Positions 1 to 64,000 of a stretch of DNA of 64,000 nt are shown piece by piece. The first letter of the stretch is position 1; each line of letters opens with the position of its first letter. The stretch comes from Desulfobacteraceae bacterium. Its GTDB lineage: Bacteria > Desulfobacterota > Desulfobacteria > Desulfobacterales > SURF-7. The stretch is taken from NCBI GenBank assembly GCA_003599865.1, contig QZKS01000052.1, positions 50,162-114,161 on the forward strand, read 5' to 3'. Both the position numbers and the translations under genes were made by a program. The notes under the pieces are model-generated. The model made no database searches. It saw nothing but the letters and a program-made list of their open reading frames with translations, and was not told where the DNA came from.

Positions 1-402
1 CTCTTCCGCCTGTTTGATCGGGGTAATGTTTTCATGGCTTACGACAACCCGGCATGGCCCGGCGTCTTCCACCCTTGTGACCCGTAAGTAAAACCACATT
101 TTTTTTTCAGGCGTATGACATGGATACTCCATGAGAAACTCATCCAGGCCGCCGTTCATCACTTCCCGTATCCCGGCTGCCGATTGACGGGCATATTCCG
201 CATCTTCTCCTTGAGCCGTATCACACACCTTCAGGTAATTGATCCCGATCCAATCGGATCCCGACCGGAATGGATTGGAGGCGCCAAAATTACGCCAGGC
301 CTTATTGGTTTCAATGATCACACCATTTTTATCCAGAATTGCGACATGAGCGGACAGTGAGTCCAGTATGGTTTTTTCAAATGAACCGATGATTTTTTCC
401 AT
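1..402 (-). CDS. PAS-domain sensor protein, N-terminal part (runs off the window)
   Basis: An open frame of 134 codons starts with ATG at 402 and continues past the left edge without a stop. A good ribosome site (AAGGGGG) lies just upstream. The translation begins with an alpha-helical lead and a typical PAS fold: AILDKNGVIIETNKAW near residue 20 and MWFYLRVTRVEDAG followed by VVSHENITPIKQAEE near residue 110. It is probably the sensory N-terminus of a histidine kinase, diguanylate cyclase or sigma-54 regulator; the output domain is outside the window. No signal peptide or membrane segment is seen in this part, so sensing is probably cytoplasmic. Confidence 0.8.
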   Translation of the reverse strand, partial: MEKIIGSFEKTILDSLSAHVAILDKNGVIIETNKAWRNFGASNPFRSGSDWIGINYLKVCDTAQGEDAEYARQSAAGIREVMNGGLDEFLMEYPCHTPEKKMWFYLRVTRVEDAGPCRVVVSHENITPIKQAEE

Positions 403-521
403 TGTCCCCCTTTCGGGCAGTCACAATCTGCTCATCCTTTTCAGCAGCTCAAAACTTCAAGATATACCGGCATCTGCACGTTACAGGGCAGCTTTCTCTT
501 CCCCGCAGCACCGCCTGTGAC

Positions 522-1493
522 TTACAGGGAGGTGCGTAACTTCAGCTCGACAGGATGCGGCTTCAGATAGACCTGCCGGCTCAGATAAGGCTGTTCATAT
601 TTTCGAATATAGTGGTTGATCAGTGTAATCGGAACCAGAAGCGGGGCATTGCCGATTCGATATTCATCGATAATTTCAAGCAGCTCTTTTTTTTCATCCC
701 CGGTCAACTGCTTTTTGAAATATCCCATCATATGCTGAAGAACATTCACCTGTTTTTTTGTTGTTGTTTTGAGTCTTAAGGCCTCCAGCAGCAATTCTTC
801 ATATCGCTGATACAATGCATCCGGTTCTGTCTTTTTTCCTTCGGCAACCAGTTTGCCCATGGCCCGATAGTGCACCGGACTGTGGGAAAGAATCAACAGT
901 TTATGATGCGTATGAAAATCCACAAGCGTCCCCATCCGTTTGTCCTGCTTCAGGGTATCCCGCCAGCGTTTCAGGGTAAAAATACTTTCAATAAAATTCT
1001 CGCGCAATCCGGAGTCATTCAACCGGCCTTCCTCTTCAGCCGGAATCAGCGGGAAATGCTCAACAAACGCCCGGGCAAACAGACCAACCCCGTTTTTCAG
1101 AAAGCCGCCTTTATCATTGTAAACCTTGACCTTGAACAGGCCGCTGCTGGGGGAATCTTTTTTAAAAATAAACCCGCAAAGATTTTCCCCGGCAAGTTCC
1201 CTGACCCGCGACTTTGCCCAATGCTGCATCTGTTCGGTCAGATCTTTTTGGGTCTTGGAGGTAACCAGACGCGGATGATCCGGATCTCCCGTCAGCCTGA
1301 GGGTCTCCCGGGGAATTCCCAGTCCGCATTCCACCTCAGGGCAGACCGGCACATATTCCAGATACGCCCCCAGGGTGTCGGTAAGAAAGCGATCCCGGCA
1401 ATGCCCGCCGTTCCAGCGAACACTTTCACCGGCCAGACAGGCACTGATCCCGATCCGGATAGGACCGGACTCGGCATAAATTTTGTTTGTCAT
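522..1493 (-). CDS. DUF523 / DUF1722 (YbgA-like) two-domain protein
   Basis: 323 residues. Residues about 10-150 are a DUF523 domain with cysteines at 19, 32, 51, 56 and 106 (ISACLAGESVRWNGGHC, VPVCPEVECGLG). The usual SPSCG motif reads SPSSG here (about 115-119). Residues about 190-305 are a DUF1722/YbgA domain starting FHTHHKLLILSHSP. This fusion is widespread in bacteria and its biochemical role is not established; the Cys cluster suggests metal or Fe-S binding (inference). It lies 54 bp downstream of the flavin-binding gene at 1548-1925 on the same strand, so the two may be co-transcribed. Confidence 0.85.
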   Translation of the reverse strand: MTNKIYAESGPIRIGISACLAGESVRWNGGHCRDRFLTDTLGAYLEYVPVCPEVECGLGIPRETLRLTGDPDHPRLVTSKTQKDLTEQMQHWAKSRVRELAGENLCGFIFKKDSPSSGLFKVKVYNDKGGFLKNGVGLFARAFVEHFPLIPAEEEGRLNDSGLRENFIESIFTLKRWRDTLKQDKRMGTLVDFHTHHKLLILSHSPVHYRAMGKLVAEGKKTEPDALYQRYEELLLEALRLKTTTKKQVNVLQHMMGYFKKQLTGDEKKELLEIIDEYRIGNAPLLVPITLINHYIRKYEQPYLSRQVYLKPHPVELKLRTSL

Positions 1494-1547
1494 GTCCTTT
1501 TCCCTGAATTTCAGTCCTGGAACAAAAAAAGAACCGCAACGATTGAA

Positions 1548-1925
1548 TCATTCCTGTTCACCCGAACCGATCAAAGGCAATTCCTGTTCCAGCTGAAAAT
1601 ACACCAGATAAGATTTCTCATCCGTCTCCTTATATTTTCTTCTTCTCAGGGAAGCAATCTGTTCCGGATCGTCATCCTCCCTGACTTTTTTTAAAAAAAG
1701 CCGTTTTCCATGATATCCTTCCCCCTCTTCCAGGAACAGATAGATGGCATACGGATTCTCCTGCACATATTTGTGTGTCAGCCGGTCCCGCATGATAAAC
1801 CCGAATGTCCCGTCTTCAAACAGATGCGGGCGGCTGTAAACAGCGCTGTCCACCTTTCCGTCTTTTCCTGCTGTGGACAGGACCCCGACCCCTTTGGTGT
1901 TTTTGAAATAGGCCTGATAATCCAT
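1548..1925 (-). CDS. Pyridoxamine 5'-phosphate oxidase-like flavin-binding protein
   Basis: 125 residues, the size of the single split-barrel PPOX-like family. The opening MDYQAYFKNTKGVGVLSTAG followed by VDSAVYSRPHLFEDGTFGFI is the characteristic first beta-hairpin, and YAIYLFLEEGEGYHGKRLFL is the central strand pair. These proteins bind FMN, F420 or heme; the ligand cannot be decided from sequence alone. ATG at 1925 follows an AGGAGG ribosome site by 6 nt. It probably begins a two-gene unit with the DUF523/DUF1722 gene. A cytosolic protein with no signal peptide. Confidence 0.8.
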   Translation of the reverse strand: MDYQAYFKNTKGVGVLSTAGKDGKVDSAVYSRPHLFEDGTFGFIMRDRLTHKYVQENPYAIYLFLEEGEGYHGKRLFLKKVREDDDPEQIASLRRRKYKETDEKSYLVYFQLEQELPLIGSGEQE

Positions 1926-2079
1926 TGTGACCTCCTAACCCTTGATCAGGTATCATTCGTATCTAATATCAAAATGATGGTTGCAACTCGATAATCTGTT
2001 CACATAATTACCACGATATCCCGTTTGGCAATCCGGAAATGCCGGTATATGCCGGCAGCAAAAACCTTCCGACCGATTT

Positions 2080-3684
2080 TTATTCCGGCAAAAAACAGAA
2101 AGGATCTTTATCTTGAAAAACATTCAGGCCATAGCTGTAAATAACCGCCAGGCATCCCCTGCAGACAGGATTCAGGCTGCAATCCCGACAGGCTTGACTG
2201 CCTCTCCGATATTTTCCGGCAAGATCGGAATGATAAATATCAAACAGGGATTGCCGTCGGATATTGCCGATCAGTGAAGGAAACTTGCGGCAGGCATGAA
2301 CCTCGCCGTCCGGAAGCAGCGAAACAAAATTAAATGCCGCGCCGCATCCATACCCGGTGCATCCGCCGAAAAAAGCCGCCTTTTTTTCTTGCCGGATAAT
2401 ATTGATCAGGTTGTCCTTCAGACCCAGTATCGGATTGGTCTCTGCTGCTTTTTCATATTCATGCAAAAAGGAGATGAATGTTTCCTTTTCCGGCATTAGA
2501 AGATCTTTGCCCTCCCCGATGGTGGAAAGCCGGTTGAACGTGAAAAAATCCGCGCGATCCCGGAGCAGTTCCCCCAGAGGAAGAACCTGATCCAGATTAT
2601 CCCGGGTCAGGGTCAGCATGACCATGCTGTAAATATCCATCTTCCTGAGCTGATCCAGAAAGGCAAGAGACCGGATGAAATGGCCTGTTCCCCGGATATA
2701 ATCATTGTGTTCTGCCAGTCCTTCCAGACTGATCTGAAAAAAAAGGGGCTTTGTTTTCTCAAAAATTTTTTCCATCTGCGCTTCGGGGGTGGGGTTTCCC
2801 AGTATGGCCACGCCAAAACCCCTGTCCGACGCATCCTGATACAGCCTGAGAAAATGCGGATATAAAAGCGGATTCCCTCCGGTAAAGGTGACCTGCCCTC
2901 TCACATTCATCCCGCGACAAAACCCGTAAAAATCATCCAGAACGGCAAGAGCCGCGTCATAGGTCATGGGATGTCTCTCGCTGCGGTCATAACAGTGCCT
3001 GCAGTGAAGATCGCATGTCTGGGTGATGTGCCACTGGAGTGTGAAAATATCGGCGGATTGGAATGGTTCCAGTGTTTCCGAAGGTCGGGACGGAATAGAA
3101 ATATCCCTTTGAATCCGGGAGGGGGGCGATAAAAGGATGCCCTGCACAACCGCTCTTTTCAATGCGCTTTGAATGGCCTTGACGGATGTCCGGCCCATTT
3201 TCGAAGCTTCCCGCGGGTCAATCTCCTCAACGACAATCTTCAAGGCCAGGAGATCGATATCCAGCGCTTCACGGATATGAAACTCCCTGGTTATCGGATG
3301 ACGCCAGATCATGACATGGACCGGGGAGGCCTCCGGCTGCGGGCAGGGATCTTTGTTGAAATCACCTGCGAAAATGGCTGCCAAATGCTTCCAGGAAACC
3401 GGAATCAGGGAGAGGGTCGGATTGACCGTTATCGTTTCAGGCGTTTTCCCGGAATCGGCATCCTCCGTCCGTATCTGGTTCACTTTCCATTCCAGGCGGG
3501 CAAGATCATCAATGTATTCCGGCAACGGAATGGATGCTTTCAGAGACGCCAGTGCATCCGGGAACATCCGCGGCTCCGGATGGGTATCCAATGCCGCCAG
3601 CACCCTGTCCCAGGTTTCCTTGCCAAGGATGCGGCGGCAGTTGGAAAAGACAGATTGAACCTTTTCATTACAAATACCGGTCAC
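2080..3684 (-). CDS. sbtM: Radical SAM peptide maturase, SbtM-like (selenobiotic/thio(seleno)oxazole system)
   Basis: 534 residues. The radical SAM cluster motif CDLHCRHC has Cys224, Cys228 and Cys231, followed by the SAM-binding TGGNP at about 268-272. The C-terminus carries a SPASM-like auxiliary Fe-S region: GGCTGYGCG, HACRKFP, and CRDCSLNPVCRGC with Cys499, 502, 508, 511 and a last Cys530. The N-terminal about 210 residues have no obvious domain and may recognise the precursor. The gene starts with GTG at 3684; a TGA lies three codons upstream in frame, so no longer start is possible. It follows sbtA (3765-3992) by 80 bp on the same strand, and this pairing is the main reason for the name. 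The expected role is post-translational modification of the Sec-containing SbtA peptide; the chemistry is inferred from the family name only. Confidence 0.85.
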   Translation of the reverse strand: MTGICNEKVQSVFSNCRRILGKETWDRVLAALDTHPEPRMFPDALASLKASIPLPEYIDDLARLEWKVNQIRTEDADSGKTPETITVNPTLSLIPVSWKHLAAIFAGDFNKDPCPQPEASPVHVMIWRHPITREFHIREALDIDLLALKIVVEEIDPREASKMGRTSVKAIQSALKRAVVQGILLSPPSRIQRDISIPSRPSETLEPFQSADIFTLQWHITQTCDLHCRHCYDRSERHPMTYDAALAVLDDFYGFCRGMNVRGQVTFTGGNPLLYPHFLRLYQDASDRGFGVAILGNPTPEAQMEKIFEKTKPLFFQISLEGLAEHNDYIRGTGHFIRSLAFLDQLRKMDIYSMVMLTLTRDNLDQVLPLGELLRDRADFFTFNRLSTIGEGKDLLMPEKETFISFLHEYEKAAETNPILGLKDNLINIIRQEKKAAFFGGCTGYGCGAAFNFVSLLPDGEVHACRKFPSLIGNIRRQSLFDIYHSDLAGKYRRGSQACRDCSLNPVCRGCLAVIYSYGLNVFQDKDPFCFLPE

Positions 3685-3740
3685 AATATCTCATCTAGAA
3701 CTGTAAATGTCCGTTACCCTTTTGTGGGAGGCTGAACCCT

Positions 3741-3757
3741 ACACGCAAACTGCGTGT
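3741..3757 (-). promoter_or_regulatory. bSECIS-like hairpin 3 of sbtA (in the 3' UTR)
   Basis: On the minus strand ACACGCA pairs perfectly with TGCGTGT around loop GTT. The stem begins at nucleotide 17 from the T of the third TGA (T at 3773). Because the stop codon follows one codon after that TGA, this hairpin lies entirely beyond the coding sequence. An outer helix is also possible: GGCTGAA (containing the TGA itself) with TTCAGCC at 3729-3735. Confidence 0.75.
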
Positions 3758-3764
3758 GAATGGA

Positions 3765-3992
3765 CTAGCTTCAGCCGCTTTTGGCGGGTTTCTCGTCTTT
3801 CACATCCTCGTCGGTGCCACCGGCACCGGAAGAGCCGCCGCTTCAACCGCTTTGGGAGCTACCTGCTCCGTTTTTTTCGCCGCTTCAGGCGCTCTTACCG
3901 GACGAGCAGCCGTCCAGAACGAACGTAGATCCTGTGATCAGGCCGGCAACACAGAAACCTGCAAGGATCTTTTTCAAGTCTTTGACTTCCAT
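3765..3992 (-). CDS. sbtA: SbtA-like selenopeptide precursor with three in-frame UGA (Sec) codons
   Basis: Standard translation stops after 35 codons. Reading three TGA codons as selenocysteine gives 75 residues ending at TAG (3765-3767). ATG at 3992 follows AGGAGATCATT. The leader MEVKDLKKILAGFCVAGLIT resembles the SbtA leader (charged start, then a Gly/Ala-rich hydrophobic stretch). The core is Ser/Gly-rich, with Sec at 36 (3885-3887), 50 (3843-3845) and 74 (3771-3773). Each Sec is followed by Ser and the contexts are AUSG, GUSG and GUS-stop. Hairpins suited to SECIS function follow every TGA at nearly the same distance (separate entries). The adjacent maturase SbtM supports the call. Sec insertion and modification are inferred; the selenocysteine machinery is not in this window. 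Confidence 0.9.
3812..3828 (-). promoter_or_regulatory. bSECIS-like hairpin 2 of sbtA
   Basis: On the minus strand CGGTGCC pairs perfectly with GGCACCG around the 3-nt loop GGT. The stem begins at nucleotide 18 from the T of the second TGA (T at 3845) and lies inside the coding sequence (Ser-Gly-Ala-Gly-Gly-Thr region), so it constrains both codons and RNA fold. Confidence 0.75.
3855..3869 (-). promoter_or_regulatory. bSECIS-like hairpin 1 of sbtA
   Basis: On the minus strand GGAGC pairs with GCTCC around the loop AGGTA. The stem begins at nucleotide 19 counted from the T of the first in-frame TGA (T at 3887). The loop contains GGU, the apical feature recognised by SelB in bacterial SECIS elements. 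The spacing is a few nt longer than in E. coli fdhF, within the range reported for bacterial SECIS. Confidence 0.7.
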
Positions 3993-4055
3993 AATGATCT
4001 CCTATCAGGTTAGAAGGTGAGGTGCTGCTTTTCCCCCCTGGGCAGGGGCTCATGA

Positions 4056-4104
4056 GACGAAACAATCATCTGTTTGAGGTATTGAAATTTTCTATTGTTT
4101 CGTC
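4056..4104. promoter_or_regulatory. Perfect 11-bp inverted repeat upstream of sbtA
   Basis: GACGAAACAAT at 4056-4066 is repeated inverted as ATTGTTTCGTC at 4094-4104, with 27 bp between the arms. It lies 64-112 bp upstream of the sbtA start in the 191-bp gap after uvsE. It could be a paired operator for a regulator of sbtAM, or the stem of a long hairpin at the end of the uvsE transcript; no T-run follows it on either strand, so termination is less likely. Confidence 0.5.
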
Positions 4105-4183
4105 CTGTATGATTGAAAATACACATATCAGAACCCTTTTTACCCGTCAATCCTGATTTTTTTCCTGCCCGTCATCCGTTCCG

Positions 4184-5077
4184 TTACCGCCCCAAATCCT
4201 GTTTCAGTTGAAGCACGGCCGGCTCTTTTTCCTTTGCCTCCACCTCAATCGTGATATCCAGGTCCAGCCAAGATACCGGCACATCCTTCGGGTCAATAAA
4301 ATCATGATGCATCCGGATATTTTTCCCATCCCACCCGTTGATCGGGCTGGAAACATGAAACAGGGGCTCCCGGTTCCAGGTATGAAGTGCAGATTCCGTC
4401 GTTTCCTCTTCCGACACACCGTCGGGATGGCAGCGATGATGATGCACGTCATACACCAGGGGAATTTTCATCTCACGGCATACGGGCAAGAGATCCTTTG
4501 GAGAATACAGCCGGTCGTCATTTTCCAGCGTCAATCGTTTTCGTACCGCATCCGGAAGCGTTACAAACACTTCCCTGAACCGGTTCAGCGCCTTTTGTTT
4601 ATCATGATAAGCGCCGCCTGCATGGATATTGATCACATCCGCGTTGACCCATTCCGCAACCTCTGCGTGGTATGCCAGATCGCGAACCGCACTTTCGACC
4701 ACTTCCGGTCTGGGGGAAGATAGAACAATGAACTGATCCGGGTGAAACGTGGTGCGGATGTTGTTTTCCCGGCTGAATTTCCCGGCCTCCTGAAACCGGC
4801 TGATGATCTCTTCGGCATCCGGCAGATCTTCCATGCGGTAGCCCCACTCCGGATGGGTTTTCAGCGGCAGGATCTGACTGTTGATCCGGAATGAAGATAT
4901 ACCGTTGCTCCGGCAATAGAAAAGCGCCGATAGCAGGCTTTCGGCATTGTGAAGACATATGCCGGAAAGAAGCCGTAAACGGGCATCTTCCGACAGACCG
5001 GATACGTATTTTGCCGTTGTCCTCCGAAAGCGGATCGGCTCTTTTTTGAATACACAGCATAACCCGAGACGTATCAT
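4184..5077 (-). CDS. uvsE: UV DNA damage endonuclease UvsE/UvdE
   Basis: 297 residues, the usual family length. It opens IRLGLCCVFKKEPIRFRRTT, the classic UvdE N-terminus. Metal-site residues are recognisable in TTFHPDQFIVLSSP, NIHAGGAYHDKQKALNRF, RLTLENDDRLYSP, LVYDVHHHRCHPDG and MHHDFIDPKDVP. The enzyme is a TIM-barrel nuclease that nicks 5' to UV photoproducts and other distorting lesions. ATG at 5077 is preferred because GGGGTG precedes it at good spacing; an upstream TTG at 5092 has no ribosome site. It stands alone between sbtA and the methyltransferase gene. Confidence 0.93.
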   Translation of the reverse strand: MIRLGLCCVFKKEPIRFRRTTAKYVSGLSEDARLRLLSGICLHNAESLLSALFYCRSNGISSFRINSQILPLKTHPEWGYRMEDLPDAEEIISRFQEAGKFSRENNIRTTFHPDQFIVLSSPRPEVVESAVRDLAYHAEVAEWVNADVINIHAGGAYHDKQKALNRFREVFVTLPDAVRKRLTLENDDRLYSPKDLLPVCREMKIPLVYDVHHHRCHPDGVSEEETTESALHTWNREPLFHVSSPINGWDGKNIRMHHDFIDPKDVPVSWLDLDITIEVEAKEKEPAVLQLKQDLGR

Positions 5078-5128
5078 ATGAACACCCCGCAAGCTTCATC
5101 AACATAGCCCATGATAACAGCCCATTTG

Positions 5129-6331
5129 CTATTCCTTACGGGCCCATACCGCATAAACCGGATCGGACAACCGGAATTCCGGATAATACTTGTCGTCAAC
5201 CGGTCTCGGGAGGCCTCTCATGGAATAGGTTTGAAGTCCTTTGAAGCGTCCGCTCTGCAAAAAGTATTCAGATACCAGACCCATACGCTCAAACTCATGA
5301 AGCTCCGTCCAGAGCCGGGTAACCTTTGGCGGAAACCAGCGATTGGAAAAAGTAACCATAAAAATACCACCGGGTCGTAAGACATCTGCAACCATCCGGA
5401 AAATTCTCATGGGGTCTGTCAGGTATTCCACGGAATTGGTGCAAACAACCGCATCAAACGAATCTGCTTCAAACGGCAGCGAAACCGTTTGATTCAAATC
5501 CAGCACATGGTAGTCGGACAGTTGAGGGTTGGATGACAGTTCCTTTTGATTGAGCCCTACGCCCGAAAGGGAACCGATTCCCAGCTCCCGGTCAATATGG
5601 GATTCCCAGCTTGCCATCAGATCCAGCACCTTCATGCCCGGTTTCAGCTCTTGGGAATACAGATTCCGGATGACCGACCGCGCGGTTTCATCTACATGAT
5701 GAACCATTCTCGGCTCCTGATAAAAACCGGCATCCGGCGTTTCGTCCTGCCGGGAATATCCATTGTCTGCCTGAAAATCGGTGGGTTCGCCATGGATGCG
5801 CGCCTGCATGCCGGGTCCTGTAGTGATGGTTTCCACCCAGTCGTAACAGGCCCCACCCTTTTCACGGTCTTTTCTCCACATGTCCCGGATCCGGAGAGAT
5901 ACGGCAAGCTCCTTTCCCGCAAGTGGGTGGTTGAAATCCACAACCAATCGATCATCGGAAACATCCGCCAGCCGGAACGGCTCGACATTTTCCGGAAACA
6001 CATGGGCAATCCCCTTGAGCAGTCCCTTGGGATAATACCGGCCCTTTCGCGGAATTATGGCGGTTTCCGAACGACCCAAACCGGAAAACTGTGAAGGTTT
6101 AACGGAAAAAATCTTTTTTTCCTGATACGCTTCCACCATTCCATTTCCCGGCGGCGTCCATTCAATCCGGTCGTTCGGTCCGGCCTGCATGAGATTCTTA
6201 TGCAGCTCCGACGGAAAACAGTCCCTCCAGAAATTCACATTCAGGCCATAATAGGTTTCCGCATGAGTTGAATATTCCGTCTTCCAGTTAAGGCTGAATT
6301 CGATGTTCGCCAAAAAATCCCGATTATCCAT
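5129..6331 (-). CDS. SlyD-like PPIase segment fused to SAM-dependent methyltransferase
   Basis: 400 residues. Residues about 70-165 contain VKPSQFSGLGRSETA and VVDFNHPLAGKELAVSLRI, the latter very like the FKBP/SlyD core (VDGNHPLAGKTL). Residues about 220-370 form a class I methyltransferase: GMKVLDLMASWESHI (glycine-loop region, with the usual GCGxG altered), FDAVVCTNSVEYL and DVLRPGGIFMVTFS. The substrate is unknown. ATG at 6331 follows GGGGAGG by 6 nt. The atypical motif I (DLMASWESH rather than DxGxGxG) is also seen in related methyltransferases of this kind. Monocistronic as far as visible. Confidence 0.75.
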   Translation of the reverse strand: MDNRDFLANIEFSLNWKTEYSTHAETYYGLNVNFWRDCFPSELHKNLMQAGPNDRIEWTPPGNGMVEAYQEKKIFSVKPSQFSGLGRSETAIIPRKGRYYPKGLLKGIAHVFPENVEPFRLADVSDDRLVVDFNHPLAGKELAVSLRIRDMWRKDREKGGACYDWVETITTGPGMQARIHGEPTDFQADNGYSRQDETPDAGFYQEPRMVHHVDETARSVIRNLYSQELKPGMKVLDLMASWESHIDRELGIGSLSGVGLNQKELSSNPQLSDYHVLDLNQTVSLPFEADSFDAVVCTNSVEYLTDPMRIFRMVADVLRPGGIFMVTFSNRWFPPKVTRLWTELHEFERMGLVSEYFLQSGRFKGLQTYSMRGLPRPVDDKYYPEFRLSDPVYAVWARKE

Positions 6332-6496
6332 AGCCGGCCTCCCCATTTTTTACGATTCATTTTTTCTCTTCCGATATCATCGTGAATAAGATGGATATGA
6401 TTCAGGCTTTTTCAATCCGGAAAGAAAATGAGGATAATGGCAGGGAAAAACTACCATAGACAACTTGGTGAACAGGGAATCCGAGTCGATTTATGG

Positions 6497-9400
6497 TTAA
6501 ACAAACTTCTTGATTTCTTTCAGATACTGCTGACTGTGGGACAGAAAAAAGGCCAGCGCCCGCGCAAAATCCGGACCCAGCACGCCATCGATAAACATCT
6601 GGCTGATTTCCTTCTGTCTTTGCAGAATAAACTGAGAAGAGATGAAAATATAGCGTTCTTCTTCGGTGATATCGGTGAGGAGTCGTTTCAGCGCACTGGC
6701 GGCTCTCGGCTGATACATCCAGAAGTAAAGGAGATCCAGCGCATGCACGCAAATGATTTTCTCAAGATCCTGAACCTCCATGTTTGTTTTCTTCCGGCTT
6801 TTGGGAGGCTGTTTTAAAATTTCAAGGGATCGCTTTTCCGGAAAAAGCAGCTCAAGCTGTGCATAAATATTGATTAAATCGGATAATTTTTTCTTGTACT
6901 CCCGAAACCGGGTATGGATATTTTTATAGGAATCAGCAGTCCCTTCAATCACACCGGCCATGATGTCCGAGGCTGTTTTGGAGATGATGGCCGCCCATTT
7001 CTGGAGGATGAGATTCACGTCCGGTACTGCCGCTATGGATAATATGCCGCCGATCATGGTATTCAGGAGAACGGCAATGGGAATGGACAGAATGCTTCTG
7101 AAAAAATTGCCCCAGATCGCCCCTTTGGGCAGTCCCCGGAATGCATTGTGGGTTGACAGATAGACACCGTTTACAAGGGCCATGGCCGTGTAAAGCAAGA
7201 CAGGATGGGTAGATGTTGTGATACCACAGGTTCGTTCCAGAAAAAGCATCTTTACGAAATATTCCAGCAAGGGAACGGAAAACCCGGTAAACAGAAGAGA
7301 GTCGGCAATCCGGTCCCAGCTTACATACGTATTCCAGCGTAAAAGCGGAGACCTCCTGAAACCGCCGCCACCCAGGACGGACTGTAAAATATTCCGCAGA
7401 CCGGTAATACCGAACCATATAAATGCTCCAAAGTAGGAAAGCAGCCACCAGTCCTTGGTCAAAGCAAACGTTAAAAATGCCGGTACAAAACCGATAAACA
7501 CCTTGAGCACATTCCGTAAATGCGAATTAAAATACGCCCAGGGAATTTTTTTAACCTCCTTTTGCACTTGCGCGATAGGCAGGTGCAGATCATTGGATAT
7601 CCGCTTTTTGATTCCTCCCAGTGTGATCAGGTTGCTGTTTTTTGTCATGTGGGCCACATCCTCCTGCACAGCCCAATCCACTTTCAGGGTATGACCGATG
7701 ATCGGATTTCCCAGCGATTCCGCCAACCGTTGAAACAACCGGAAGGATTTTGCAATATTGGCTCTCGGCAGCAGGGTGAATCGTTTGTATACCGGGATAC
7801 GGATGGGCAATTTGGAAAATGTTGATCCGGCCTGTTTCCGGATCTGTCCGGCTGCCCGCCTGCCAAGGGTTTCAATAACCGCCAGTCCCATGCCATGCGA
7901 TCCCTGGGAGCGCCCTGTGGAATCACTTCCGATTCTTGTTTTCAGGATTTTCCGCTTGTACATGATCTGAAGCGAATTGATATCGTGCAGGATGGTATGT
8001 AGTTTTTCAACCCTTTCTTCTCTGTCCGGGGAGTCTTTATCCTCAATCTTCCGGATAATATCCAGAATCAGGCGCTTTAAGGCAATGGGATTCTGATCAT
8101 TAAGAGCTTCCTGTAGCTTGCTGATCGCCGGGATATGATCGGTTTTACCGGCAGTCCAGTCTTTGAGATTGAACAGCTCCAGTCGTGATATCATGCCGTC
8201 GCAATCGTAAAGAAGTTCCAGGACATCTTCAACCTCGATATTGGAAAGATTCAGGGTGATCCTATGGCCGGATTGAAGTTTGGAAAGCCGGGTCAGCAGT
8301 TGTGATGCCGATATGGTCAGAAGGTACGGCACATCTTCATCATCTTTTGGTATCTCCGGATCCGATACCCCGGGATTTTTTGCAAGGGCTACACAATTTA
8401 GAACAAGCCCTTCAACATCCAGATGGTTCATCGCATCAAACCATCTTTCAATGCGATCTTTTTCTTCCGTGCCGGAAGCATTATAGGCCGACTGCAGCTC
8501 CTGTGCTTTCAGGGTCAGTGCATCCATTATTTTTTTCTGCAGAAATGCTTCCAGATGCAAGATGGATTTCTGGCCGATGCCCACAAAACGCATGAACTCC
8601 TGCTCATCAAATGGATTCAGATCGATTTCACAGGCTTTCCGAATATCCTCCAGATGATGCTCATTAACCATCCGGAAAAGTGTCATGACATGTTTTTGTT
8701 GATAAACCGATACCTGACGGCCCTGGGCCATCAGTTCCGTCACTTCCGGTTCTTCGAGAAAACAGAGAAACGCCTGTGAGTCTGCAAATCCCCTCGGAAC
8801 CCAGACCAGGTTAATGTATTTGTTTCTGTATCGCACAAAATACTCAATGCCGATCCGGATGTCGATATCCATGATCTTGGCCGCCTCCAGAAGCTCTGCG
8901 GCAAAACGCGGCTCAATATAATTATAATGGATGATTCTCAGACGCCGGATACCCTTGATCCATGCATCCATGATCAAATGGGTGGATGACTTCCTCCCTT
9001 TGGTATTGGCATCATGGACATGATCATCAAACGCGATCTGATTCCATTCTTCCGGCATTTCCAGCAGGTGATATTTTTTCAGTTGTTTTCGGACAATCCT
9101 CGGCTTTCCGGATGCAGTAATCCGGAAGTTATGCGCCAGTTTCAGCTGCCTGCGATGATTCCCCCTGGCGCGAACGACCTCCTTCATAATTTGCAGCAGT
9201 ACCCGCGCTGTATTTTTGGGAAGTGATCCTTCTGCTGTTTCGAGCGCTTCTTCGTGAAGAAAAGAAAGGGCGCTTATTCGTTCATCCATACCACCGACCT
9301 CGATGGATGTCAGAAGACGGGCCATGGCATAGGCAATCCGCAAACTTCTGGATTCCGTCATTTCCTTGATGCCGTGGGGGTGGAAATAGCCGTAATACTG

Positions 9401-9547
9401 TCGACGGACATAATCCAGGTCATGCCCCCTTTCGCAGACATCATTCACGATGCGGATCAGCTCATAATCCCTTCTGTCAAACAGCAAACGGGAAATCTGT
9501 TCGGAAGGCTCGGTCTCAAACCGGTAAATCATATCATCCAATATCAT
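6497..9547 (-). CDS. Very large protein: PHP-like N-terminal region plus C-terminal membrane domain
   Basis: 1016 residues. Around residue 170, FDDHVHDANTKG starts a stretch resembling the PHP metal-dependent phosphoesterase fold (HxH motif), followed by IRIGIEYFVRYRNKYINLVWV like the PHP GIE motif. The middle (about 330-620) is helical and charged. Hydrophobic segments between about 675 and 850 (VFIGFVPAFLTFAL, WLLSYFGAFIWFG, IADSLLFTGFSVPLLEYFV, VLLYTAMALVNGVYL, ILSIPIAVLLNTMIG) suggest about six membrane helices, then a soluble helical tail. I do not recognise the family as a whole; the PHP similarity is by eye. It follows putA by 262 bp. ATG at 9547 has only a weak ribosome site; Met6 is an alternative. 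Confidence 0.6.
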   Translation of the reverse strand: MILDDMIYRFETEPSEQISRLLFDRRDYELIRIVNDVCERGHDLDYVRRQYYGYFHPHGIKEMTESRSLRIAYAMARLLTSIEVGGMDERISALSFLHEEALETAEGSLPKNTARVLLQIMKEVVRARGNHRRQLKLAHNFRITASGKPRIVRKQLKKYHLLEMPEEWNQIAFDDHVHDANTKGRKSSTHLIMDAWIKGIRRLRIIHYNYIEPRFAAELLEAAKIMDIDIRIGIEYFVRYRNKYINLVWVPRGFADSQAFLCFLEEPEVTELMAQGRQVSVYQQKHVMTLFRMVNEHHLEDIRKACEIDLNPFDEQEFMRFVGIGQKSILHLEAFLQKKIMDALTLKAQELQSAYNASGTEEKDRIERWFDAMNHLDVEGLVLNCVALAKNPGVSDPEIPKDDEDVPYLLTISASQLLTRLSKLQSGHRITLNLSNIEVEDVLELLYDCDGMISRLELFNLKDWTAGKTDHIPAISKLQEALNDQNPIALKRLILDIIRKIEDKDSPDREERVEKLHTILHDINSLQIMYKRKILKTRIGSDSTGRSQGSHGMGLAVIETLGRRAAGQIRKQAGSTFSKLPIRIPVYKRFTLLPRANIAKSFRLFQRLAESLGNPIIGHTLKVDWAVQEDVAHMTKNSNLITLGGIKKRISNDLHLPIAQVQKEVKKIPWAYFNSHLRNVLKVFIGFVPAFLTFALTKDWWLLSYFGAFIWFGITGLRNILQSVLGGGGFRRSPLLRWNTYVSWDRIADSLLFTGFSVPLLEYFVKMLFLERTCGITTSTHPVLLYTAMALVNGVYLSTHNAFRGLPKGAIWGNFFRSILSIPIAVLLNTMIGGILSIAAVPDVNLILQKWAAIISKTASDIMAGVIEGTADSYKNIHTRFREYKKKLSDLINIYAQLELLFPEKRSLEILKQPPKSRKKTNMEVQDLEKIICVHALDLLYFWMYQPRAASALKRLLTDITEEERYIFISSQFILQRQKEISQMFIDGVLGPDFARALAFFLSHSQQYLKEIKKFV

Positions 9548-9651
9548 ATGCTTTTCTGCCTGTTACGGGAAAAACAGCCCATATACCTGCCGTGCACCCA
9601 TCATGAAATTCATCAATATCCCTATAATGACCAATTTTTGTAATAAAGTAA

Positions 9652-9801
9652 AGTGGTTTCATCTATCAGGGTAACCGCATTTGGAGTACCGAATATGTTG
9701 AAGATCCCGCCTATGCAGCGGACCCCACCATTCCCGGAAGCACGGACGGATGGATTCAGAATCCTTACGGCAGGCCGGTGGCAAGCGGAGAGCCGGAATA
9801 G
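9652..9801 (+). pseudogene. Start-less open frame carrying a 19-bp mobile-element end
   Basis: Between putA and the PHP-like gene a plus-strand frame is open for about 49 codons from just after TAA (9649-9651) to TAG (9799-9801). The text looks protein-like (EYVEDPAYAADPTIPGSTD, then GWIQNPYGRPVASGEPE) but has no start and no ribosome site, so it is read as a gene tail left after rearrangement. It includes CAGGGTAACCGCATTTGGA at 9667-9685, identical to one end of the MITE-like element at 42805-42927. I cannot name the parent protein. Confidence 0.35.
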
Positions 9802-9809
9802 AACGCTTT

Positions 9810-12800
9810 TCATTTGTTCAAAACAGCCCGTTCTCCCAGATTGCCGTACCGGTGATAGTTGTCGCAGATGCTCTGCTCCCGGAAATAGTGGAGCATCTCG
9901 ATCCGTCCTTCCATGAGAACCTTTGAGCGGGCGATATACAATCCGGTTTTGGCCGCGGCCTGAAAAACAAGGGCCGGGACCCGGTCCGGGGCGGCGTAGC
10001 GGACCCGCTGAACCGTATTCAGGGAATCGGCCACATCCTGATCCGACTGGATCAGGAACGGCTCCTCTCCGGTCAATTTCCGGCCTTCGTGTCCGTTGAG
10101 AAAAGCGGTGACTGAATTGTTCATGCCTGCCTGGATGCTGACCTTCAATGTGCATCCGCTGATCCGGACAGCGGCAATACGGGCCAGGACATCAAACAGG
10201 GAATCGGCTTCATGCAGCCTGACCATCACGGTCCCCACCGGCAGGTATTTCACCAGATTGTCCTGTCCCCTTAAATGGAAGTAATCCTTGGCCTGAGAAA
10301 ATTCTTCTTCCATCCAGTACAGACAGCTTTTTATGGCCACAGCCGTTTTTTGCAGATCCTCTTTCCAATCGGGAAAACGTCCCCAGGAGGTTTCCCGCAG
10401 CCACAGGTTGGCCAGACGCTGCAAGGAATATTCTCCCCGGATCGCTCCGATCAAGGGGTTTCCGGTTTCCTCAAAATCCATGAACTGGGATACGTAATTG
10501 GGGCCGCCGGCCTTGATTCCGGCTCCCAGGGCGGATTTTTTCATTCCGCCAAAGGGCTGCCGCAAAACAATGGCACCGGTGGTTCCGCGGTTGATGTACA
10601 GATTTCCGGCCTCTATCTTTGACTTCCAGATCTCATGCTCACGACGGTCCAGGCTTTCCAGCCCGGAAGTAAGGCCGTATCCGGTCTGGTTGACCAGCCG
10701 GATGGCCTGATCCAGATCTTCCGCACACATCACCCCGAGCACCGGCCCGAAAAATTCGGTCATATGGGTATGGGAACCGGGCGATACGCCCCATTTGATG
10801 CCGGGCGTCCACATCCGGGGATTGTTCAGAATATTCTCAGGTTTCAGCAGCCAGGTTTCCCCTTCCTCCAACCGGGTCAGGGCATTTCGTAGATCTTTAC
10901 CCGGTTCATGGATGAGCGGCCCCATTTTGTTTTCAAACGACCAGACCGACCCGACAGCAAAACTCCCGGCTGCATCGGCCAGCTGCCTGGCAAAGGAGGC
11001 GTCTTCATACACTTCCTTTTCCAGAATCAGGAGAGATGTGGCGGAGCATTTCTGGCCGCAGTTTCCAAAAGCCGAATGGATCACATTCTTGATGGCCTGA
11101 TCCCGGTCCGACATGGCGGTTACGATGACGGCATTTTTTCCGCCGGTTTCCGCAGCAAGGGAAAGGTCCGGACGATGGTTCAGAATCCGAAGGCCGGTTT
11201 CGGTTCCGCCGGTTAAAATCACATAATCGATATCCGGATGATTCGTCAGTGCTTTCCCGACTTCGGCACCGGAACAGGGCAGGAACTGAAGGGTGTTTCC
11301 GGAAATGCCTGCTTTCCGGAAGCATTGGTACAGTATCCAGGCAGGCAGAACCGCCTCGGAAGAAGGCTTGAAAATGACGGTATTACCCGCGGCCAGACCG
11401 GCGACAATCCCTCCGCAGGGAATGGCAATGGGAAAATTCCATGGAGACAATACCAGGCCGACTCCTTTTCCCCGGCATTCCACTCCTTCCAGCCGGGAAA
11501 AAGCTTCAGCGGAAAAGGGATAGTATTCGCAGAAGTCAATGGCTTCCGATACCTCCACATCCGCTTCGGTGATGATTTTTCCGGTTCCGGCCATGGCCGC
11601 ACCGATCAGGTCCTTTCTGGATTCCCGAAGATGCATGGCCACCCGCGACAGTACCGCATGTCTCTCTTTTCGGGAAAGCTTCCGCCAGTTGTCCGGATCT
11701 TTTTTGGATGTGGATACTGCTTTTTCCGCATCCTGCGATGATGCCAAGGCAAACCGGGCAACGCAGACCTTTTCCGGAAGCTGAGAGGGATCAAAACATT
11801 CGCGGATGTCAAGGCCCTGAAACATCTCCTCCCCTCCAACAACAATGGGAATCTCAACCGGAGAGTCATTCACGCTTTTTTTCCATTGGTTCCGGATCTC
11901 GTCTGCCCATTCCCGATTCCCGGGCATGCACCAGTCCGTGTCCGGTTCGTTGGTAAACTGATGCTGATGAAAGGTGCCGCCGGCAGAGGAAAAAACTTCG
12001 GTTTTCCGGTTCTGGGTGCGGTTGGGTCCGATAGGCGCTTCGTTTCCGGCAGCACAGGAATCGACAAACTGTTTTTCCAGAAACCGCCATTGGCTTGATC
12101 CGGTTTTCAGGCCGGGAGCATACCGCAGGAAATTTTCTTCGGCCGTGTTTTCATCCAGCCTCCGGATCAGGTAGGCGATGGCGCTGATAAACTGCTCCTT
12201 TGTTGCCACCGGTGCGTATAAAACCATCTCCTCTCCGGTTTCGCAGATGGCACGGCGGACGTGATCCGCCATGCCTTCCAGCATCTCAAAGGAAAAAAAC
12301 CTTTCCACCTTGTTTTTCCGGGCCAATTGATAGGCATAGGCCAGCTCAAACAGATTATGGGAGGCAATCCCAAGACGGGCAGCCCGGATATGTTCCGGCT
12401 CCATGCCGTATTCCACCATTCGTTTATAGTTTGCATCCACATGAAGCTTCCGGTCATAGGTGGCAAGAGGCCAGTTCTGAAGAGCGGACTCCACCATCTC
12501 CATCTCCATATTGGCGCCCTTGACAATACGAATTTTAATCGGGCCGCCGCCCTGCTCAACCCGCTTCCGGGCCCAATGGGTGAGCTGTTGCTGCATGGGA
12601 AAGGAGTCCGGCAGGTATGCCTGAAGCACAATCCCTGCGGAATGGTTTTTCAGCTCCGGTTGATCCAGTGTCTCAATAAAGGTTCTTGCCGTAATCGCAA
12701 GATCCCGGTATTCTTCCATGTCCAGATTGACGAATTTCCGGACTTCCGTCCCGTCTTTCCGCACAAAACGGTTGTTTTCAGCGGTTTGATACAACAGCGA

Positions 12801-13418
12801 CAGCCGTTGTTTTAAAACGGAAATGGTATGGTCGAATGCCGGGGCATGAATCTGGGAATAGATGGTGGAGATTTTGACGGAAATATATTCGATCTCCGGA
12901 TTCCGAAGGTCCTGCAGATAGGTTTCCAGCCGGTATCCGGCCTCTTCTTCTCCGAGGACCGCTTCACCCAGGTGATTGATATTCATCCGAACACCCTGCA
13001 GGCGTCGTTTCCGGAGATGCTCATGCAGGATATCGGCTTCTCCCGGTATGATGGCGCGGCTGCTGTCATGGCGCATCCTGTCGATCATTTTGGGAACCGC
13101 CAGATTGGGGATGTGCCTGCCAACGCTGAGGAACATCTGCATCAGCAGTTTTTCCACGGATGAAAAAAATTCCGGAACCCCGCTCTTTTGCAGAAGGTGA
13201 TTGATCTGGTCCGCCACCCGGTGAGTGTTTTCCGAACGAAAGCTCTGGTCAATCAACCGGGTGAGAATAACCTTGTCCATCGGATGGGTCAGAAGCCTCA
13301 TCATCTGCTCCTGAATTCCCTTTTCCTCCGCGGTCAGCAGGGCATTGGCTCTCTCCTGCCATTGTTCTGCCAGAAGAATAGCTTCCCGGACAATCTCCGG
13401 ATACGGATCGTTATTCAT
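9810..13418 (-). CDS. putA: Bifunctional proline dehydrogenase / glutamate semialdehyde dehydrogenase
   Basis: 1202 residues. The proline dehydrogenase barrel spans about 90-440 (RMNINHLGEAVLGE, VKISTIYSQIHAP, FVNLDMEEYRDL, IVLQAYLPDS, KIRIVKGANMEMEM, GIASHNLFELAYA). The aldehyde dehydrogenase spans about 550-990 with PWNFP at 659-663, general base Glu757 in AETGGKN and catalytic Cys791 in NCGQKCSA. A further about 200 residues follow. The N-terminal ribbon-helix-helix DNA-binding domain of enterobacterial PutA is absent, so it should not autoregulate. It oxidises proline to glutamate, passing electrons to quinone via FAD. ATG at 13418 follows GGAGG and lies 23 bp after livF, so it is probably the last gene of the liv operon. 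Confidence 0.95.
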   Translation of the reverse strand: MNNDPYPEIVREAILLAEQWQERANALLTAEEKGIQEQMMRLLTHPMDKVILTRLIDQSFRSENTHRVADQINHLLQKSGVPEFFSSVEKLLMQMFLSVGRHIPNLAVPKMIDRMRHDSSRAIIPGEADILHEHLRKRRLQGVRMNINHLGEAVLGEEEAGYRLETYLQDLRNPEIEYISVKISTIYSQIHAPAFDHTISVLKQRLSLLYQTAENNRFVRKDGTEVRKFVNLDMEEYRDLAITARTFIETLDQPELKNHSAGIVLQAYLPDSFPMQQQLTHWARKRVEQGGGPIKIRIVKGANMEMEMVESALQNWPLATYDRKLHVDANYKRMVEYGMEPEHIRAARLGIASHNLFELAYAYQLARKNKVERFFSFEMLEGMADHVRRAICETGEEMVLYAPVATKEQFISAIAYLIRRLDENTAEENFLRYAPGLKTGSSQWRFLEKQFVDSCAAGNEAPIGPNRTQNRKTEVFSSAGGTFHQHQFTNEPDTDWCMPGNREWADEIRNQWKKSVNDSPVEIPIVVGGEEMFQGLDIRECFDPSQLPEKVCVARFALASSQDAEKAVSTSKKDPDNWRKLSRKERHAVLSRVAMHLRESRKDLIGAAMAGTGKIITEADVEVSEAIDFCEYYPFSAEAFSRLEGVECRGKGVGLVLSPWNFPIAIPCGGIVAGLAAGNTVIFKPSSEAVLPAWILYQCFRKAGISGNTLQFLPCSGAEVGKALTNHPDIDYVILTGGTETGLRILNHRPDLSLAAETGGKNAVIVTAMSDRDQAIKNVIHSAFGNCGQKCSATSLLILEKEVYEDASFARQLADAAGSFAVGSVWSFENKMGPLIHEPGKDLRNALTRLEEGETWLLKPENILNNPRMWTPGIKWGVSPGSHTHMTEFFGPVLGVMCAEDLDQAIRLVNQTGYGLTSGLESLDRREHEIWKSKIEAGNLYINRGTTGAIVLRQPFGGMKKSALGAGIKAGGPNYVSQFMDFEETGNPLIGAIRGEYSLQRLANLWLRETSWGRFPDWKEDLQKTAVAIKSCLYWMEEEFSQAKDYFHLRGQDNLVKYLPVGTVMVRLHEADSLFDVLARIAAVRISGCTLKVSIQAGMNNSVTAFLNGHEGRKLTGEEPFLIQSDQDVADSLNTVQRVRYAAPDRVPALVFQAAAKTGLYIARSKVLMEGRIEMLHYFREQSICDNYHRYGNLGERAVLNK

Positions 13419-13441
13419 AGCAAAGCCTCCATTAAGCAGTG

Positions 13442-14164
13442 TTATTCTCCCAGATATGCCTTTCGGATTTTCGGATTCTGAAGAAGAGCGCCGGCATCAT
13501 CGCTCATGATGATGATGCCGGTTTCGAGCACGTATCCGCGGCTCGCTGATTGCAGTGCGATATTGGCATTCTGTTCGACCAGCAGAATGGTCGTTTTTTC
13601 CCGGTGGTTGATTTCGTGTATGATTTCAAAAATTCTTTTCACAATCAGCGGTGCCAGACCAAGAGAAGGCTCATCCAGCAGCAGCAGCCTTGGTTTGCTC
13701 ATCAGGGCTCTTCCAATGGCCAGCATTTGCTGCTCGCCGCCGGACAAGGTCCCTCCCAATTGCTTTCTTCTCTCTTTGAGGACAGGAAACAGATCAAACA
13801 CATGATCCATGTCTTTTTCCATATTCTGGCGGTCTTTCCGGAAGAACGCCCCCATTTCCAGGTTGTCTTCGACTTTAAGGCGGGGAAATATTCTCCGGCC
13901 TTCCGGCACCTGGCAAAGGCCTTTTGGCGCCAGGGTGTCCGGCTCACAGCCATGGATGGGTTTTCCGTCATAATAAATCTCACCCGCCTTTATGGGGACA
14001 ATACCGCAGATGGTCATCAGGGTAGTTGTCTTGCCGGCCCCGTTTGCACCGATCATGGTGACAATCTCTCCGGGGAAAACCTTCAGGGATACCCCCTTCA
14101 ACGCATCAATGCTTCCATAACCGGAAGATACATTTTTCAATTCTAGGATCGGCTGATTCGGCAT
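13442..14164 (-). CDS. livF: Branched-chain amino acid ABC transporter ATP-binding protein LivF
   Basis: 240 residues. Walker A GANGAGKTT at about 37-45, signature LSGGEQQMLAIGRALM, Walker B LLLLDEPSLGLAP. The short length and the SLGLAP sequence after Walker B are typical of LivF rather than LivG. Its ATG directly abuts the livM stop codon (14165-14167), indicating translational coupling. With LivG it forms the cytoplasmic ATPase pair of the transporter; the linked putA suggests that the imported substrate may be, or include, proline or a related compound (inference). Confidence 0.95.
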   Translation of the reverse strand: MPNQPILELKNVSSGYGSIDALKGVSLKVFPGEIVTMIGANGAGKTTTLMTICGIVPIKAGEIYYDGKPIHGCEPDTLAPKGLCQVPEGRRIFPRLKVEDNLEMGAFFRKDRQNMEKDMDHVFDLFPVLKERRKQLGGTLSGGEQQMLAIGRALMSKPRLLLLDEPSLGLAPLIVKRIFEIIHEINHREKTTILLVEQNANIALQSASRGYVLETGIIIMSDDAGALLQNPKIRKAYLGE

Positions 14165-15391
14165 CTATCCCTCACGCTCCTCTGATCTTGTCCCCACCCG
14201 CTTTGCCGGGATCAGTCCTTTTGGCCGGAACAGCATCATCACGGTCATGGCCGCGCCAAAGGCAAGCATCCGGTAAAGCTCCACTTCGCGGAACAATTCC
14301 GGGAGCACGATCAATGCCATAGCACCCAGTATGATCCCCGGAATCGACCCCATCCCGCCCAGAACCACCATGGCAAGAACCATGGCCGACTCGATGAAGG
14401 TAAAGCTTTCCGGACTCACAAACCGCATGCGGGCGGCAAAAAAAGCTCCGGCCAGTCCCCCGAAAACAGCTCCCATGGCATAGGCCAGAAGCTTTAAGCG
14501 AAAAATGTTCACCCCCATGAGTTCGGCAACGGTCTCATCTTCCCGGATGGCTTCCCAGGCTCTTCCGATTCTCGAAAAATTCAGCCTGTGAACGGCAATC
14601 ACGGTAAACACACACAGCAACAGAACGATATAATAAAGATAGTGCAGCTTTTTCAGATAAATATATTCAAAACCGATTCCATTGGAAAATTGGGGCAGCA
14701 TGAGTCCGGGGGCATTGATTCCGAGAATTCCATTGGGCCCGTTGGTCAGTTCCATCCAGTTGTTCAGGATAATCCGGACAATTTCTCCAAAGCCCAGGGT
14801 CACGATAGCCAGATAATCTCCCCGCATCCGGAGGGTCGGGTAACCGATAATGCATCCGGCAATGGCGGCAAAACAGGCTGCAATGGGAAGCGACAGCCAG
14901 AAGGAAAACTGATAATGAATGCTGAGAAGGGCATAGGTATATGCACCAACTCCATAAAATGCAATATATCCCAGATCGAGCATGCCGGCCAGCCCGACCA
15001 CGATATTGAGACCAAGCCCCAGGCACACATATACCAGGACATTGATGGCCACATCCTGGGCATACCGGTCTGTCAAAAAAGGGAACAGCAGGCTAACCGA
15101 AATGATCAAAACCATCCAGACCTTTCCGGGCATTACCTTGCCCAGTCGATTGATCTTTTCCATAGCTATGGCGACCGGCGCTCGAACCATCCGGGACGTT
15201 GAGCTTCTATGAGCCAGGACCAGCATCAGCAATCCCAAAAGAACACCGGCAATCCAGATCCATACGGACCAAGTTTCGGAAAATGTAAGCGTTCCGTCTG
15301 CATGAATGCCGAGAAGCGGCCAGAGGAGAACCAGCAGCCAGATCATGGCAATGGCGTATTTTTTCCAGATGTGTTTAGATCCGGGTATCAT
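14165..15391 (-). CDS. livM: Branched-chain amino acid ABC transporter permease LivM
   Basis: 408 residues. Hydrophobic helices run throughout; the LivM signature GLNIVVGLAGMLDLGYIAFYGVGAY and the cytoplasmic loop IGRAWEAIREDETVAELMGV (ATP-binding subunit contact) are clear. ATG at 15391 (Met of IPGSKHIWKKYAI) follows GGTGAG and overlaps the livH stop by 17 nt; a longer frame to 15436 would have no ribosome site. The N-terminal about 90 residues contain two extra helices and a basic linker before the conserved core, as in long LivM variants. Confidence 0.94.
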   Translation of the reverse strand: MIPGSKHIWKKYAIAMIWLLVLLWPLLGIHADGTLTFSETWSVWIWIAGVLLGLLMLVLAHRSSTSRMVRAPVAIAMEKINRLGKVMPGKVWMVLIISVSLLFPFLTDRYAQDVAINVLVYVCLGLGLNIVVGLAGMLDLGYIAFYGVGAYTYALLSIHYQFSFWLSLPIAACFAAIAGCIIGYPTLRMRGDYLAIVTLGFGEIVRIILNNWMELTNGPNGILGINAPGLMLPQFSNGIGFEYIYLKKLHYLYYIVLLLCVFTVIAVHRLNFSRIGRAWEAIREDETVAELMGVNIFRLKLLAYAMGAVFGGLAGAFFAARMRFVSPESFTFIESAMVLAMVVLGGMGSIPGIILGAMALIVLPELFREVELYRMLAFGAAMTVMMLFRPKGLIPAKRVGTRSEEREG

Positions 15392-16286
15392 CGATATTCT
15401 CACCCATAATGCCTGTCGGCCGGAAATACAGCACACCGATCAGGATGATAAATGCAAAGACATCCTTGTATTGTCCGGAAATATACCCGGCGCCGTATAT
15501 CTCCACCATGCCGATGATCAAGCCTCCCAGCATGGCCCCTGTGATATTTCCGATACCGCCTAAAACCGCTGCGGCAAAGGCCTTGATTCCCGGCACAAAT
15601 CCCATGTCATAACGGACCGAACCGTAATACAGGCCCACCATGATTCCGGCTGCGGCAGCCAGCGCAGCACCGATTGCAAATGTGATGCTGATGATCCGGT
15701 TGCTGCTGATTCCCAGAAGCGAGGTCATGACCTTGTCTTGTGCCGTGGCACGCATGGCTTTGCCGATCCGTGTCTTGAACACCAGGATATTCAACAGCAC
15801 CAGCAGGGAAACCGTTGCAACCAGAATGATGATCTGGAGATAACTTACCGTGATATTGCCAAACTCAATATTGCCATGGGAAAATATCGAAGGATATGGC
15901 TTGTCATACACACCCTGCGTCAGCATCAGACCATTCTGGAGAAAGATAGACATGCCCAGTGCGGAAAGCAGAACCGACAGCCGGGATGCAAACCGCAGGG
16001 GCTTGTAGGCGACCTTTTCCACGGCCATGGCAAGAGCCGCGCAATAAGCCATGGCAAGGACCAGAGAACCTCCCAGGCAAAGCCAGGGGTGAGTCTCAAG
16101 GTAGCCTCTCGACACCAGAAAGCTGAGCAGAATGACACCCAGATAGCCTCCTGCGGCAAAAAATTCACCATGGGCAAAATTGATGAGCTGAATGATCCCG
16201 TACACCATGGTGTACCCCAAAGCAATCAGAGCATAAATACCGCCGAGGGTCAGACCGTTAATGGTCTGTTGAATAAAAAATTCCAT
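15375..16286 (-). CDS. livH: Branched-chain amino acid ABC transporter permease LivH
   Basis: 303 residues. It opens with MEFFIQQTINGLTLGGIYAL and YTMVYGIIQLINFAHGEFF, the standard LivH N-terminus. The LivF/LivG contact loop is GKAMRATAQDKVMTSLLGI. About eight membrane helices. It lies 84 bp downstream of livK with a strong intercistronic hairpin between them (16321-16351). Partner permease of LivM. Confidence 0.95.
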   Translation of the reverse strand: MEFFIQQTINGLTLGGIYALIALGYTMVYGIIQLINFAHGEFFAAGGYLGVILLSFLVSRGYLETHPWLCLGGSLVLAMAYCAALAMAVEKVAYKPLRFASRLSVLLSALGMSIFLQNGLMLTQGVYDKPYPSIFSHGNIEFGNITVSYLQIIILVATVSLLVLLNILVFKTRIGKAMRATAQDKVMTSLLGISSNRIISITFAIGAALAAAAGIMVGLYYGSVRYDMGFVPGIKAFAAAVLGGIGNITGAMLGGLIIGMVEIYGAGYISGQYKDVFAFIILIGVLYFRPTGIMGENIDDTRI

Positions 16287-16320
16287 ATTGAATCACAAAA
16301 CCGCACCGTTTCAGGGTTTC

Positions 16321-16351
16321 ATATGGGAGCGGCGGGATGCCGCCCCCATAT
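16321..16351 (-). promoter_or_regulatory. Intercistronic hairpin between livK and livH
   Basis: ATATGGG (16321-16327) pairs with CCCATAT (16345-16351) and GCGGC (16329-16333) with GCCGC (16339-16343) around loop GGGAT, with one unpaired base on each side. No T-run follows in the direction of transcription. In binding-protein-dependent transport operons such structures typically protect the upstream mRNA and raise the yield of the periplasmic protein; that role is inferred here. Confidence 0.65.
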
Positions 16352-16370
16352 ACCTTTCAGACTCTTTTGT

Positions 16371-17507
16371 TTAATACAGGGTGCCGGTTTCCGGATTCCA
16401 GAAGGGCACGAATTCCTCTCCCTTCACAACCTGGATGATATAGTTCGCGGTGGAATCCCCGTTCTCAAAAAATTTGATCGGCTTGGATGCACCCTGAATA
16501 TTCATGCCCATGATTTCCGCCTTGATTTTTGCCGGATCGGTTGATTTGGCTTGCTTGATGGCTGTGAGAAGAACATAAGCGCTGTCATATGCGTAAGCGG
16601 AATAGGCGCCCGGCTCGCCGAACAGGGCTTTGTATTTTTCATAATATTTCTGGTAGGACGGCTTTGTTTTGTCCACATATCCGAAGGTGAAGTACACACC
16701 CTGGGCCGCTTCCTTGGCAATGTTGATAAACTGGGGATGATATACCGCATCCTGTGCCAGGATCGCGCACTTCAACCCAAACCGTTTGGCCTGAATCGCC
16801 ATCAGGCTCCCGGATGAGGAATTCTGAAGGCTCATATACAGCATATCCGGATTGGCTCTCTTGATCTTGGTGAGAACCGCGGAAAAATCCTTATCCCCCT
16901 GATTCACATGATCATGGCTGACCACGGAAACACCCAGCTTTTCGCACTGTTTGGCCACATTCTCGGCAAGGCCCTGAGAGTAGGTGGTCTTGTCATCCAC
17001 AATATAAACGGTTTTGGCTTTCAGATAATTTTTAATGAACTTTCCAGCGGCAATGGACTGGTCATCATCCCGGCCGCATACGCGGAACATATAGGGAAGA
17101 CCCCTTTCCGTGACTTTTTCATTGGTTGATGCCGGGGTAATCATGGGGATATCCTCCTCATTCAAAACCTCCGATGCCGGAATGGTGGAAGAAGAGCAAT
17201 AAGCGCCGACAACACCGACAACACCCAGGTTGACGAGCTTGTTGGCAGCAGCAACAGCCTGTCTGGGATCACACGCCGTGTCCTGGGAAACCACCTCAAT
17301 TTTGTCATAGCCCGGAATGCCGCCTTCGGCTTCAATGATGGCCACAGCGGTTTTGGCACCGTTTGCGATGTCATTGCCGTCCGCCGCATAGGGACCGGTC
17401 AGCGGGCTCATGGTCCCGATGGTCAAGGTTTTGGCCATTGCCGGGGAAATGCAAAACAAGATTGAAACCAGTGCAATCATGATCACTGCTAATCGTTTTT
17501 TCATCAT
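16371..17507 (-). CDS. livK: Branched-chain amino acid ABC transporter substrate-binding protein
   Basis: 378 residues with a Sec signal peptide (KKRLAVIMIALVSILFCIS) and likely cleavage after SPAMA. The mature protein opens KTLTIGTMSPLTGPYAADG and contains GVVGAYCSSSTIPASEVLNE (ligand-binding loop) and MITPASTNEKVTERG, as in LivJ/LivK-type type I periplasmic binding proteins. It acts in the periplasm. ATG at 17507, preceded by AAGGAG, lies 24 bp after livG. Ligand specificity is not readable; the co-operonic putA hints at an amino acid that feeds proline or glutamate metabolism. Confidence 0.93.
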   Translation of the reverse strand: MMKKRLAVIMIALVSILFCISPAMAKTLTIGTMSPLTGPYAADGNDIANGAKTAVAIIEAEGGIPGYDKIEVVSQDTACDPRQAVAAANKLVNLGVVGVVGAYCSSSTIPASEVLNEEDIPMITPASTNEKVTERGLPYMFRVCGRDDDQSIAAGKFIKNYLKAKTVYIVDDKTTYSQGLAENVAKQCEKLGVSVVSHDHVNQGDKDFSAVLTKIKRANPDMLYMSLQNSSSGSLMAIQAKRFGLKCAILAQDAVYHPQFINIAKEAAQGVYFTFGYVDKTKPSYQKYYEKYKALFGEPGAYSAYAYDSAYVLLTAIKQAKSTDPAKIKAEIMGMNIQGASKPIKFFENGDSTANYIIQVVKGEEFVPFWNPETGTLY

Positions 17508-17531
17508 TCCTCTCCTTTTTGTGTTTGTTGG

Positions 17532-18296
17532 TTATTCTGCCGGTTGTCCCAAATAGGCTTCAATTACCATTGGATTTTTCCGTATCTCAACAGGCTTGCC
17601 CTCCGCAATCTTCACACCATGATCGATAACGATAAGACGCCGGCATACCCCCATCACAACTTTCATATCATGTTCCACCAGAAGAATCGTAATTCCCAGA
17701 TCCGCTATCCGGGCAATGTCCTCCATCAATGCCATGCTCTCGGATGGATTCATGCCGGCAGCAGGCTCGTCCAGAAGCAGGATTTTCGGACCGGAAGCCA
17801 GTGCGCGTGAAATCTCCAGACGTCGCTGCAATCCATAGGGCAGATTATGGGCGATGGTATCCGAATACTTTTCCAAGCCCATGAAAGCCAATGCTTCCCG
17901 CGATTTTTCCCGGATCTGCCGTTCCTCTTTCCGCTGACTCCGGGTACGCAGAATCGAACCGATCACGCCGATCCGGGATCGGCAATGCAGGGCCACCATG
18001 GCATTCTCCACTGCCGTCATATTGGAAAACAGACGAATATTTTGAAATGTTCTGGCAACACCAAGATCAAATATTTCATAAGGACGTTTTCCCAGGATGC
18101 TGCCTCCGGACAGAACAACATCTCCTTCCGATGTACGATACACGCCTGTGATGACATTAAAAACAGTGGTCTTGCCGGCGCCGTTCGGGCCGATCAGCCC
18201 GACAATTTCACCGGACCCAAGCTCAAATTCCACCTGGGACAGGGCCAGAAGCCCTCCGAACTGCACGCTGATTTTTTGCAGCAGAAGCTGAGACAT
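17532..18296 (-). CDS. livG: Branched-chain amino acid ABC transporter ATP-binding protein LivG
   Basis: 254 residues. Walker A GPNGAGKTT near 36-44, GVARTFQNIRLFSNMTAVEN (LivG-specific stretch), signature YGLQRRLEISRALASGP, Walker B ILLLDEPAAGMNP and the switch histidine in ILLVEHDMKVVM. First gene of the presumed livGKHMF-putA operon; ATG at 18296 follows CGGAGATTGC. The 196-bp divergent gap to the EamA gene (18297-18492) must contain its promoter, but I see no convincing operator. Confidence 0.95.
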   Translation of the reverse strand: MSQLLLQKISVQFGGLLALSQVEFELGSGEIVGLIGPNGAGKTTVFNVITGVYRTSEGDVVLSGGSILGKRPYEIFDLGVARTFQNIRLFSNMTAVENAMVALHCRSRIGVIGSILRTRSQRKEERQIREKSREALAFMGLEKYSDTIAHNLPYGLQRRLEISRALASGPKILLLDEPAAGMNPSESMALMEDIARIADLGITILLVEHDMKVVMGVCRRLIVIDHGVKIAEGKPVEIRKNPMVIEAYLGQPAE

Positions 18297-18492
18297 GCAA
18301 TCTCCGAATGAAAACGATTTATCCTTGTCTTTGACCTCATTGCCGGAAAAAAGGAATCATTTTCCTTGTTTTGCTGCCCGGAACATGAAACAGGCTCACT
18401 CGATATTTTTAAAATTTTATAAAAAAATGTAAAATGACCCGGGAATCCGCAAGAAACGATAAAGAAAAAGCATAGTTTGCAATGGCCTAACC

Positions 18493-19488
18493 ATGAATCA
18501 AAAAACCATGGAATGTCAAGAAAATAAAAGCCGTTTCGATTCGGCAATACATATGATAATGTCATGTGGCAACCATGATGGGAAAAGATCCGTGAAACTG
18601 AAAGGATATTCATATATCGTAATCGCTGCATGCCTGTGGGGTATTCTGGGACCGATCTCCCGATTCGCCTTTGAGGAGGGCGTTTCTCCCCTTGAGGTTG
18701 CCTTCTGGCGGGCCTTACTGGCCTGGGGCTGCTTCGGCATCCATGCCGTTCTCATCAGGCAGGTCCGGATTGCCAGGCAGGATCTGGCAACCATTCCGAT
18801 TTTCGGGATTACCGGTGTTGCCATGTTTTATGGTTTCTATCAACTGGCCATCCAAAACGGAGGAGCCGCCATGGCTTCGGTTCTGCTGTATACGGCACCC
18901 GCATGGGTAGCCGTTATGGCGGCCTTCCTGTTTCAGGAAAAAATGACATGGAAAAAAGGCACAGCCCTTTTTCTCACCCTGATAGGCATCGTGGGTGTGA
19001 GCTTGGCAGCCGGAGACAGTCAAACCCAATCCAACCTGACCATCAGCGCTTCCGGAATTCTGTTCGGTCTCTTATCCGGCTTCTGCTATTCCTTGTATTA
19101 TATTTTTGGAAAACATTTTTCAGGCCGTTACAGTGCCCCGAATCTTTTTCTGTATATTCTTCCCATCGGCGCGCTGGCTTTGTTTCCATTTGTTTCCTTT
19201 GCCCCAAAGAGTGGTTCCGCCTGGATTTCGCTTCTGACGCTTGCCGTGGTCAGCACATACGCAGCCTACTATTTTTATTATCTCGGCCTGCAGCATCTGG
19301 AAGCGTCAAGGGCTTCCATCACGGCAACGCTTGAGCCGGTCGTGGCGGCAATGGTTGCTTTTTTCTGGTGGAAAGAATATTTTGGATGGACAGGATATGC
19401 CGGAAGTCTTCTGATCCTGACTGCCGTCATTATCATGATTGCGGATACCGGCGAAAAAACCGATACGGCGCTTGAACGGAATACATAA
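18493..19488 (+). CDS. EamA/DMT-family transporter
   Basis: Up to 331 residues, with ten predicted membrane helices in two EamA repeats (YIVIAACLWGILGPISRFAF; ASGILFGLLSGFCYSLYYIF). The C-terminal half contains the usual LEASRASITATLEPVVAA and ends with a polar tail. Such permeases export amino acids or other small metabolites; substrate unknown. The start is uncertain: the first ATG (18493) gives a polar 33-residue extension, while GTG at 18592 begins right before the first helix. Divergent from livG. Confidence 0.85.
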   Translation: MNQKTMECQENKSRFDSAIHMIMSCGNHDGKRSVKLKGYSYIVIAACLWGILGPISRFAFEEGVSPLEVAFWRALLAWGCFGIHAVLIRQVRIARQDLATIPIFGITGVAMFYGFYQLAIQNGGAAMASVLLYTAPAWVAVMAAFLFQEKMTWKKGTALFLTLIGIVGVSLAAGDSQTQSNLTISASGILFGLLSGFCYSLYYIFGKHFSGRYSAPNLFLYILPIGALALFPFVSFAPKSGSAWISLLTLAVVSTYAAYYFYYLGLQHLEASRASITATLEPVVAAMVAFFWWKEYFGWTGYAGSLLILTAVIIMIADTGEKTDTALERNT

Positions 19489-19512
19489 CGATCATTTCGT
19501 CCGAATACAAAC

Positions 19513-21384
19513 ATGAACCGAAAAATCATCAACGCCTTTCAAAAACTGGAGAGCCTGTCCATCTCACGGATGGTTTCTCCTGATGCCATCAAAAACGCCG
19601 ATATTGCGTACTGGCGCGCACGTATCCTTTTTCTGCTGTTGTTTTCCGGATTATTGATCAGTCTTTTTGTTTTTATTCCGGTATCCATACTGGCGATCAA
19701 AGGGAAAATATGGGGACTTCTGATATTTGACATCCTGGTATGGATATCCGGGATATGGCTTTTGTTATCCCGCCGCCTCGGATATCAGCTCCGTGCAGGA
19801 ATCGTTCTCCTGCTGCTCTACGGAGTCGGACTGATGGTAATCATTTCCGTAGGGCCCTTAAGCGGCGGTCCTGCCTGGCTGTTTACCTTTGCCATTCTGG
19901 TTGCGATTTTTCTGGGGACAGGGGCTGCCATCGTTGCGCTTACGATTAACGCCCTGACCCTTGCCACAACCGTGTGGCTGATTAAAACCGGTGTATTCGG
20001 GCACTCTTTTCCTTTTTTCAGCAGCGATGCAAACATGTACGCCGCCGGTGCCAGTTTCATGATGCTGAACGCTCTGGCCGCCATCTCCATTGCCGTTCTG
20101 GTCAGGGGGCTTGTATCCACGCATCAAAAAGAGATTCGGCTGACACGCGCCCTGGAAGAAAAAAATGATGAGCTGCTGTTGTCAAAAGCCAAGATTGAAT
20201 CGGAAATCGAAGAACGAAAACAGACGGAAGAACGGCTGAAGACCAGCGAAAAGCGGTATCGCTTTCTGGCGGATAATGTAACGGACAACATCTGGACAAC
20301 GGATATGGAGATGAATTTTACCTATATCAGCCCATCGATTAAAAGAATTCGGGGTTACAGCGTGGAAGAGGCACTGACGCACAAACTGGAAGAGATCATG
20401 CCGCCTTCTTCCTATGAAATTGCCGTTCAGATCATGGCCGAAGAGCTGGAGATGCACATCAGGGGGGAAAAACCCCCTGAGAGGCCCCGAAAAATCGAAA
20501 TTGAATTGTATCGAAAAGACGGCTCCAGGGTATGGTGTGAGGTGGAAGCCAATTTTATCTACGATTCAACCGGCAATCCCAACGGCATGATCGGCGTCAC
20601 AAGGGATATCACGGAACGGAAGCAGACTGCGGAACAATTGCTGAGGTCGGAAAAAATGGCAACCCTTGGGGATATGGTCGCCGGTGTTGCCCATGAAATC
20701 AGTACACCATTGGGCGTGGGCCTGATCTCTGCGTCTTTTTTGTCCGACAGGGCCCGGGAATTTGAAAAGCTCTGTCATTCCGGCACACCGTCAACCCGGG
20801 AAATCGAAAAATATGCCCAAAAAATCGTGGACGCATCTTCCATGGTTTTGCCGAACCTGGAGCGGGCGGCAGAGCTGCTGAACAGTTTCAAGAATGTTGC
20901 CGTGGACCAGGTCATTGAAGAAAAGAGGAGGTTCAATGTCCGTTCCAATATGGAAGATACCGTAAACAGTCTGCGTCCGCGATACAAACGGACGGAACAT
21001 GTCATCACCATTGAATGCGATGATCATCTTGAGATCAACAGCTATCCGGGCGCCTTTTCCCAGATTACCACCAATCTGATCATCAACTCCCTCATCCATG
21101 GATTTGAAGACATCCCGAAAGGCACCATCTTGATCAACATTAAACAAAAACAAAACACACTGCAATACACCTATCAGGATACGGGAAAAGGAATGGATGA
21201 GAAAACCATGAGCCGTTTGTTCGACCCGTTTTTTACGACCAAAAGAAACCGGGGCGGCATCGGCCTCGGGATGCATGTGGTCCATAATCTCATTACGCAA
21301 ACCCTCAAAGGCAGGATCGAGGTCGGCAGTTCCGTAGGCATCGGAACCCGGTTTCTGATCACCATCCCGATGACCGCTCGCTGA
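19513..21384 (+). CDS. Membrane-bound PAS sensor histidine kinase
   Basis: 623 residues. About six membrane helices between 36 and 200, a coiled coil at about 203-245, a PAS domain with PAC at about 245-370, a dimerisation domain with His394 in GVAHEISTPLG, and an HATPase domain with N-box QITTNLIINSLIHGF, G1 DTGKGMDEKT and G2 GGIGLGMHVVHNLI. The F-box LFDPFFTTK is intact. The H-box STPLG and the long kinase linker resemble the family with MATLGDMVAGVAHEI. No response regulator is adjacent, so it is an orphan kinase. It starts 24 bp after the EamA gene and could share its transcript. Confidence 0.9.
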   Translation: MNRKIINAFQKLESLSISRMVSPDAIKNADIAYWRARILFLLLFSGLLISLFVFIPVSILAIKGKIWGLLIFDILVWISGIWLLLSRRLGYQLRAGIVLLLLYGVGLMVIISVGPLSGGPAWLFTFAILVAIFLGTGAAIVALTINALTLATTVWLIKTGVFGHSFPFFSSDANMYAAGASFMMLNALAAISIAVLVRGLVSTHQKEIRLTRALEEKNDELLLSKAKIESEIEERKQTEERLKTSEKRYRFLADNVTDNIWTTDMEMNFTYISPSIKRIRGYSVEEALTHKLEEIMPPSSYEIAVQIMAEELEMHIRGEKPPERPRKIEIELYRKDGSRVWCEVEANFIYDSTGNPNGMIGVTRDITERKQTAEQLLRSEKMATLGDMVAGVAHEISTPLGVGLISASFLSDRAREFEKLCHSGTPSTREIEKYAQKIVDASSMVLPNLERAAELLNSFKNVAVDQVIEEKRRFNVRSNMEDTVNSLRPRYKRTEHVITIECDDHLEINSYPGAFSQITTNLIINSLIHGFEDIPKGTILINIKQKQNTLQYTYQDTGKGMDEKTMSRLFDPFFTTKRNRGGIGLGMHVVHNLITQTLKGRIEVGSSVGIGTRFLITIPMTAR

Positions 21385-21520
21385 TTGATGAACGTTTTGC
21401 AGACCGCCGGTTAAAACCCCGTGAATCATCCTGACCGAATTCAAACCCGGTCATCTTTCAGGTCGGATCTCCTATTCCGTATATCTGCCGAAGCCAGACG
21501 AAGCCCTCTGGAAATTGTGC

Positions 21521-21570
21521 TTGACAAATTCAATCACACAATCTAAACAGACATTTTAAACGAATGTTTG
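21521..21570 (+). promoter_or_regulatory. Promoter with overlapping palindromic operator for the TetR-RND operon
   Basis: TTGACA at 21521-21526 and TAAACA at 21544-21549 are spaced 17 bp apart. An imperfect palindrome begins on the -10 box: AAACAGACATT against AATGTTTGAAT, with the cores ACATT (21551-21555) and AATGT (21563-21567). The coding start is at 21593. This is the position expected for autorepression by the TetR protein; the assignment is by arrangement, not by a known motif. Confidence 0.55.
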
Positions 21571-21592
21571 AATATCGATTGCGGAGATCTTC

Positions 21593-22252
21593 ATGGATGA
21601 CATGTCCGGCAAACAGGAAGACACAAAGGCAAGACTGATCGAAGCGGCCGGTGAGGTATTTGCAGAGCATGGATTTCGATCCGCTACGGTCCGGGAAATC
21701 TGCGGCCGTGCCGGCACCAATGTCAGCGCGGTAAATTACCACTTCCGGGATAAGGATGGGCTCTATGCCGCTGTTCTGGAATACTCACACCGGTCAGCGG
21801 TACACAAATACCCTCCCGGTATGGGATTGAGGGATGGTTCCACAGCGGAAGATCAGCTCCGGGCATTCATTCACTCGTTTCTGTTGCGTATTCTGGATGA
21901 AGGCCGTCCTGCCTGGCACGGAAAGCTCATGGCCCGGGAAATAGCCGATCCCACCGCAGCCCTCGATCAACTGGTGCAAAGCTCCATCCGGCCTCTCCAT
22001 CAGCATCTGACCGGCATTATCCGGTCCCTGCTTCAGGAAAAGGACCTGCCGGTCGGAAAAGAAAACGATGTTACCTTCCTGTGTACAATGAGCATCGTCG
22101 GCCAATGCCTCCAGCATTTCACGGGAAGGCGGATTATTGCAGCACTTTGTCCGGAAGATTTCAATTCAGCCGATATCGAACGGATTGCAGACCATATTAC
22201 ACGCTTCTCTCTCGGAGGTATCCGGGCACTTGGCGCGGGAGGACCGGCATGA
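21593..22252 (+). CDS. TetR/AcrR-family regulator (CerR-type C-terminus)
   Basis: 219 residues. The helix-turn-helix spans about 12-60: TKARLIEAAGEVFAEHGF, then TVREICGRAGTNVSAVNYHF. The C-terminal domain (WHGKLMAREIADPTAALDQL) matches the CerR/DUF1956 type commonly found next to RND pumps. ATG at 21593 follows GGAG at good spacing. It precedes, in the same direction, an adaptor, an RND pump and an outer-membrane factor, and is probably their repressor. The ligand is unknown. Confidence 0.9.
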   Translation: MDDMSGKQEDTKARLIEAAGEVFAEHGFRSATVREICGRAGTNVSAVNYHFRDKDGLYAAVLEYSHRSAVHKYPPGMGLRDGSTAEDQLRAFIHSFLLRILDEGRPAWHGKLMAREIADPTAALDQLVQSSIRPLHQHLTGIIRSLLQEKDLPVGKENDVTFLCTMSIVGQCLQHFTGRRIIAALCPEDFNSADIERIADHITRFSLGGIRALGAGGPA

Positions 22253-22360
22253 ATATCCCGGCTGTCCTTCCGGTGAAGGAAAAACCGGAAAATATACTGC
22301 CGTCCATAACAGAAAAAACAAAACCACTGCATGACAGCAAAAGAGGTTCGGGAGGTGATG

Positions 22361-23596
22361 ATGCGAATGAACAGGAAGGGATTCAACCCATATAAAGGCG
22401 CCATGATGCTCATGACATTGGCTGTTTTTCTGATGCCGGCCGGCTGCAACACAGGAAACAGCCAACAGGCTGCCATGCCGCCTCAGGCTCCGGAAGTTGC
22501 CGTTGTCGTCATAGAAACGCAACCGCTTGAACTGACCACGGAACTACCGGGCCGGACATCACCGTTCCGCATTGCGGAAATCCGGCCGCAGATCAGCGGC
22601 CTGATTCTGAAACGCCTCTTCACCGAAGGTTCCGATGTCGAAGCCGGACAGATACTGTACCAGACCGATCCGGCCCCCTTTCAGGCAGCCCTTGACAATG
22701 CCGAGGCTGCCCTAGGCCGGTCCGAAGCCAATCTGACTTCCAGCCGGTTACGGGCGGAACGATACAATGATCTGCTCGCGGAAAAAGCGGTAAGTCAGCA
22801 GAGCTATGATGATGCAGCAGCCGCCCTGACGCAGGTAGAGGCGGATATCCAGTACTGGAAGGCCGCGGTGAAGACGGCTCGCATCAACCTGGGCTATACA
22901 AAAATCACCTCCCCCATTTCCGGACGCATCGGCAAATCCAATGTTACGGACGGTGCCATTATCACGGCCTATCAGCCGATGGCCCTTGCAACCATTCAAC
23001 AGCTTGATCCCATTTATGTGGATGTACCCCAATCCACCACCGATCTGCTGCGTCTGAAACGCCGCCTGAAAGACGGTCGTCTTAAAAAGAATGGAACCGA
23101 TCAGGACAAGGTCAATCTCATCCTGGAAGACGGCTCCCCCTATCCTCTGGAAGGAACCCTTCAATTCAGTGATATCACTGTGGACCCGACCACCGGCTCC
23201 GTTATTCTGCGGGTGGTTTTCCCCAATCCGGAAAATCTCATCCTGCCGGGCATGTTCGTTCAGGCAGTCATCAAGGAAGGCATCAATGATCAGGCTATCC
23301 TGATTCCGCAGCAGGGAGTCTCCCGCGATCCCAAAGGAAATCCCATTGCCATGATCGTGGATGCTGAAGGAAAGGTCGGCCTGCGCATGCTCACACTGGA
23401 TCGTGCCATCCGCGACAAATGGCTGGTGTCGGCAGGACTTGCTCCCGGCGACCGGCTGATTGTCGAAGGCCTGCAAAGGGTCCGCCCCGGTGCAATGGTA
23501 AGGACCGTTCCCTTTCAGGAAGCGCAAGCCGGCCATGATGCTTCGACCAAAGGAACGGACGCCGCCTCTCAGAAGCAGAACAAAGGAGGCGCCTGA
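22361..23596 (+). CDS. RND efflux periplasmic adaptor (AcrA/MexA type)
   Basis: About 411 residues. Lipoprotein signal with lipobox MPAGC, so the mature N-terminus is probably acylated at that Cys. The barrel-sandwich region VRP-type lipoyl halves are seen at ISGLILKRLFTEGSDVEAGQ and NLGYTKITSPISGRIGKS, with the alpha-hairpin between, and a C-terminal membrane-proximal domain (RMLTLDRAIRDKWLVSAGL). ATG at 22361 follows GGAGG by 5 nt; ATGs at 22331, 22358 and 22367 are alternatives. The stop overlaps the RND start (TGATG). Confidence 0.92.
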   Translation: MRMNRKGFNPYKGAMMLMTLAVFLMPAGCNTGNSQQAAMPPQAPEVAVVVIETQPLELTTELPGRTSPFRIAEIRPQISGLILKRLFTEGSDVEAGQILYQTDPAPFQAALDNAEAALGRSEANLTSSRLRAERYNDLLAEKAVSQQSYDDAAAALTQVEADIQYWKAAVKTARINLGYTKITSPISGRIGKSNVTDGAIITAYQPMALATIQQLDPIYVDVPQSTTDLLRLKRRLKDGRLKKNGTDQDKVNLILEDGSPYPLEGTLQFSDITVDPTTGSVILRVVFPNPENLILPGMFVQAVIKEGINDQAILIPQQGVSRDPKGNPIAMIVDAEGKVGLRMLTLDRAIRDKWLVSAGLAPGDRLIVEGLQRVRPGAMVRTVPFQEAQAGHDASTKGTDAASQKQNKGGA

Positions 23597-26500
23597 TGCT
23601 CTCAAGATTCTTTCTGGACCGCCCGGTATTTGCCTGGGTGATCGCGATTGTCATGATGGCAGCCGGCGGGCTGGCCATTTACGCTCTGCCGGTCTCACAA
23701 TACCCTCCTATCGCCCCGCCGGCCATTGCCATTGATGCCTTTTTCCCCGGAGCCTCGGCAGAGACGGTGGAAAATACCGTGACCCAGATCATCGAACAGA
23801 AAATGACCGGCCTGGACGATATGCTGTATCTCTCCGGAACCAGTTCATCATCCGGTGCGGCCCGCGTTGAGATGACCTTTGCTCCGGGAACCGATCCGAA
23901 CATCGCCTGGTCCAAGGTGCAGAACAAACTGCAGCTCGCCATGGCCAGCCTTCCGGATGTGGTCCAGCGCTCCGGTGTTAAAGTCAGTAAATCCACCCGA
24001 AACTACCTGATTATCGTCGGGCTGATTTCGGAAGACGGCAGCATGAGCGGTGAAGATCTGCGGGACTATGCCCAGTCGAATCTGGAAAAAATCCTCTCCC
24101 GGGTGCCGGGAGTGGGAGAAGTCGAAAATTTCGGCACCCAGTATGCCATGCGGGTCTGGGTCAGCCTGGACAAACTCACCAGCTATCATCTGACCATGGA
24201 GGATGTTATCCTCGCGCTCCAGGCTTATAATGTCGAAGTTTCCGCCGGCCAGCTGGGCGGGGCTCCGGCCAAGGAGGGGCAGCGCATGAACACCGCTGTC
24301 ATCGTTCAGCATCTCCTCCGGACTCCGGAAGAATTCGCCGCCATCCCGATCCGCAACAATCCGGACGGTTCGGTGGTCCGGATCAGGGACATCGGCCGGA
24401 CCGAACTGGGGACCGAACGATCCGACATCGTCGCCAACCACAACGGAAGGCCCGCAGCAGCCATGGCGATCCGTCAGGCTGCAGGCGCCAACGCCCTGGA
24501 TACAGCCCGGGCCGTCAAGCAGAAGCTGGAGGAAATGAGCCAATACTTCCCCCCCGGCCTGAAAGTGATCTATCCCTACGATACCACCCCATTTACCAAG
24601 GTGGCCATCGACGAAGTCGTCAAAACCCTTTTTGAAGCGGTCCTGCTGGTTTTTCTGATCATGTATCTGTTCATGGGCAACATCCGCGCCACCCTGATCC
24701 CCACCATTGCTGTGCCGGTGGTTCTGCTGGGGACACTGGCGGTTCTGGCTGCCTTCGGCTTTTCCATCAATATGCTGACCATGTTCGCCATGGTGCTGGC
24801 CATCGGACTTCTGGTGGACGATGCCATCGTGGTGGTGGAGAACGTGGAGCGCATTATGGCCGAAGAAGGCCTTTCCCCCAGAGAGGCTACGGCCAAATCC
24901 ATGGGCGAAATCACCAGCGCCCTGATCGGCATCGGCCTGGTACTCTCGGCGGTTTTCGGCCCCATGGCCTTTTTTCAGGGGTCCACCGGGGTTCTCTACC
25001 GCCAGTTTTCCGTAACCATCATCGCTTCCATGCTTCTGTCGGTGGTCGTGGCCCTGATCCTGACCCCGGTCCTCTGCGCGTCGTTCCTGAAACCCATACC
25101 CAAAGGGCACGAGCCCTCGGACAATGCGGTTTTTTTCCTGCGCCCCCTGTTCAGCCGGTTTGACCGGGTTTTTGTCCGGATCAGAAGTCTGTATGTAAAA
25201 ATCGTCCGGCACTCCTTCTCAAGGCCTTTGCGATACCTGTTTATCTATGTCCTGATTCTGGGAGTGGTAGGATATCTGTTTAACAGAATGCCCACATCCT
25301 ATATCCCGGATGAGGACCAGGGCATCCTGCTGGTCCAGGCCATGCTGCCGTCCGGTTCCACCCTTGAACAGTCCCAAAAAGTCGTGAACCGTGTCCGGGA
25401 TCATTTTCTGGAAAATGAAAAAGAAGGGGTCGAGTCCTTCATGGCAGTCGCCGGGATCAGTTTTGGCGGCCAGGGGCAGAACATGGCCCTGGGATTTGCC
25501 AAACTCCGGGACTGGAAGCTCCGTCAGCGGCCGGATCTGAAGGTCAAGGCCATAGCCGGAAGGGCTATGGGAGCCTTCTCACAGATCAAGGGGGCCATGG
25601 TATTCGCCTTCCCGCCGCCGCCGGTCATCGAACTGGGGATGGCCACCGGTTTTGATTTTCAGTTGCAGGACCGCGGCGGTATCGGTCATGAAAAGCTTAT
25701 GGCAACCCGCAACCAGCTTCTCGGCATGGCATCCCAGGATCCCCGGCTGGTCAGGGTGCGGCCCAACGGCATGGAAGATGTTCCCGAATACCACATCGAT
25801 GTGGATTGGGACAAGGCCGGTGCGCTGGGGCTTTCCATCAACTCCATTCACAACACCATTGCCGCAGCCCTGGGAAGTGCCTATATCAACGATTTTATCC
25901 AGTCCGGCCGGGTAAAGAAAGTCTTTGCCCAGGCAGATACATCCTATCGCATGCTTCCGCAGGACCTGGAAAAACTCCATGTACGCAACAACATCGGTAA
26001 AATGGTGCCCTTCTCCTCCTTTGCCTCCTGCCGGTGGGCCATGGGTTCTCCCAAGCTGGAGCGATACAACGCCTTTCCTTCCATCAATATCTGGGGGGAA
26101 CCGGCACCCGGTCACAGTACCGGCGAGGCAATGACCGCCATGGAAGAAATCACAGCCAAGCTGCCCGCGGGAATCGGCTTTGACTGGTCCGGACTCTCCT
26201 ATCAGGAGCGGATGGCAACGGCGCAGGGGCCGATCCTGTATGCCTTTTCCATTTTCGTCATCTTTCTTTGCGTGGCCGCCCTGTATGAAAGCTGGACCAT
26301 CCCGTTTGTCAATCTGCTGATGCTGCCGCTGGGGGTTCTGGGTGCGATCATGGCCACTTCGTTGCGGGATCTTCCCAACGATGTCTATTTTCAGATCGGG
26401 TTCCTTACCACCCTGGGCCTTTCCACCAAAAATGCCATTCTGATCATTCAGTTTATCAAGGAACGCATGCGTCACGGCGACAACCTGATCGATGCAACCC

Positions 26501-26775
26501 TTGGCGCCGTAACAACAAGATTCCGGCCCGTCATCATGACCTCCCTGGCCTTCTTTTTCGGGGTTCTGCCCCTGGCCATCTCAACCGGTGCCGGAGCAGG
26601 CGCCATGAACGCCATCGGCACCGCTGTCTGCGGCGGCATGCTCTCGGCCACATTCATCGATCTCATTTTCATTCCGCTGTTTTTCGTTCTGGTATCCAAA
26701 CTATTCAAAACAAAACAAAGGGTGCAACGCCATGAACACGCGATTGAATCCGAAGGTCTTCAGGAGGTGCGCTGA
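23596..26775 (+). CDS. RND multidrug efflux pump inner-membrane subunit (HAE1, AcrB/MexB type)
   Basis: 1059 residues. It opens MLSRFFLDRPVFAWVIAIVM, typical of the HAE1 family. TM4 carries the proton-relay aspartates in GLLVDDAIVVVENVERIMAE. Duplicated halves of six helices with two large periplasmic loops (PFTKVAIDEVVKTLFEA before TM2; ATAQGPILYAFSIFVIF in the second half). Exports hydrophobic or amphiphilic compounds through the adaptor and outer-membrane factor in exchange for protons. Its ATG shares a base with the adaptor stop. Full length, no visible damage. Confidence 0.95.
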   Translation: MLSRFFLDRPVFAWVIAIVMMAAGGLAIYALPVSQYPPIAPPAIAIDAFFPGASAETVENTVTQIIEQKMTGLDDMLYLSGTSSSSGAARVEMTFAPGTDPNIAWSKVQNKLQLAMASLPDVVQRSGVKVSKSTRNYLIIVGLISEDGSMSGEDLRDYAQSNLEKILSRVPGVGEVENFGTQYAMRVWVSLDKLTSYHLTMEDVILALQAYNVEVSAGQLGGAPAKEGQRMNTAVIVQHLLRTPEEFAAIPIRNNPDGSVVRIRDIGRTELGTERSDIVANHNGRPAAAMAIRQAAGANALDTARAVKQKLEEMSQYFPPGLKVIYPYDTTPFTKVAIDEVVKTLFEAVLLVFLIMYLFMGNIRATLIPTIAVPVVLLGTLAVLAAFGFSINMLTMFAMVLAIGLLVDDAIVVVENVERIMAEEGLSPREATAKSMGEITSALIGIGLVLSAVFGPMAFFQGSTGVLYRQFSVTIIASMLLSVVVALILTPVLCASFLKPIPKGHEPSDNAVFFLRPLFSRFDRVFVRIRSLYVKIVRHSFSRPLRYLFIYVLILGVVGYLFNRMPTSYIPDEDQGILLVQAMLPSGSTLEQSQKVVNRVRDHFLENEKEGVESFMAVAGISFGGQGQNMALGFAKLRDWKLRQRPDLKVKAIAGRAMGAFSQIKGAMVFAFPPPPVIELGMATGFDFQLQDRGGIGHEKLMATRNQLLGMASQDPRLVRVRPNGMEDVPEYHIDVDWDKAGALGLSINSIHNTIAAALGSAYINDFIQSGRVKKVFAQADTSYRMLPQDLEKLHVRNNIGKMVPFSSFASCRWAMGSPKLERYNAFPSINIWGEPAPGHSTGEAMTAMEEITAKLPAGIGFDWSGLSYQERMATAQGPILYAFSIFVIFLCVAALYESWTIPFVNLLMLPLGVLGAIMATSLRDLPNDVYFQIGFLTTLGLSTKNAILIIQFIKERMRHGDNLIDATLGAVTTRFRPVIMTSLAFFFGVLPLAISTGAGAGAMNAIGTAVCGGMLSATFIDLIFIPLFFVLVSKLFKTKQRVQRHEHAIESEGLQEVR

Positions 26776-26776
26776 C

Positions 26777-28216
26777 ATGAAAAAACAGATCGTGATTTCA
26801 CTTGGAGTGCTGATTTTCATGACCGGCTGTTCCCTTGCCCCTGAATACCAAAAACCCCCGGCACCGGTTCCGGCGGAATGGCCGCAGGACGCAGCCGGCA
26901 ATATCAAACAGGAACTATCGGATGCATCCTCCATACGGAAACTGAGCCCGCAGGAGTTTTTTACCGATAAGCACCTGCAGAAAATCATCCGGCTGGCGCT
27001 GAAAAACAACCGGGATCTGCGTCTGGCCGCCCTGAATGTGGAAAAAGCACGCGCCATGTTCGGTATTCAACGGGCTGAACTGTTCCCTGTGGTGAATGCG
27101 CTGGGAGCCGGAAGCAAACAGCGGCTTTCTTCGGATCTTGTCAGTCCCGGCGATCCGAGGACAGTTGAACAGTACAGTGTCGGCCTGGGAATTGCTGCCT
27201 GGGAGATCGATTTCTTCGGCCGCATCTCCAGCCTGAAGGAACAGGCGCTGGAACAATACCTCGCTACGGAGGAAGCACGCCGCAGCCTCGAGATTGCCAT
27301 GGTTTCGGAGGTCGCCAAGGTGTATCTGACCCTTGCCGCCGACCTGGAAACCCTCAAGCTGGCCCAATCCACCCTGGAAAACCAGCAGGAACTCTACCGC
27401 TTGATTCAGCGGCAGTATGAAATCGGAGTTGTCAACGAACTGGATCTTCGCCTGGCGCAAACCCAGGTGGATACGGCAAGGAGAGATACCGCCCGGTTCA
27501 CGCAAATGGTCGCTCAGGACCGGAATGCCCTGAACCTTCTGGCCGGTTCTCCGGTGCCGGAAGACCTCCTGCCGACGGACCTGACAGGCGTTACACCGCC
27601 GAAAGAAATTTTTGCAGACCTGCCCTCCGAAACACTGTTAAACCGCCCGGACGTGATCGCAGCGGAACATCGGCTCAAAGGGGCATATGCCTTTATCGGC
27701 GCAGCCCGGGCCGCCTTTTTCCCGCGCATCTCCCTGACCACCTCGATCGGGACGGCCAGCGACGAACTATCCGGCCTTTTTGGTTCCGGAACCGACACAT
27801 GGAGCTTTGGCCCGCAGGTCGCCATACCGATTTTCGATGCCCGGACCTGGTCGGCATACCGGGTCAGCAAAGCGGAGCGGGAGATTGCCCTTGCCCAGTA
27901 TGAAAAAACGATCCAGACCGCCTTCCGGGAAACGGCCGACGCCCTTGCCGTGCAAAGTACGATCAGCCTGCAGGTTTCGGCGCAGCAATCCCTGACAGAT
28001 GCCGTTTCCGATACCTGGCGACTCTCCGATATGCGCTATTCCAAAGGAATCGACAGTTACCTGAGCGTCCTGGATGCGCAGCGATCCCTTTATGCGGCAC
28101 AGCAGGGACTGATCTCACTCCGCCTGGCCGAACTCGCCAACCGGGTGCGGCTATACGCCGTTCTGGGAGGAGGCAGTGAATCAATGGAGGAACCGCAGGA
28201 TTCAGCTGCGAAGTGA
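26777..28216 (+). CDS. Outer-membrane efflux factor, NodT/OprM family lipoprotein
   Basis: 479 residues. Signal with lipobox FMTGC, then SLAPEYQKPPAPVP, the classic OprM-type N-terminus. Two homologous halves of the outer-membrane efflux domain are visible (KIIRLALKNNRDLRLAALNV; LLNRPDVIAAEHRLKGAYA; RYSKG-type repeat MRYSKGIDSYLSVLDAQRSL). ATG at 26777 follows CAGGAGG; the frame starting at 26732 overlaps the RND gene and is less likely. It completes the tripartite pump. Its 3' end overlaps the convergent HAD gene by 15 bp. Confidence 0.93.
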   Translation: MKKQIVISLGVLIFMTGCSLAPEYQKPPAPVPAEWPQDAAGNIKQELSDASSIRKLSPQEFFTDKHLQKIIRLALKNNRDLRLAALNVEKARAMFGIQRAELFPVVNALGAGSKQRLSSDLVSPGDPRTVEQYSVGLGIAAWEIDFFGRISSLKEQALEQYLATEEARRSLEIAMVSEVAKVYLTLAADLETLKLAQSTLENQQELYRLIQRQYEIGVVNELDLRLAQTQVDTARRDTARFTQMVAQDRNALNLLAGSPVPEDLLPTDLTGVTPPKEIFADLPSETLLNRPDVIAAEHRLKGAYAFIGAARAAFFPRISLTTSIGTASDELSGLFGSGTDTWSFGPQVAIPIFDARTWSAYRVSKAEREIALAQYEKTIQTAFRETADALAVQSTISLQVSAQQSLTDAVSDTWRLSDMRYSKGIDSYLSVLDAQRSLYAAQQGLISLRLAELANRVRLYAVLGGGSESMEEPQDSAAK

Positions 28217-28672
28217 TGCAATCAGCCTTCTGGGCTCTTTTAAAAAAGCGAATACATCCAGGATGTGATTGCAGATCAGGTCGGAAGAAAACAGGGTTTC
28301 CGGAAAGGCGCCCTCCTCCTGGAGCAGGCCGACCCCCAGAACCGCTTCTTTGACCATCAGCCGGTCGTTTCTTCCGTTGCCGACGCACATTGTTTGATCC
28401 AGTCCAAGCTTCGATGCATAGTCAAGCTTTGCTTCCGCCTGTCTCTCTTCCGGGATAATCGCCAGCTTGCACTTGATTCCCTGCAGTTCGGACCGGACAA
28501 AACCGAATGTATCCGCCGTCACCACATGGAAGTCCAGAATGCCGGACAACGCATTCATGGCTTCGCCAACCCCGGCGATCAACTTCCCGCCAACGGCCAG
28601 GGTTCCGTTATAGTCAAACACCACATACGCGATGGCGATTTCACCAAAACCCGGGACTTGTATTTTCAGCAT
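28202..28672 (-). CDS. HAD-family soluble P-type ATPase-like phosphatase
   Basis: 156 residues. HAD motif I is VVFDYNGTLA, with Asn in place of the second Asp, as in the soluble P-ATPase-like subgroup. Motif IV reads MCVGNGRNDRLMVKEA, close to the P-type ATPase GDGxND hinge but with Asn for Asp. ATG at 28672 follows GGAGG. The substitution of the acid/base Asp suggests slow phosphatase activity or a phosphoenzyme role, as known for this subgroup. It lies 27 bp after the lipase-like gene and ends inside the last codons of the opposing efflux gene. Confidence 0.85.
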   Translation of the reverse strand: MLKIQVPGFGEIAIAYVVFDYNGTLAVGGKLIAGVGEAMNALSGILDFHVVTADTFGFVRSELQGIKCKLAIIPEERQAEAKLDYASKLGLDQTMCVGNGRNDRLMVKEAVLGVGLLQEEGAFPETLFSSDLICNHILDVFAFLKEPRRLIASLRS

Positions 28673-28699
28673 GGTATCCTCCTCCCGATCAAGCGTCAT

Positions 28700-30082
28700 T
28701 CATTCCTGTTTTCCGGCAGCCGTCCCATTTTTCATCCCGGAGTCTGCGGATGAATTCCGGCAGATCTTTGTATGGGATGCACCTCGGAGTTCCTGATCCA
28801 GTATTTGATCAAACTGATGAAAGACATCCGGTTCCGATAGAATCGTGTCATGATCACAATCAAATCCAAAATGCCCCTTGGCTTCCTGAAAAGCACGATC
28901 ATCCATGGCTTTCCCCTGCGCAACCCTGTCCTGCTTTCCGTAAAACAGGTAATAATTTACGGATTCGGGAAGTCTTGCCCGCATAATCCTTTTTCCAAAA
29001 GCACTCCTGGTACCCACATCAAACCAGCTCGGCAATTTTATTGCCGAGTAGCGAACAGCGGTATCTGCCTCATCAAACCCCGACCAGGAAACGGCAAAGG
29101 TGACATAGGGATTGATAAAAGTCAGATCCTTCCGGAATTCCGGGTCGGTCAACAGTGCTCTGGTAACCAGTCCGCCCATGCTGTGCGCTGTCAGGACCAG
29201 TTGCTGAAAACCGTATTGCTGTTTCAGGGAGATCAGATTTTCATATAGTATTCTGGAGGCAAGGGAGAGACGAATCCCCGCCGGATAATAAAAAAACCAT
29301 GGCTGATATCGGTTCGGGTCCAGGCGTATCCGGAAATACACCCAATTCTGCGGACTCCCGCCTGCCCCATGAACAAACAGGACCGGTATTTTCCGGGGAT
29401 CATATGCTTCCATGAAATAGATATTGGCTCCGTATGCTTTCATAAAAACAGAAGGCTTCCACAAGCCGACTTCCGCATTTTTCATCGAAAAGATTTCATC
29501 ATAGATCTTTCGAATCTGACCGTTGTTTCCCATGTAGGTTATTGCATCTGTATCATCCTGCAGGGACCATTTCCGGGGAAAGGATATCTGCTGCGCGGCA
29601 TGAATATCGGTGATCAGCCGAATGCCCTTCCGGACATCTCCTTTCCGGACGAGAATCTCTTCGCCATTGTTATAAATGCCGGAGACCTCGGTATCTTCAA
29701 AGAAAGTGTCATTGTTGAAATCACTGATGGCATACAGGAGATATTTCCCTTCCGGAACATACATCATGAAGGGACCCGCCCGGTCCAGAATGATATAATC
29801 CTGAATCGGATCGCTGGAAAAGGAAAGAGGGTAAGCAACGACCAGGACCGGATAATCATATTCCTCCCTGCTCATGACTTCCCCCATGAGAAGGGCTGAA
29901 TTGTAAATCGCCCCGGCAATCTCTCCCTCTTCTCTGACCGGTTTTTGCGGAACGACATTATCCCGCTGCTGGATATTGAAATATCCGCAGGCGCAGAAAA
30001 AAAATACAATCAGGAGAGCCGGCAGGATCTTCCATTTCCGGCCCGGCCTTGCATCCTTAAGATGAAACCCGTTTCGCTGCAT
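28700..30082 (-). CDS. Alpha/beta hydrolase lipoprotein (lipase/esterase-like)
   Basis: 460 residues from ATG at 30082 (a longer frame reaches 30184 but overlaps the ankyrin gene more deeply). Lipobox FFCAC gives an acylated Cys. Residues about 235-450 are an alpha/beta hydrolase: oxyanion strand IPVLFVHGAGGSPQNW, nucleophile elbow LTAHSMGGLVTRALL (GxSxG as HSMGG), and a late HDTILSE histidine. Residues about 45-170 form a beta-rich domain containing GKYLLYAISDFNNDTFFE. It overlaps the end of the ankyrin gene by about 26 bp, indicating coupling. Substrate unknown. Confidence 0.8.
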   Translation of the reverse strand: MQRNGFHLKDARPGRKWKILPALLIVFFFCACGYFNIQQRDNVVPQKPVREEGEIAGAIYNSALLMGEVMSREEYDYPVLVVAYPLSFSSDPIQDYIILDRAGPFMMYVPEGKYLLYAISDFNNDTFFEDTEVSGIYNNGEEILVRKGDVRKGIRLITDIHAAQQISFPRKWSLQDDTDAITYMGNNGQIRKIYDEIFSMKNAEVGLWKPSVFMKAYGANIYFMEAYDPRKIPVLFVHGAGGSPQNWVYFRIRLDPNRYQPWFFYYPAGIRLSLASRILYENLISLKQQYGFQQLVLTAHSMGGLVTRALLTDPEFRKDLTFINPYVTFAVSWSGFDEADTAVRYSAIKLPSWFDVGTRSAFGKRIMRARLPESVNYYLFYGKQDRVAQGKAMDDRAFQEAKGHFGFDCDHDTILSEPDVFHQFDQILDQELRGASHTKICRNSSADSGMKNGTAAGKQE

Positions 30083-31211
30083 TTTCAAGAAATTCCACAA
30101 TATTTTGGTATCGGCGCTCCCGTGCATAATCCAGGGCGGTCTTCCCTTCAAGGCTCCGCACACTCTGATCCGCGCCTTTTTCAATCAGAGCCGTTACGAT
30201 ATCGATATGCCCGTCATATGCGGCATTCATCAGAAGGGTAAATCCCTTTTGGTCCTGAACATCAAGATCCGGCTTTTTTTCCAGCAAAATGGGGATAATG
30301 TCCATATACCCGTTTATAAATGCCCGGATCAGGGCATTCTCCCCCATATGATTCCGGATATCCGGATCAGCACCTTTATCCAGTATCGGCCTGATCAGGT
30401 CAACCGCATAGCTGTCAACCGCCAGCAGCAGCGGGGTGGCTCCGCTCTCATCTTTCCGGTTCACATCCGCCCCGTTTTCGATGAGCTGTTTTGCGATATC
30501 CTTGTATTGATACCGAAGGGCAACATGAAGGGCGGTTTCTCCGGCTGCATTAGCGACCCGGAGATTGCATTTTCTTTCCAGAAGGTGATCGACAAGAACC
30601 TTGCTGCCATAGCTGACCGCAATCATCAGGGGAGAGTTGCCGTCTCCATCCTGCATATCCGGATCAGCACCCTGTTCCAGCAAAAATACGGCAAATTCGG
30701 TCTGGGTGTTGGTGATGGCGATCTGTAAGGGGAAATTACCGTAAAAATCTTTTGTGTTGATTTCCGCCCCCTTGTTGACCAGAAGGCGCTCAAGACGCAT
30801 ATGCCCTTCCTGGATGGCGGCCATCAGCGGGGTAAACCCGTTTTCATCTGCAAGATTCAGATCCGCTTGCTGCTGAATCAGGTATTCCGTCATTCCCAGA
30901 TGCCCTTTTTGCACCGCCATCATTACCGCAGTCTGTCCATAAGGATCGGTTGCGTTGACAGGCACGATATTCTCTTCAATCAGCCGCATGACCGGGATAA
31001 TGTCATTCTTTACGACAAATGAAAAAAAAGAGGACTCCGGATCATCATAATACTCAAAAAATCCTGTATAGTACGGCTTCAGATTGATGGGCGAACAGGA
31101 AATCAGAAAAGACCAGAAAATCCCTGCCGTAACGATGAACAATGATTTTTTCTTCAGCCGGATCATGGATTTTTTTTTACCGGATTTTGACAGGTTAAAG
31201 TCGGCCAACAT
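30057..31211 (-). CDS. Ankyrin-repeat lipoprotein
   Basis: 384 residues from ATG at 31211 (AAGGGA upstream); ATG at 31166 would give a cleaner signal, IRLKKKSLFIVTAGIFWSFL with lipobox LISC. About nine ankyrin repeats follow from about residue 70 to the end, with typical DENGFTPLMAAIQEGHMRL, DKGADPDIRNHMGENALIRA and DQKGFTLLMNAAYDGHIDI. Lipid anchoring places the repeats in the periplasm or at the outer membrane. First of three genes with the lipase-like protein and the HAD phosphatase. Ankyrin lipoproteins near hydrolases may act as immunity or inhibitor proteins in other systems; here that is only a possibility. Confidence 0.85.
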   Translation of the reverse strand: MLADFNLSKSGKKKSMIRLKKKSLFIVTAGIFWSFLISCSPINLKPYYTGFFEYYDDPESSFFSFVVKNDIIPVMRLIEENIVPVNATDPYGQTAVMMAVQKGHLGMTEYLIQQQADLNLADENGFTPLMAAIQEGHMRLERLLVNKGAEINTKDFYGNFPLQIAITNTQTEFAVFLLEQGADPDMQDGDGNSPLMIAVSYGSKVLVDHLLERKCNLRVANAAGETALHVALRYQYKDIAKQLIENGADVNRKDESGATPLLLAVDSYAVDLIRPILDKGADPDIRNHMGENALIRAFINGYMDIIPILLEKKPDLDVQDQKGFTLLMNAAYDGHIDIVTALIEKGADQSVRSLEGKTALDYARERRYQNIVEFLENAAKRVSS

Positions 31212-31264
31212 GCTCTGTATAATCCCTTGCCGGCGGATAATCAAGACGTTTGAAAAATAGTCTC

Positions 31265-31304
31265 TTGACAAACAGGATTTTCGTCTGGTAACTTGGTCAT
31301 ACCA
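31265..31304 (+). promoter_or_regulatory. Promoter and FadR-like operator in front of the glycyl radical operon
   Basis: TTGACA at 31265-31270 and TAACTT at 31289-31294 are spaced 18 bp. The palindrome TGGTCATACCA at 31294-31304 overlaps the end of the -10 box. It fits the TGGTNNNACCA type bound by FadR-subfamily GntR proteins, and a FadR-like regulator is the next gene. Autoregulation of the operon is inferred. Confidence 0.6.
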
Positions 31305-31351
31305 CCAGCCATTAGAAATAAGGATCTCAAAAAGATCTCAAAAGGACCTCC

Positions 31352-32074
31352 ATGATACCGAAATTAAAACCGGTGAAAACCGATTCGTTAAAAGATGTCT
31401 GCGTTACCCGATTCGAAGAACTGATCATTTCCGGCAAGCTGTCGCCGGGACAAAAACTGCCCTCGGAAAGGGAGCTGGCCATACAGCTTGGCGTCAGCCG
31501 GCCGGTTGTCCATGAAGCGCTTGTGGATGTAGCCGCCAAGGGTCTGGTTTCCATGAAGCCGAGAATCGGTTCGGTTGTCAACGATTACAGGCGCGAAGGC
31601 TCCCTTGCCCTCCTGAACTCCCTGGTCAACTATCACGACGGCAGGCTGGAGCCAAAACTTCTGGAAGGCCTGCTGGACATGCGGATTTTATTTGAAACCG
31701 AAAACGCAAAACTGGCTGCTCAAAATCGAACGGATGAGCAGGCCGGAGACCTGCGGCAGCTTGTCCGGCAGGAACAGGATGCTGCCGAAAACAACATCGA
31801 GCTTTTAACCGAACTGGATTTTCAGTTTCATCTGCTGCTTGCCATTGCCACCGACAACCCGAGCTATCCCCTTCTCCTCAACTCTTTCAAGCAGGTGTAC
31901 ACCAACCTCACCGGCCTGTTTTTCAGTCTGCCTGCCGTGATTCCGACGGTTCTGGACTTTCACCAAAAGCTGGTCGTTGCCATTGATAAAAAAAATGAAC
32001 AGGAGGCCGTCCTTGTGATGACCGGCCTGCTTGCCCATGGAGAAAAAATCCTGAAAGAAATCATAACCCGATAA
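31352..32074 (+). CDS. GntR-family regulator, FadR subfamily (FCD domain)
   Basis: 240 residues. Winged helix at about 10-80 with LSPGQKLPSERELAIQLGVS and RPVVHEALVDVAAKGLVSM. The C-terminal FCD helical domain has the metal-site pattern ELDFQFHLLLAIATDNP and a late histidine (DFHQKLVVAI). FCD regulators usually sense small carboxylic acids. ATG at 31352 follows AAAAGGACCTCC. It immediately precedes the glycyl radical enzyme by 12 bp and probably represses the operon until the substrate is present. Confidence 0.92.
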   Translation: MIPKLKPVKTDSLKDVCVTRFEELIISGKLSPGQKLPSERELAIQLGVSRPVVHEALVDVAAKGLVSMKPRIGSVVNDYRREGSLALLNSLVNYHDGRLEPKLLEGLLDMRILFETENAKLAAQNRTDEQAGDLRQLVRQEQDAAENNIELLTELDFQFHLLLAIATDNPSYPLLLNSFKQVYTNLTGLFFSLPAVIPTVLDFHQKLVVAIDKKNEQEAVLVMTGLLAHGEKILKEIITR

Positions 32075-32086
32075 GGAGATACACCC

Positions 32087-34600
32087 ATGACTTCACCGGC
32101 ATTACGACAAGAAATACCTGAAATTAAAACACCCAAAAGCCTGTCCGGAAGAATCTCCCGGCTTCGGGATTACTATTTCAAAGGAAACGAAAGGGCCTGG
32201 AACAATGAGTACACCGCCTGGACCACCGGAACCCCCTGGGACATCCAGTTCAATGAAATGACCTTTTATATTGTTCCGGAAACCTATATGCTGATGCAGA
32301 CCATGGTAAGCTCCTACCGCCAGGCAGCCAGAACCGTTGCCCTGGATCAGGATTTCTGGTCATGGGGCCTGCCGGAAAGAAGGGCATGGTTTGTCAAAGA
32401 AACCATGGTCAACTATGTCCCCAAAGAAATCCTTCCCGGAGATCTCATTGCCGGTGCCAGATTCAATGTCCAGACCTCCCTGTGCCTGAACGAGAAGGAG
32501 CAGAAACAATACGACAGGCTCACGGCCAGCAAAAACGGTGCCAGAGACCGGATGAAGCGGTTTCATGATCATGGCTACGGAAACTCAGGCGCCACGAGCG
32601 GCCATTTGGTTCCCGGGCATGAAAAAGCCTTGCAGATTGGATGGAAGGGAATTCATGCGGATCTCACTCACAAGTATAATCAGCTGAGCCAGGCGGACAA
32701 AAACGGGAAAAAGGGAGCACAACTCCGTGCCATGATAACTGCCGCCGGCATGCCGGGAGATTTTGCAGCAGCTTACGCAAAACTGTGCCGGAGCCTGGCC
32801 GGAAAGGAAACGGATCAGACCCGGAAGGAAGAACTTCTCCAGATGGCGAAAAATCTGGACCGGGTTCCCTGGGAGCCTCCGAAAACCTTCTGGGAAGCGG
32901 TTCAGGCCCTCTGGATCAACCATATGCTGATCATGAGCGATGAAAACTACCCGGGGCCGGGAATCTCTTTTGGAAGAATCGACCAGTATCTGCTGCCCTT
33001 CTGGGAACACTCCCTTGAGATGGGAATGAACCGCGAATTCGGAAAGGAAATTTTAAAATGCTTCTGGATTCACTGCAACACGGCCTATGATGCCATGATC
33101 CGAAACGGCAATCAGGGGATTACCGCCGGATTCGGCCAGCTCATTACCCTTTCCGGCATGGGCAAGGCCGGCAAGGACCTGACCAATGACCTGACCTGGG
33201 CCATTCTGGAGGTCATTGACGAGATGTCCCCCATCCTGGAGCCCAAACCCAATGTCCGGCTGCATCGGAATTCACCGGAAGAACTCCTGGACAAAATCAC
33301 GGACATGATCTCCACCAGCCAGGGCGCTCCTTTTCTGCTCAATTTTGACGAACGGTCCATGGCCGGCATGATGCAGGAAGCCGAAATGGCCGGCATCAGC
33401 CATCTCATCCACAAAGACAATGTCTATGAATATGCACCGGTTGGGTGTCTTGAAAATACCATGGTAGGCAATGACCGGTCCGGAACCGTTGACAACAACC
33501 TGAACCTGTTAAAAGCAGTGGAACTGGCCATGACCGGCGGAAAGGATCTCCTTCCCTACCGGAACCCCATGACCGGAAAGCAGGAAAAAATCACCCAGGA
33601 CGGTCCGGACACCGGTGATGCCACCCGTTTTCAGACCTGGACGGAATTCTGGAATGCCTTTGAAATCCAGACCCGGTATATCATCCGGGCATGCGTGGAA
33701 TTGTATGAATGCTCCGAATCCATCCGCAGGGACTACTTTAACACGCCGTATCTGTCCTGCCTGGTAAAGGGCTGTGCGGAAAAAGGCCTGGACATCACCC
33801 AGGGAGGCGCGGAAATCAGCCTGACCACCATTGAGGCGGTAACCTATGCAACCACAGTTGATTCGCTGCTGGCCATCCAATATCTGGTTTTCGATGAACA
33901 TAAATGCACCATGGCCGAGCTGATTCAGGCCCTGAAAGACAACTGGAAAGGACATGAAATCCTTCAGGCCATGGCCAAAAACAAGGCCCCCAAGTACGGC
34001 CGGGATGACGACCGGGCAGACGAGATGGCCCTCCGGGTCATGGAACTCTGGAGCAACGAAACCTGGAAGCATACCACCCGGTCAACCAATCGAAAATTCA
34101 GACCCGGCATGCTGAGCTGGAACTACTGGGCCGGTGACGGTTATGTCATGGCTGCCAGCGCGGACGGCCGCGAAAAAGGGCAGTTCCTGTCCAATGCCAT
34201 CTGCCCGTCCAATGGTGCGGACATCCACGGACCCACGGCCAATGCCAATTCCGTGGGAAAAGCCCTGGGCGGCAAATCCAGGGAAAAAGGAACCTGGGAC
34301 GATTATATCAACCTCCTGCCCAACGGCGCCAGTCACACCATCACCTTTAACCCGTCGATTATCCGGGACCCGGAACACCGGGACAAATTCAAGGCCTTTT
34401 TGCGGGGATATACGGAAAACGGCGGCACCGCGCTTCAGGTCAATATCCTGGACCCGAAAGTGCTGATCGATGCCCAGAAAAATCCCCAGGACTACCGGCA
34501 TCTATTGGTCCGGGTTACCGGCTACAATGCCTATTTTACGACCGTCGGCCGCGAGCTGCAGAATGAAGTCATCCAGAGGGTCAGCCATAATGAATTCTAA
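32087..34600 (+). CDS. Glycyl radical enzyme of the pyruvate formate-lyase superfamily, substrate unassigned
   Basis: 837 residues. Active-site Cys454 lies in APVGCLENTM, with Glu456 two residues later. A Cys-x-Glu pair is shared by glycyl radical eliminases and decarboxylases (for example CutC, glycerol dehydratase, HPAD), while benzylsuccinate-type synthases lack the Glu. The radical glycine is Gly812 in VRVTGYNAYF near the C-terminus. Full length, with PFL-like domain from about 15 to 690 and glycine-radical domain from about 715 to 837. GCLEN rather than GCVE, and the following MVGNDRSGTVDNN, match no subfamily I can name. ATG at 32087 follows AAGGAG. Activated by the adjacent radical SAM enzyme; strictly anaerobic. 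Confidence 0.93.
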   Translation: MTSPALRQEIPEIKTPKSLSGRISRLRDYYFKGNERAWNNEYTAWTTGTPWDIQFNEMTFYIVPETYMLMQTMVSSYRQAARTVALDQDFWSWGLPERRAWFVKETMVNYVPKEILPGDLIAGARFNVQTSLCLNEKEQKQYDRLTASKNGARDRMKRFHDHGYGNSGATSGHLVPGHEKALQIGWKGIHADLTHKYNQLSQADKNGKKGAQLRAMITAAGMPGDFAAAYAKLCRSLAGKETDQTRKEELLQMAKNLDRVPWEPPKTFWEAVQALWINHMLIMSDENYPGPGISFGRIDQYLLPFWEHSLEMGMNREFGKEILKCFWIHCNTAYDAMIRNGNQGITAGFGQLITLSGMGKAGKDLTNDLTWAILEVIDEMSPILEPKPNVRLHRNSPEELLDKITDMISTSQGAPFLLNFDERSMAGMMQEAEMAGISHLIHKDNVYEYAPVGCLENTMVGNDRSGTVDNNLNLLKAVELAMTGGKDLLPYRNPMTGKQEKITQDGPDTGDATRFQTWTEFWNAFEIQTRYIIRACVELYECSESIRRDYFNTPYLSCLVKGCAEKGLDITQGGAEISLTTIEAVTYATTVDSLLAIQYLVFDEHKCTMAELIQALKDNWKGHEILQAMAKNKAPKYGRDDDRADEMALRVMELWSNETWKHTTRSTNRKFRPGMLSWNYWAGDGYVMAASADGREKGQFLSNAICPSNGADIHGPTANANSVGKALGGKSREKGTWDDYINLLPNGASHTITFNPSIIRDPEHRDKFKAFLRGYTENGGTALQVNILDPKVLIDAQKNPQDYRHLLVRVTGYNAYFTTVGRELQNEVIQRVSHNEF

Positions 34601-35588
34601 ACCAACGGCAAGGGTTCTGGAAATTCAGCGCATGTCCACGGAAGACGGCCCGGGAATCCGTACCACCGTCTTCTTGAAAGGGTGCAGCCTGAAATGCACA
34701 TGGTGCCACAACCCGGAAAGCATTTCCATGCAACCTCAGGTTCACTGGATCGGCTCCCGGTGCCTGGGATGCAGGACCTGTGTTTCCGTGTGCCCTTCCG
34801 GCTCGCTTTCCCTCACGGGAATAGGGATGGAAATCAACCGCTCAACCTGCGATGGATGCGGAATCTGCGCCAGGGAATGCCCGTCAACCGCTATGGAACT
34901 TCTGGGAAAGGAATGGGCCCTGGATGACCTGACCAACGAAGTGGTCAAGGACAAGGCCTATTTTGAAAAATCCAAAGGCGGCATCACCGTATCCGGCGGA
35001 GAACCCGGCATGCAGTCCGCATTTGTCGCCATGTTTTTAAAATCCCTGCGGGAGCGCGGAATCCATACGGCCCTCGACACCTGCGGTTTGTGTGCGACCA
35101 CGGCCCTGGAAGCCATGCTTCCCTATGCATCCATGGTGCTGTACGATATCAAGGAGATGGAACCGAAAAAGCATCGACGGTTCACCGGCGAATCCAATGA
35201 AAAAATTCTCGGCAATCTTCTCTTTGCAGCAGATTACATCCGAAACCATATTTACCCGGCCGCCTTCTGGATCAGGACCCCCATGATTCCGGGCATGACC
35301 GCCCGCGAGGACAATGTTCTGAAAATCGGAAACTTTATTGCAAAACACCTTGGCGACATCGTAAATCGCTGGGAATTGTGCGCCTTCAATAACCTGTGCA
35401 GGGATAAATATCTTCGCCTGGGCCGGGAATGGGTACTCCGGGATGAACCCCTGCTGACCCGGGAATCCATGGAACAGTTCACCCGGATCGCAAAAGCATC
35501 CGGCGTCAATCCCGATATTGTCGCCTGGACCGGCTCTGTGCGCCTGGCAGATACAATATTTCCGGAAAGCAAATCCGCCGCAAACTGA
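34590..35588 (+). CDS. Glycyl-radical enzyme activating enzyme (radical SAM)
   Basis: 332 residues. EDGPGIRTTVFLKGCSLKC gives the activase signature with cluster motif CSLKCTWC. An inserted two-cluster ferredoxin domain follows (CLGCRTCVSVCP and CDGCGICARECP at about 58-95), as in activases of CutC/HPAD-type enzymes but not of PFL itself. SAM-binding GGEPGMQ follows. ATG at 34590 overlaps the end of the glycyl radical gene by 11 bp; the frame open from 34470 lies inside that gene and is not used. Abstracts H from Gly812 of the partner. Confidence 0.95.
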   Translation: MNSKPTARVLEIQRMSTEDGPGIRTTVFLKGCSLKCTWCHNPESISMQPQVHWIGSRCLGCRTCVSVCPSGSLSLTGIGMEINRSTCDGCGICARECPSTAMELLGKEWALDDLTNEVVKDKAYFEKSKGGITVSGGEPGMQSAFVAMFLKSLRERGIHTALDTCGLCATTALEAMLPYASMVLYDIKEMEPKKHRRFTGESNEKILGNLLFAADYIRNHIYPAAFWIRTPMIPGMTAREDNVLKIGNFIAKHLGDIVNRWELCAFNNLCRDKYLRLGREWVLRDEPLLTRESMEQFTRIAKASGVNPDIVAWTGSVRLADTIFPESKSAAN

Positions 35589-35601
35589 AAGGAGAGAAAT
35601 C

Positions 35602-36450
35602 ATGTCCGATACCCGAAAACAATTTACCCAGGATGAAATCAAAGCCTTCAAGCCGGAAGAAAAGATCGGCCTGGTTGCCTCCATCAACCCGGAAGGACTT
35701 CCCCACATCTCCCTGATCACTTCCATTCAGGCCAAGGATTCTTCCACCGTTACCCTGGGAGAATTCTGCAAGGGAAAGAGCAAGGAGTATATTCAAAAAA
35801 ACAACAACATCGGTTTTCTGATCATGACCATGGACAGAAAACTTTGGCGGGGAAAAGCAAGGTGGACACACCTGAAAAAAGAAGGCCCGGAATTCGAGGC
35901 CTACAATAACCTGCCCATGTTCCGCTACAATGCCTACTTTGGAATTCATACGGTTCACTACCTGGATCTGGTGGAAACATTCGGCCGGGAAGGATTGCCG
36001 CTCGGCAGCATCGTCTTGTCCTCCCTTCTCAGCAAGTGGGCCAAGAGCGGGCTGAAGACCGCAGACAGGGACCGGATACTCAAACCCTTTGCGGAAGGAA
36101 TCTTCAACCGGCTGGATGCCCTGAAATTTATCGCATGGATTGCCGATGACGGTTTTCCGAAAATCGTACCGGTCCTGCAATGCCAGGCAGCCGACAGCAC
36201 CAGGCTTGCATTTTCCTCCCTTGCCTACCGGAAGGAACTGAAATCCATCCCCAAAGGAACCCACGTGGCTGTTTTCGGCCTCACCATGAAAATGGAGGAT
36301 GTCCTGATCCGGGGCACATTCAACGGCTTTTCCACCTCCCGGTTCACGGAAGTCGGCAGCGTCGATATCGACTGGGTATACAACTCCATGCCGCCCTGTC
36401 ACGGCCAGATCTACCCGGAGATTCCATTGACGCCGGTGGTGGAGTTCTGA
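35602..36450 (+). CDS. PPOX-like flavin-binding protein of the glycyl radical operon
   Basis: 282 residues. The N-terminal half is a split-barrel flavin-binding fold: EKIGLVASINPEGLPHISL, then SSTVTLGEFCKGKSKEYI and NNNIGFLIMTMDRKLWRGKA. The C-terminal half repeats a similar motif (ALKFIAWIADDGFPKIVPVL). ATG at 35602 follows GGAGAG, 13 bp after the activase stop, so it belongs to the operon. A flavin protein in a glycyl radical operon is unusual; it might reduce or protect a product. Its last about 37 codons are duplicated at 39886-39999. Confidence 0.8.
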   Translation: MSDTRKQFTQDEIKAFKPEEKIGLVASINPEGLPHISLITSIQAKDSSTVTLGEFCKGKSKEYIQKNNNIGFLIMTMDRKLWRGKARWTHLKKEGPEFEAYNNLPMFRYNAYFGIHTVHYLDLVETFGREGLPLGSIVLSSLLSKWAKSGLKTADRDRILKPFAEGIFNRLDALKFIAWIADDGFPKIVPVLQCQAADSTRLAFSSLAYRKELKSIPKGTHVAVFGLTMKMEDVLIRGTFNGFSTSRFTEVGSVDIDWVYNSMPPCHGQIYPEIPLTPVVEF

Positions 36451-36468
36451 AAAGACAATCACATCGAC

Positions 36469-36484
36469 TGTTATTGAAATAACA
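36469..36484. repeat. Perfect short palindrome after the flavin-protein gene
   Basis: TGTTATT and AATAACA flank GA, giving a 16-bp near-perfect palindrome 19 bp after the stop codon. No T-run follows, so it is more like an operator or weak processing site than a terminator. The rest of the 131-bp gap to the chemoreceptor stop shows nothing recognisable. Confidence 0.35.
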
Positions 36485-36581
36485 CCATAATGTCGGGTAT
36501 CGTGTTACGGACTCCGTTCCAGGAAAGACTGATGTAAATATAATTTTATTAAAAGGCCATCAACTATCGGTTATAACAGAT

Positions 36582-39023
36582 TCAATAGCGCTCAAATTCA
36601 TGGTCAATAGAATCAGAATTGATACTCTCATCGTTCATTTTCAGCATTATGCCATGGCTATCTTTTTTCTTTTTAGTATCCGGGTCTGTCAGGCTGATCC
36701 CTGGTCTTTTTCTCCTTAACGTATCAATCTTGTTTTGACGCGCTGCCTGATTTTTAAAAAGGTGCTTTTTGTCTTTCATGTGTTGTTTGCCATTTCCATC
36801 TATATTAAAATATGAAATCGCCATCTGAAGCTGTTCGGCTTGCGCTGCCAGTTGTTCAGAAGTGGAAGACATCTCTTCAGAAGCAGCCGAATTCTGCTGA
36901 ATCACTTTATCAAGCTGCTGCAGTGCCTGATTGATCTGATCCGCACCCGTGCTCTGCTCATTGCTTGCCGCATTGATTTCTTGTACCAGTTCAGCTGTTT
37001 TTCGGATATCCGGTACAATCTTGTTCAGCATTTCCCCTGCATTTTCAGCAATCTCAACACTTGAGATAGAAAGATTGCTGATTTCACCGGCAGCAGACTG
37101 GCTTCGTTCTGCCAGCTTGCGAACTGCATCAGCCACAACCGCGAAACCCTTGCCATGTTCTCCGGCCCTTGCTGCTTCGATGGCCGCATTTAATGCCAGC
37201 ATGTTTGTCTGACGCGCAATCTCTTCAATAATTGAAATTTTTTCTGCGATCTGTTTCATGGCATTTACCGTTTTCGTAACCGCTTGACCGCCTTTTTCCG
37301 TATCAACGGCCGCCTGGATGGCAATCTTTTCAGTCTGTTGAGCATTGTCAGCATTCTGCTTGATATTTGCGCTCATCTCTTCCATCGAAGAAGAAGCTTG
37401 TTCAGCGGAAGCAGCCTGTTCAGTTGCACCCTGTGACATTTGTTGTGAAGTCGAACTCAGTTGCTGACTTCCTGCAGCTACATAGTCCGAAGCATTTTTA
37501 ACTTCGCTCACCACGTTACCCAGCTTTTCAATCATCCGGCTCAAAGATTTCATGAGGTTGTCCTGATCCGATCTCATTTTAACATCTACAGTAAGATCAC
37601 CTTCAGCCATTTTTTCGGCAACCGTTATGATTTCATTTAAAGCAATAATCAGAAGATTCAAATTGTTCTTAATCGTATTGAAATCCCCCTTATATTCATC
37701 AACGATAACTTCAGGCATATCCCCTTTACTGATTCTGTCTATATAATTGGCCGACATATTCAGCGGGCCGATTACGGCGTCCAGTGTGTTATTAATGCCT
37801 TTGATTATATTTTTAAATCCGATGATGTTGAACTTATCGGGATTCCCCCGAACATCCAGCCTGCCTTCCAAAGCAGCTGTCACAAGAACCCCAACATCAT
37901 CAACAGCCTGTTTCTCTTCTGAAATTTCAACCACGTATTCCAGACCGCCAATAATTTTGCCGGTTCTATCCTTAATCGGGGCACCGGTATAACGAATCGG
38001 CAGATCCCCTGACGGCAGTTTGGCAACGGTGTCGCCTGTAAAGACGCCATTGTTGAGCATGGCTTTTGCCACCCGGCATTCAGGTGTATTGCAGTGAGCT
38101 GTTTTAAAAAGGTTATAACATTTCTCACCGATAACGGCTTCCGGTTTTTTCCCCAAAGCCCGCATGCCTCCGGGATTCATGTATTGTATTGTAAAATCAG
38201 TATCCATTACAGTTACAGGCGTCGGAATTTCATTCAGATAACCTATTTTTTCCTGCGCATCATTCATAGCGTTTTTGGTTTCCGTGATATTGACTGCAAA
38301 TTCAAGGGCACCTTTAATGGTTCCATCCACATTCTTGATGGGTACTCCCGTATACTGAATGGGGATATTGAACTTATTGGGATCAACCACTGTTTCGCCG
38401 GTAACTGCCTTATCCTGACTCATTGCCTGGCTGCATCTGCATTCGGATGTATTGCAGTGAGTTGTCTTGAACAGATCGTAGCACTTCATTCCGATCACCT
38501 GATCAGGTGTCCTGCCTGCAATCGCTGCACCCGCCGGATTCATGTATGTGATTTTATATTCTCTGTCTATTGTCATGACAAGCGTGGGAAGGTTATCCAG
38601 ATATGCGACCTTTTCAAGGGAATTATCAATGGCCTGCTTTGTGTTCGTAATATCAATGATATATTCTAACGCACCGATGATATTTCCGGCATCATCTTTT
38701 ATCGGTGTGCCGGTGTACTGTATCGGAAGGTTCAATCCTGATGGATCTGCGACTGTTTCTCCCGAAAAAACGCCGTTTCTTGTCATGGCTTGTCCGCATC
38801 TGCATTCCTGCGTTTTGCAGTGAGTGGTTTTGAAGAGATCATAGCATTTTTGTCCGATTGCTGATTCCCGACTCAGACCGATAATCTTTGCTCCAGCTTC
38901 GTTCAAGTATGTTACGGTAAAATTTTTATCAATTGCCAGAATCGGTGTTGGAACAAGATCCGAGTAACCGATAACGGGTTCTGTATTCTTTCCGCGCAAT
39001 CTCTCCAGCAGAGTTTTAATCAT
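36582..39023 (-). CDS. Soluble methyl-accepting chemotaxis protein with three Cys-rich PAS domains
   Basis: 813 residues with no membrane helix. Three tandem PAS domains (about 20-130, 140-255, 265-375) share a four-cysteine signature: Cys60, 69, 74, 76 in the first (KCYDLFKTTHC then ECRC). The second keeps all four; the third reads ECRV and has lost the last Cys. A HAMP-like region follows (about 385-500), then the signalling domain (about 520-760) with the hairpin tip ARQTNMLALNAAIEAARAGE. The Cys pattern suggests binding of a metal, Fe-S cluster or heme, so cytoplasmic redox or metal sensing is likely (inference). The tail lacks a CheR-docking pentapeptide. ATG at 39023 follows AAGGAGAG. 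Confidence 0.93.
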   Translation of the reverse strand: MIKTLLERLRGKNTEPVIGYSDLVPTPILAIDKNFTVTYLNEAGAKIIGLSRESAIGQKCYDLFKTTHCKTQECRCGQAMTRNGVFSGETVADPSGLNLPIQYTGTPIKDDAGNIIGALEYIIDITNTKQAIDNSLEKVAYLDNLPTLVMTIDREYKITYMNPAGAAIAGRTPDQVIGMKCYDLFKTTHCNTSECRCSQAMSQDKAVTGETVVDPNKFNIPIQYTGVPIKNVDGTIKGALEFAVNITETKNAMNDAQEKIGYLNEIPTPVTVMDTDFTIQYMNPGGMRALGKKPEAVIGEKCYNLFKTAHCNTPECRVAKAMLNNGVFTGDTVAKLPSGDLPIRYTGAPIKDRTGKIIGGLEYVVEISEEKQAVDDVGVLVTAALEGRLDVRGNPDKFNIIGFKNIIKGINNTLDAVIGPLNMSANYIDRISKGDMPEVIVDEYKGDFNTIKNNLNLLIIALNEIITVAEKMAEGDLTVDVKMRSDQDNLMKSLSRMIEKLGNVVSEVKNASDYVAAGSQQLSSTSQQMSQGATEQAASAEQASSSMEEMSANIKQNADNAQQTEKIAIQAAVDTEKGGQAVTKTVNAMKQIAEKISIIEEIARQTNMLALNAAIEAARAGEHGKGFAVVADAVRKLAERSQSAAGEISNLSISSVEIAENAGEMLNKIVPDIRKTAELVQEINAASNEQSTGADQINQALQQLDKVIQQNSAASEEMSSTSEQLAAQAEQLQMAISYFNIDGNGKQHMKDKKHLFKNQAARQNKIDTLRRKRPGISLTDPDTKKKKDSHGIMLKMNDESINSDSIDHEFERY

Positions 39024-39398
39024 TTTTCTCTCCTTGTCGGTGTGATTTATTTTCGAATATACTTTAAGGCAACGATATTAAATCTACATCTTTCGTTCCG
39101 TTATAATCATTATTCCGTCGCTCCGACCAAGAACAAAGTCCGGGATGACAATAATGAAAATCCCAACTTGGCAGAAATACATCAAATATGAACCTATGTA
39201 ATCTGTTTGTTAAACAAAGGTCATTTAGCAGAGTTTATTTTTTACAGTGTGAAATGATAACAGGGAGTTTTAAGACCTAACTGATACTCTTTCTCACATT
39301 TTGATTTGTATGTCAATTGAAGACTGAGGGAGGTAGGGGCAATCGTCTATCTTTGTGGGATGGAATTTGTTGTGAAAACTCTTCTGTCTATATTCTTT
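39024..39398. other. Gene-free gap upstream of the chemoreceptor
   Basis: 375 bp, AT-rich, between the chemoreceptor start and the kinase remnant. It must hold the chemoreceptor promoter, but I find no clear sigma-70, sigma-28 or sigma-54 element, hairpin or repeat in it. Confidence 0.5.
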
Positions 39399-39885
39399 TC
39401 AATCCACTGCCGGAAATCGAATGGTCAGACAGGTGCCCTTACCTACAATGCTTTTTACCTGAATGGAGCCATTCAGTTGATCCAGGATTTCCTTGACGAT
39501 GACCAGGCCCAGGCCGGTACTTTCTTCCGGAATACCGATGCCCGTATCCTTTATTTCGCACCGGACTCGCCCTGGCGCCTCTGCCTGGATGGCGATTTGG
39601 ATGCTTCCACCCTTTTGAGTATATTTGACGGCGTTTGAAATCAAGCTGGCGAACAGATCGTCAAACAGAATATTGTCGCCCAAAACTTCCGGCAGGGATT
39701 CCGGAATCATATGAATGAGATTGATGTTTTTTATCTGCCTGGGCCCGGTACATGAGCAGCATCCGCTCAACCATCTGACCGATATTCACCGGAACCATCT
39801 TTTTCTGATCCATTCCCTCCCGCCGGATGCTGAGGCCCAGCAAATCACCGATCAGGATGCCGAGGCCCTCAATTCTTTTTTCACA
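39399..39885 (-). pseudogene. Decayed histidine kinase fragment (frameshift and internal deletion)
   Basis: Two overlapping minus-strand frames together give a kinase C-terminus: GLGILIGDLLGLSIRREG and PVNIGQMVERMLLMYRAQAD in the first, then LPEVLGDNILFDDLFASLIS, NAVKYTQKGGSIQIAI and KDTGIGIPEES in the second. The frames join if one A is added in the A-run at about 39738 (GATAAAAAACATC). After GIPEES the text jumps to TGLGLVIVKEILDQ, so the F-box segment of about 20 residues is missing. No start and no sensor domain remain. The upstream side meets a duplicated tail of another gene. Confidence 0.8.
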
Positions 39886-39999
39886 TCGCGCTTTACGGAA
39901 GTCGGCAGCGTCGACATCGACTGGGTCTACAACTCCTTGCCGCCCTGTCACGGACAGATTTATCCGGAGATCCCGCTGACGCCGGTGGTGGAGTTCTGA
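39886..39999 (+). pseudogene. Duplicated 3' end of the PPOX-like gene (35602-36450)
   Basis: About 114 bp encode TSRFTEVGSVDIDWVYNS and PPCHGQIYPEIPLTPVVEF, followed by the same stop codon as at 36338-36450. Protein identity over these 37 codons is nearly complete (Met to Leu at one site); DNA differs mostly at third positions. No start or upstream part is present. It is a relic of a second, diverged copy of the glycyl-radical-operon flavin gene, cut by the kinase fragment. Confidence 0.85.
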
Positions 40000-40017
40000 A
40001 TGGCTTACAACCCTTTT

Positions 40018-41832
40018 TTATCCCTCGGTATTTGGAGGCGTTGCGCTTGACCCATCCGGGCGAAAAACCGATTTTTCGGCTGTATCCCCTACCCGGCCGT
40101 AACGGAGAAACAGGCGGTCAAATATCGTCAGATGAATCCACGATGCCAGGGCAATGATATAGGAAAGGGGTTCGGGCAGCTTAAGGGAAATCAGGGTTTT
40201 CAGCATGCGGTTTTTGATCCTGCGCAGAATGGTTACATTTTCCATCAGCTTCAGGATTCGCCGGTTCTGGGTATAGATCATCACCAGTCCGCAAACAGTT
40301 AAAAGACCCCAGAAGGCCATGGGGGAAATCCGGATGATCAGAAACATCGCCGCTGCAATGAGCATGATGGGAAGCGGCAGCAGGATGATATAGGGCATTG
40401 CTTTGTTCAGCAGAAAAACCTTGAACATCTGCCGGGACCCCACTTCCAGATGCAGAAGCAACTCCTTTCTGTGTTTGTCAGTGTCGAAAAACCGGTCGAT
40501 GATTTTGAAAAAAGGCCAGTCTTCACCTTCCGGGGATGATTCGCGAGCCAGCTCAAACCCGCTGCCTTCCATGACCTTTCGACTGAGATGGTATCCATAG
40601 TACATCAGGGAGTCCGCCTCACGATCCGTAAATGAATCCATGGCCGTGCGAATCCGGGTCAATGCGGTGACTAATTTTTCCGAATCTTTCGGGAATATAT
40701 CATCCCGGGTTTCCGGATCACCCAGGTCAAACAGCGCATGGCATTCCGGCCGGTATTGAAAAAGCGCATTCAGGCTTTTGTTGCGAATCCGGTTCATGAG
40801 AATATCGTTGGCTCTGAGAGCCACAGTCAGGAATTGCGTGGACGGATGGTTCTCGGGTTTTAAAATATCGGATGCATCGCTGCAGATGATATGGGTGCAG
40901 TTTTCGGAAAACAATGAAACCAGTCCCTGATTGTCCACCAGGCCGCCGTCCGCCAGCTGGACGACCATGGGTTTACCATTCAATCGATAGAGGTTTTTGA
41001 TCTGCAGGGGTTCAAAGATACCGGGCACACAGCAGGATGCCGCTACCGCCTGTCCCAGGGTGATATTGTATAAAACCTTTCGCTGATCAATGGTCAGTCG
41101 TTCATCATCCAGCCGGAATTTCTGCAAAAAATCAATGGGATCATTGCCGGCTTCATACAGGGTTTGCTGCTCACCGACGGAATCACTCGTAAACTGCCAC
41201 AGGTGGCCGGTGTTCAGTGAGGTGGTATTGATAATCAGAGACGGAACCCTGGTATCATGAGAAAGATTGCCGGCAACCGGCCGGATGGCAATTTTTTTCA
41301 ATGGAATCCGGTATTGTTTTGTCTGTTCTTCCGGACTTTCCAGGATCGGCTGATAAAAATAGGTGGTTAACAGCTCTGCCAGTCGTTCGGTATTGGAAAA
41401 TTCATCTGCCATCATCCGGGCGTTTTTCTCCGGGTCCAGAAAAGTCCGCATGAGCATGTTTTTCTGAACCGCTGCCGGAAAATCGGTTTCCATTTCCCGG
41501 ACCATCCGGATATAATCTTCCCGGACCGGTGCCCCCCGGCCTTCTTCCGGTTCTTTTTCCAGCAGCGCCTTGACCTTGAGATAATAATAAGCGGCAATAA
41601 CCGATCCCCCGGATACCGAAGAAATGACATCCACTTTCCGGAGCAGGTCCAGTTCCGCCAGTCGGGCCAGCACCCCGATATGAAACAGGGAAGACCGGAA
41701 TCCACCACCGGAAAGCGCAAGGCCCAATTTCACATCATGGTTGTTTTCCATGGCGCCCGTATTTTTCTTTGTTATCCGGCATGAAATCAAAAAGGATTCA
41801 TCATCATAAGACGTTGCCGATTCCAATAGCAT
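40018..41832 (-). CDS. Patatin-like phospholipase with C-terminal membrane helices
   Basis: Up to 604 residues. Oxyanion loop LALSGGGFRSSLFHIGVL at about 38-55, nucleophile Ser74 in SSVSGGSV, and the catalytic Asp in LADGGLVDNQG at about 300. Two hydrophobic segments (IILLPLPIMLIAAAMFLII and MAFWGLLTVCGLVMIYT) near 460-510 anchor the protein, with a further short hydrophobic stretch near 555. It should hydrolyse acyl esters of lipids at the inner membrane. ATG at 41832 or at 41751 (just before the patatin core) are both possible; neither has a strong ribosome site. No operon partner. Confidence 0.9.
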   Translation of the reverse strand: MLLESATSYDDESFLISCRITKKNTGAMENNHDVKLGLALSGGGFRSSLFHIGVLARLAELDLLRKVDVISSVSGGSVIAAYYYLKVKALLEKEPEEGRGAPVREDYIRMVREMETDFPAAVQKNMLMRTFLDPEKNARMMADEFSNTERLAELLTTYFYQPILESPEEQTKQYRIPLKKIAIRPVAGNLSHDTRVPSLIINTTSLNTGHLWQFTSDSVGEQQTLYEAGNDPIDFLQKFRLDDERLTIDQRKVLYNITLGQAVAASCCVPGIFEPLQIKNLYRLNGKPMVVQLADGGLVDNQGLVSLFSENCTHIICSDASDILKPENHPSTQFLTVALRANDILMNRIRNKSLNALFQYRPECHALFDLGDPETRDDIFPKDSEKLVTALTRIRTAMDSFTDREADSLMYYGYHLSRKVMEGSGFELARESSPEGEDWPFFKIIDRFFDTDKHRKELLLHLEVGSRQMFKVFLLNKAMPYIILLPLPIMLIAAAMFLIIRISPMAFWGLLTVCGLVMIYTQNRRILKLMENVTILRRIKNRMLKTLISLKLPEPLSYIIALASWIHLTIFDRLFLRYGRVGDTAEKSVFRPDGSSATPPNTEG

Positions 41833-41941
41833 AATTTATGGTTTGCGGAAATCCTTATCATCATGTTATCCCTGATCCATTGAAAAAAACATGATGGATT
41901 GTAGAGTATAACAATTTCAGATAAGCGTCATCAAAAAGGAG

Positions 41942-42799
41942 TTGAAGATTTCAGTATTAACGATAATTCTGATCCCGCTGTCTCTCTTGATCGGGGTCGC
42001 TGCAAGCATGATCGGATTTACGGCCTGGTTGATCATTGTCCCTATTTTGTTTGTGATCTGCGGATTCAATTTATACCTGACAATATTCTCGAGCCTGCTG
42101 GTGGACTGCGGGAATGCCTTTGTCATGACACTGATTGCGCTAAGGAATCACCAGATCGATCCGGTCCGCGGGGCGCTGCTTTCCATCTTTGCCCTGATAT
42201 GGATTGTTGCCGGGATAGCCCTGGGAACCACGTTTATTCCGGATCATGAGAATCTTTTCAGGGGCTCGTCCGGATTTGTGGCCATATTGATCGGTGTTGT
42301 GTTTGTTATCAAAGGCCTGAAGCAGAAAAAAACAACGATAGACCATGGGGATTCGCATGAATCCTTATCCGGCCTGGACAGGCCGGGAATGGAAAACAGG
42401 AGAATCCGGCAAATCCTGGTATATCCGGGAGTGGCGCTGATGGCGTTTCAGATCGGTTTGTTCGGAATCGGCGGCGGCATGGGGTATGTCCTGTTCCTGA
42501 TGCTGTGCCTGTCATTCCCGATTCTGAAAGCTACCGGTACGGCGATGATGATGACTTTCTTTTCCACATTGGCTGCCGCAAGCGGGATATATTTTCAGAT
42601 TCCGGATGGCCTGATGGTTCCGAAGACATATTCCCTTGTGCTGATGATTGCGGGCTTGTCCATGCTCGGAACCTATATCGGCGCAAAGGTCACCTACTCC
42701 CTGACCGAACGGAAGGTCCGCCTTCTGATCGGGGGCATCGTGATTCTGGCCGGTCTGATTGCAACGGCACAGAAGTATGTAATCCGGTATCTCCTTTAG
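41942..42799 (+). CDS. TauE/SafE-family sulfite exporter-like permease
   Basis: 285 residues with about eight membrane helices in two TauE repeats (LSLLIGVAASMIGFTAWLII; FQIGLFGIGGGMGYVLFLML). The polar loop at about 128-155 separates the halves. The start is taken as TTG at 41942; AAAAGGAG sits directly before it with almost no spacing, so the true start could be slightly downstream. Family members export sulfite, sulfoacetate or other organosulfur anions. Its stop codon lies inside the 8-bp repeat flanking the MITE-like element. Confidence 0.8.
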   Translation: MKISVLTIILIPLSLLIGVAASMIGFTAWLIIVPILFVICGFNLYLTIFSSLLVDCGNAFVMTLIALRNHQIDPVRGALLSIFALIWIVAGIALGTTFIPDHENLFRGSSGFVAILIGVVFVIKGLKQKKTTIDHGDSHESLSGLDRPGMENRRIRQILVYPGVALMAFQIGLFGIGGGMGYVLFLMLCLSFPILKATGTAMMMTFFSTLAAASGIYFQIPDGLMVPKTYSLVLMIAGLSMLGTYIGAKVTYSLTERKVRLLIGGIVILAGLIATAQKYVIRYLL

Positions 42800-42804
42800 C
42801 CCAT

Positions 42805-42927
42805 CAGGGTTACCGCATTTGGAAATAATATCTTTATTCAACCCATTCCTCCCTATAATTGTGCCATATGGCATTCCCCCTTGAGGGGGGAATTTAAAAA
42901 GTTGACATTCCAAATGCGGTTACCCTG
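42805..42927. mobile_element. MITE-like element with 20-bp terminal inverted repeats
   Basis: Left end CAGGGTTACCGCATTTGGAA (42805-42824); the right end read inwards from 42927 is CAGGGTAACCGCATTTGGAA, one mismatch. The element is 123 bp and has no coding capacity. The 8-bp repeat TAGCCCAT lies immediately left (42797-42804) and again 4 bp right of the end (42932-42939), consistent with target duplication. The interior holds the palindromic tract CCCCCTTGAGGGGGG (about 42878-42892). One more end-like copy occurs at 9667-9685. It is probably mobilised in trans by an IS transposase not in this window. Confidence 0.75.
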
Positions 42928-43025
42928 TATATAGCCCATTCCATCCTGTTGACACCAAAATAAAATTCACATATATTCCGGCCCGAAAAATACAGTGCAG
43001 ACAACTTTTATCCGACAGGTGAACC

Positions 43026-43232
43026 ATGACATCATCCAACGAGCTTATTACCATCCGTGTCAATGTAGACATTACCGCAGCATCCCTTCAGGCCATTGTC
43101 AAAAATGCCAAAAAGCGGACCGGACCGGATGAAAAGGGAGTCTACCGTGTGGATACGGCGGATTGGGCGGGAAAAGCCATTTCCGATTTTCTCCGGCAAC
43201 ATGATTTTGAAAAGTACGCAGCCGGCCTGTAA
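43026..43232 (+). CDS. Small conserved-looking protein, unknown function
   Basis: 68 residues, soluble, about neutral. ITIRVNVDITAASLQAIVKN and KKRTGPDEKGVYRVDTADWA suggest a compact alpha/beta domain; the C-terminal helix is KAISDFLRQHDFEKYA. ATG at 43026 is preceded by a weak ACAGGTGA. Flanked by the MITE-like element and the convergent MMPL gene. The regular codon use and defined secondary structure suggest a real gene, but I do not recognise the family. Confidence 0.6.
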   Translation: MTSSNELITIRVNVDITAASLQAIVKNAKKRTGPDEKGVYRVDTADWAGKAISDFLRQHDFEKYAAGL

Positions 43233-43284
43233 CCGCGATGAGAGATCACCGTTCCTTTACGGAAAAACACTTCCGCCCCAAGGC

Positions 43285-45786
43285 TTAAGCCACGGCTGCC
43301 GGACGATCAAACGGCTTGAAAACAATCAGAAGCCGTGGCAGCAGCGTCAGTGCCGCGATCAAAGCGATCAGCATGGCAAGGCCGGTAAACAGACCAAAGT
43401 AAATCGTCGGGTAGAAGTTGGACAGCATCAGAATGGAAAAACCGATGATAATGGTGATCGAAGTATAATACATGGCCTTCCCGATGCTGCTGTGGCAGCG
43501 TAACAGGGCCTTGTGATAATCTCCATCCTTTTTTATCTCCTCCCGGAAACGATGGATGTAATGAATGGTATCATCCACGGCGATTCCGATACTGATGGCG
43601 GCAATGGTAATGGTCATCATGTCCAGGGGAATCCCGAGCCACCCCATAATCCCCAGTACCACACAGGAAGATAAAAGATTGGGAAGAAGTGCGATCAGCG
43701 CGATCCGGATGGATCGGAACAGGATGTAAAACATGAAAAGCAGGGCCAGGACAACGATTCCGAGTGTCAGGATCTGGGACCGGAACAGGCTGTTGAGCAT
43801 GTTGTTATACAGCACCATGGTCCCGGCAAGGCGCACCCTGACATTTTCCATTCCAGGCTGTTTCGCAAGATCCGTCTGAATTTTTTTCAGCAGCCGGTCT
43901 CTTTTTAATGTTTTCAATGAATCCTTGATCCGGACCGCAAACCGGATCTCGTTGTATTCCGTTGAAGCATAGGGATACAGAACGATCTGTTTCAGTTCTT
44001 CCGACATCTTGGAATACAGCACCGACATTTCAAGGCTGTCGAGGCTTTTTCCCTTGTTCAGCCTGCGGGCGGTTTTCAGCAAAGATCCCAGGGAAAGAAC
44101 CTTTCCGGTTTCCGGCAGGGATTCAAGATAATCATGAACGTTTTCAGATACGCTGATGATATCATCGGTAAACCAGTACTTGGCGGGGTCTTCTTCCGAA
44201 TCCTCATACTCATCCGGATCGTCATCGAATGAATTTTCCGCTGCCTCTTCATAATCCTCGAATTCAATAATCACATCCAGCGGTGTCGTGCCTCCCAGCT
44301 TCCGGTCGATACGCTGCAAGCCCTGATAAATTTCCGAATTGTCTTTAAAATAATCGATAAAACTGTTTTCCACTTCCAGCCGTAAGATTCCCATGACGCC
44401 GAAGCACAGAAGCGCAATCGATACGATCATGATGAATTTCCCTCTGACGGCAGTAAATTCCGCGATAGAACGTGTGGCTGAAAACCGTAATCTTTTGGGC
44501 GGAACGGCAACAGGCTCTTTCCGGACAACCATCATGCCTGCCGGAAACAGAAGAAATGTCAGCATCAGGGAAAGCAGGATACCGGCACTCATCATCCATC
44601 CGAAATTCACTACCGGAACGATATCGCACAGCAACAGAGAACTGAATCCGGCAATGGTGGTCAATGCAGCATACAGGCAGGGCATGAATTTCGTTCGAAT
44701 GGTTCGTTGCACAAGCTCACGCTGACTGCTCTTTGGATTGTCCGCCAGAAATTCGTTATACCGTACAATCAGATGAATGCTGATCGCCAGTGTGATGATC
44801 AGCTGCAATGATATAAAATTGGATGAAATGACAGTGACCTCAAAATCAAACAGCACCAGCAGTCCCATCATAGCTACAACAGAAATAAAACAGCATGTCA
44901 TGGGAAGAATGATCCATATCAGACGGCGGAAAATCAGACCCAGAACAACAAGCAGAAGCGCAAAAACCCCGAATCCGAATACCTGAAGATCCTTTTTAAT
45001 ATAATTGATCAGATCATCCGCAATCATGCTGACACCGCCCAGAAACAGCTCGGATGATGACCGGTATTTGTCCATGATCGAACGTATCGCTCTGATATTC
45101 TCATGCTGTATGACATTCATCTGATCCAGCCGCTGCCGGATATCCTTTCGAACGGTCCGCAGGCGGTCTGTTTCATCGTCCGTCATGTTCCCTTCCGCAT
45201 GTTTTGCAAGGAGAAGATTTCGTTCGGACAGAAGCGCCCGGTAGGCCTGATCGGTTTTCAGATTGATGATGACCGCAGTGGTTTTCAGATCCGGGCTGAC
45301 CAGAAGATTCCGGTAAAACGGACTTTCCGCCAACTCCTTTCTTGCCAGATCCCGGTCTACTGCCGGAGACTGTAATGTGGGGATCTGTTCGGACAATTGG
45401 GCATAACTGATGATCGGACTCTCCAGCAGCGGAACGTCCAATATCGTGGTTACGGATTCAACCGGTTTCAGCCTGGTCAAATCATCGCGCAGGTTTTCCA
45501 GGTTCGTAATGGAATTGCCGGATAAAACATCTCCGTCTTCCGGTGTATAGGAAATGACCAAAAAATCATGGACGCTGTATCGATCCGTCACCTTTCGCGT
45601 GTAATGCAGATCCTGATCGTTTTCCAGCAAAAGGGATTCTGCGGAAGCATCGATTTTCAGATCCACCGCACTGTATCCCAGAAAGGATATGATGATGGTC
45701 AGTCCGATGATGACAAAAAGCGGTTTTTCAATCACCACTGTCTGAAACAGTGTCTCAAGATGATTACGGAGTCTGGTAGGATTCAT
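43285..45786 (-). CDS. MMPL/RND-superfamily exporter
   Basis: 833 residues, two halves each with one leading and five clustered membrane helices. VVIEKPLFVIIGLTIIISFL at the start; TM4-region motif SIHLIVRYNEFLADNPKSS in the first half and ISIGIAVDDTIHYIHRFREE with the proton-relay Asp pair in the second. The large periplasmic loops include an acidic insert (DDDPDEYEDSEEDPAKYW) near residue 515. It resembles the HpnN/SSD-type exporters that move hydrophobic lipids, but substrate is not readable. No adaptor gene adjacent. Confidence 0.88.
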   Translation of the reverse strand: MNPTRLRNHLETLFQTVVIEKPLFVIIGLTIIISFLGYSAVDLKIDASAESLLLENDQDLHYTRKVTDRYSVHDFLVISYTPEDGDVLSGNSITNLENLRDDLTRLKPVESVTTILDVPLLESPIISYAQLSEQIPTLQSPAVDRDLARKELAESPFYRNLLVSPDLKTTAVIINLKTDQAYRALLSERNLLLAKHAEGNMTDDETDRLRTVRKDIRQRLDQMNVIQHENIRAIRSIMDKYRSSSELFLGGVSMIADDLINYIKKDLQVFGFGVFALLLVVLGLIFRRLIWIILPMTCCFISVVAMMGLLVLFDFEVTVISSNFISLQLIITLAISIHLIVRYNEFLADNPKSSQRELVQRTIRTKFMPCLYAALTTIAGFSSLLLCDIVPVVNFGWMMSAGILLSLMLTFLLFPAGMMVVRKEPVAVPPKRLRFSATRSIAEFTAVRGKFIMIVSIALLCFGVMGILRLEVENSFIDYFKDNSEIYQGLQRIDRKLGGTTPLDVIIEFEDYEEAAENSFDDDPDEYEDSEEDPAKYWFTDDIISVSENVHDYLESLPETGKVLSLGSLLKTARRLNKGKSLDSLEMSVLYSKMSEELKQIVLYPYASTEYNEIRFAVRIKDSLKTLKRDRLLKKIQTDLAKQPGMENVRVRLAGTMVLYNNMLNSLFRSQILTLGIVVLALLFMFYILFRSIRIALIALLPNLLSSCVVLGIMGWLGIPLDMMTITIAAISIGIAVDDTIHYIHRFREEIKKDGDYHKALLRCHSSIGKAMYYTSITIIIGFSILMLSNFYPTIYFGLFTGLAMLIALIAALTLLPRLLIVFKPFDRPAAVA

Positions 45787-45940
45787 TCTATCTTTATTTC
45801 TATGAAAAATCGGTGTATCAATACCGGACGATCTTCATTCCGGCCCGGAAACGATCGGTTATCATATACATCAACCAATATAAAATACAACCATGACAAC
45901 CCGGAAACCTTATTTTTTCTTTTTTTTGACAGGAGTACGG

Positions 45941-46549
45941 ATGGAGGAAACGCGGATGCAAATTATCAAAGCCGAAAAACTGACCGATTATCATCACCTG
46001 AACCTGTTTTCCATATCGTATCTGGACCGGAACCGGAACAGCAGAATCTGGCATATCGCATCCAGGCAACAGGTCCCCAAATGCATATCACGACAGTTCC
46101 GGATTCCGGATGGCGTCATCATTGTTCCGTATCACGTTGAAGTCCAAAAAATGATTGTGATCCGGGAATTCCGGGTTGCGCTTGGCGATTATAAATATGG
46201 TTTTCCGGCAGGTCTGATTGACGAAGGGGAAACCATCGAGGAGACCGGTATCAGAGAACTTAAGGAGGAAACAGGACTGGAATTGATCCGTTATACCAGG
46301 ATCAGTCCGCCGGTCTTTTCTTCCACCGGAATGACGGACGAATCCGTCTCCATGGCCTATGCAGAATGCCGCGGTGAGATTTCCCGTGAAGGAAACAGCA
46401 GCGCAGAGGATATTGAAACGTTTTTTGTGTCCAGGGAAGAAGCCGGTCTTCTCTGTTCGGATCCGAACCTTAAATTTGATGCCAAAGCATGGCTTGCGCT
46501 TTCTTCCTTTGCGGAAGCCGGTTGGACGGTTGGCCCCTTGGCCCGTTGA
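45941..46549 (+). CDS. NUDIX hydrolase (ADP-ribose pyrophosphatase-like)
   Basis: 202 residues from ATG at 45941 (AGGAG 5 nt upstream); ATG at 45956 (GGAGG upstream) is equally possible. The complete Nudix box is GLIDEGETIEETGIRELKEE followed by TGLEL, matching GX5EX7REUXEEXGU. The strand before it, QFRIPDGVIIVPYHVEVQKM, and AGLIDEGE with YKYGFPAG resemble the ADPRase/NudF branch. It hydrolyses nucleoside diphosphate-linked compounds; exact substrate unknown. Monocistronic, divergent from the MMPL gene. Confidence 0.9.
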   Translation: MEETRMQIIKAEKLTDYHHLNLFSISYLDRNRNSRIWHIASRQQVPKCISRQFRIPDGVIIVPYHVEVQKMIVIREFRVALGDYKYGFPAGLIDEGETIEETGIRELKEETGLELIRYTRISPPVFSSTGMTDESVSMAYAECRGEISREGNSSAEDIETFFVSREEAGLLCSDPNLKFDAKAWLALSSFAEAGWTVGPLAR

Positions 46550-46554
46550 CCGGT

Positions 46555-46743
46555 TCACGTTTCGTGTTCGTGGCAGTTCTTTTTATTCGTACATCTCTTC
46601 CGGCCCATGCAGACACAGCATCTGTCGTCACTGCACCACTGGCAGGAGAAGCATTCACGGCATTGGTGCTTCCTGATTTCTCCTTCAGTTTCATCCGGTA
46701 CATATACCTTCCCGTTTAACCCCGGGATTTTGACAAATGCCAT
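46555..46743 (-). CDS. Small Cys-rich protein downstream of cydB
   Basis: 62 residues from ATG at 46743, preceded by AAAAGGA at good spacing. The N-terminal half is MAFVKIPGLNGKVYVPDETE; the C-terminal half packs nine cysteines (CRECFSCQWCSDDRCCVC, then CTNKKNC), consistent with one or two metal or Fe-S sites. It lies 66 bp after cydB behind a strong hairpin (46759-46788), in the same direction. Role unknown; linkage to an oxygen-reducing oxidase suggests metal handling or redox sensing (inference). Confidence 0.65.
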   Translation of the reverse strand: MAFVKIPGLNGKVYVPDETEGEIRKHQCRECFSCQWCSDDRCCVCMGRKRCTNKKNCHEHET

Positions 46744-46758
46744 TTCTTTGTATCCTTT

Positions 46759-46788
46759 TGCCCGAATGAGGCAGGCCTCATTCGGGCA
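46759..46788 (-). promoter_or_regulatory. Strong intercistronic hairpin between cydB and the Cys-rich gene
   Basis: TGCCCGAATGAGG pairs perfectly over 13 bp with CCTCATTCGGGCA around a 4-nt loop. On the minus strand it ends directly at the AAAAGGA ribosome site of the next gene, with no T-run. It may limit read-through, protect cydAB mRNA or control translation of the small gene. Confidence 0.7.
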
Positions 46789-46809
46789 GTCCTGAACAAA
46801 AGTCTGCAA

Positions 46810-47826
46810 TCAGTAGGTAAAATCCTCTTCCGTCACCTTGGTCTTGAACAGGTTGTAGGTCCAGATCTGATATGCGATCACGATGGGAATAAAAATCAGT
46901 ACGACAATCAGCATGATTTTCAATGTCAGCGGGCTTGAGGAAGCATTGTGAGCCGTCAGGCTGAAAGCGCTGTCGATGCTGGAAGGAAACAGGTTTGGAT
47001 AAAGGCCGATCACACCAAAAAAGGTGGCTCCGACAATGGTAAGGGACGAGGAAAACCATGCCTTGAAATAGGCTTCCTTCTTCAGAAACAGCTTGATCCC
47101 CAGCAATGCCGCAACCGTCACGATGATCACCAGAAAGAGCGCCGGATGGGCGATGTAGTTATCATACAGGGGAGTCATAAACCAGGAAGCGGCCAGAAAA
47201 ATAACGGCAAAAATCAGAAGAACCGGCCACAGGTTCCCGGCCACCTTTGATACCCGATCCTGGAATGCTCCCTCTGAGCGGATGGAAAGCCAGATCGCGC
47301 CGTGTTCCAGAAACAGGAGCACAAACAGAATTCCTCCGAGAAGTCCGTAGGGATTTAACAGCGTGAACAGGTTGCCCTGCAAGATCCCTTCTCCGTCAAT
47401 GGGAAGACCCTTGAAAATATTGGCAAAGGCTACTCCAAATAAAAGGGCGGGAACCAGGCTGCCGATAAACAGGGTTGTGCCCCATACCTTCCGCCATGCC
47501 GGACTGTCGACCTTTCCGCGGAACTCAAACGAAACGCCCCGGATAATCAATGCAAACAGAATCAGCATCAACGCAGTATACAGCGAGGAGAACATGACCG
47601 CATACACCTGCGGGAAAGCCGCAAACGTAACGCCACCGGCCGTAATCAGCCAGACCTCGTTGCCGTCCCAGAGCGGCCCTACGGAATTCAGCATGACTCT
47701 TTTGTCCTGCTCGGTTTTACCCAGAAACGGATACAGCATGCCAACCCCGAAGTCAAAACCGTCGGTCATGAAAAAAACTGCCCATAACAGGCCCCATAAA
47801 AAAAACCATATTATCTCTAGTTCCAT
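46810..47826 (-). CDS. cydB: Cytochrome bd ubiquinol oxidase subunit II
   Basis: 338 residues. MELEIIWFFLWGLLWAVFF, then DGFDFGVGMLYPFLGKTEQD, and GPLWDGNEVWLITAGGVTFA are the hallmark CydB sequences. Nine membrane helices expected. ATG at 47826 follows CAGGGGGATCA and overlaps nothing; the longer frame from 47856 would overlap cydA. Partner of CydA; the oxidase reduces oxygen to water with quinol and protects anaerobic enzymes from oxygen. Confidence 0.96.
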   Translation of the reverse strand: MELEIIWFFLWGLLWAVFFMTDGFDFGVGMLYPFLGKTEQDKRVMLNSVGPLWDGNEVWLITAGGVTFAAFPQVYAVMFSSLYTALMLILFALIIRGVSFEFRGKVDSPAWRKVWGTTLFIGSLVPALLFGVAFANIFKGLPIDGEGILQGNLFTLLNPYGLLGGILFVLLFLEHGAIWLSIRSEGAFQDRVSKVAGNLWPVLLIFAVIFLAASWFMTPLYDNYIAHPALFLVIIVTVAALLGIKLFLKKEAYFKAWFSSSLTIVGATFFGVIGLYPNLFPSSIDSAFSLTAHNASSSPLTLKIMLIVVLIFIPIVIAYQIWTYNLFKTKVTEEDFTY

Positions 47827-47852
47827 TGATCCCCCTGAGAAATTTGTATTCA

Positions 47853-49160
47853 TCAAGAAATCCCCTCCGGCCCTTTCCTCACTTTCTGAACGATCAGATA
47901 AAAACCGACCGCCCCCAACAGTCCATACAGCAGAAAAAAGCCGATCAGCGTTGTCAACACCTGCCCCACTGCAATGGGCGATGCAGCATCACCGGTTCTC
48001 ATCAGCCCGTAAACGATCCAGGGCTGCCGTCCCACTTCGGCCAGAACCCATCCGGCTTCAATGGCGATATACGGCAACGGGATCGACCAGAGCATGATTT
48101 TCAGGTACAGCGGGCTTTCCGTCAGGCGGTTCCGCCTGAACCATCCGACAATGGTGATCAGGATAAAATACGTTCCCAGAAAAACCATGGTTCTGAATGA
48201 AATGAACGTCAGCAGCACCGGCGGTCTTTCATCTTTGGGAAAATCCCGGAGTCCCCGCACCTCTGCATTAAAATCATGATATCCCATAAAACTCAAAATT
48301 CCCGGTATGGAACCGATCTCAATGATATTTCTCTCATTTTCCTCATCCGGAAGTGCCAGCAAGTGAAGCGGGGCTCTTCGCGCTGTTTCCCAATGGGACT
48401 CCATGGCTGCGAGTTTTGCCGGCTGAACCTCCGAGACATGAACCCCGTGGAAATCCCCACTCACCGCGACAAAAATCGAAAAGAGAAGTCCCAGAACCAG
48501 CCCGATGCGGAAGGACCGTGTAAAAAAATCAATATGCTGTTTTTTCAGCAGATGGTATGCGCTGACCCCCATGACGAAAAACGCACTCAGCATGATTGCG
48601 CCGCCCACGGTATGGAAAAATTCGAGAATCGCAAACTTATTGGTCACAACCGCCATGAAATCGGTCAATTCCGCCCGACCGTTTCGTATGGTATATCCCA
48701 CCGGATGCTGCATCCATCCATTGGCAATCAGAATCCAGATCGCGGAAAGATTGCCGGCGCCGGCAACCAGCCACATGACGGTCGCATGGGCTTTCTTGGA
48801 AAGCTTCTTCCATCCGAAAATCCATACCCCGATCAGTGTGGATTCCAGAAAAAAAGCCACGGAAGCTTCGATGGCCAGCAAAGAGCCGAAAATGTCGCCT
48901 ACAAATGCAGAGTATCGGGACCAGTTGGTTCCGAACTGAAATTCCAGTGTGATCCCGGTGACAACCCCCAGTGCAAAATTAATCAAAAAGATCTTGCCCC
49001 AGAATTTTGTCATTTTCAGGTATGTCTCATCACCGGTTCTCACATATTTCGTTTCCATATAGGCTACGATAATGGAAAGCCCCAATGTCAGGGGCACAAA
49101 CAGAAAGTGGAACATTGTTGCCGTAGCAAATTGCAGCCTCGACAGGAACACGACATCCAT
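47853..49160 (-). CDS. cydA: Cytochrome bd ubiquinol oxidase subunit I (short Q-loop type)
   Basis: 435 residues. MDVVFLSRLQFATATMFHFL contains the heme b595 histidine (His18). The quinol-site region and GWVLAEVGRQPWIVYGLMRT are conserved. At 435 residues it is of the short Q-loop class common in anaerobes, much shorter than E. coli CydA (about 520). ATG at 49160 follows AAGGAGATAATC. It is the first gene of a cydAB unit that continues towards the small Cys-rich gene. Confidence 0.96.
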   Translation of the reverse strand: MDVVFLSRLQFATATMFHFLFVPLTLGLSIIVAYMETKYVRTGDETYLKMTKFWGKIFLINFALGVVTGITLEFQFGTNWSRYSAFVGDIFGSLLAIEASVAFFLESTLIGVWIFGWKKLSKKAHATVMWLVAGAGNLSAIWILIANGWMQHPVGYTIRNGRAELTDFMAVVTNKFAILEFFHTVGGAIMLSAFFVMGVSAYHLLKKQHIDFFTRSFRIGLVLGLLFSIFVAVSGDFHGVHVSEVQPAKLAAMESHWETARRAPLHLLALPDEENERNIIEIGSIPGILSFMGYHDFNAEVRGLRDFPKDERPPVLLTFISFRTMVFLGTYFILITIVGWFRRNRLTESPLYLKIMLWSIPLPYIAIEAGWVLAEVGRQPWIVYGLMRTGDAASPIAVGQVLTTLIGFFLLYGLLGAVGFYLIVQKVRKGPEGIS

Positions 49161-49269
49161 GATTATCTCCTTCATCAGTCAATTCAGGCCCCCTGTTCAG
49201 ATCATGATCCATCCTGTATTACGGGTCCTGTTTTTTGGATAAAAGTTTCAACCCCCTTTTGCGGATTCG

Positions 49270-49455
49270 CTATGCCTTGCCGTCGATTCTGCATTGGCCG
49301 GGATCGATTTCCCTGCCGCAGCCGCTGCATTTTTTGAAACGGTCAAGCTCATCGGAGAAAACTTCGATTTCCTTACCGCATGCAGGACATTTACATACAA
49401 TTGCTTTCAACGTTTTGTTCTGTTCGAAACCGGGACAATGCGCTTTTTGTGTCAT
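49270..49455 (-). CDS. Small zinc-ribbon-like protein
   Basis: 61 residues. Two CxxC pairs, CKCPACGKEIEVFSDEL and CSGCGREIDPGQC, form a probable zinc ribbon or rubredoxin-like knuckle; two further Cys lie near the ends. ATG at 49455 follows AAAAAGGAG. It lies 19 bp after the 49475-49660 gene and 110 bp before cydA in the same direction, so it may be part of a unit with both. Function unknown. Confidence 0.7.
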   Translation of the reverse strand: MTQKAHCPGFEQNKTLKAIVCKCPACGKEIEVFSDELDRFKKCSGCGREIDPGQCRIDGKA

Positions 49456-49474
49456 GACATTTTCTCCTTTTTGA

Positions 49475-49660
49475 TTAGCGTTGATGAAGTTTTTTTTCGT
49501 TTTCTGCGATCTTTTTCATTTTGTATGCTGAATCCAGAATAACCCCATACAGGATCATGCATCCCGTATCCCGGCATTCGGAATACCCTTTTGTAGCGAG
49601 CTCAATCATCTGTTTGGAAAGTTTGATAGCGGATTGTATGTTTTTATCGCACGCTTTCAT
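49475..49660 (-). CDS. Small protein, unknown function (upstream of the zinc-ribbon gene)
   Basis: 61 residues: MKACDKNIQSAIKLSKQMIE, a helical start, then GYSECRDTGCMILYGVILDS and a basic helix (AYKMKKIAENEKKLHQ). The three Cys and the C-terminal helix suggest a small helical domain that may bind metal or a partner. I recall similar small proteins in anaerobes but cannot name a family. Ribosome site GCGAGGCACCTGTC is weak. Co-directional with the zinc-ribbon gene. Confidence 0.6.
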   Translation of the reverse strand: MKACDKNIQSAIKLSKQMIELATKGYSECRDTGCMILYGVILDSAYKMKKIAENEKKLHQR

Positions 49661-49762
49661 GACAGGTGCCTCGCTTCTTTAATCATTTTTATGATGTATC
49701 GTCAAGAATATATGGAGCTGTATCATTTCCTCATGAAACAAAAGTGTATCACCGACAGCCTG

Positions 49763-49966
49763 TTATTGAAAAGCCTGGCCGGGTTTGACCCCGAACATCC
49801 GAAGTATCTTTGCAAGAGGACAAAATCCCGTAAAAGCCGATTGCAGCAGGTTGGCCCCGACAAATGCCGTAAACCACAGCCAGTAAGGGCTGTGAATCCG
49901 TGACAACAACAGGCTGATCAGGATAAAAGAGCCGGCAAAAGCCAGAACAAATCGATCTATTGTCAT
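49763..49966 (-). CDS. DUF2892/YgaP-like small membrane protein
   Basis: 67 residues. [20 protein letters not shown] opens the family; two membrane helices flank IHSPYWLW, and [20 protein letters not shown] is the typical C-terminus. In YgaP this membrane domain is joined to a rhodanese; here it stands alone, as often in anaerobes. ATG at 49966 follows GGAGGCATT. Possibly involved in sulfur or cyanide-related transport; not established. Confidence 0.85.
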
Positions 49967-49998
49967 AATGCCTCCGTATTTTCTCTGTTTTATCATTA

Positions 49999-50038
49999 AC
50001 CAAGTGCTGGTTTCAGCAACCAAGTGCCGGTTTCAGCA
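49999..50038 (+). repeat. Two tandem 20-bp repeats
   Basis: ACCAAGTGCTGGTTTCAGCA at 49999-50018 is followed directly by ACCAAGTGCCGGTTTCAGCA at 50019-50038, one mismatch. They lie between the divergent 49763-49966 and 50225-50413 genes, so they could be paired regulator sites. A loosely similar stretch occurs at 60697-60725. Confidence 0.5.
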
Positions 50039-50168
50039 CACCCCGGACAACACACTGATTGTGACTACTACCAGGATTACAATCAAAAATTATGCCACTT
50101 TAATATTGTCGGCAATGTAAAGCACCGCTCACGGGAGATGGTGCGGTTCCCGGAACATTCAAACTCAA

Positions 50169-50184
50169 TGGCATGCAAATTGCT
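50169..50184 (+). promoter_or_regulatory. Sigma-54 type promoter upstream of the 62-residue gene
   Basis: TGGCATGCAAATTGCT matches TGGCACGN4TTGCW at all but one position (C to T), with the GG and GC pairs at correct spacing. It ends 40 bp before ATG 50225. No activator site was identified. Confidence 0.65.
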
Positions 50185-50224
50185 GTTGCCTTATGGTACA
50201 ACATCAAAAAAAATGGAGGGTGAC

Positions 50225-50413
50225 ATGAATACAATAAACCAATCTGAAAACGAAAAAGTGACGACCAGTCTTTACAGCATCATCGAATCCATTGAAGAAG
50301 AGCTGAGAACCGGCGAGAGCGAAATGATACCGACTATTATCGCGCATATGATTGAATCCGGCAAGATCAAACTGACCTGTGAAACAGACAATTGCCGTTA
50401 TCTTCTGAACTGA
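50225..50413 (+). CDS. Small acidic protein, unknown function
   Basis: 62 residues. MNTINQSENEKVTTSLYSII then helical ESIEEELRTGESEMIPTIIA and a short Cys-containing tail (LTCETDNCRYLLN). ATG at 50225 follows GGAGGG, an excellent ribosome site, which supports it being a real gene. A sigma-54 type promoter lies 40 bp upstream. The family is not recognised. Followed by a long-stemmed inverted repeat (50424-50478). Confidence 0.6.
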   Translation: MNTINQSENEKVTTSLYSIIESIEEELRTGESEMIPTIIAHMIESGKIKLTCETDNCRYLLN

Positions 50414-50423
50414 TCAAACCCCG

Positions 50424-50478
50424 CAAGATCCTGCTGCCCGAACAGGCTTTCCCGATGAAAGGACGCAGCAGGGTCTTG
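50424..50478 (+). repeat. Long inverted repeat after the 62-residue gene
   Basis: CAAGATCCTGCTGC (50424-50437) and GCAGCAGGGTCTTG (50465-50478) can pair over 14 bp with one G-T pair, around a 27-nt loop. No T-run follows, so it may be a factor-dependent terminator or processing hairpin. Confidence 0.5.
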
Positions 50479-50612
50479 TTGATGCGGCTTGTTCAAAGAA
50501 AACATCCTTTTGATTGACACAAAGACCAAGTTATGATCCATTTATGAAAAATGCTGCCTTGAACATCAGATAGAATGAAAATAATAATCAAAAAAATCAC
50601 AGGAGAACAGTT

Positions 50613-51074
50613 ATGAACTTTACATCAATGGATGATATTCTGGATTTTGCCATCGAAAAAGAAAAAGAAGCGGTTGCATTTTACACAGGCTTGAGCAAGG
50701 AAGCCACATTTTCAAGTGCGAAATCGGTTCTGCAGGAATTTGCCGCCGAAGAAAAAAAACATGAAAAACTCCTGAAAAACTTCAAGGAAAACCGCGAGGT
50801 GCTGGACAATTACAAGTTCAAATGGATATCGGATATAAAACGGAGCAATTATATGGTGGATATCACTTATGAAAAGGGCATGCCCTTTACGGACACCCTC
50901 CGTTTGGCCATGAAGCGGGAAGAAAAGGCGCTGCAGCTCTACAACGAGCTTCTGGCAAAGGCCGATGATGATGGAGTGAAAAAAGTTTTCAAGATGCTTT
51001 GCCAGGAAGAGGCCAAACACAAAAATATCCTGGAAACAATCTATGATGACCATATGGCCCAGCAGGGTGATTAG
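50613..51074 (+). CDS. Ferritin-like (rubrerythrin-domain) protein without rubredoxin domain
   Basis: 153 residues. Two helix-pair motifs carry the diiron ligands: EKEKEAVAFYTGLSKEA, then EFAAEEKKHEKLL in the first half and KREEKALQLYNELL, then CQEEAKHKNILETIYDDH in the second. It lacks the C-terminal rubredoxin domain of true rubrerythrin. Probably acts in peroxide or iron handling in the cytoplasm. ATG at 50613 follows AGGAGAA. It ends in a clear intrinsic terminator (51104-51130). Confidence 0.88.
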   Translation: MNFTSMDDILDFAIEKEKEAVAFYTGLSKEATFSSAKSVLQEFAAEEKKHEKLLKNFKENREVLDNYKFKWISDIKRSNYMVDITYEKGMPFTDTLRLAMKREEKALQLYNELLAKADDDGVKKVFKMLCQEEAKHKNILETIYDDHMAQQGD

Positions 51075-51103
51075 CGCATCACCAAAGATCCGGCAGACAA
51101 ATG

Positions 51104-51130
51104 ACCACCCTTTCAACGGGTGGTTTTTTA
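51104..51130 (+). terminator. Rho-independent terminator of the ferritin-like gene
   Basis: ACCACCC (51104-51110) pairs with GGGTGGT (51118-51124) around TTTCAAC and runs into TTTTTTAT. This is a textbook intrinsic terminator, and shows that the next gene cannot start at the in-frame codon at 51101. Confidence 0.9.
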
Positions 51131-51160
51131 TTGGAAAAAAAATCGGAACAGACCGCTGAT

Positions 51161-51892
51161 ATGAAAACGATATTGCCCGGAGGACAAGTGACAGGCGAAC
51201 TGCCATGGCCGGATCTGATCAGCGGCACGCTGATCGGAAGATACAAGCGGTTTCTGGCGGACGTCCGTCTGGAAACCGGGGAAACCGTTACCGCACACTG
51301 CGCCAATTCCGGTGCCATGCTGCAATGTGCCGAACCGGGCCGGACGGTTTACCTGTCCTTTCATGACAATCCCAAAAGGAAACTCCGGTATACCTGGGAG
51401 CTGATTGACATGCCGGACTCCCTTGTGGGCGTCAATACCATGGTTCCCAACCGGCTTGTCGCGCAGTCGATACAGGCGGATCGGATTCCGGAGCTGACCG
51501 GATATGACCGGATCTCGCGCGAGGTCAAGGCAGGAAATTCAAGACTGGATCTTCTGTTGACCAAAAGATCCGCTCCGGACTGTTTTATTGAAATCAAAAA
51601 CTGCACCCTGGTGGAAAACGGCGAGGCCTTATTCCCCGATGCCGTTACCACCCGCGGCAGGAAACATCTGACCGAGCTTCGGAAACTGGTCAAAAACGGA
51701 AACCGGTGCGTCATGTTTTTTCTGATTCAGCGGATGGATGCGGCAGTCTTCAAACCTGCCGATTGCATTGACCCGGAATACGGAGATGAATTGCGAAAAG
51801 CGTTCGCAAACAGGGTCGAGATCGTTGTTTACGATGTCTCCATCACCCTGAAAAGCATCGCAATCGGCAGGAGAATACCATTTGTCCTGTAA
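51161..51892 (+). CDS. sfsA: SfsA family DNA/RNA nuclease
   Basis: 243 residues from ATG at 51161; an earlier in-frame start would lie inside the terminator. LISGTLIGRYKRFLADVRLE and TVTAHCANSGAMLQCAEPGR are the signature; the PD-(D/E)XK-type active site is in SRLDLLLT... ECFIEIKNCTLVE (Asp and Glu-x-Lys). Previously named sugar fermentation stimulation protein, now known as a nuclease family. No operon partner is evident. Confidence 0.93.
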   Translation: MKTILPGGQVTGELPWPDLISGTLIGRYKRFLADVRLETGETVTAHCANSGAMLQCAEPGRTVYLSFHDNPKRKLRYTWELIDMPDSLVGVNTMVPNRLVAQSIQADRIPELTGYDRISREVKAGNSRLDLLLTKRSAPDCFIEIKNCTLVENGEALFPDAVTTRGRKHLTELRKLVKNGNRCVMFFLIQRMDAAVFKPADCIDPEYGDELRKAFANRVEIVVYDVSITLKSIAIGRRIPFVL

Positions 51893-51908
51893 AAACAGCG
51901 CCTGTTTT

Positions 51909-52583
51909 TCAGAAACCGTCTTTCTTCCGTGAAGCCATGGATGAAACCGTCACCTCCTGCAACACTCCATCCTGATACAGGGTCAAAATAGACGGGTCGT
52001 CCCGGTTTTTTCGCAGCAGGGTATTGGCCGGACCGTAATCGTAGAGGGCCGCTGTCCAGGAAGCCAGGCCGCGATGAAACACATCTTGGGAGGACAGAAA
52101 CGGAACCAGACAGGCAACCGCTGGTTCGACATAACCGGGCTCTTCATGGGCAAGCCTGCCAAGCCCCCACAACAGGCCCCGCTGAAGAATCGCGTGCTCC
52201 AGATAATTGCCGTGCGGCATGATATAGGAAAGCAAAATCCGGTGGTATTCCTCCGCCATACTTCGGTTCCGGGCCATGATTTCACCCATGGCCTCCGGTG
52301 AACCCCAGCCGATCCCGCCGGACTCATCGTTCAGATTCCAGATCAGGCGGCGCATGACCACACGCGCCTCTTCTTTCCGGTCTTCGAGCACCATCCGGTC
52401 TACTGCATGCCCCATGGCCGTAACCGCCCGCCATTTCAGCAGCTCGTTATGGGAATGGAAAAAAGAGAAAAGAGGATTCACCACCTGCCGGGGCGGCAGA
52501 TGACGGATTTCATCCAGGGAGGCGGCAAAATCATCCTGATTCAGCAGCCCATGAATCTGTTGTTTCAGCTCTCGAAACCGCAT
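51909..52583 (-). CDS. DVU0298-like HEAT-repeat type protein
   Basis: 224 residues from ATG at 52583. Helical repeats (NPLFSFFHSHNELLKWRAVT, WGSPEAMGEIMARN, AVACLVPFLSSQDVFHRGLA) match the DVU0298-like family of sulfate reducers. It is the last gene of the electron-transfer operon, 58 bp after the ferredoxin. A start further upstream in the same frame would overlap the ferredoxin gene. Function unknown; HEAT-like folds usually bind proteins. Confidence 0.75.
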   Translation of the reverse strand: MRFRELKQQIHGLLNQDDFAASLDEIRHLPPRQVVNPLFSFFHSHNELLKWRAVTAMGHAVDRMVLEDRKEEARVVMRRLIWNLNDESGGIGWGSPEAMGEIMARNRSMAEEYHRILLSYIMPHGNYLEHAILQRGLLWGLGRLAHEEPGYVEPAVACLVPFLSSQDVFHRGLASWTAALYDYGPANTLLRKNRDDPSILTLYQDGVLQEVTVSSMASRKKDGF

Positions 52584-52641
52584 CGTTTCATCACTGCACG
52601 CAGGACAACCCTGCGTCCCGGAAAACCGGTTCTCCCGGACA

Positions 52642-52833
52642 TCAATCCTCTTCCCAGGAAATACAGCGGGCCGGACAATTCCGAATGGCCTCGTCCACAC
52701 AATCCTCGGGATACTGTTTCCGATCCGCAATATCCACATATCCCAGATCGTTCAACGAAAACACCTGCGGACAGACCTCCACACAGATTTCACAGAGAAC
52801 ACAATCCCCCATTTCGATTGAAGGTTTTCTCAT
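52642..52833 (-). CDS. Ferredoxin, 4Fe-4S
   Basis: 63 residues. CVLCEICVEVCP (Cys11, 14, 17, 21) binds one cubane; a lone Cys54 in NCPARC region completes the small fold, so one cluster is typical rather than two. It is acidic, as ferredoxins are. ATG at 52833 overlaps the end of the flavoprotein/ArsC fusion by 4 bp, indicating coupling. It probably donates electrons to a partner encoded in the same operon. Confidence 0.9.
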   Translation of the reverse strand: MRKPSIEMGDCVLCEICVEVCPQVFSLNDLGYVDIADRKQYPEDCVDEAIRNCPARCISWEED

Positions 52834-53807
52834 GTCTGAACCGTCCCCAATAACGCCAGAACCTTATCCTCGATCCGGTCCCTGATTTCCCGCATGAAAT
52901 TCAAATCCCTGCCGGCCGGATCCGGCAGATCCCACTCCACCCGCTGGGCTCCCGGAACAAACGGGCAGGCTTCGCCGCACCCCATGGTTACAATGATATC
53001 CGGCTTTGCACCGGCAATCGCCTTTTCCATGGATTGGGGAATGCGAAAGGCCATATCCAGTCCCTTTTCCGCCATGGCCTCTTCCATTAGAGAGTTGATT
53101 TTCGCGGCCGGAGCACTTCCGCCGCGCAGAGCCTCCACCTTTTCTCCCCCGTAATACTGTGCAAAAGCGCTTGCCATCTGGCTCCGGCATGCATTTTCCC
53201 GGCAGGCGAACAATATTTTTTTCCGGTCGATCAAAGGGGACAGCAGCTTCTTCACCTGATCGGCGATATCATCCGGAAGGGATGAAACTTTCCGGTAATC
53301 TTCCGGTTTTTCAATCGACCGGTATGTCAGACCGCCGCAGTATTTGGCATTCATGGCATCAAAAAAATATTTCATCGTGACTTCCAGACCTTCAAACAGA
53401 TTGGTTCCTTTTGTGGCGGCCTGGGAAAGCAGAAACCCCTTCCGGACGGCATAGCCGGGATCGGACAGCCGGAAACGGTACTTCCGGGACCAGAGGGTCT
53501 GGCACCGGTCGATAAAGGCTTTCATCTGGGCGGACGCATGGTAAAAATAGATCGGGGTTGCCGCAACCACAATCTCCGCATCACGGACAAGGGAGTACAT
53601 TTCCAGAGACATGTCATCGTCTTTGGTGATACAGACACCGTGCGTCTCACAATATCCGCACCCTTTGCAGAACCGGATGTCCTTGCGGCAGAGTTCGACA
53701 ATCCTGGATTCCACACCATATTTTTCAATCTCTTTGAAAAAAGCGGTCAGCAGATAATCGGTGCTGCCGTTTTTTCTGGGGCTGCTCTGAAGTCCAAGTA
53801 CAAGCAT
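52830..53807 (-). CDS. Fusion of iron-sulfur flavoprotein and arsenate reductase-like phosphatase
   Basis: 325 residues. Residues about 1-190 are an NADPH-dependent FMN reductase/Fe-S flavoprotein (LGLQSSPRKNGSTDYLL for FMN phosphate binding; Cys47, 50, 53, 59 in FCKGCGYCETHGVC for a 4Fe-4S cluster). Residues about 195-325 are a low-molecular-weight tyrosine phosphatase/ArsC: P-loop ACRENACRSQ with CX5R as Cys202 and Arg208, and the DLPDPAGRD acid loop. ATG at 53807 follows AAGGTGA. It could couple reduced flavin to an arsenate or phosphotyrosine step, but that is inference. It follows the triheme cytochrome by 26 bp. Confidence 0.88.
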   Translation of the reverse strand: MLVLGLQSSPRKNGSTDYLLTAFFKEIEKYGVESRIVELCRKDIRFCKGCGYCETHGVCITKDDDMSLEMYSLVRDAEIVVAATPIYFYHASAQMKAFIDRCQTLWSRKYRFRLSDPGYAVRKGFLLSQAATKGTNLFEGLEVTMKYFFDAMNAKYCGGLTYRSIEKPEDYRKVSSLPDDIADQVKKLLSPLIDRKKILFACRENACRSQMASAFAQYYGGEKVEALRGGSAPAAKINSLMEEAMAEKGLDMAFRIPQSMEKAIAGAKPDIIVTMGCGEACPFVPGAQRVEWDLPDPAGRDLNFMREIRDRIEDKVLALLGTVQT

Positions 53808-53833
53808 GACAGGATCACCTTACTTGACGGTTT

Positions 53834-54175
53834 TTATGAACGGACATGGCAATCTGCACAGGTTATCGGCCCGGAAGGCTTGCCGGCTTTTTTTTCTGTC
53901 TTGTGACAGGCAATACAGAGCTTGTTCATCACGTGTTTGTTTTTCAATTTCCCTTCCGCCTTGAGGGATGCAATGGCGCCTGCTTTTTGCGGAAAAACAT
54001 CATGGCAGGCATTGCAGTCCTTCAATGTATTCTGGTGTGTCCGGTGGGGAAGGGGGACTTTCCCCCTTGACCCGCCATCCAGCTCTATCTTCTCCGGACC
54101 CTTATCCTGGTCCGCAACCGCCATGGATGAAAACAGCAGCAGTCCTGCAAACAGAAACGCCAATCCGTATTTCAT
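53834..54175 (-). CDS. Periplasmic triheme c-type cytochrome (c7/c3-like)
   Basis: 113 residues with a Sec signal ending MAVADQ. Three CxxCH sites: CNACH (54-58), CIACH (87-91) and CADCH (106-110), and His44, His47 and His81 as distal-ligand candidates. It is shorter than tetraheme c3 and fits the triheme c7-like group. Exported to the periplasm, where heme is attached. ATG at 54175 follows GGAG; it begins one base after the flavodoxin stop. Confidence 0.9.
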   Translation of the reverse strand: MKYGLAFLFAGLLLFSSMAVADQDKGPEKIELDGGSRGKVPLPHRTHQNTLKDCNACHDVFPQKAGAIASLKAEGKLKNKHVMNKLCIACHKTEKKAGKPSGPITCADCHVRS

Positions 54176-54176
54176 G

Positions 54177-54614
54177 TTATGGCTCCATTTTTTTTGCAAT
54201 TTCACGTCCGTAATCCTGTGCCATCTTGAGACCGCCCCCAAGGGTGCTGGACTTCAATCTCAAGGCTGTTCCGGCCATATTCATCTGAAAAATATTCTTC
54301 ATGGTGTCATAGATCCGGTCCGGGGCCTCACCGCTCCATCCGAACGCGCCGAAGGAACCGCCGATTTTATTTTCCAGCCCGGCGTTTTCCGCCAGAAACA
54401 GAAGTGTTTTCATGCTTTCCATCATCTCGCCGTGATAGGTGGCCGAACCAAAAACAAACGCATCAAACCCGGCAAGATCCTCTTTTTTTTTGATGTCCTT
54501 GGCAGACTTCAACTGCACGTCAATCGCGGAAAAACGAAGCCCCTCTGCAATCAGTTCTCCGATTTTCCGGGTCTCTCCGGCCCTGGTCGCGTAAACAATC
54601 AGTGCTTTGCCCAT
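54177..54614 (-). CDS. Flavodoxin
   Basis: 145 residues. FMN phosphate loop KALIVYATRAGETRKI (T-x-[AS]-G-x-T type), the 60s loop FVFGSATYHGEMMESM and the 90s loop GGSFGAFGWSGEAPDRI. Small cytoplasmic one-electron carrier. ATG at 54614 follows GGAGGG. Between the rubredoxin-like gene (18 bp upstream) and the cytochrome, in one operon. Confidence 0.93.
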   Translation of the reverse strand: MGKALIVYATRAGETRKIGELIAEGLRFSAIDVQLKSAKDIKKKEDLAGFDAFVFGSATYHGEMMESMKTLLFLAENAGLENKIGGSFGAFGWSGEAPDRIYDTMKNIFQMNMAGTALRLKSSTLGGGLKMAQDYGREIAKKMEP

Positions 54615-54632
54615 AATGTCTTCATCCCTCCC

Positions 54633-54785
54633 TTAAATCCGGTCGTCCACACCCGGCGCCGCGCAATCCGGTGTATAACAGGTATTATCCAGAAACTCAC
54701 ATTTTTCCTTACAGGACGGGCATTCTTCCGGCGGAGCCTCTTTTTCGAGGGTATATCCGCAATGGGAACATTTCCAGCTTGTCAT
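54633..54785 (-). CDS. Rubredoxin-like protein
   Basis: 50 residues from ATG at 54785 (AAGGAGGAAATCATC upstream). KCSHCGYTLEKEAPPEECPS and CPSCKEKCEF give the two CxxC pairs of a rubredoxin knuckle, as in the C-terminal rubrerythrin domain, with a further Cys-rich tail (NTCYTPDCAAPG). It is first in the electron-transfer operon and lies directly after a rubrerythrin remnant. Confidence 0.85.
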   Translation of the reverse strand: MTSWKCSHCGYTLEKEAPPEECPSCKEKCEFLDNTCYTPDCAAPGVDDRI

Positions 54786-54826
54786 GATGATTTCCTCCTT
54801 TATTGGCTGTGAATCCAAAAAACAGG

Positions 54827-54946
54827 TTAATAATTTTCTCCCAGCAACTCAAAATGCGCCTGGGGGTGGACACAGGCAGGACAGATTTCAGGAGCGGATC
54901 TTCTCTTGTGCAGGTATCCGCATCTCCGGCTTAGCTTATTCAAATC
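54827..54946 (-). pseudogene. Rubrerythrin C-terminal remnant
   Basis: A frame of 39 codons ending with TAA (54827-54829) reads LSRRCGYLHKRRSAPEICPA then CVHPQAHFELLGENY. This is the C-terminal rubredoxin domain and tail of rubrerythrin, but the first metal Cys is Ser, a stop lies a few codons upstream in frame and no diiron domain precedes it. It looks like the leftover end of a lost rubrerythrin gene at the head of the operon. Confidence 0.75.
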
Positions 54947-55250
54947 ACATGCCAATCACCGGACAAAAAAAGGAACCCCCTGCAAAACAGGCAGCAATCA
55001 TCATGACAGGTCCATACGACTCCTGTCAGGTATCGCAAAAGCAACTGTCTCTGATGTAATAAATAATGTTAAATGGGAGTCGGATCAACACCCCGGCAAA
55101 CCACCGATGGATGGACAGTGTTTCATCCTGCTGTCTGATACACATTTGTATCAAAGAAAAGCCAAAATGAAAAGCCCCATCATTGTTTCCGGTAACGGCA
55201 AACCGGACCGGCCTGCCTGCCCGGCTCATACACCATTCCTGCGGCAAGTG
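54947..55250. other. Gene-free gap before the DVU0772-like gene
   Basis: About 300 bp between the rubrerythrin remnant and the sigma-54 type promoter at 55251. It must contain the divergent promoter for the operon on the minus strand. No RNA gene, repeat or convincing riboswitch is seen. Confidence 0.5.
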
Positions 55251-55266
55251 TGGCATGCGGATTGCT
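55251..55266 (+). promoter_or_regulatory. Sigma-54 type promoter upstream of the DVU0772-like gene
   Basis: TGGCATGCGGATTGCT matches TGGCACGN4TTGCW except for one C to T, and is nearly the same as the site at 50169. It ends 61 bp before ATG 55328. Confidence 0.65.
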
Positions 55267-55327
55267 ATCTATTGCTAATATAACCAGAAAAAATAATGGA
55301 TCATCGTTATATACACAGGAGGTGAGC

Positions 55328-55690
55328 ATGCTTCGTTTGGATCAAATCAAAAAAAACAGAGGTCTTCTGAATGAAATAGACTGGGACATGACACCGGAAG
55401 AGGCTGTCAGACTCTATCTGGAATGGGGCAACAACTGGGCAAGGGGGAACTATGTAATCCGGTCAAAAGCTGATGTTTCCCATTATTTTGTTGTCGATAC
55501 CTGGGGAAAGGTTCCCAAGATCTATCTGATCCGGAGGAACTCGGAAGAAGCCCGGGAACTGGCTGAAATCAACATGCCGGAGGATCTGAAAAAACGTTTT
55601 CTCGATTCCATCGGTCACCACAGGGGCGTGTATTCCATCGAAGGCGAGGTAAAAACCTGGCTCAAAACACAGTTGAATCCGGCAAACTGA
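55328..55690 (+). CDS. DVU0772-like small protein
   Basis: 120 residues. IDWDMTPEEAVRLYLEWGNN and SKADVSHYFVVDTWGKVPKI match a family seen in sulfate reducers under the name DVU0772. No known catalytic motif. ATG at 55328 follows AGGAGGTG. Soluble. Likely sigma-54 regulated. Function unknown. Confidence 0.8.
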   Translation: MLRLDQIKKNRGLLNEIDWDMTPEEAVRLYLEWGNNWARGNYVIRSKADVSHYFVVDTWGKVPKIYLIRRNSEEARELAEINMPEDLKKRFLDSIGHHRGVYSIEGEVKTWLKTQLNPAN

Positions 55691-55718
55691 TTCTTATTCC
55701 CCGAATGTCTCTGCAAAA

Positions 55719-55779
55719 CAGGACCGGCATTTTTCCAAACCGGCAGTTCCGGGAATGAAAGATTTGACAGCCGGTCCTG
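55719..55779 (+). repeat. Inverted repeat after the DVU0772-like gene
   Basis: CAGGACCGGC (55719-55728) and GCCGGTCCTG (55770-55779) are perfect 10-bp complements separated by 41 bp. No T-run. It may mark the end of the transcript or be an operator for the following gene. Confidence 0.4.
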
Positions 55780-55827
55780 AATTTGACATAGGAAGTCTTG
55801 TGGAAAACCCAATGATAAAGAGACAAG

Positions 55828-57210
55828 ATGGATAGCTATTTTTTTACCCGACGCTCCTCAATCGACTTTCCCGTGGAAGATGTTTTCCGGTGGCATGCCA
55901 GGCCCGGCGCCATTGAAAGGCTGAGTCCTCCCTGGGATCCCCTGAAGGTCCTGATGCGGTCCGGAGGAATCGAAAAAGGCGCGGAAGTCCTGTTGAGAAT
56001 GAAGGCAGGACCGTTTCCGTTCACATGGCACGCACGACATACCGAATTTCAGGAAAACCGGTATTTCCGCGACGAGCAGGTTCGCGGTCCTTTTGCAAAG
56101 TGGGTCCATACCCACCGCTTCATTCCCCATGCAGAGAACGGCTGTATCCTCGAGGATGAAATCGAATACCGCCTGCCGTTCCACTTCTTATCCGGACCGC
56201 TGTCCCGGCCCATGATCGAAAAAAAACTGGAACGGATCTTCCGGTACCGGCATCGCATCACCGGGAATGACCTGTCCCGGCACCTGTCCGGAAACATCAA
56301 AAAACCCATGACCATCCTGATATCCGGTGCCGGCGGCGTGATCGGTTCGGCCCTGGTTCCCTTTCTGACCACCGGCGGACATCGCGTTGTAAAACTGGTC
56401 CGGAGACCGCCGGACAATACCGGCAACGAGATTTTCTGGAATCCCCGAACCGGCGAGCTCGATCTGAACCGCGCCGGTCCCATCGATGCCGTCATCCATC
56501 TGGCCGGCGACAATATCGGAGACGGCAGGTGGACGGAACAAAAGAAAAAAATCATCGTGGAAAGCCGTACCATGGGAACGGCCCTGATCGCCGGGAAGGT
56601 GGCCGCTCTGGACAAGCCGCCGGAAGTGGTGATCTGCGCCTCCGCCATCGGCTACTATGGGGACCGGGGGGATGACATCCTGAATGAAGACCATGATCCG
56701 GGAAGTGATTTTATTTCCATGGTCTGCGACCAGTGGGAGCACTCCGCATGCCTGCTGCCGGATCAGGGAATCCGGACAGCCTTTTTGCGGATCGGCGTTG
56801 CGCTCACGCCGACCGGCGGGGCATTAAAGCGGCTTTTGTTGCCATACAAGATGGGCCTGGGCGGCCGGATCGGTTCGGGAAACCAGTATATCAGCTGGGT
56901 GGATATGGAGGATGTTATCGGGGCCATCCATCATGTGCTCATGCAGGATTCGGTGAGCGGACCGGTGAATATCGTCTCTCCGAATCCGGTGACCAGCCGT
57001 ACGTTTACCCGGACGCTCGGCGCCGTTCTTTGCCGCCCGACCCCCTTCCCGATTCCCGAAAAAGCGATTCAACTGGCCTTCGGCGAGATGGGAAACGAAA
57101 TCCTCCTTTCCAGCACCCGTGTCATGCCGAAAAAACTCCTCCAGACCGGTTACCGGTTTGCCCATCCAATTCTTGACGAAGCACTCAAGCAAATGTTAGG
57201 AAAAGCCTGA
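55828..57210 (+). CDS. TIGR01777-type NAD-dependent epimerase with N-terminal SRPBCC domain
   Basis: 460 residues. Residues about 5-150 form an SRPBCC/ligand-binding domain (FFTRRSSIDFPVEDVFRWHA). Residues about 160-460 are an extended SDR: NAD-binding ILISGAGGVIGSALVPFL, YYGDRGDDILNE and a C-terminal helix ALKQMLGKA. The TIGR01777 family includes the plant SulA-like proteins; the substrate is unknown. ATG at 55828 with weak AAGAGAC upstream. Confidence 0.88.
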   Translation: MDSYFFTRRSSIDFPVEDVFRWHARPGAIERLSPPWDPLKVLMRSGGIEKGAEVLLRMKAGPFPFTWHARHTEFQENRYFRDEQVRGPFAKWVHTHRFIPHAENGCILEDEIEYRLPFHFLSGPLSRPMIEKKLERIFRYRHRITGNDLSRHLSGNIKKPMTILISGAGGVIGSALVPFLTTGGHRVVKLVRRPPDNTGNEIFWNPRTGELDLNRAGPIDAVIHLAGDNIGDGRWTEQKKKIIVESRTMGTALIAGKVAALDKPPEVVICASAIGYYGDRGDDILNEDHDPGSDFISMVCDQWEHSACLLPDQGIRTAFLRIGVALTPTGGALKRLLLPYKMGLGGRIGSGNQYISWVDMEDVIGAIHHVLMQDSVSGPVNIVSPNPVTSRTFTRTLGAVLCRPTPFPIPEKAIQLAFGEMGNEILLSSTRVMPKKLLQTGYRFAHPILDEALKQMLGKA

Positions 57211-57220
57211 ACACCCCCCT

Positions 57221-57275
57221 GCGCCCCCCTCAAGGGGGGAAATTAAGAATTGGAATCTTTCAAGGGGGAAATTAC
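57221..57275. repeat. Palindromic CCCCCCTCAAGGGGGG-type repeat, two copies
   Basis: CCCCCCTCAAGGGGGG in the gap after 57210 is followed by AAATTA, and a second diverged copy (TTTCAAGGGGGAAATTA) by 57265. A related palindrome is inside the MITE-like element (42878-42892). This looks like a dispersed genomic repeat family. Confidence 0.5.
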
Positions 57276-57288
57276 ATTTTGAGGACAT

Positions 57289-58389
57289 ATGAGCATTCGC
57301 CTGCGCTTGACTTTCACCGTACTGATGATCACAGCACTTTTTTTCGGCTTTCTGCATCTGTTTATTCCGGGTTTCCCCTATCATTTTGAGCGGCTGCATG
57401 TGTTTCTGTTCAATCTCTGCTGCGGCGGCACACTGATTCTTTTTTATACGGAACAGCGGGAAGAACTGTCCGCAAAAGGGATGCTGTTTCTTGTCCTGGC
57501 TGTATGCTATGCAATATTCGCGTTCTTTCACCTGTACATACCGGCCATGATCCTGTCCCTGATTCTGGCTGGAATTGTGGAATCCATACGGATCAGGCGG
57601 TTTTCCGTTTTTCCGACCGGATTTTTCACCAGAGACGATGTTGCCGCAAAATTTCACCAGGCATCGCTATTATGCCTTTCCATGGGGCTTGTCATCTCCT
57701 GTCTGGTGATCTGGAACAATGAATACCTCAAGCTGGTTTCCATGCCCAAATTGCAGCTCGACACCTTTTTTCTGGGATTTTCCTTTCCGGTCTCCCTGAT
57801 CACCATGTCGCTGATTTTTTCCCTGATGGAAAACAGCAGCTACAAACCGTTTTCCCTGATGAAGGAAATCGGGTTCTGGAATGTCAACCTGGGTGTCATC
57901 ATCTTTTTTCTGTTCATCATTTTTGAAAAGCTGTTGCCCCAGGTGCTGGTCACCGGCATCCTGTTTCTTACCGTGTTCATGATTTTTCTGCTCTACCGGA
58001 GGCTGGGGAAAAAGCTGCAACAGAAAAATTTCCTCACCTCTGGAATGATTTTTCTGCTGGTGACGGCGGTTACGGGGATACTCTATATTTTTCTGCAGTT
58101 CACTTCGGATTACAGTTCCATAAAATACAAATGGCTCATGAGAATTCATGCATTTGCCGCCCTGTACGGATGGAACCTGTGCGGGCTCTCCATCATCTGC
58201 CGGTATCATGATTTTCCGATCCGTCTTCACTCGACCGGCATTATTATGCTGCACTGGATTACCGTGCTGATTCTGGCCCCGTTTGGAATTTATTACCGGC
58301 CGCTGGCGGTCATCGCGACCATCTGCTACATGTATATCATATATATTCTTCTGTTCAGCCGGGGAAATACCTTCCGTATAATGGATTAG
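57289..58389 (+). CDS. Multi-pass membrane protein, unknown function
   Basis: 366 residues with about eleven membrane helices, starting LRLTFTVLMITALFFGFLHL and including GVIIFFLFIIFEKLLPQVLV and YIIYILLFSRG near the end. Histidines appear in HLFIPG, FFHLY and the late RIHAFAALYGW, HDFPIRLHST, MLHWITV. The pattern is loosely like NnrS/heme-copper-type membrane proteins but not decisive. ATG at 57289 follows GAGG. Convergent with the sigma-54 regulator. Confidence 0.6.
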   Translation: MSIRLRLTFTVLMITALFFGFLHLFIPGFPYHFERLHVFLFNLCCGGTLILFYTEQREELSAKGMLFLVLAVCYAIFAFFHLYIPAMILSLILAGIVESIRIRRFSVFPTGFFTRDDVAAKFHQASLLCLSMGLVISCLVIWNNEYLKLVSMPKLQLDTFFLGFSFPVSLITMSLIFSLMENSSYKPFSLMKEIGFWNVNLGVIIFFLFIIFEKLLPQVLVTGILFLTVFMIFLLYRRLGKKLQQKNFLTSGMIFLLVTAVTGILYIFLQFTSDYSSIKYKWLMRIHAFAALYGWNLCGLSIICRYHDFPIRLHSTGIIMLHWITVLILAPFGIYYRPLAVIATICYMYIIYILLFSRGNTFRIMD

Positions 58390-58413
58390 CCGCTCCGCAT
58401 CCCATGGCCTGTT

Positions 58414-59775
58414 TCAGTTTGTGATCACGCCATCCGGTACGGCATCCGGATTTTCATTCAGGAACCGGTACAAGGTCGCTCTTCCCACACCCAGAATCCT
58501 TGCAGCCTTGGCCTTGTTGCCGCCGGCTTTTTGAATCGCTTCCTGAACCGATTCCACATCCAGCTTTTTCAAAGGGCCTCTTTTCAATTTCATATCACCG
58601 GCCTGAAAAAGCTCCATGGGCAGGTCTTCCGGCCGGATGGTATTCTGCCTGCACTTGATCACGGCAAACTGCACCACGTTTTCCACCTCCCGGACATTGC
58701 CGGGCCAGACATGATCCATCATCAGGGACATGGCCTCATCCGACACCCTGATGGGTTCCTTCCCGTATCGCTCTTCGATCTGCTTTAAAAAGTGCTGCAC
58801 CAGCAGGGGAATATCATTCTTGCGCTCGCGCAGCGGGGGGATATGAATGGGAATGACGTTCAGACGATAAAAAAGATCTTCCCGGAAGTTGTTTTTCTCC
58901 ACCTCTTTTTTCAAATCCGTGTTGGTTGCGCTGATGACCCTGGCATCCACTTTGATGGAGCCCTCGCTGCCCACCTTTTCCAGCGTTCCTTCCTGCAGGA
59001 AACGCAGCAGCTTGACCTGAACATGCTTGGGAAGGTCCGCGACCTCATCCAGAAAAATCGTCCCGCCATGAGCCAGTTCAAACCGTCCTTTCTTGTCCCG
59101 GACAGCGCCGGAAAACGAACCCCTCATATGGCCGAACAGCTCGCTTTCGATCAGTCCCTCCGGAAGCGCACCGCAATTGATGGGAACAAAGGGCGCACCG
59201 CTCCGCTGGCTTTCCTCATGAATGGCGTTGGCAACCAGCTCCTTGCCGGTTCCGGTTTCGCCATGGATATGAACCGGATAGTCATAAGGCGCCACGTCAA
59301 TCACCTGTTGGAACACCTCGAGCATTTTATGATTCCGCCCGACGATGTTTCCAAAGGCGGTCACCTCTTTGGCTTTTACCCGGAGCTGAAAGAGGGTGGT
59401 CACATCCTTGAAGGATGCCAGGACCCCGAAGTTCCGATCATTCTCATCCCGCATCATGGTGGCGGACATTTCCAGTTTCCGGGTCTCCCCGCTTTTTGTC
59501 GTGATATTGATGGTGTAGTCGCTGTGGTCCGTCAGGGTGGGTGTCTCTCCGCAAAAGGCGCACCTCACTCCGCACAGAGGACCGCCCAAGGCCGTATGGC
59601 AGTCCTTGCCAAGAACCTCTTCCCGTTTGAAACCCGTAATCGTTTCCGCCATTCTGTTGAAATAAAAAATACGCCGGTTCAGATCATGGGCAATGATTCC
59701 ATCCTGAAGGTTATCCAGGATGCGCTCCAGGTTTACCCGATTGGTAAATATCTTGTATAAAGCAGGATCATTCAT
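58414..59775 (-). CDS. PAS-domain sigma-54-dependent transcriptional activator
   Basis: 453 residues. PAS at about 15-125 with Cys59, 68, 72, 75 (DCHTALGGPLCGVRCAFC). AAA+ domain at about 144-370 with Walker A HGETGTGKEL (171-180), Walker B TIFLDEVADL (239-248) and arginine fingers near ENVVQFA. The L1 loop that contacts sigma-54 reads GSFSGA (219-224) instead of GAFTGA; conservative changes that may still work. C-terminal Fis-type helix-turn-helix AAGGNKAKAARILGVGRATL. A probable controller of sigma-54 promoters such as those at 50169 and 55251 (inference). Confidence 0.92.
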   Translation of the reverse strand: MNDPALYKIFTNRVNLERILDNLQDGIIAHDLNRRIFYFNRMAETITGFKREEVLGKDCHTALGGPLCGVRCAFCGETPTLTDHSDYTINITTKSGETRKLEMSATMMRDENDRNFGVLASFKDVTTLFQLRVKAKEVTAFGNIVGRNHKMLEVFQQVIDVAPYDYPVHIHGETGTGKELVANAIHEESQRSGAPFVPINCGALPEGLIESELFGHMRGSFSGAVRDKKGRFELAHGGTIFLDEVADLPKHVQVKLLRFLQEGTLEKVGSEGSIKVDARVISATNTDLKKEVEKNNFREDLFYRLNVIPIHIPPLRERKNDIPLLVQHFLKQIEERYGKEPIRVSDEAMSLMMDHVWPGNVREVENVVQFAVIKCRQNTIRPEDLPMELFQAGDMKLKRGPLKKLDVESVQEAIQKAGGNKAKAARILGVGRATLYRFLNENPDAVPDGVITN

Positions 59776-59829
59776 GGCCGTTCATCAAAAAAGATTATAA
59801 GTTATTAAAATTTTACCAAGAAATGAGTG

Positions 59830-60642
59830 TTATATCGCAACTGAATCAGATGTCAAGTTTGGTTTCAAAAAATCTTCCATTTTCAGATCATTCCGGATGC
59901 CGAGCCTTGTCAGCGCAAAATCATACCGCACCGGATCGCGGGGCATAATCTTCCGGAAACCGTCCGTAATCTCCATGGCCGTTATCATATTGGCCTGTTT
60001 CCGGTCCGTATATCCCAGCATGATTCCCATCCTGTGCATATGCGTATCCAGCGGAACAATCAGTCCGGATGCGGGAATCCCTTTCCAGCCGCCGGGGTCC
60101 ACATCATCCTTTCGGACCATCCAGCGCAAAAACAGATTCATGCGCTTGCAGGCGCTTCCCCGGTCCGGCAATGGGACAAGGTGGCCGGGATCATGCCCTC
60201 CCTGCATCAGGTTGTCCGCAAAAAATCCCATCCCGGCAATCGTGCTATCCTGATTTTCAGCATACCCCTTGTGAAAGCAGGCATTCAATGATCCGAACCG
60301 GGCAATGGTATTTTTGATTCCGGACAGCAGGGCCGAAAGGTGTTTTCCGTCAGCAAACCGGTGCCTGAATCCGGAAAATTTCCGGACAAGGCTCTGGTGC
60401 GTTTCCCTTTCCAGAAACCGGTACGGAGACGGCCCCATCACCTCCATAATCCCTTCCACGCTTTTCAGAATCTGTACAACCCGGCCATACGCCAGAGAAG
60501 AAGCAACCAGCCCGACAATCTCCCTGTCCCGCACATTCCGGTAAGCATACAAAAACTGCAAGGGGTCCGGTGAGACATATTCCCGACGGTTGATCTTCCG
60601 ATACAGATTTTCCAGCATCATCCTGTTGTTTTCCGGCTGCAT
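59830..60642 (-). CDS. TIGR02757 family protein
   Basis: 270 residues, the usual length. YVSPDPLQFLYAYRNVRDRE, LASSLAYGRVVQILKSVEGI, NLFLRWMVRKDDVDPGGWKG and PLDTHMHRMGIMLGYTDRKQ are the TIGR02757 family signatures. It resembles helix-hairpin-helix DNA-glycosylase folds (FALTRLGI region) but has no known activity. ATG at 60642 follows AAAGGGGAGGGC. Gene-free gap to the sigma-54 regulator is 54 bp, same strand. Confidence 0.9.
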   Translation of the reverse strand: MQPENNRMMLENLYRKINRREYVSPDPLQFLYAYRNVRDREIVGLVASSLAYGRVVQILKSVEGIMEVMGPSPYRFLERETHQSLVRKFSGFRHRFADGKHLSALLSGIKNTIARFGSLNACFHKGYAENQDSTIAGMGFFADNLMQGGHDPGHLVPLPDRGSACKRMNLFLRWMVRKDDVDPGGWKGIPASGLIVPLDTHMHRMGIMLGYTDRKQANMITAMEITDGFRKIMPRDPVRYDFALTRLGIRNDLKMEDFLKPNLTSDSVAI

Positions 60643-60832
60643 GCCCTCCCCTTTTCCTGCGCTCCTATCTATGTATATGACACCGCATGATTAATCACCA
60701 AGTTGCGGTCATTGTCCAGCACAATCTGAATAATGCCCGGCGCCGGGCTGATTTGCCCGGATGCCGGTGGTTCGGTGGTTCCACTTGCCGATCATGCCGA
60801 TGATCCCGCTCCATGAATAATTGTAAGACTGC

Positions 60833-60891
60833 GTCGTTCAAACTCGCAGATCAGGGAAACCGCCCCCTGATCCGCTCAGACAGTGAACGAC
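60833..60891. repeat. Nested inverted repeats (branched hairpin)
   Basis: Outer arms GTCGTTCA (60833-60840) and TGAACGAC (60884-60891) are perfect. An inner pair GCAGATCAGGG and CCCTGATCCGC (about 60846-60876) has one mismatch around a 6-9 nt loop. This resembles a dispersed structured repeat; function unknown. Confidence 0.6.
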
Positions 60892-61034
60892 TCCGCTATA
60901 CAATCATTCATTCCGCTCTATGCTGCGGAACCGTGAAACCTCACACCGATTTAAATAACGATTTGTATTATATGAAAAAAGGTGTTGAATAATTTCCCAC
61001 ATATAATATTATGCGAAAAAGTCTCATCTCCGTC

Positions 61035-61055
61035 ATGCCGGGCCTGATCCGGCAT
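61035..61055. repeat. REP-like palindrome
   Basis: ATGCCGG (61035-61041) and CCGGCAT (61049-61055) flank 7 nt, in the context TCCGTC...CCAGG that is common in dispersed repeats of this kind in proteobacteria. Confidence 0.55.
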
Positions 61056-61298
61056 CCAGGACCTATTGAAAAAAAACTGGATAGCGCGCAGGTTACGTCC
61101 GGAGGTTTCAAAAACAGCACGGTATGTCCAAGCCAAATCCGAAATGGCCAAGAACGATCTCTTGGATTTTTTACAAAGCCATCAGGATTTGGATACAAAA
61201 TTTGTCCGATAATGATGCGGGGCAATATCAGGGAAAAAGCGCCTGAAAACCCCAGGGCAAATTGACCTGATAATCAATAGCACCTGAAAGGAGCAAGC

Positions 61299-62087
61299 AT
61301 GGCATCACTATCAGATGACGCGAAGTTTCTCTTGGATAATCTTCCAATGTCAGGACGTATAACAAATCAGACTGCGATGAATCTGACTGTATGGGATTTT
61401 GAACGCCTCCGGAGAGCGAAGTTCGAATTGCGTGACGCTGGACTGGTTGAGATCATTGCGTCGTTTGGTGGCCCCTTTGGAAGAACTGCAGCAACGCCCA
61501 TCTTAGAGTCACCAGATATAGTCTTAGCCGCGAACGAGAACGAGTTGTATGAACCATTCAAGAATTGGATACTTAAGGAGTTTAGGCCTACTGATCACAT
61601 CCAAGGAAGAGATTTATTCGAAGTAATAGTATCAGGCAATATGCGCCCCAAGGAAGCACAACGGTGGGAAATTCCAGACCTCATTGCCGTGTCCTTGAAA
61701 AAATACCGGTTCATCCCTCAACTTGTTTTCAAGACTACATCCTTTGAGGTCAAGACGAAAGGTTCAGCCTTTGATCCCCTTGGCATCTTCGAAGCAATTT
61801 CCCATTCTAAGTTCGGCAACGAAACCTACTATTGTTTTGAGTGGCCCAAGGACACTGACTTCATCGACAATGAAAAGTACCAACGCGTTCAACAAGAAGC
61901 TAAGATGCATGGCATAGGGCTCATTCAAGTATGGGTTACCGACATAGAGAAAAAATTCGTTTCAGGCAAGGTAATCCTTGAGGCCTCACAAACCGAATAT
62001 GATCCTTCTATGCTTAGCGCATTCATTGGGAGGTACTTCCCTGACGAAATCAAGAATCGGCTAATGCAACTAACCCAATCATGGTGA
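61299..62087 (+). CDS. Orphan PD-(D/E)XK nuclease-like protein with winged-helix N-terminus
   Basis: 262 residues. Residues about 1-55 look like a winged helix (RITNQTAMNLTVWDFERLRR). Residues about 83-200 fit a PD-(D/E)XK core: Glu85, Pro126-Asp127 in EIPDLIAV, and Glu150-Val-Lys152 in SFEVKTKG. The C-terminus (LIQVWVTDIEKKFVSGKVIL) is beta-rich. No methylase or helicase neighbours, so it is not a classical restriction system. ATG at 61299 follows AAAGGAGCAAGC. Codon use is AT-richer than the core genome, suggesting transfer. Confidence 0.65.
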   Translation: MASLSDDAKFLLDNLPMSGRITNQTAMNLTVWDFERLRRAKFELRDAGLVEIIASFGGPFGRTAATPILESPDIVLAANENELYEPFKNWILKEFRPTDHIQGRDLFEVIVSGNMRPKEAQRWEIPDLIAVSLKKYRFIPQLVFKTTSFEVKTKGSAFDPLGIFEAISHSKFGNETYYCFEWPKDTDFIDNEKYQRVQQEAKMHGIGLIQVWVTDIEKKFVSGKVILEASQTEYDPSMLSAFIGRYFPDEIKNRLMQLTQSW

Positions 62088-62361
62088 AAGCCGTGCTAAA
62101 AACGGTATGCAGCGGACTTTGGCCAATAGATAAAATGGAATCTTTTAATGTTTGGAAAAGAAACATCATATTTTGAGCTTCTAAAACATCCAAATTGGCA
62201 AAAGAAGAGGTTGGGATAGTAGGGACGTTGTTGACAAATTGTACAAAATACAATGACAGGCAGATAAGAAAATAGCGGGGCCAGGTCTTCATTCTCGACA
62301 GAATTGGAAACAACGGCTTTGCCGAACCCGACACTGCACAGGGTGTCAATGGAGGTAAGCC

Positions 62362-62629
62362 ATGGCCGCAAAAAATGATAAATATACATACCGGGTTACC
62401 TGGTCTGAAGATGATAATGAGTATGTCGGCCTGTGTGCTGAATTCCCCAGCTTAAGCCGGCTGGCCGATACACCGGAGAAGGCCCTAAAAGGCATCCGAA
62501 ATCTTGTAGCGGATGTGTTTATTGGATATGGGCAAAACCGATGAGCCAATCCCTGAACCAATTGCAAGCAAACATTTCAGCGGAAAATTTATGGTCCCGA
62601 ACGGTCAGGGAAAATATACTTGTGAATAA
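62362..62629 (+). pseudogene. HicB-like antitoxin gene with frameshift
   Basis: The first frame reads AAKNDKYTYRVTWSEDDNEY then VGLCAEFPSLSRLADTPEKA and stops at 62544 after ADVFIGYGQNR. A +1 frame then continues DMGKTDEPIPEPIASKHFSG and KFMVPNGQGKYTCE to TAA (62627-62629). The joined text matches the HicB-like antitoxin family up to the start of its ribbon-helix-helix part; the DNA-binding end is lost. A shift near 62515-62525 explains it. Start ATG 62362 follows GGAGG. No HicA-like toxin frame is seen upstream. Confidence 0.7.
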
Positions 62630-62737
62630 ATAAGCCTTTTCTCATCTGCTCAAACAGTTTTATTGACTTTTGGTGCATTAGTCCCTAAAATAGGCCTACC
62701 AATAAGGTTCCAATGTTACTACCCGAATGGAGGCTAT

Positions 62738-62971
62738 ATGTTACAGGCAAAATTCAGCGTTGAAGAAACGCAAGCCCAGTTTTTGAATAATTTTAAAATC
62801 TATGGATTTAAGGATAAAAGCGCTATGCTTCGTGAGGCTATAGAGCGTTTCAAGAAAGAAGTTGAACTTGAAAGTTTAAGAAAATCCGCTGAATTATATT
62901 CTGAAATTTATTCTGAAGATGATGAGTTAAAAGAATTGACCGAAACTGCATTAAACGGATGGCCGGAATGA
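62738..62971 (+). CDS. Antitoxin of a MazEF/PemIK-type pair (ribbon-helix-helix-like)
   Basis: 77 residues from ATG at 62738, after GGAGGCTAT. MLQAKFSVEETQAQFLNNFK and DKSAMLREAIERFKKEVELE look like a strand followed by two helices, as in ribbon-helix-helix antitoxins; the acidic tail (EIYSEDDELKELTE) would contact the toxin. Its stop overlaps the toxin start (ATGA). Probably binds DNA upstream as autorepressor. Confidence 0.75.
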   Translation: MLQAKFSVEETQAQFLNNFKIYGFKDKSAMLREAIERFKKEVELESLRKSAELYSEIYSEDDELKELTETALNGWPE

Positions 62972-63327
62972 TAGTTCTGAAAAGAGGTATGATTATTGAC
63001 GTCAACCTTGATCCGACAAAAGGTTCGGAAACTGGAAAAATCAGACCTTGTGTAGTTGTGACTAACGATATTTATAATGAAAGAGTCCCGGTTATCCAAG
63101 TTGTTCCCATTACTGAATGGAGTGCAAAAAAAGCTCGAATAAAAACCAATGTTGAAATTTATCCTTCCTCCGATAATGGTTTATCTAAAAAATCGGTAGC
63201 AGACTGTTTGCAGACACGTCCAATAGATCATCGTCATAGGTTGGTCAAAATTCGTGGGAGATTGTCAATAGACAAAGTTCAGGAAATTAACCAGTCTTTA
63301 AAGGTTGTTTTTGAACTTAATGCATAG
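62968..63327 (+). CDS. MazF/PemK-type mRNA interferase toxin
   Basis: 119 residues from ATG at 62968. VLKRGMIIDVNLDPTKGSET, GKIRPCVVVTNDIYNER and PVIQVVPITE are the family hallmarks (R-G-x-I/V, DP-x-x-G-x-E, RP-x-x-V). Ribosome-independent endoribonuclease fold. Overlaps the antitoxin gene by 4 bp. Full length and apparently intact. Confidence 0.9.
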   Translation: MIVLKRGMIIDVNLDPTKGSETGKIRPCVVVTNDIYNERVPVIQVVPITEWSAKKARIKTNVEIYPSSDNGLSKKSVADCLQTRPIDHRHRLVKIRGRLSIDKVQEINQSLKVVFELNA

Positions 63328-63454
63328 CACAAAATACCGAGAGGCTAACCGGATGCAGACAGAGATTGTATTTAAAACGGGCTCAAATCGCCGCGCCGAT
63401 TAATCCATCGTAGCCCTATCCGAGGTGATTGTGAATTTCCGGAGGAATCAAATA

Positions 63455-63889
63455 ATGAAAAAAATCTTAATTGCGCTCTTAGTTCTTTCGTATTTAATTA
63501 TCATCTCCTGTTCAATCGGAGTGTTAAAACAAAATGAAATTGATTCCTGGCTTGTATCAATATCAGGAAATGCATCCCCTGCAATAGACATTTCTGGAAA
63601 ATGGCATGATGCAAAACGTAATTTTTTGCTCGGATGGGGAGAGGGTTATTTGAAGCAGGATCAAAACCATGTGAGCGGTGCAATCGGAAATTATAACATT
63701 AAAGGTATTGTATCCGGGGAAAAAGTATACCTCGTTTTCATCTATGGCGGTTCAGTGTATTATACCGCCCGCTTGGAAATGATGGATGGTTTACTTGTAG
63801 GCAACTACTTTGAGGCTGACGATAAAACGCAATCAAACGGGTATCCGACATCATTCGCAAGATCATCCGTGATCCGGACAGAACCATGA
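63455..63889 (+). CDS. Small lipoprotein, unknown function
   Basis: 144 residues from ATG at 63455, after GGAGG. Signal KKILIALLVLSYLIIISC with lipobox ISC. The mature part is beta-rich (AIDISGKWHDAKRNFLLGWG; GYLKQDQNHVSGAIGNYNIK), like small secreted lipocalin/avidin-type barrels; no named family recognised. AT-rich codon use as in the rest of the island. Confidence 0.75.
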   Translation: MKKILIALLVLSYLIIISCSIGVLKQNEIDSWLVSISGNASPAIDISGKWHDAKRNFLLGWGEGYLKQDQNHVSGAIGNYNIKGIVSGEKVYLVFIYGGSVYYTARLEMMDGLLVGNYFEADDKTQSNGYPTSFARSSVIRTEP

Positions 63890-64000
63890 TTAAAAAAGTT
63901 GTTACCTGAATTTTGCACGCAATTAGCTTTAAATGGCCACCATGACCATTTTTTATAAAACGACAAAAAATTGTTTTCTACCTTACCGCATGTGCATTAC
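63890..64000. other. Unassigned right end of the window
   Basis: 111 bp, AT-rich. No start codon with ribosome site, hairpin or repeat seen. Confidence 0.5.

Follow-up and report, generated by a model that had tools for sequence, protein, structure and literature searches.

A predicted three-selenocysteine SbtA precursor gene next to sbtM in a Desulfobacteraceae genome, with a conserved candidate SECIS hairpin after each UGA codon

The sbtA gene and its predicted product

The locus raises the question of whether a short frame with three in-frame UGA codons beside a radical SAM maturase gene is a working gene in which every UGA is read as selenocysteine (Sec), and what its product might become. 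The window, i.e., the whole analyzed stretch of 64,000 nucleotides, carries this frame directly upstream of sbtM on the minus strand, and sequence translation placed it at 3992-3765, from the ATG at 3992 to a TAG at codon 76 (3767-3765). The initial annotation had reported an ATG with a good ribosome site, a 35-codon leader, TGA at codons 36, 50, and 74, and TAG at codon 76, all of which were recovered as described and assigned to the minus strand, together with the AGC directly 3' of all three TGA codons.

3999..4003, minus strand: ribosome binding site AGGAG, 6 nt 5' of the ATG (sequence; GGAG invariant in the 14-gene alignment)
3765..3992, minus strand: sbtA, 75 codons, UGA at 36, 50, and 74, stop TAG (TIGR04081, 47 bits, cut-off 30.5)
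3906..3992, minus strand: leader, residues 1-28, hydrophobic, plus Cys29 (VLDGC), a probable secretion or lipoprotein signal (TIGR04081 match, lipobox pattern)
3885..3887, minus strand: UGA codon 36, predicted Sec (frame; kept in 13 of 14 clade genes)
3843..3845, minus strand: UGA codon 50, predicted Sec (frame; kept in 13 of 14 clade genes)
3771..3773, minus strand: UGA codon 74, predicted Sec, one sense codon 5' of the TAG (frame; kept in 14 of 14 clade genes)
2080..3684, minus strand: sbtM, radical SAM/SPASM maturase (TIGR04082), GTG start as listed (720 bits, cut-off 350)

The predicted peptide, MEVKDLKKILAGFCVAGLITGSTFVLDGCSSGKSA-U-SGEKNGAGSSQSG-U-SGGSSGAGGTDEDVKDEKPAKSG-U-S, matched TIGR04081 over residues 1-26 in a profile search (47 bits versus 30.5) and continues, as in the SbtA family, into a Ser/Gly-rich core with Sec in S-G-U/C-G/S-type motifs. 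Membership of the SbtA family, claimed from the first, was borne out by this match and by the 720-bit SbtM (TIGR04082) adjoining it, and the three selenium sites proposed for the core stand as predicted ones (S-A-U-S, S-G-U-S, and S-G-U-S, with Ser rather than Gly after each Sec). The peptide had no Pfam match up to an E value of 10; PF27804 is a precomputed Pfam family on the matches of the frame in protein databases, and the Pfam copy searched here gave no such match.

The SbtA family and its link between UGA and SECIS are already known, and the window gene is a further member. With the described SbtA/SbtM thio(seleno)oxazole RiPP (“selenobacteriocin,” TIGR04081/TIGR04082; Lewis 2021 via PMC13188914 and PMC11002830) it shares the leader model, the adjoining radical SAM/SPASM maturase, and UGA followed by a SECIS. 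It differs in having three predicted Sec where the family is tabulated with two, in its S-A-U-S and S-G-U-S sites (PMC13188914), in a leader with a lipobox-like Cys, and in a third candidate SECIS outside the coding region. The preferred reading, with a probability of about 0.87, is that the gene encodes an SbtA precursor in which UGA 36, 50, and 74, each with a conserved hairpin, are all predicted to be decoded as Sec via SelB and Sec-tRNA, SbtM likely converting each into a selenooxazole. Every UGA would be served by a SECIS of its own, with SelB, attached to the loop 20-21 nt past the UGA, bringing in Sec where the ribosome would otherwise stop. The gene is a real and probably working SbtA-family member that carries three SECIS and three predicted Sec codons, and as such no surprise to SbtA experts; the parts worth testing are a peptide imprint of the hairpins, a distance rule for UGA pairs, and a secretion-like leader. 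These three and the three-Sec mode are new as far as the literature search reached; the literature found made no mention of a secretion signal or three Sec for SbtA, and Lewis 2021 and Haft & Basu 2011 might contain either.

Candidate SECIS hairpins

3855..3869, minus strand: hairpin 1, GGAGC-AGGTA-GCTCC, loop after 20 nt (folding, alignment)
3812..3828, minus strand: hairpin 2, CGGTGCC-GGT-GGCACCG, loop after 21 nt (folding, alignment)
3741..3757, minus strand: hairpin 3, ACACGCA-GTT-TGCGTGT, wholly 3' of the stop codon, loop after 20 nt (folding, alignment)

The hairpins that had been annotated behind every TGA, with stems beginning at nucleotides 19, 18, and 17 (counted from the T of TGA) and loops AGGTA, GGT, and GTT, were exactly reproduced. 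The bSECIS model comprises a loop of 3-9 nt, a stem of 4-16 bp, a G in the first two loop positions, a spacing of 16-37 nt, and a minimum free energy (MFE) of at most -7.5 kcal/mol (PMC13188914). The window hairpins agree with it in their loops (5, 3, and 3 nt), stems (5, 7, and 7 bp), G within the first two positions of all three loops, UGA-to-loop spacings of 20, 21, and 20 nt, and MFE of the UGA plus 39 nt (-9.3, -17.6, and -10.8 kcal/mol; hairpin 1 taken alone, -7.0 kcal/mol); they differ from it in that three occur in one 75-codon gene and two are imprinted in the peptide, as GAGSS and GAGGT.

Of 2577 TGA triplets, counted over the two strands of the window, 35 passed a single hairpin filter, among them all three sbtA UGAs, and the chance of three of three passing was ~2e-6 with an energy limit (-7.0) that was chosen after the hairpins were known and equals the energy of hairpin 1. 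Synonymous resampling gave p values of 0.027 (hairpin 1) and 0.021 (hairpin 2), base shuffling gave 0.006 for hairpin 3, and the earlier statement that three spaced hairpins are hard to obtain by chance was upheld by the filter and the resampling. Local fold stability was ordinary against shuffles (z of -0.58, -1.12, and -1.87); the case for the hairpins rests on position, loop, and conservation, not on energy. Folding of the three windows, as had been suggested, placed each hairpin in a locally favored fold, and in the fold of the whole 284 nt hairpins 1 and 2 belonged to the minimum-energy structure and hairpin 3 to the centroid only. Rfam gave no score near a gathering threshold at the sbtA locus. 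On the plus strand, hairpin 1 (3855-3869) is followed by a T-run and has a terminator-like score, which is probably incidental.

Conservation among close relatives

The nearest SbtM among the matches listed (74% identity) belongs to L096, a MAG labeled Desulfosudis oleivorans, and the SbtA of this closest named relative aligned with the same three UGAs. Frames in relatives were not broken elsewhere: within 14 clade genes, window included, UGA1 and UGA2 were each kept in 13 (Cys in L108, from the cultured relative Desulfospira joergensenii, and Ser in L099, respectively) and UGA3 in all 14. Purifying selection acts on the codons behind each UGA: clade dN/dS was 0.155 for the leader, 0.202 from UGA1 to UGA2, 0.280 from UGA2 to UGA3, and 0.261 for the stretch past hairpin 2.

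When the three hairpins of the window were mapped onto the 14-gene alignment, 99.6% of 238 cells in the window and its 13 relatives were paired, against 93.3% in shuffles (0 of 500 as high) and 48.3% in the best slid version. Double changes were present at 7 of 17 pairs, four of them in hairpin 3, outside the coding region of the window gene. Hairpin 1 showed one-sided changes only, as a conserved peptide would lead one to expect, and the number of further pair types, one of five covariation measures, was unremarkable (61 of 500 shuffles). The conserved hairpin after each UGA leads to the prediction of Sec decoding at all three; that all three UGAs are read as Sec, as the initial annotation had proposed, is supported as a prediction by these hairpins, by the purifying selection, and by the presence of selA to selD.

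A decayed frame, or one of which only the 35-residue leader is made with the UGAs as stops and the hairpins incidental, would accord with the near-absence of full-length versions from protein databases. A search of 5.8 billion proteins returned four matches to the window frame, two spanning 97% of it or more with other residues at the internal UGA positions and two ending at the first UGA position; the search covered close relatives of similar length, and leader-only entries are invisible in it because proteins below ~41 aa were no candidates. This sparse record also fits a gene cut or missed by ordinary callers, as had been expected of sbtA. Decay is considered very improbable in view of the purifying selection after each UGA, of hairpins that are conserved and in part covary, of the three UGAs shared with L096, and of SbtM in all 37 genuine SbtA genomes.

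Selenium machinery

All of selA, selB, selC, and selD, which had been named as genes to look for, were present in the genome of the window, with selA, selD, two selB above the cut-off, and two tRNA-Sec(UCA) (selC), on contigs whose tetranucleotide composition was within the range of eight other sampled contigs of the assembly. SelB occurred in 75 of 77 phylum genomes examined and its presence here is therefore weak evidence. The selenium machinery was accordingly rejected as a discriminator within the phylum, selB being found in 38 of 39 SbtM-bearing and 37 of 38 SbtM-lacking genomes (the latter chosen by the authors from 356 without SbtM above the cut-off). The discriminating comparison is between genomes with all-Cys SbtA (L111, L121, L159, and L167; an in-frame UGA without hairpin ends the L111 and L167 frames) and those with UGA-bearing SbtA. 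SelB was present in 17 of 18 UGA-SbtA genomes and none of four all-Cys ones (p 0.0007), and tRNA-Sec in 15 of 18 and one of four (p 0.046), in the genomes of 22 of 80 loci, which were chosen by the authors and are partly MAGs of unstated completeness; p values on such family comparisons are guides rather than true probabilities because relatives share descent.

The selD gene (L094, G000:C17) contains one in-frame TGA and is itself likely to encode a selenoprotein. A second, divergent selB (L091 9738-11770, G000:C38) is 29% identical to selB1 of the window's genome, and the second tRNA of this genome has a discriminator base that, by eye, is apparently not G. The divergent selB with an adjacent tRNA-Sec-type gene was also found in G072:C31, G161:C1, the genome of L097 (G401:C31), and G029:C11, where the tRNA carries anticodon GCA, a Cys codon reader. 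A role of this cassette as the SbtA decoder found no support, the cassette occurring in G072 and G161 without an SbtA match and lacking from most SbtA genomes.

SbtA across the phylum

TIGR04081 matches were obtained in 39 of 395 phylum genomes, of which two, in G176 and G305, were set aside as false because they came with neither a UGA motif nor an SbtM above the cut-off. SbtM above the cut-off was likewise found in 39 of 395 genomes, including all 37 with genuine SbtA (37 of 39 if the two dropped matches were kept); G129 and G289 have SbtM without an SbtA match. The retrieved stretch around the SbtA gene contained sbtM in 40 of the 45 genuine cases and lacked it in the other five. About one in ten genomes of the phylum sample (37/395) therefore has SbtA genes, yet these are poorly represented in protein databases.

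Among 46 peptides (window included, false matches dropped, and three hand-trimmed where TGA reading had gone beyond the likely stop), four had no UGA, four had one, 16 had two, 19 had three, and three had four. Three predicted Sec is the commonest number in the phylum sample and hence ordinary for SbtA, and the three richest peptides reach four predicted Sec over a length of 107-129 residues, compared with the 2-3 Sec of a small subset that makes up the richest selenoprotein families, where SbtA is tabulated with two (PMC13188914). Selenoprotein P also has many Sec per chain, with 10 UGA in human and mouse (PMC5133445), but is eukaryotic and uses two 3'UTR SECIS for all UGAs, as opposed to one hairpin per UGA here.

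Of the UGAs in 113 distinct genes, 139 of 179 internal and 86 of 97 terminal ones were followed by a hairpin with its loop at 16-24 nt, compared with two of 46 Cys codons, and UGA and Cys interchange in the same S-[GSA]-[UC]-[GS] motif across relatives. The 40 internal UGAs without such a hairpin were mostly the first of UGA pairs, in a Nitrospirota group, or in over-read tails. The Nitrospirota SbtA genes (L112, L125, L134, L149, L162, and L172), whose internal UGAs lack a hairpin at 16-24 nt and whose six genomes all have SelB, may use another SECIS form. One geometry fitted 144 of 188 internal windows, which were picked for 5 of 6 pairs so that their percentage paired is by construction; in them the wobble bases track their partners, with C or T at nucleotide 30 opposite G and T opposite A, and mutual information between wobble nucleotide 18 and nucleotide 28 of 1.04 bits (shuffle maximum 0.12).

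Peptide imprint of the hairpin

A motif G/S-A-G/V-S/G-T/A lies ~6-10 residues past Sec and looks like a conserved core repeat. It was found after 133 of 179 internal UGAs, one of 97 terminal UGAs, and one of 46 Cys (internal versus terminal, Fisher 3e-37, relatedness ignored). Terminal UGAs mostly keep the hairpin, placed at or past the stop, and because the motif is nevertheless missing there it is best read as the translated RNA hairpin rather than a substrate motif. The imprint is readable because the hairpin of each internal UGA also codes; in the window it appears as GAGSS and GAGGT and is missing after UGA 74, the third hairpin, beyond the TAG, adding no residues. Such an imprint could help to find multi-Sec genes.

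UGA pairs and the reading of UGA 74

The family contains 33 in-frame UGA pairs at most 6 codons apart, 29 of them with one common hairpin. For 11 core pairs the shared hairpin was 26-35 nt from the first UGA and 17-20 nt from the second. The first UGA also has another hairpin in G202, at 16, and a weaker one, at 13 or 14, in G300 and G301. For 18 terminal pairs it was 16-23 nt from the first UGA and 8-15 nt from the second; the residues past this second UGA are mostly unconserved, for which reason it is presumably a stop. Distance thus splits presumed Sec (at least 16 nt) from presumed stop (at most 15 nt) in the 29 pairs, with Sec and stop labels assigned in this analysis and 11 of the 18 terminal pairs from one clade, and the 16-nt border agrees with the published range of 16-37 nt. 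In L098, L103, L104, and L105 a TAA directly follows the second UGA, which could thus also be Sec, and L108 has a weak additional hairpin at 19 from the second terminal UGA. The remaining pairs had their own hairpin each (G195 and G240) or none found (one of two in G318; L172). The UGA-Ser-UGA ends of the family, such as UGA-AGC-UGA in L102 (Desulfosarcina alkanivorans, a cultured relative), offer natural sequences for testing how ribosomes distinguish between UGA as Sec and UGA as stop. In G195 and G240 (L041 and L050), the tip of the hairpin belonging to the first of two terminal UGAs is formed by the second UGA and the stop codon, with the T of the UGA in the stem and the rest in the loop, so that this hairpin must be unwound during decoding before the last UGA is read.

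The presumed stops bear on whether Sec is inserted in the window at UGA 36 and 50 only, with UGA 74 a true stop and hairpin 3 a leftover or in another role. Reading through UGA 74 gains just two residues, and since in 18 terminal pairs the second UGA seems to be a stop, UGA probably does end translation in the SbtA family. On the other hand, 98.8% of the clade cells of hairpin 3 are paired and four of its six pairs show double changes, although it does not code in the window, and UGA3 is kept in every clade gene. A correctly spaced hairpin accompanies terminal UGAs in 86 of 97 cases, and Cys is found near the same end in L111, L121, and L159, three of the four relatives with all-Cys SbtA. A stop at UGA 74 is accordingly judged improbable, and all three UGAs are preferred as Sec codons.

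SbtM and the predicted chemistry

Cys 224, 228, and 231 of SbtM (CxxxCxxC) and nine more Cys were invariant in 12 sequences, window included. In vitro, an SbtM acting on a peptide other than the SbtA of the window caused a loss of four hydrogens with both Cys- and Sec-containing substrates, and the product from Cys was assigned by NMR as a thiooxazole (PMC11002830). By analogy, SbtM would oxidize each Sec of the window, together with the preceding carbonyl, to a selenooxazole, the same oxazole chemistry being expected at all three sites, and the neighboring enzyme would likely make the peptide a selenium-containing natural product. A three-Sec peptide without oxazoles, exported as a plain Sec/Cys metal or redox peptide and modified otherwise by SbtM, is considered unlikely. 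It would suit the S-A-U-S and S-G-U-S sites, which differ from the SGUG tabulated for the SbtA family (PMC13188914), and the oxazole chemistry is known from one SbtM, via a review (PMC11002830). On the other side, the window SbtM scores far above the equivalog cut-off, and S-G-U-S and S-G-U-G occur together within single peptides (e.g., G088 and G339).

No recurrent exporter or peptidase gene was found among ORFs of at least 80 aa at 80 loci and the window, where only SbtM was widespread (77 loci). ORFs antisense to sbtA aside, the next cluster was a GGDEF protein (12 loci), and an RND-pump-like protein, recognized by eye, occurred at five; five smaller neighbor clusters were named by Pfam, four giving a match. 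The system looks like a two-gene one without its own exporter or peptidase, and general secretion with signal peptidase would be the simplest route because no exporter gene recurs nearby.

Secretion-like leader and likeness to bufferins

All 113 family leaders had a strongly hydrophobic 12-mer. By a PROSITE-like lipobox pattern, 51 had a strict lipobox, 10 a relaxed one, 24 AxA, and 28 none; the window belongs to the relaxed group, the Asp before Gly-Cys in VLDGC (D at -2) failing the strict form. The first 28 residues might form a secretion signal of lipoprotein type with Cys29, and the modified 47-residue peptide might be exported to the periplasm for soft-metal binding or redox work.

Bufferins are copper-binding peptides that bear thiooxazoles formed from Cys and are made with a secretion signal; such signal peptides are, according to their authors, highly unusual among precursors of bacterial RiPPs (PMC12452194). 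SbtA likewise has predicted oxazoles from Cys-type residues in a peptide with an apparent secretion signal, but bufferins are made by MNIO enzymes from Cys, whereas SbtA carries Sec and is served by a radical SAM maturase, and the likeness is one of working only. A true bufferin was rejected, no bufferin domain being found in the SbtA peptide by Pfam search and the maturase being radical SAM/SPASM, not MNIO. More tentatively, and with rather more doubt than confidence, SbtA might be the selenium counterpart of bufferins: a radical-SAM selenooxazole peptide with a general secretion signal, often with a lipobox, in place of a classical RiPP leader, which would be a lipid-anchored or free periplasmic soft-metal binder, and in whose family the distance of UGA pairs from one hairpin (at least 16 versus at most 15 nt) would alone decide between Sec and stop. 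In the MAG of L106, codon 29, the position of the lipobox Cys, is a UGA without a hairpin at 16-24 nt, which is either a sequence error or Sec at the lipidation site.
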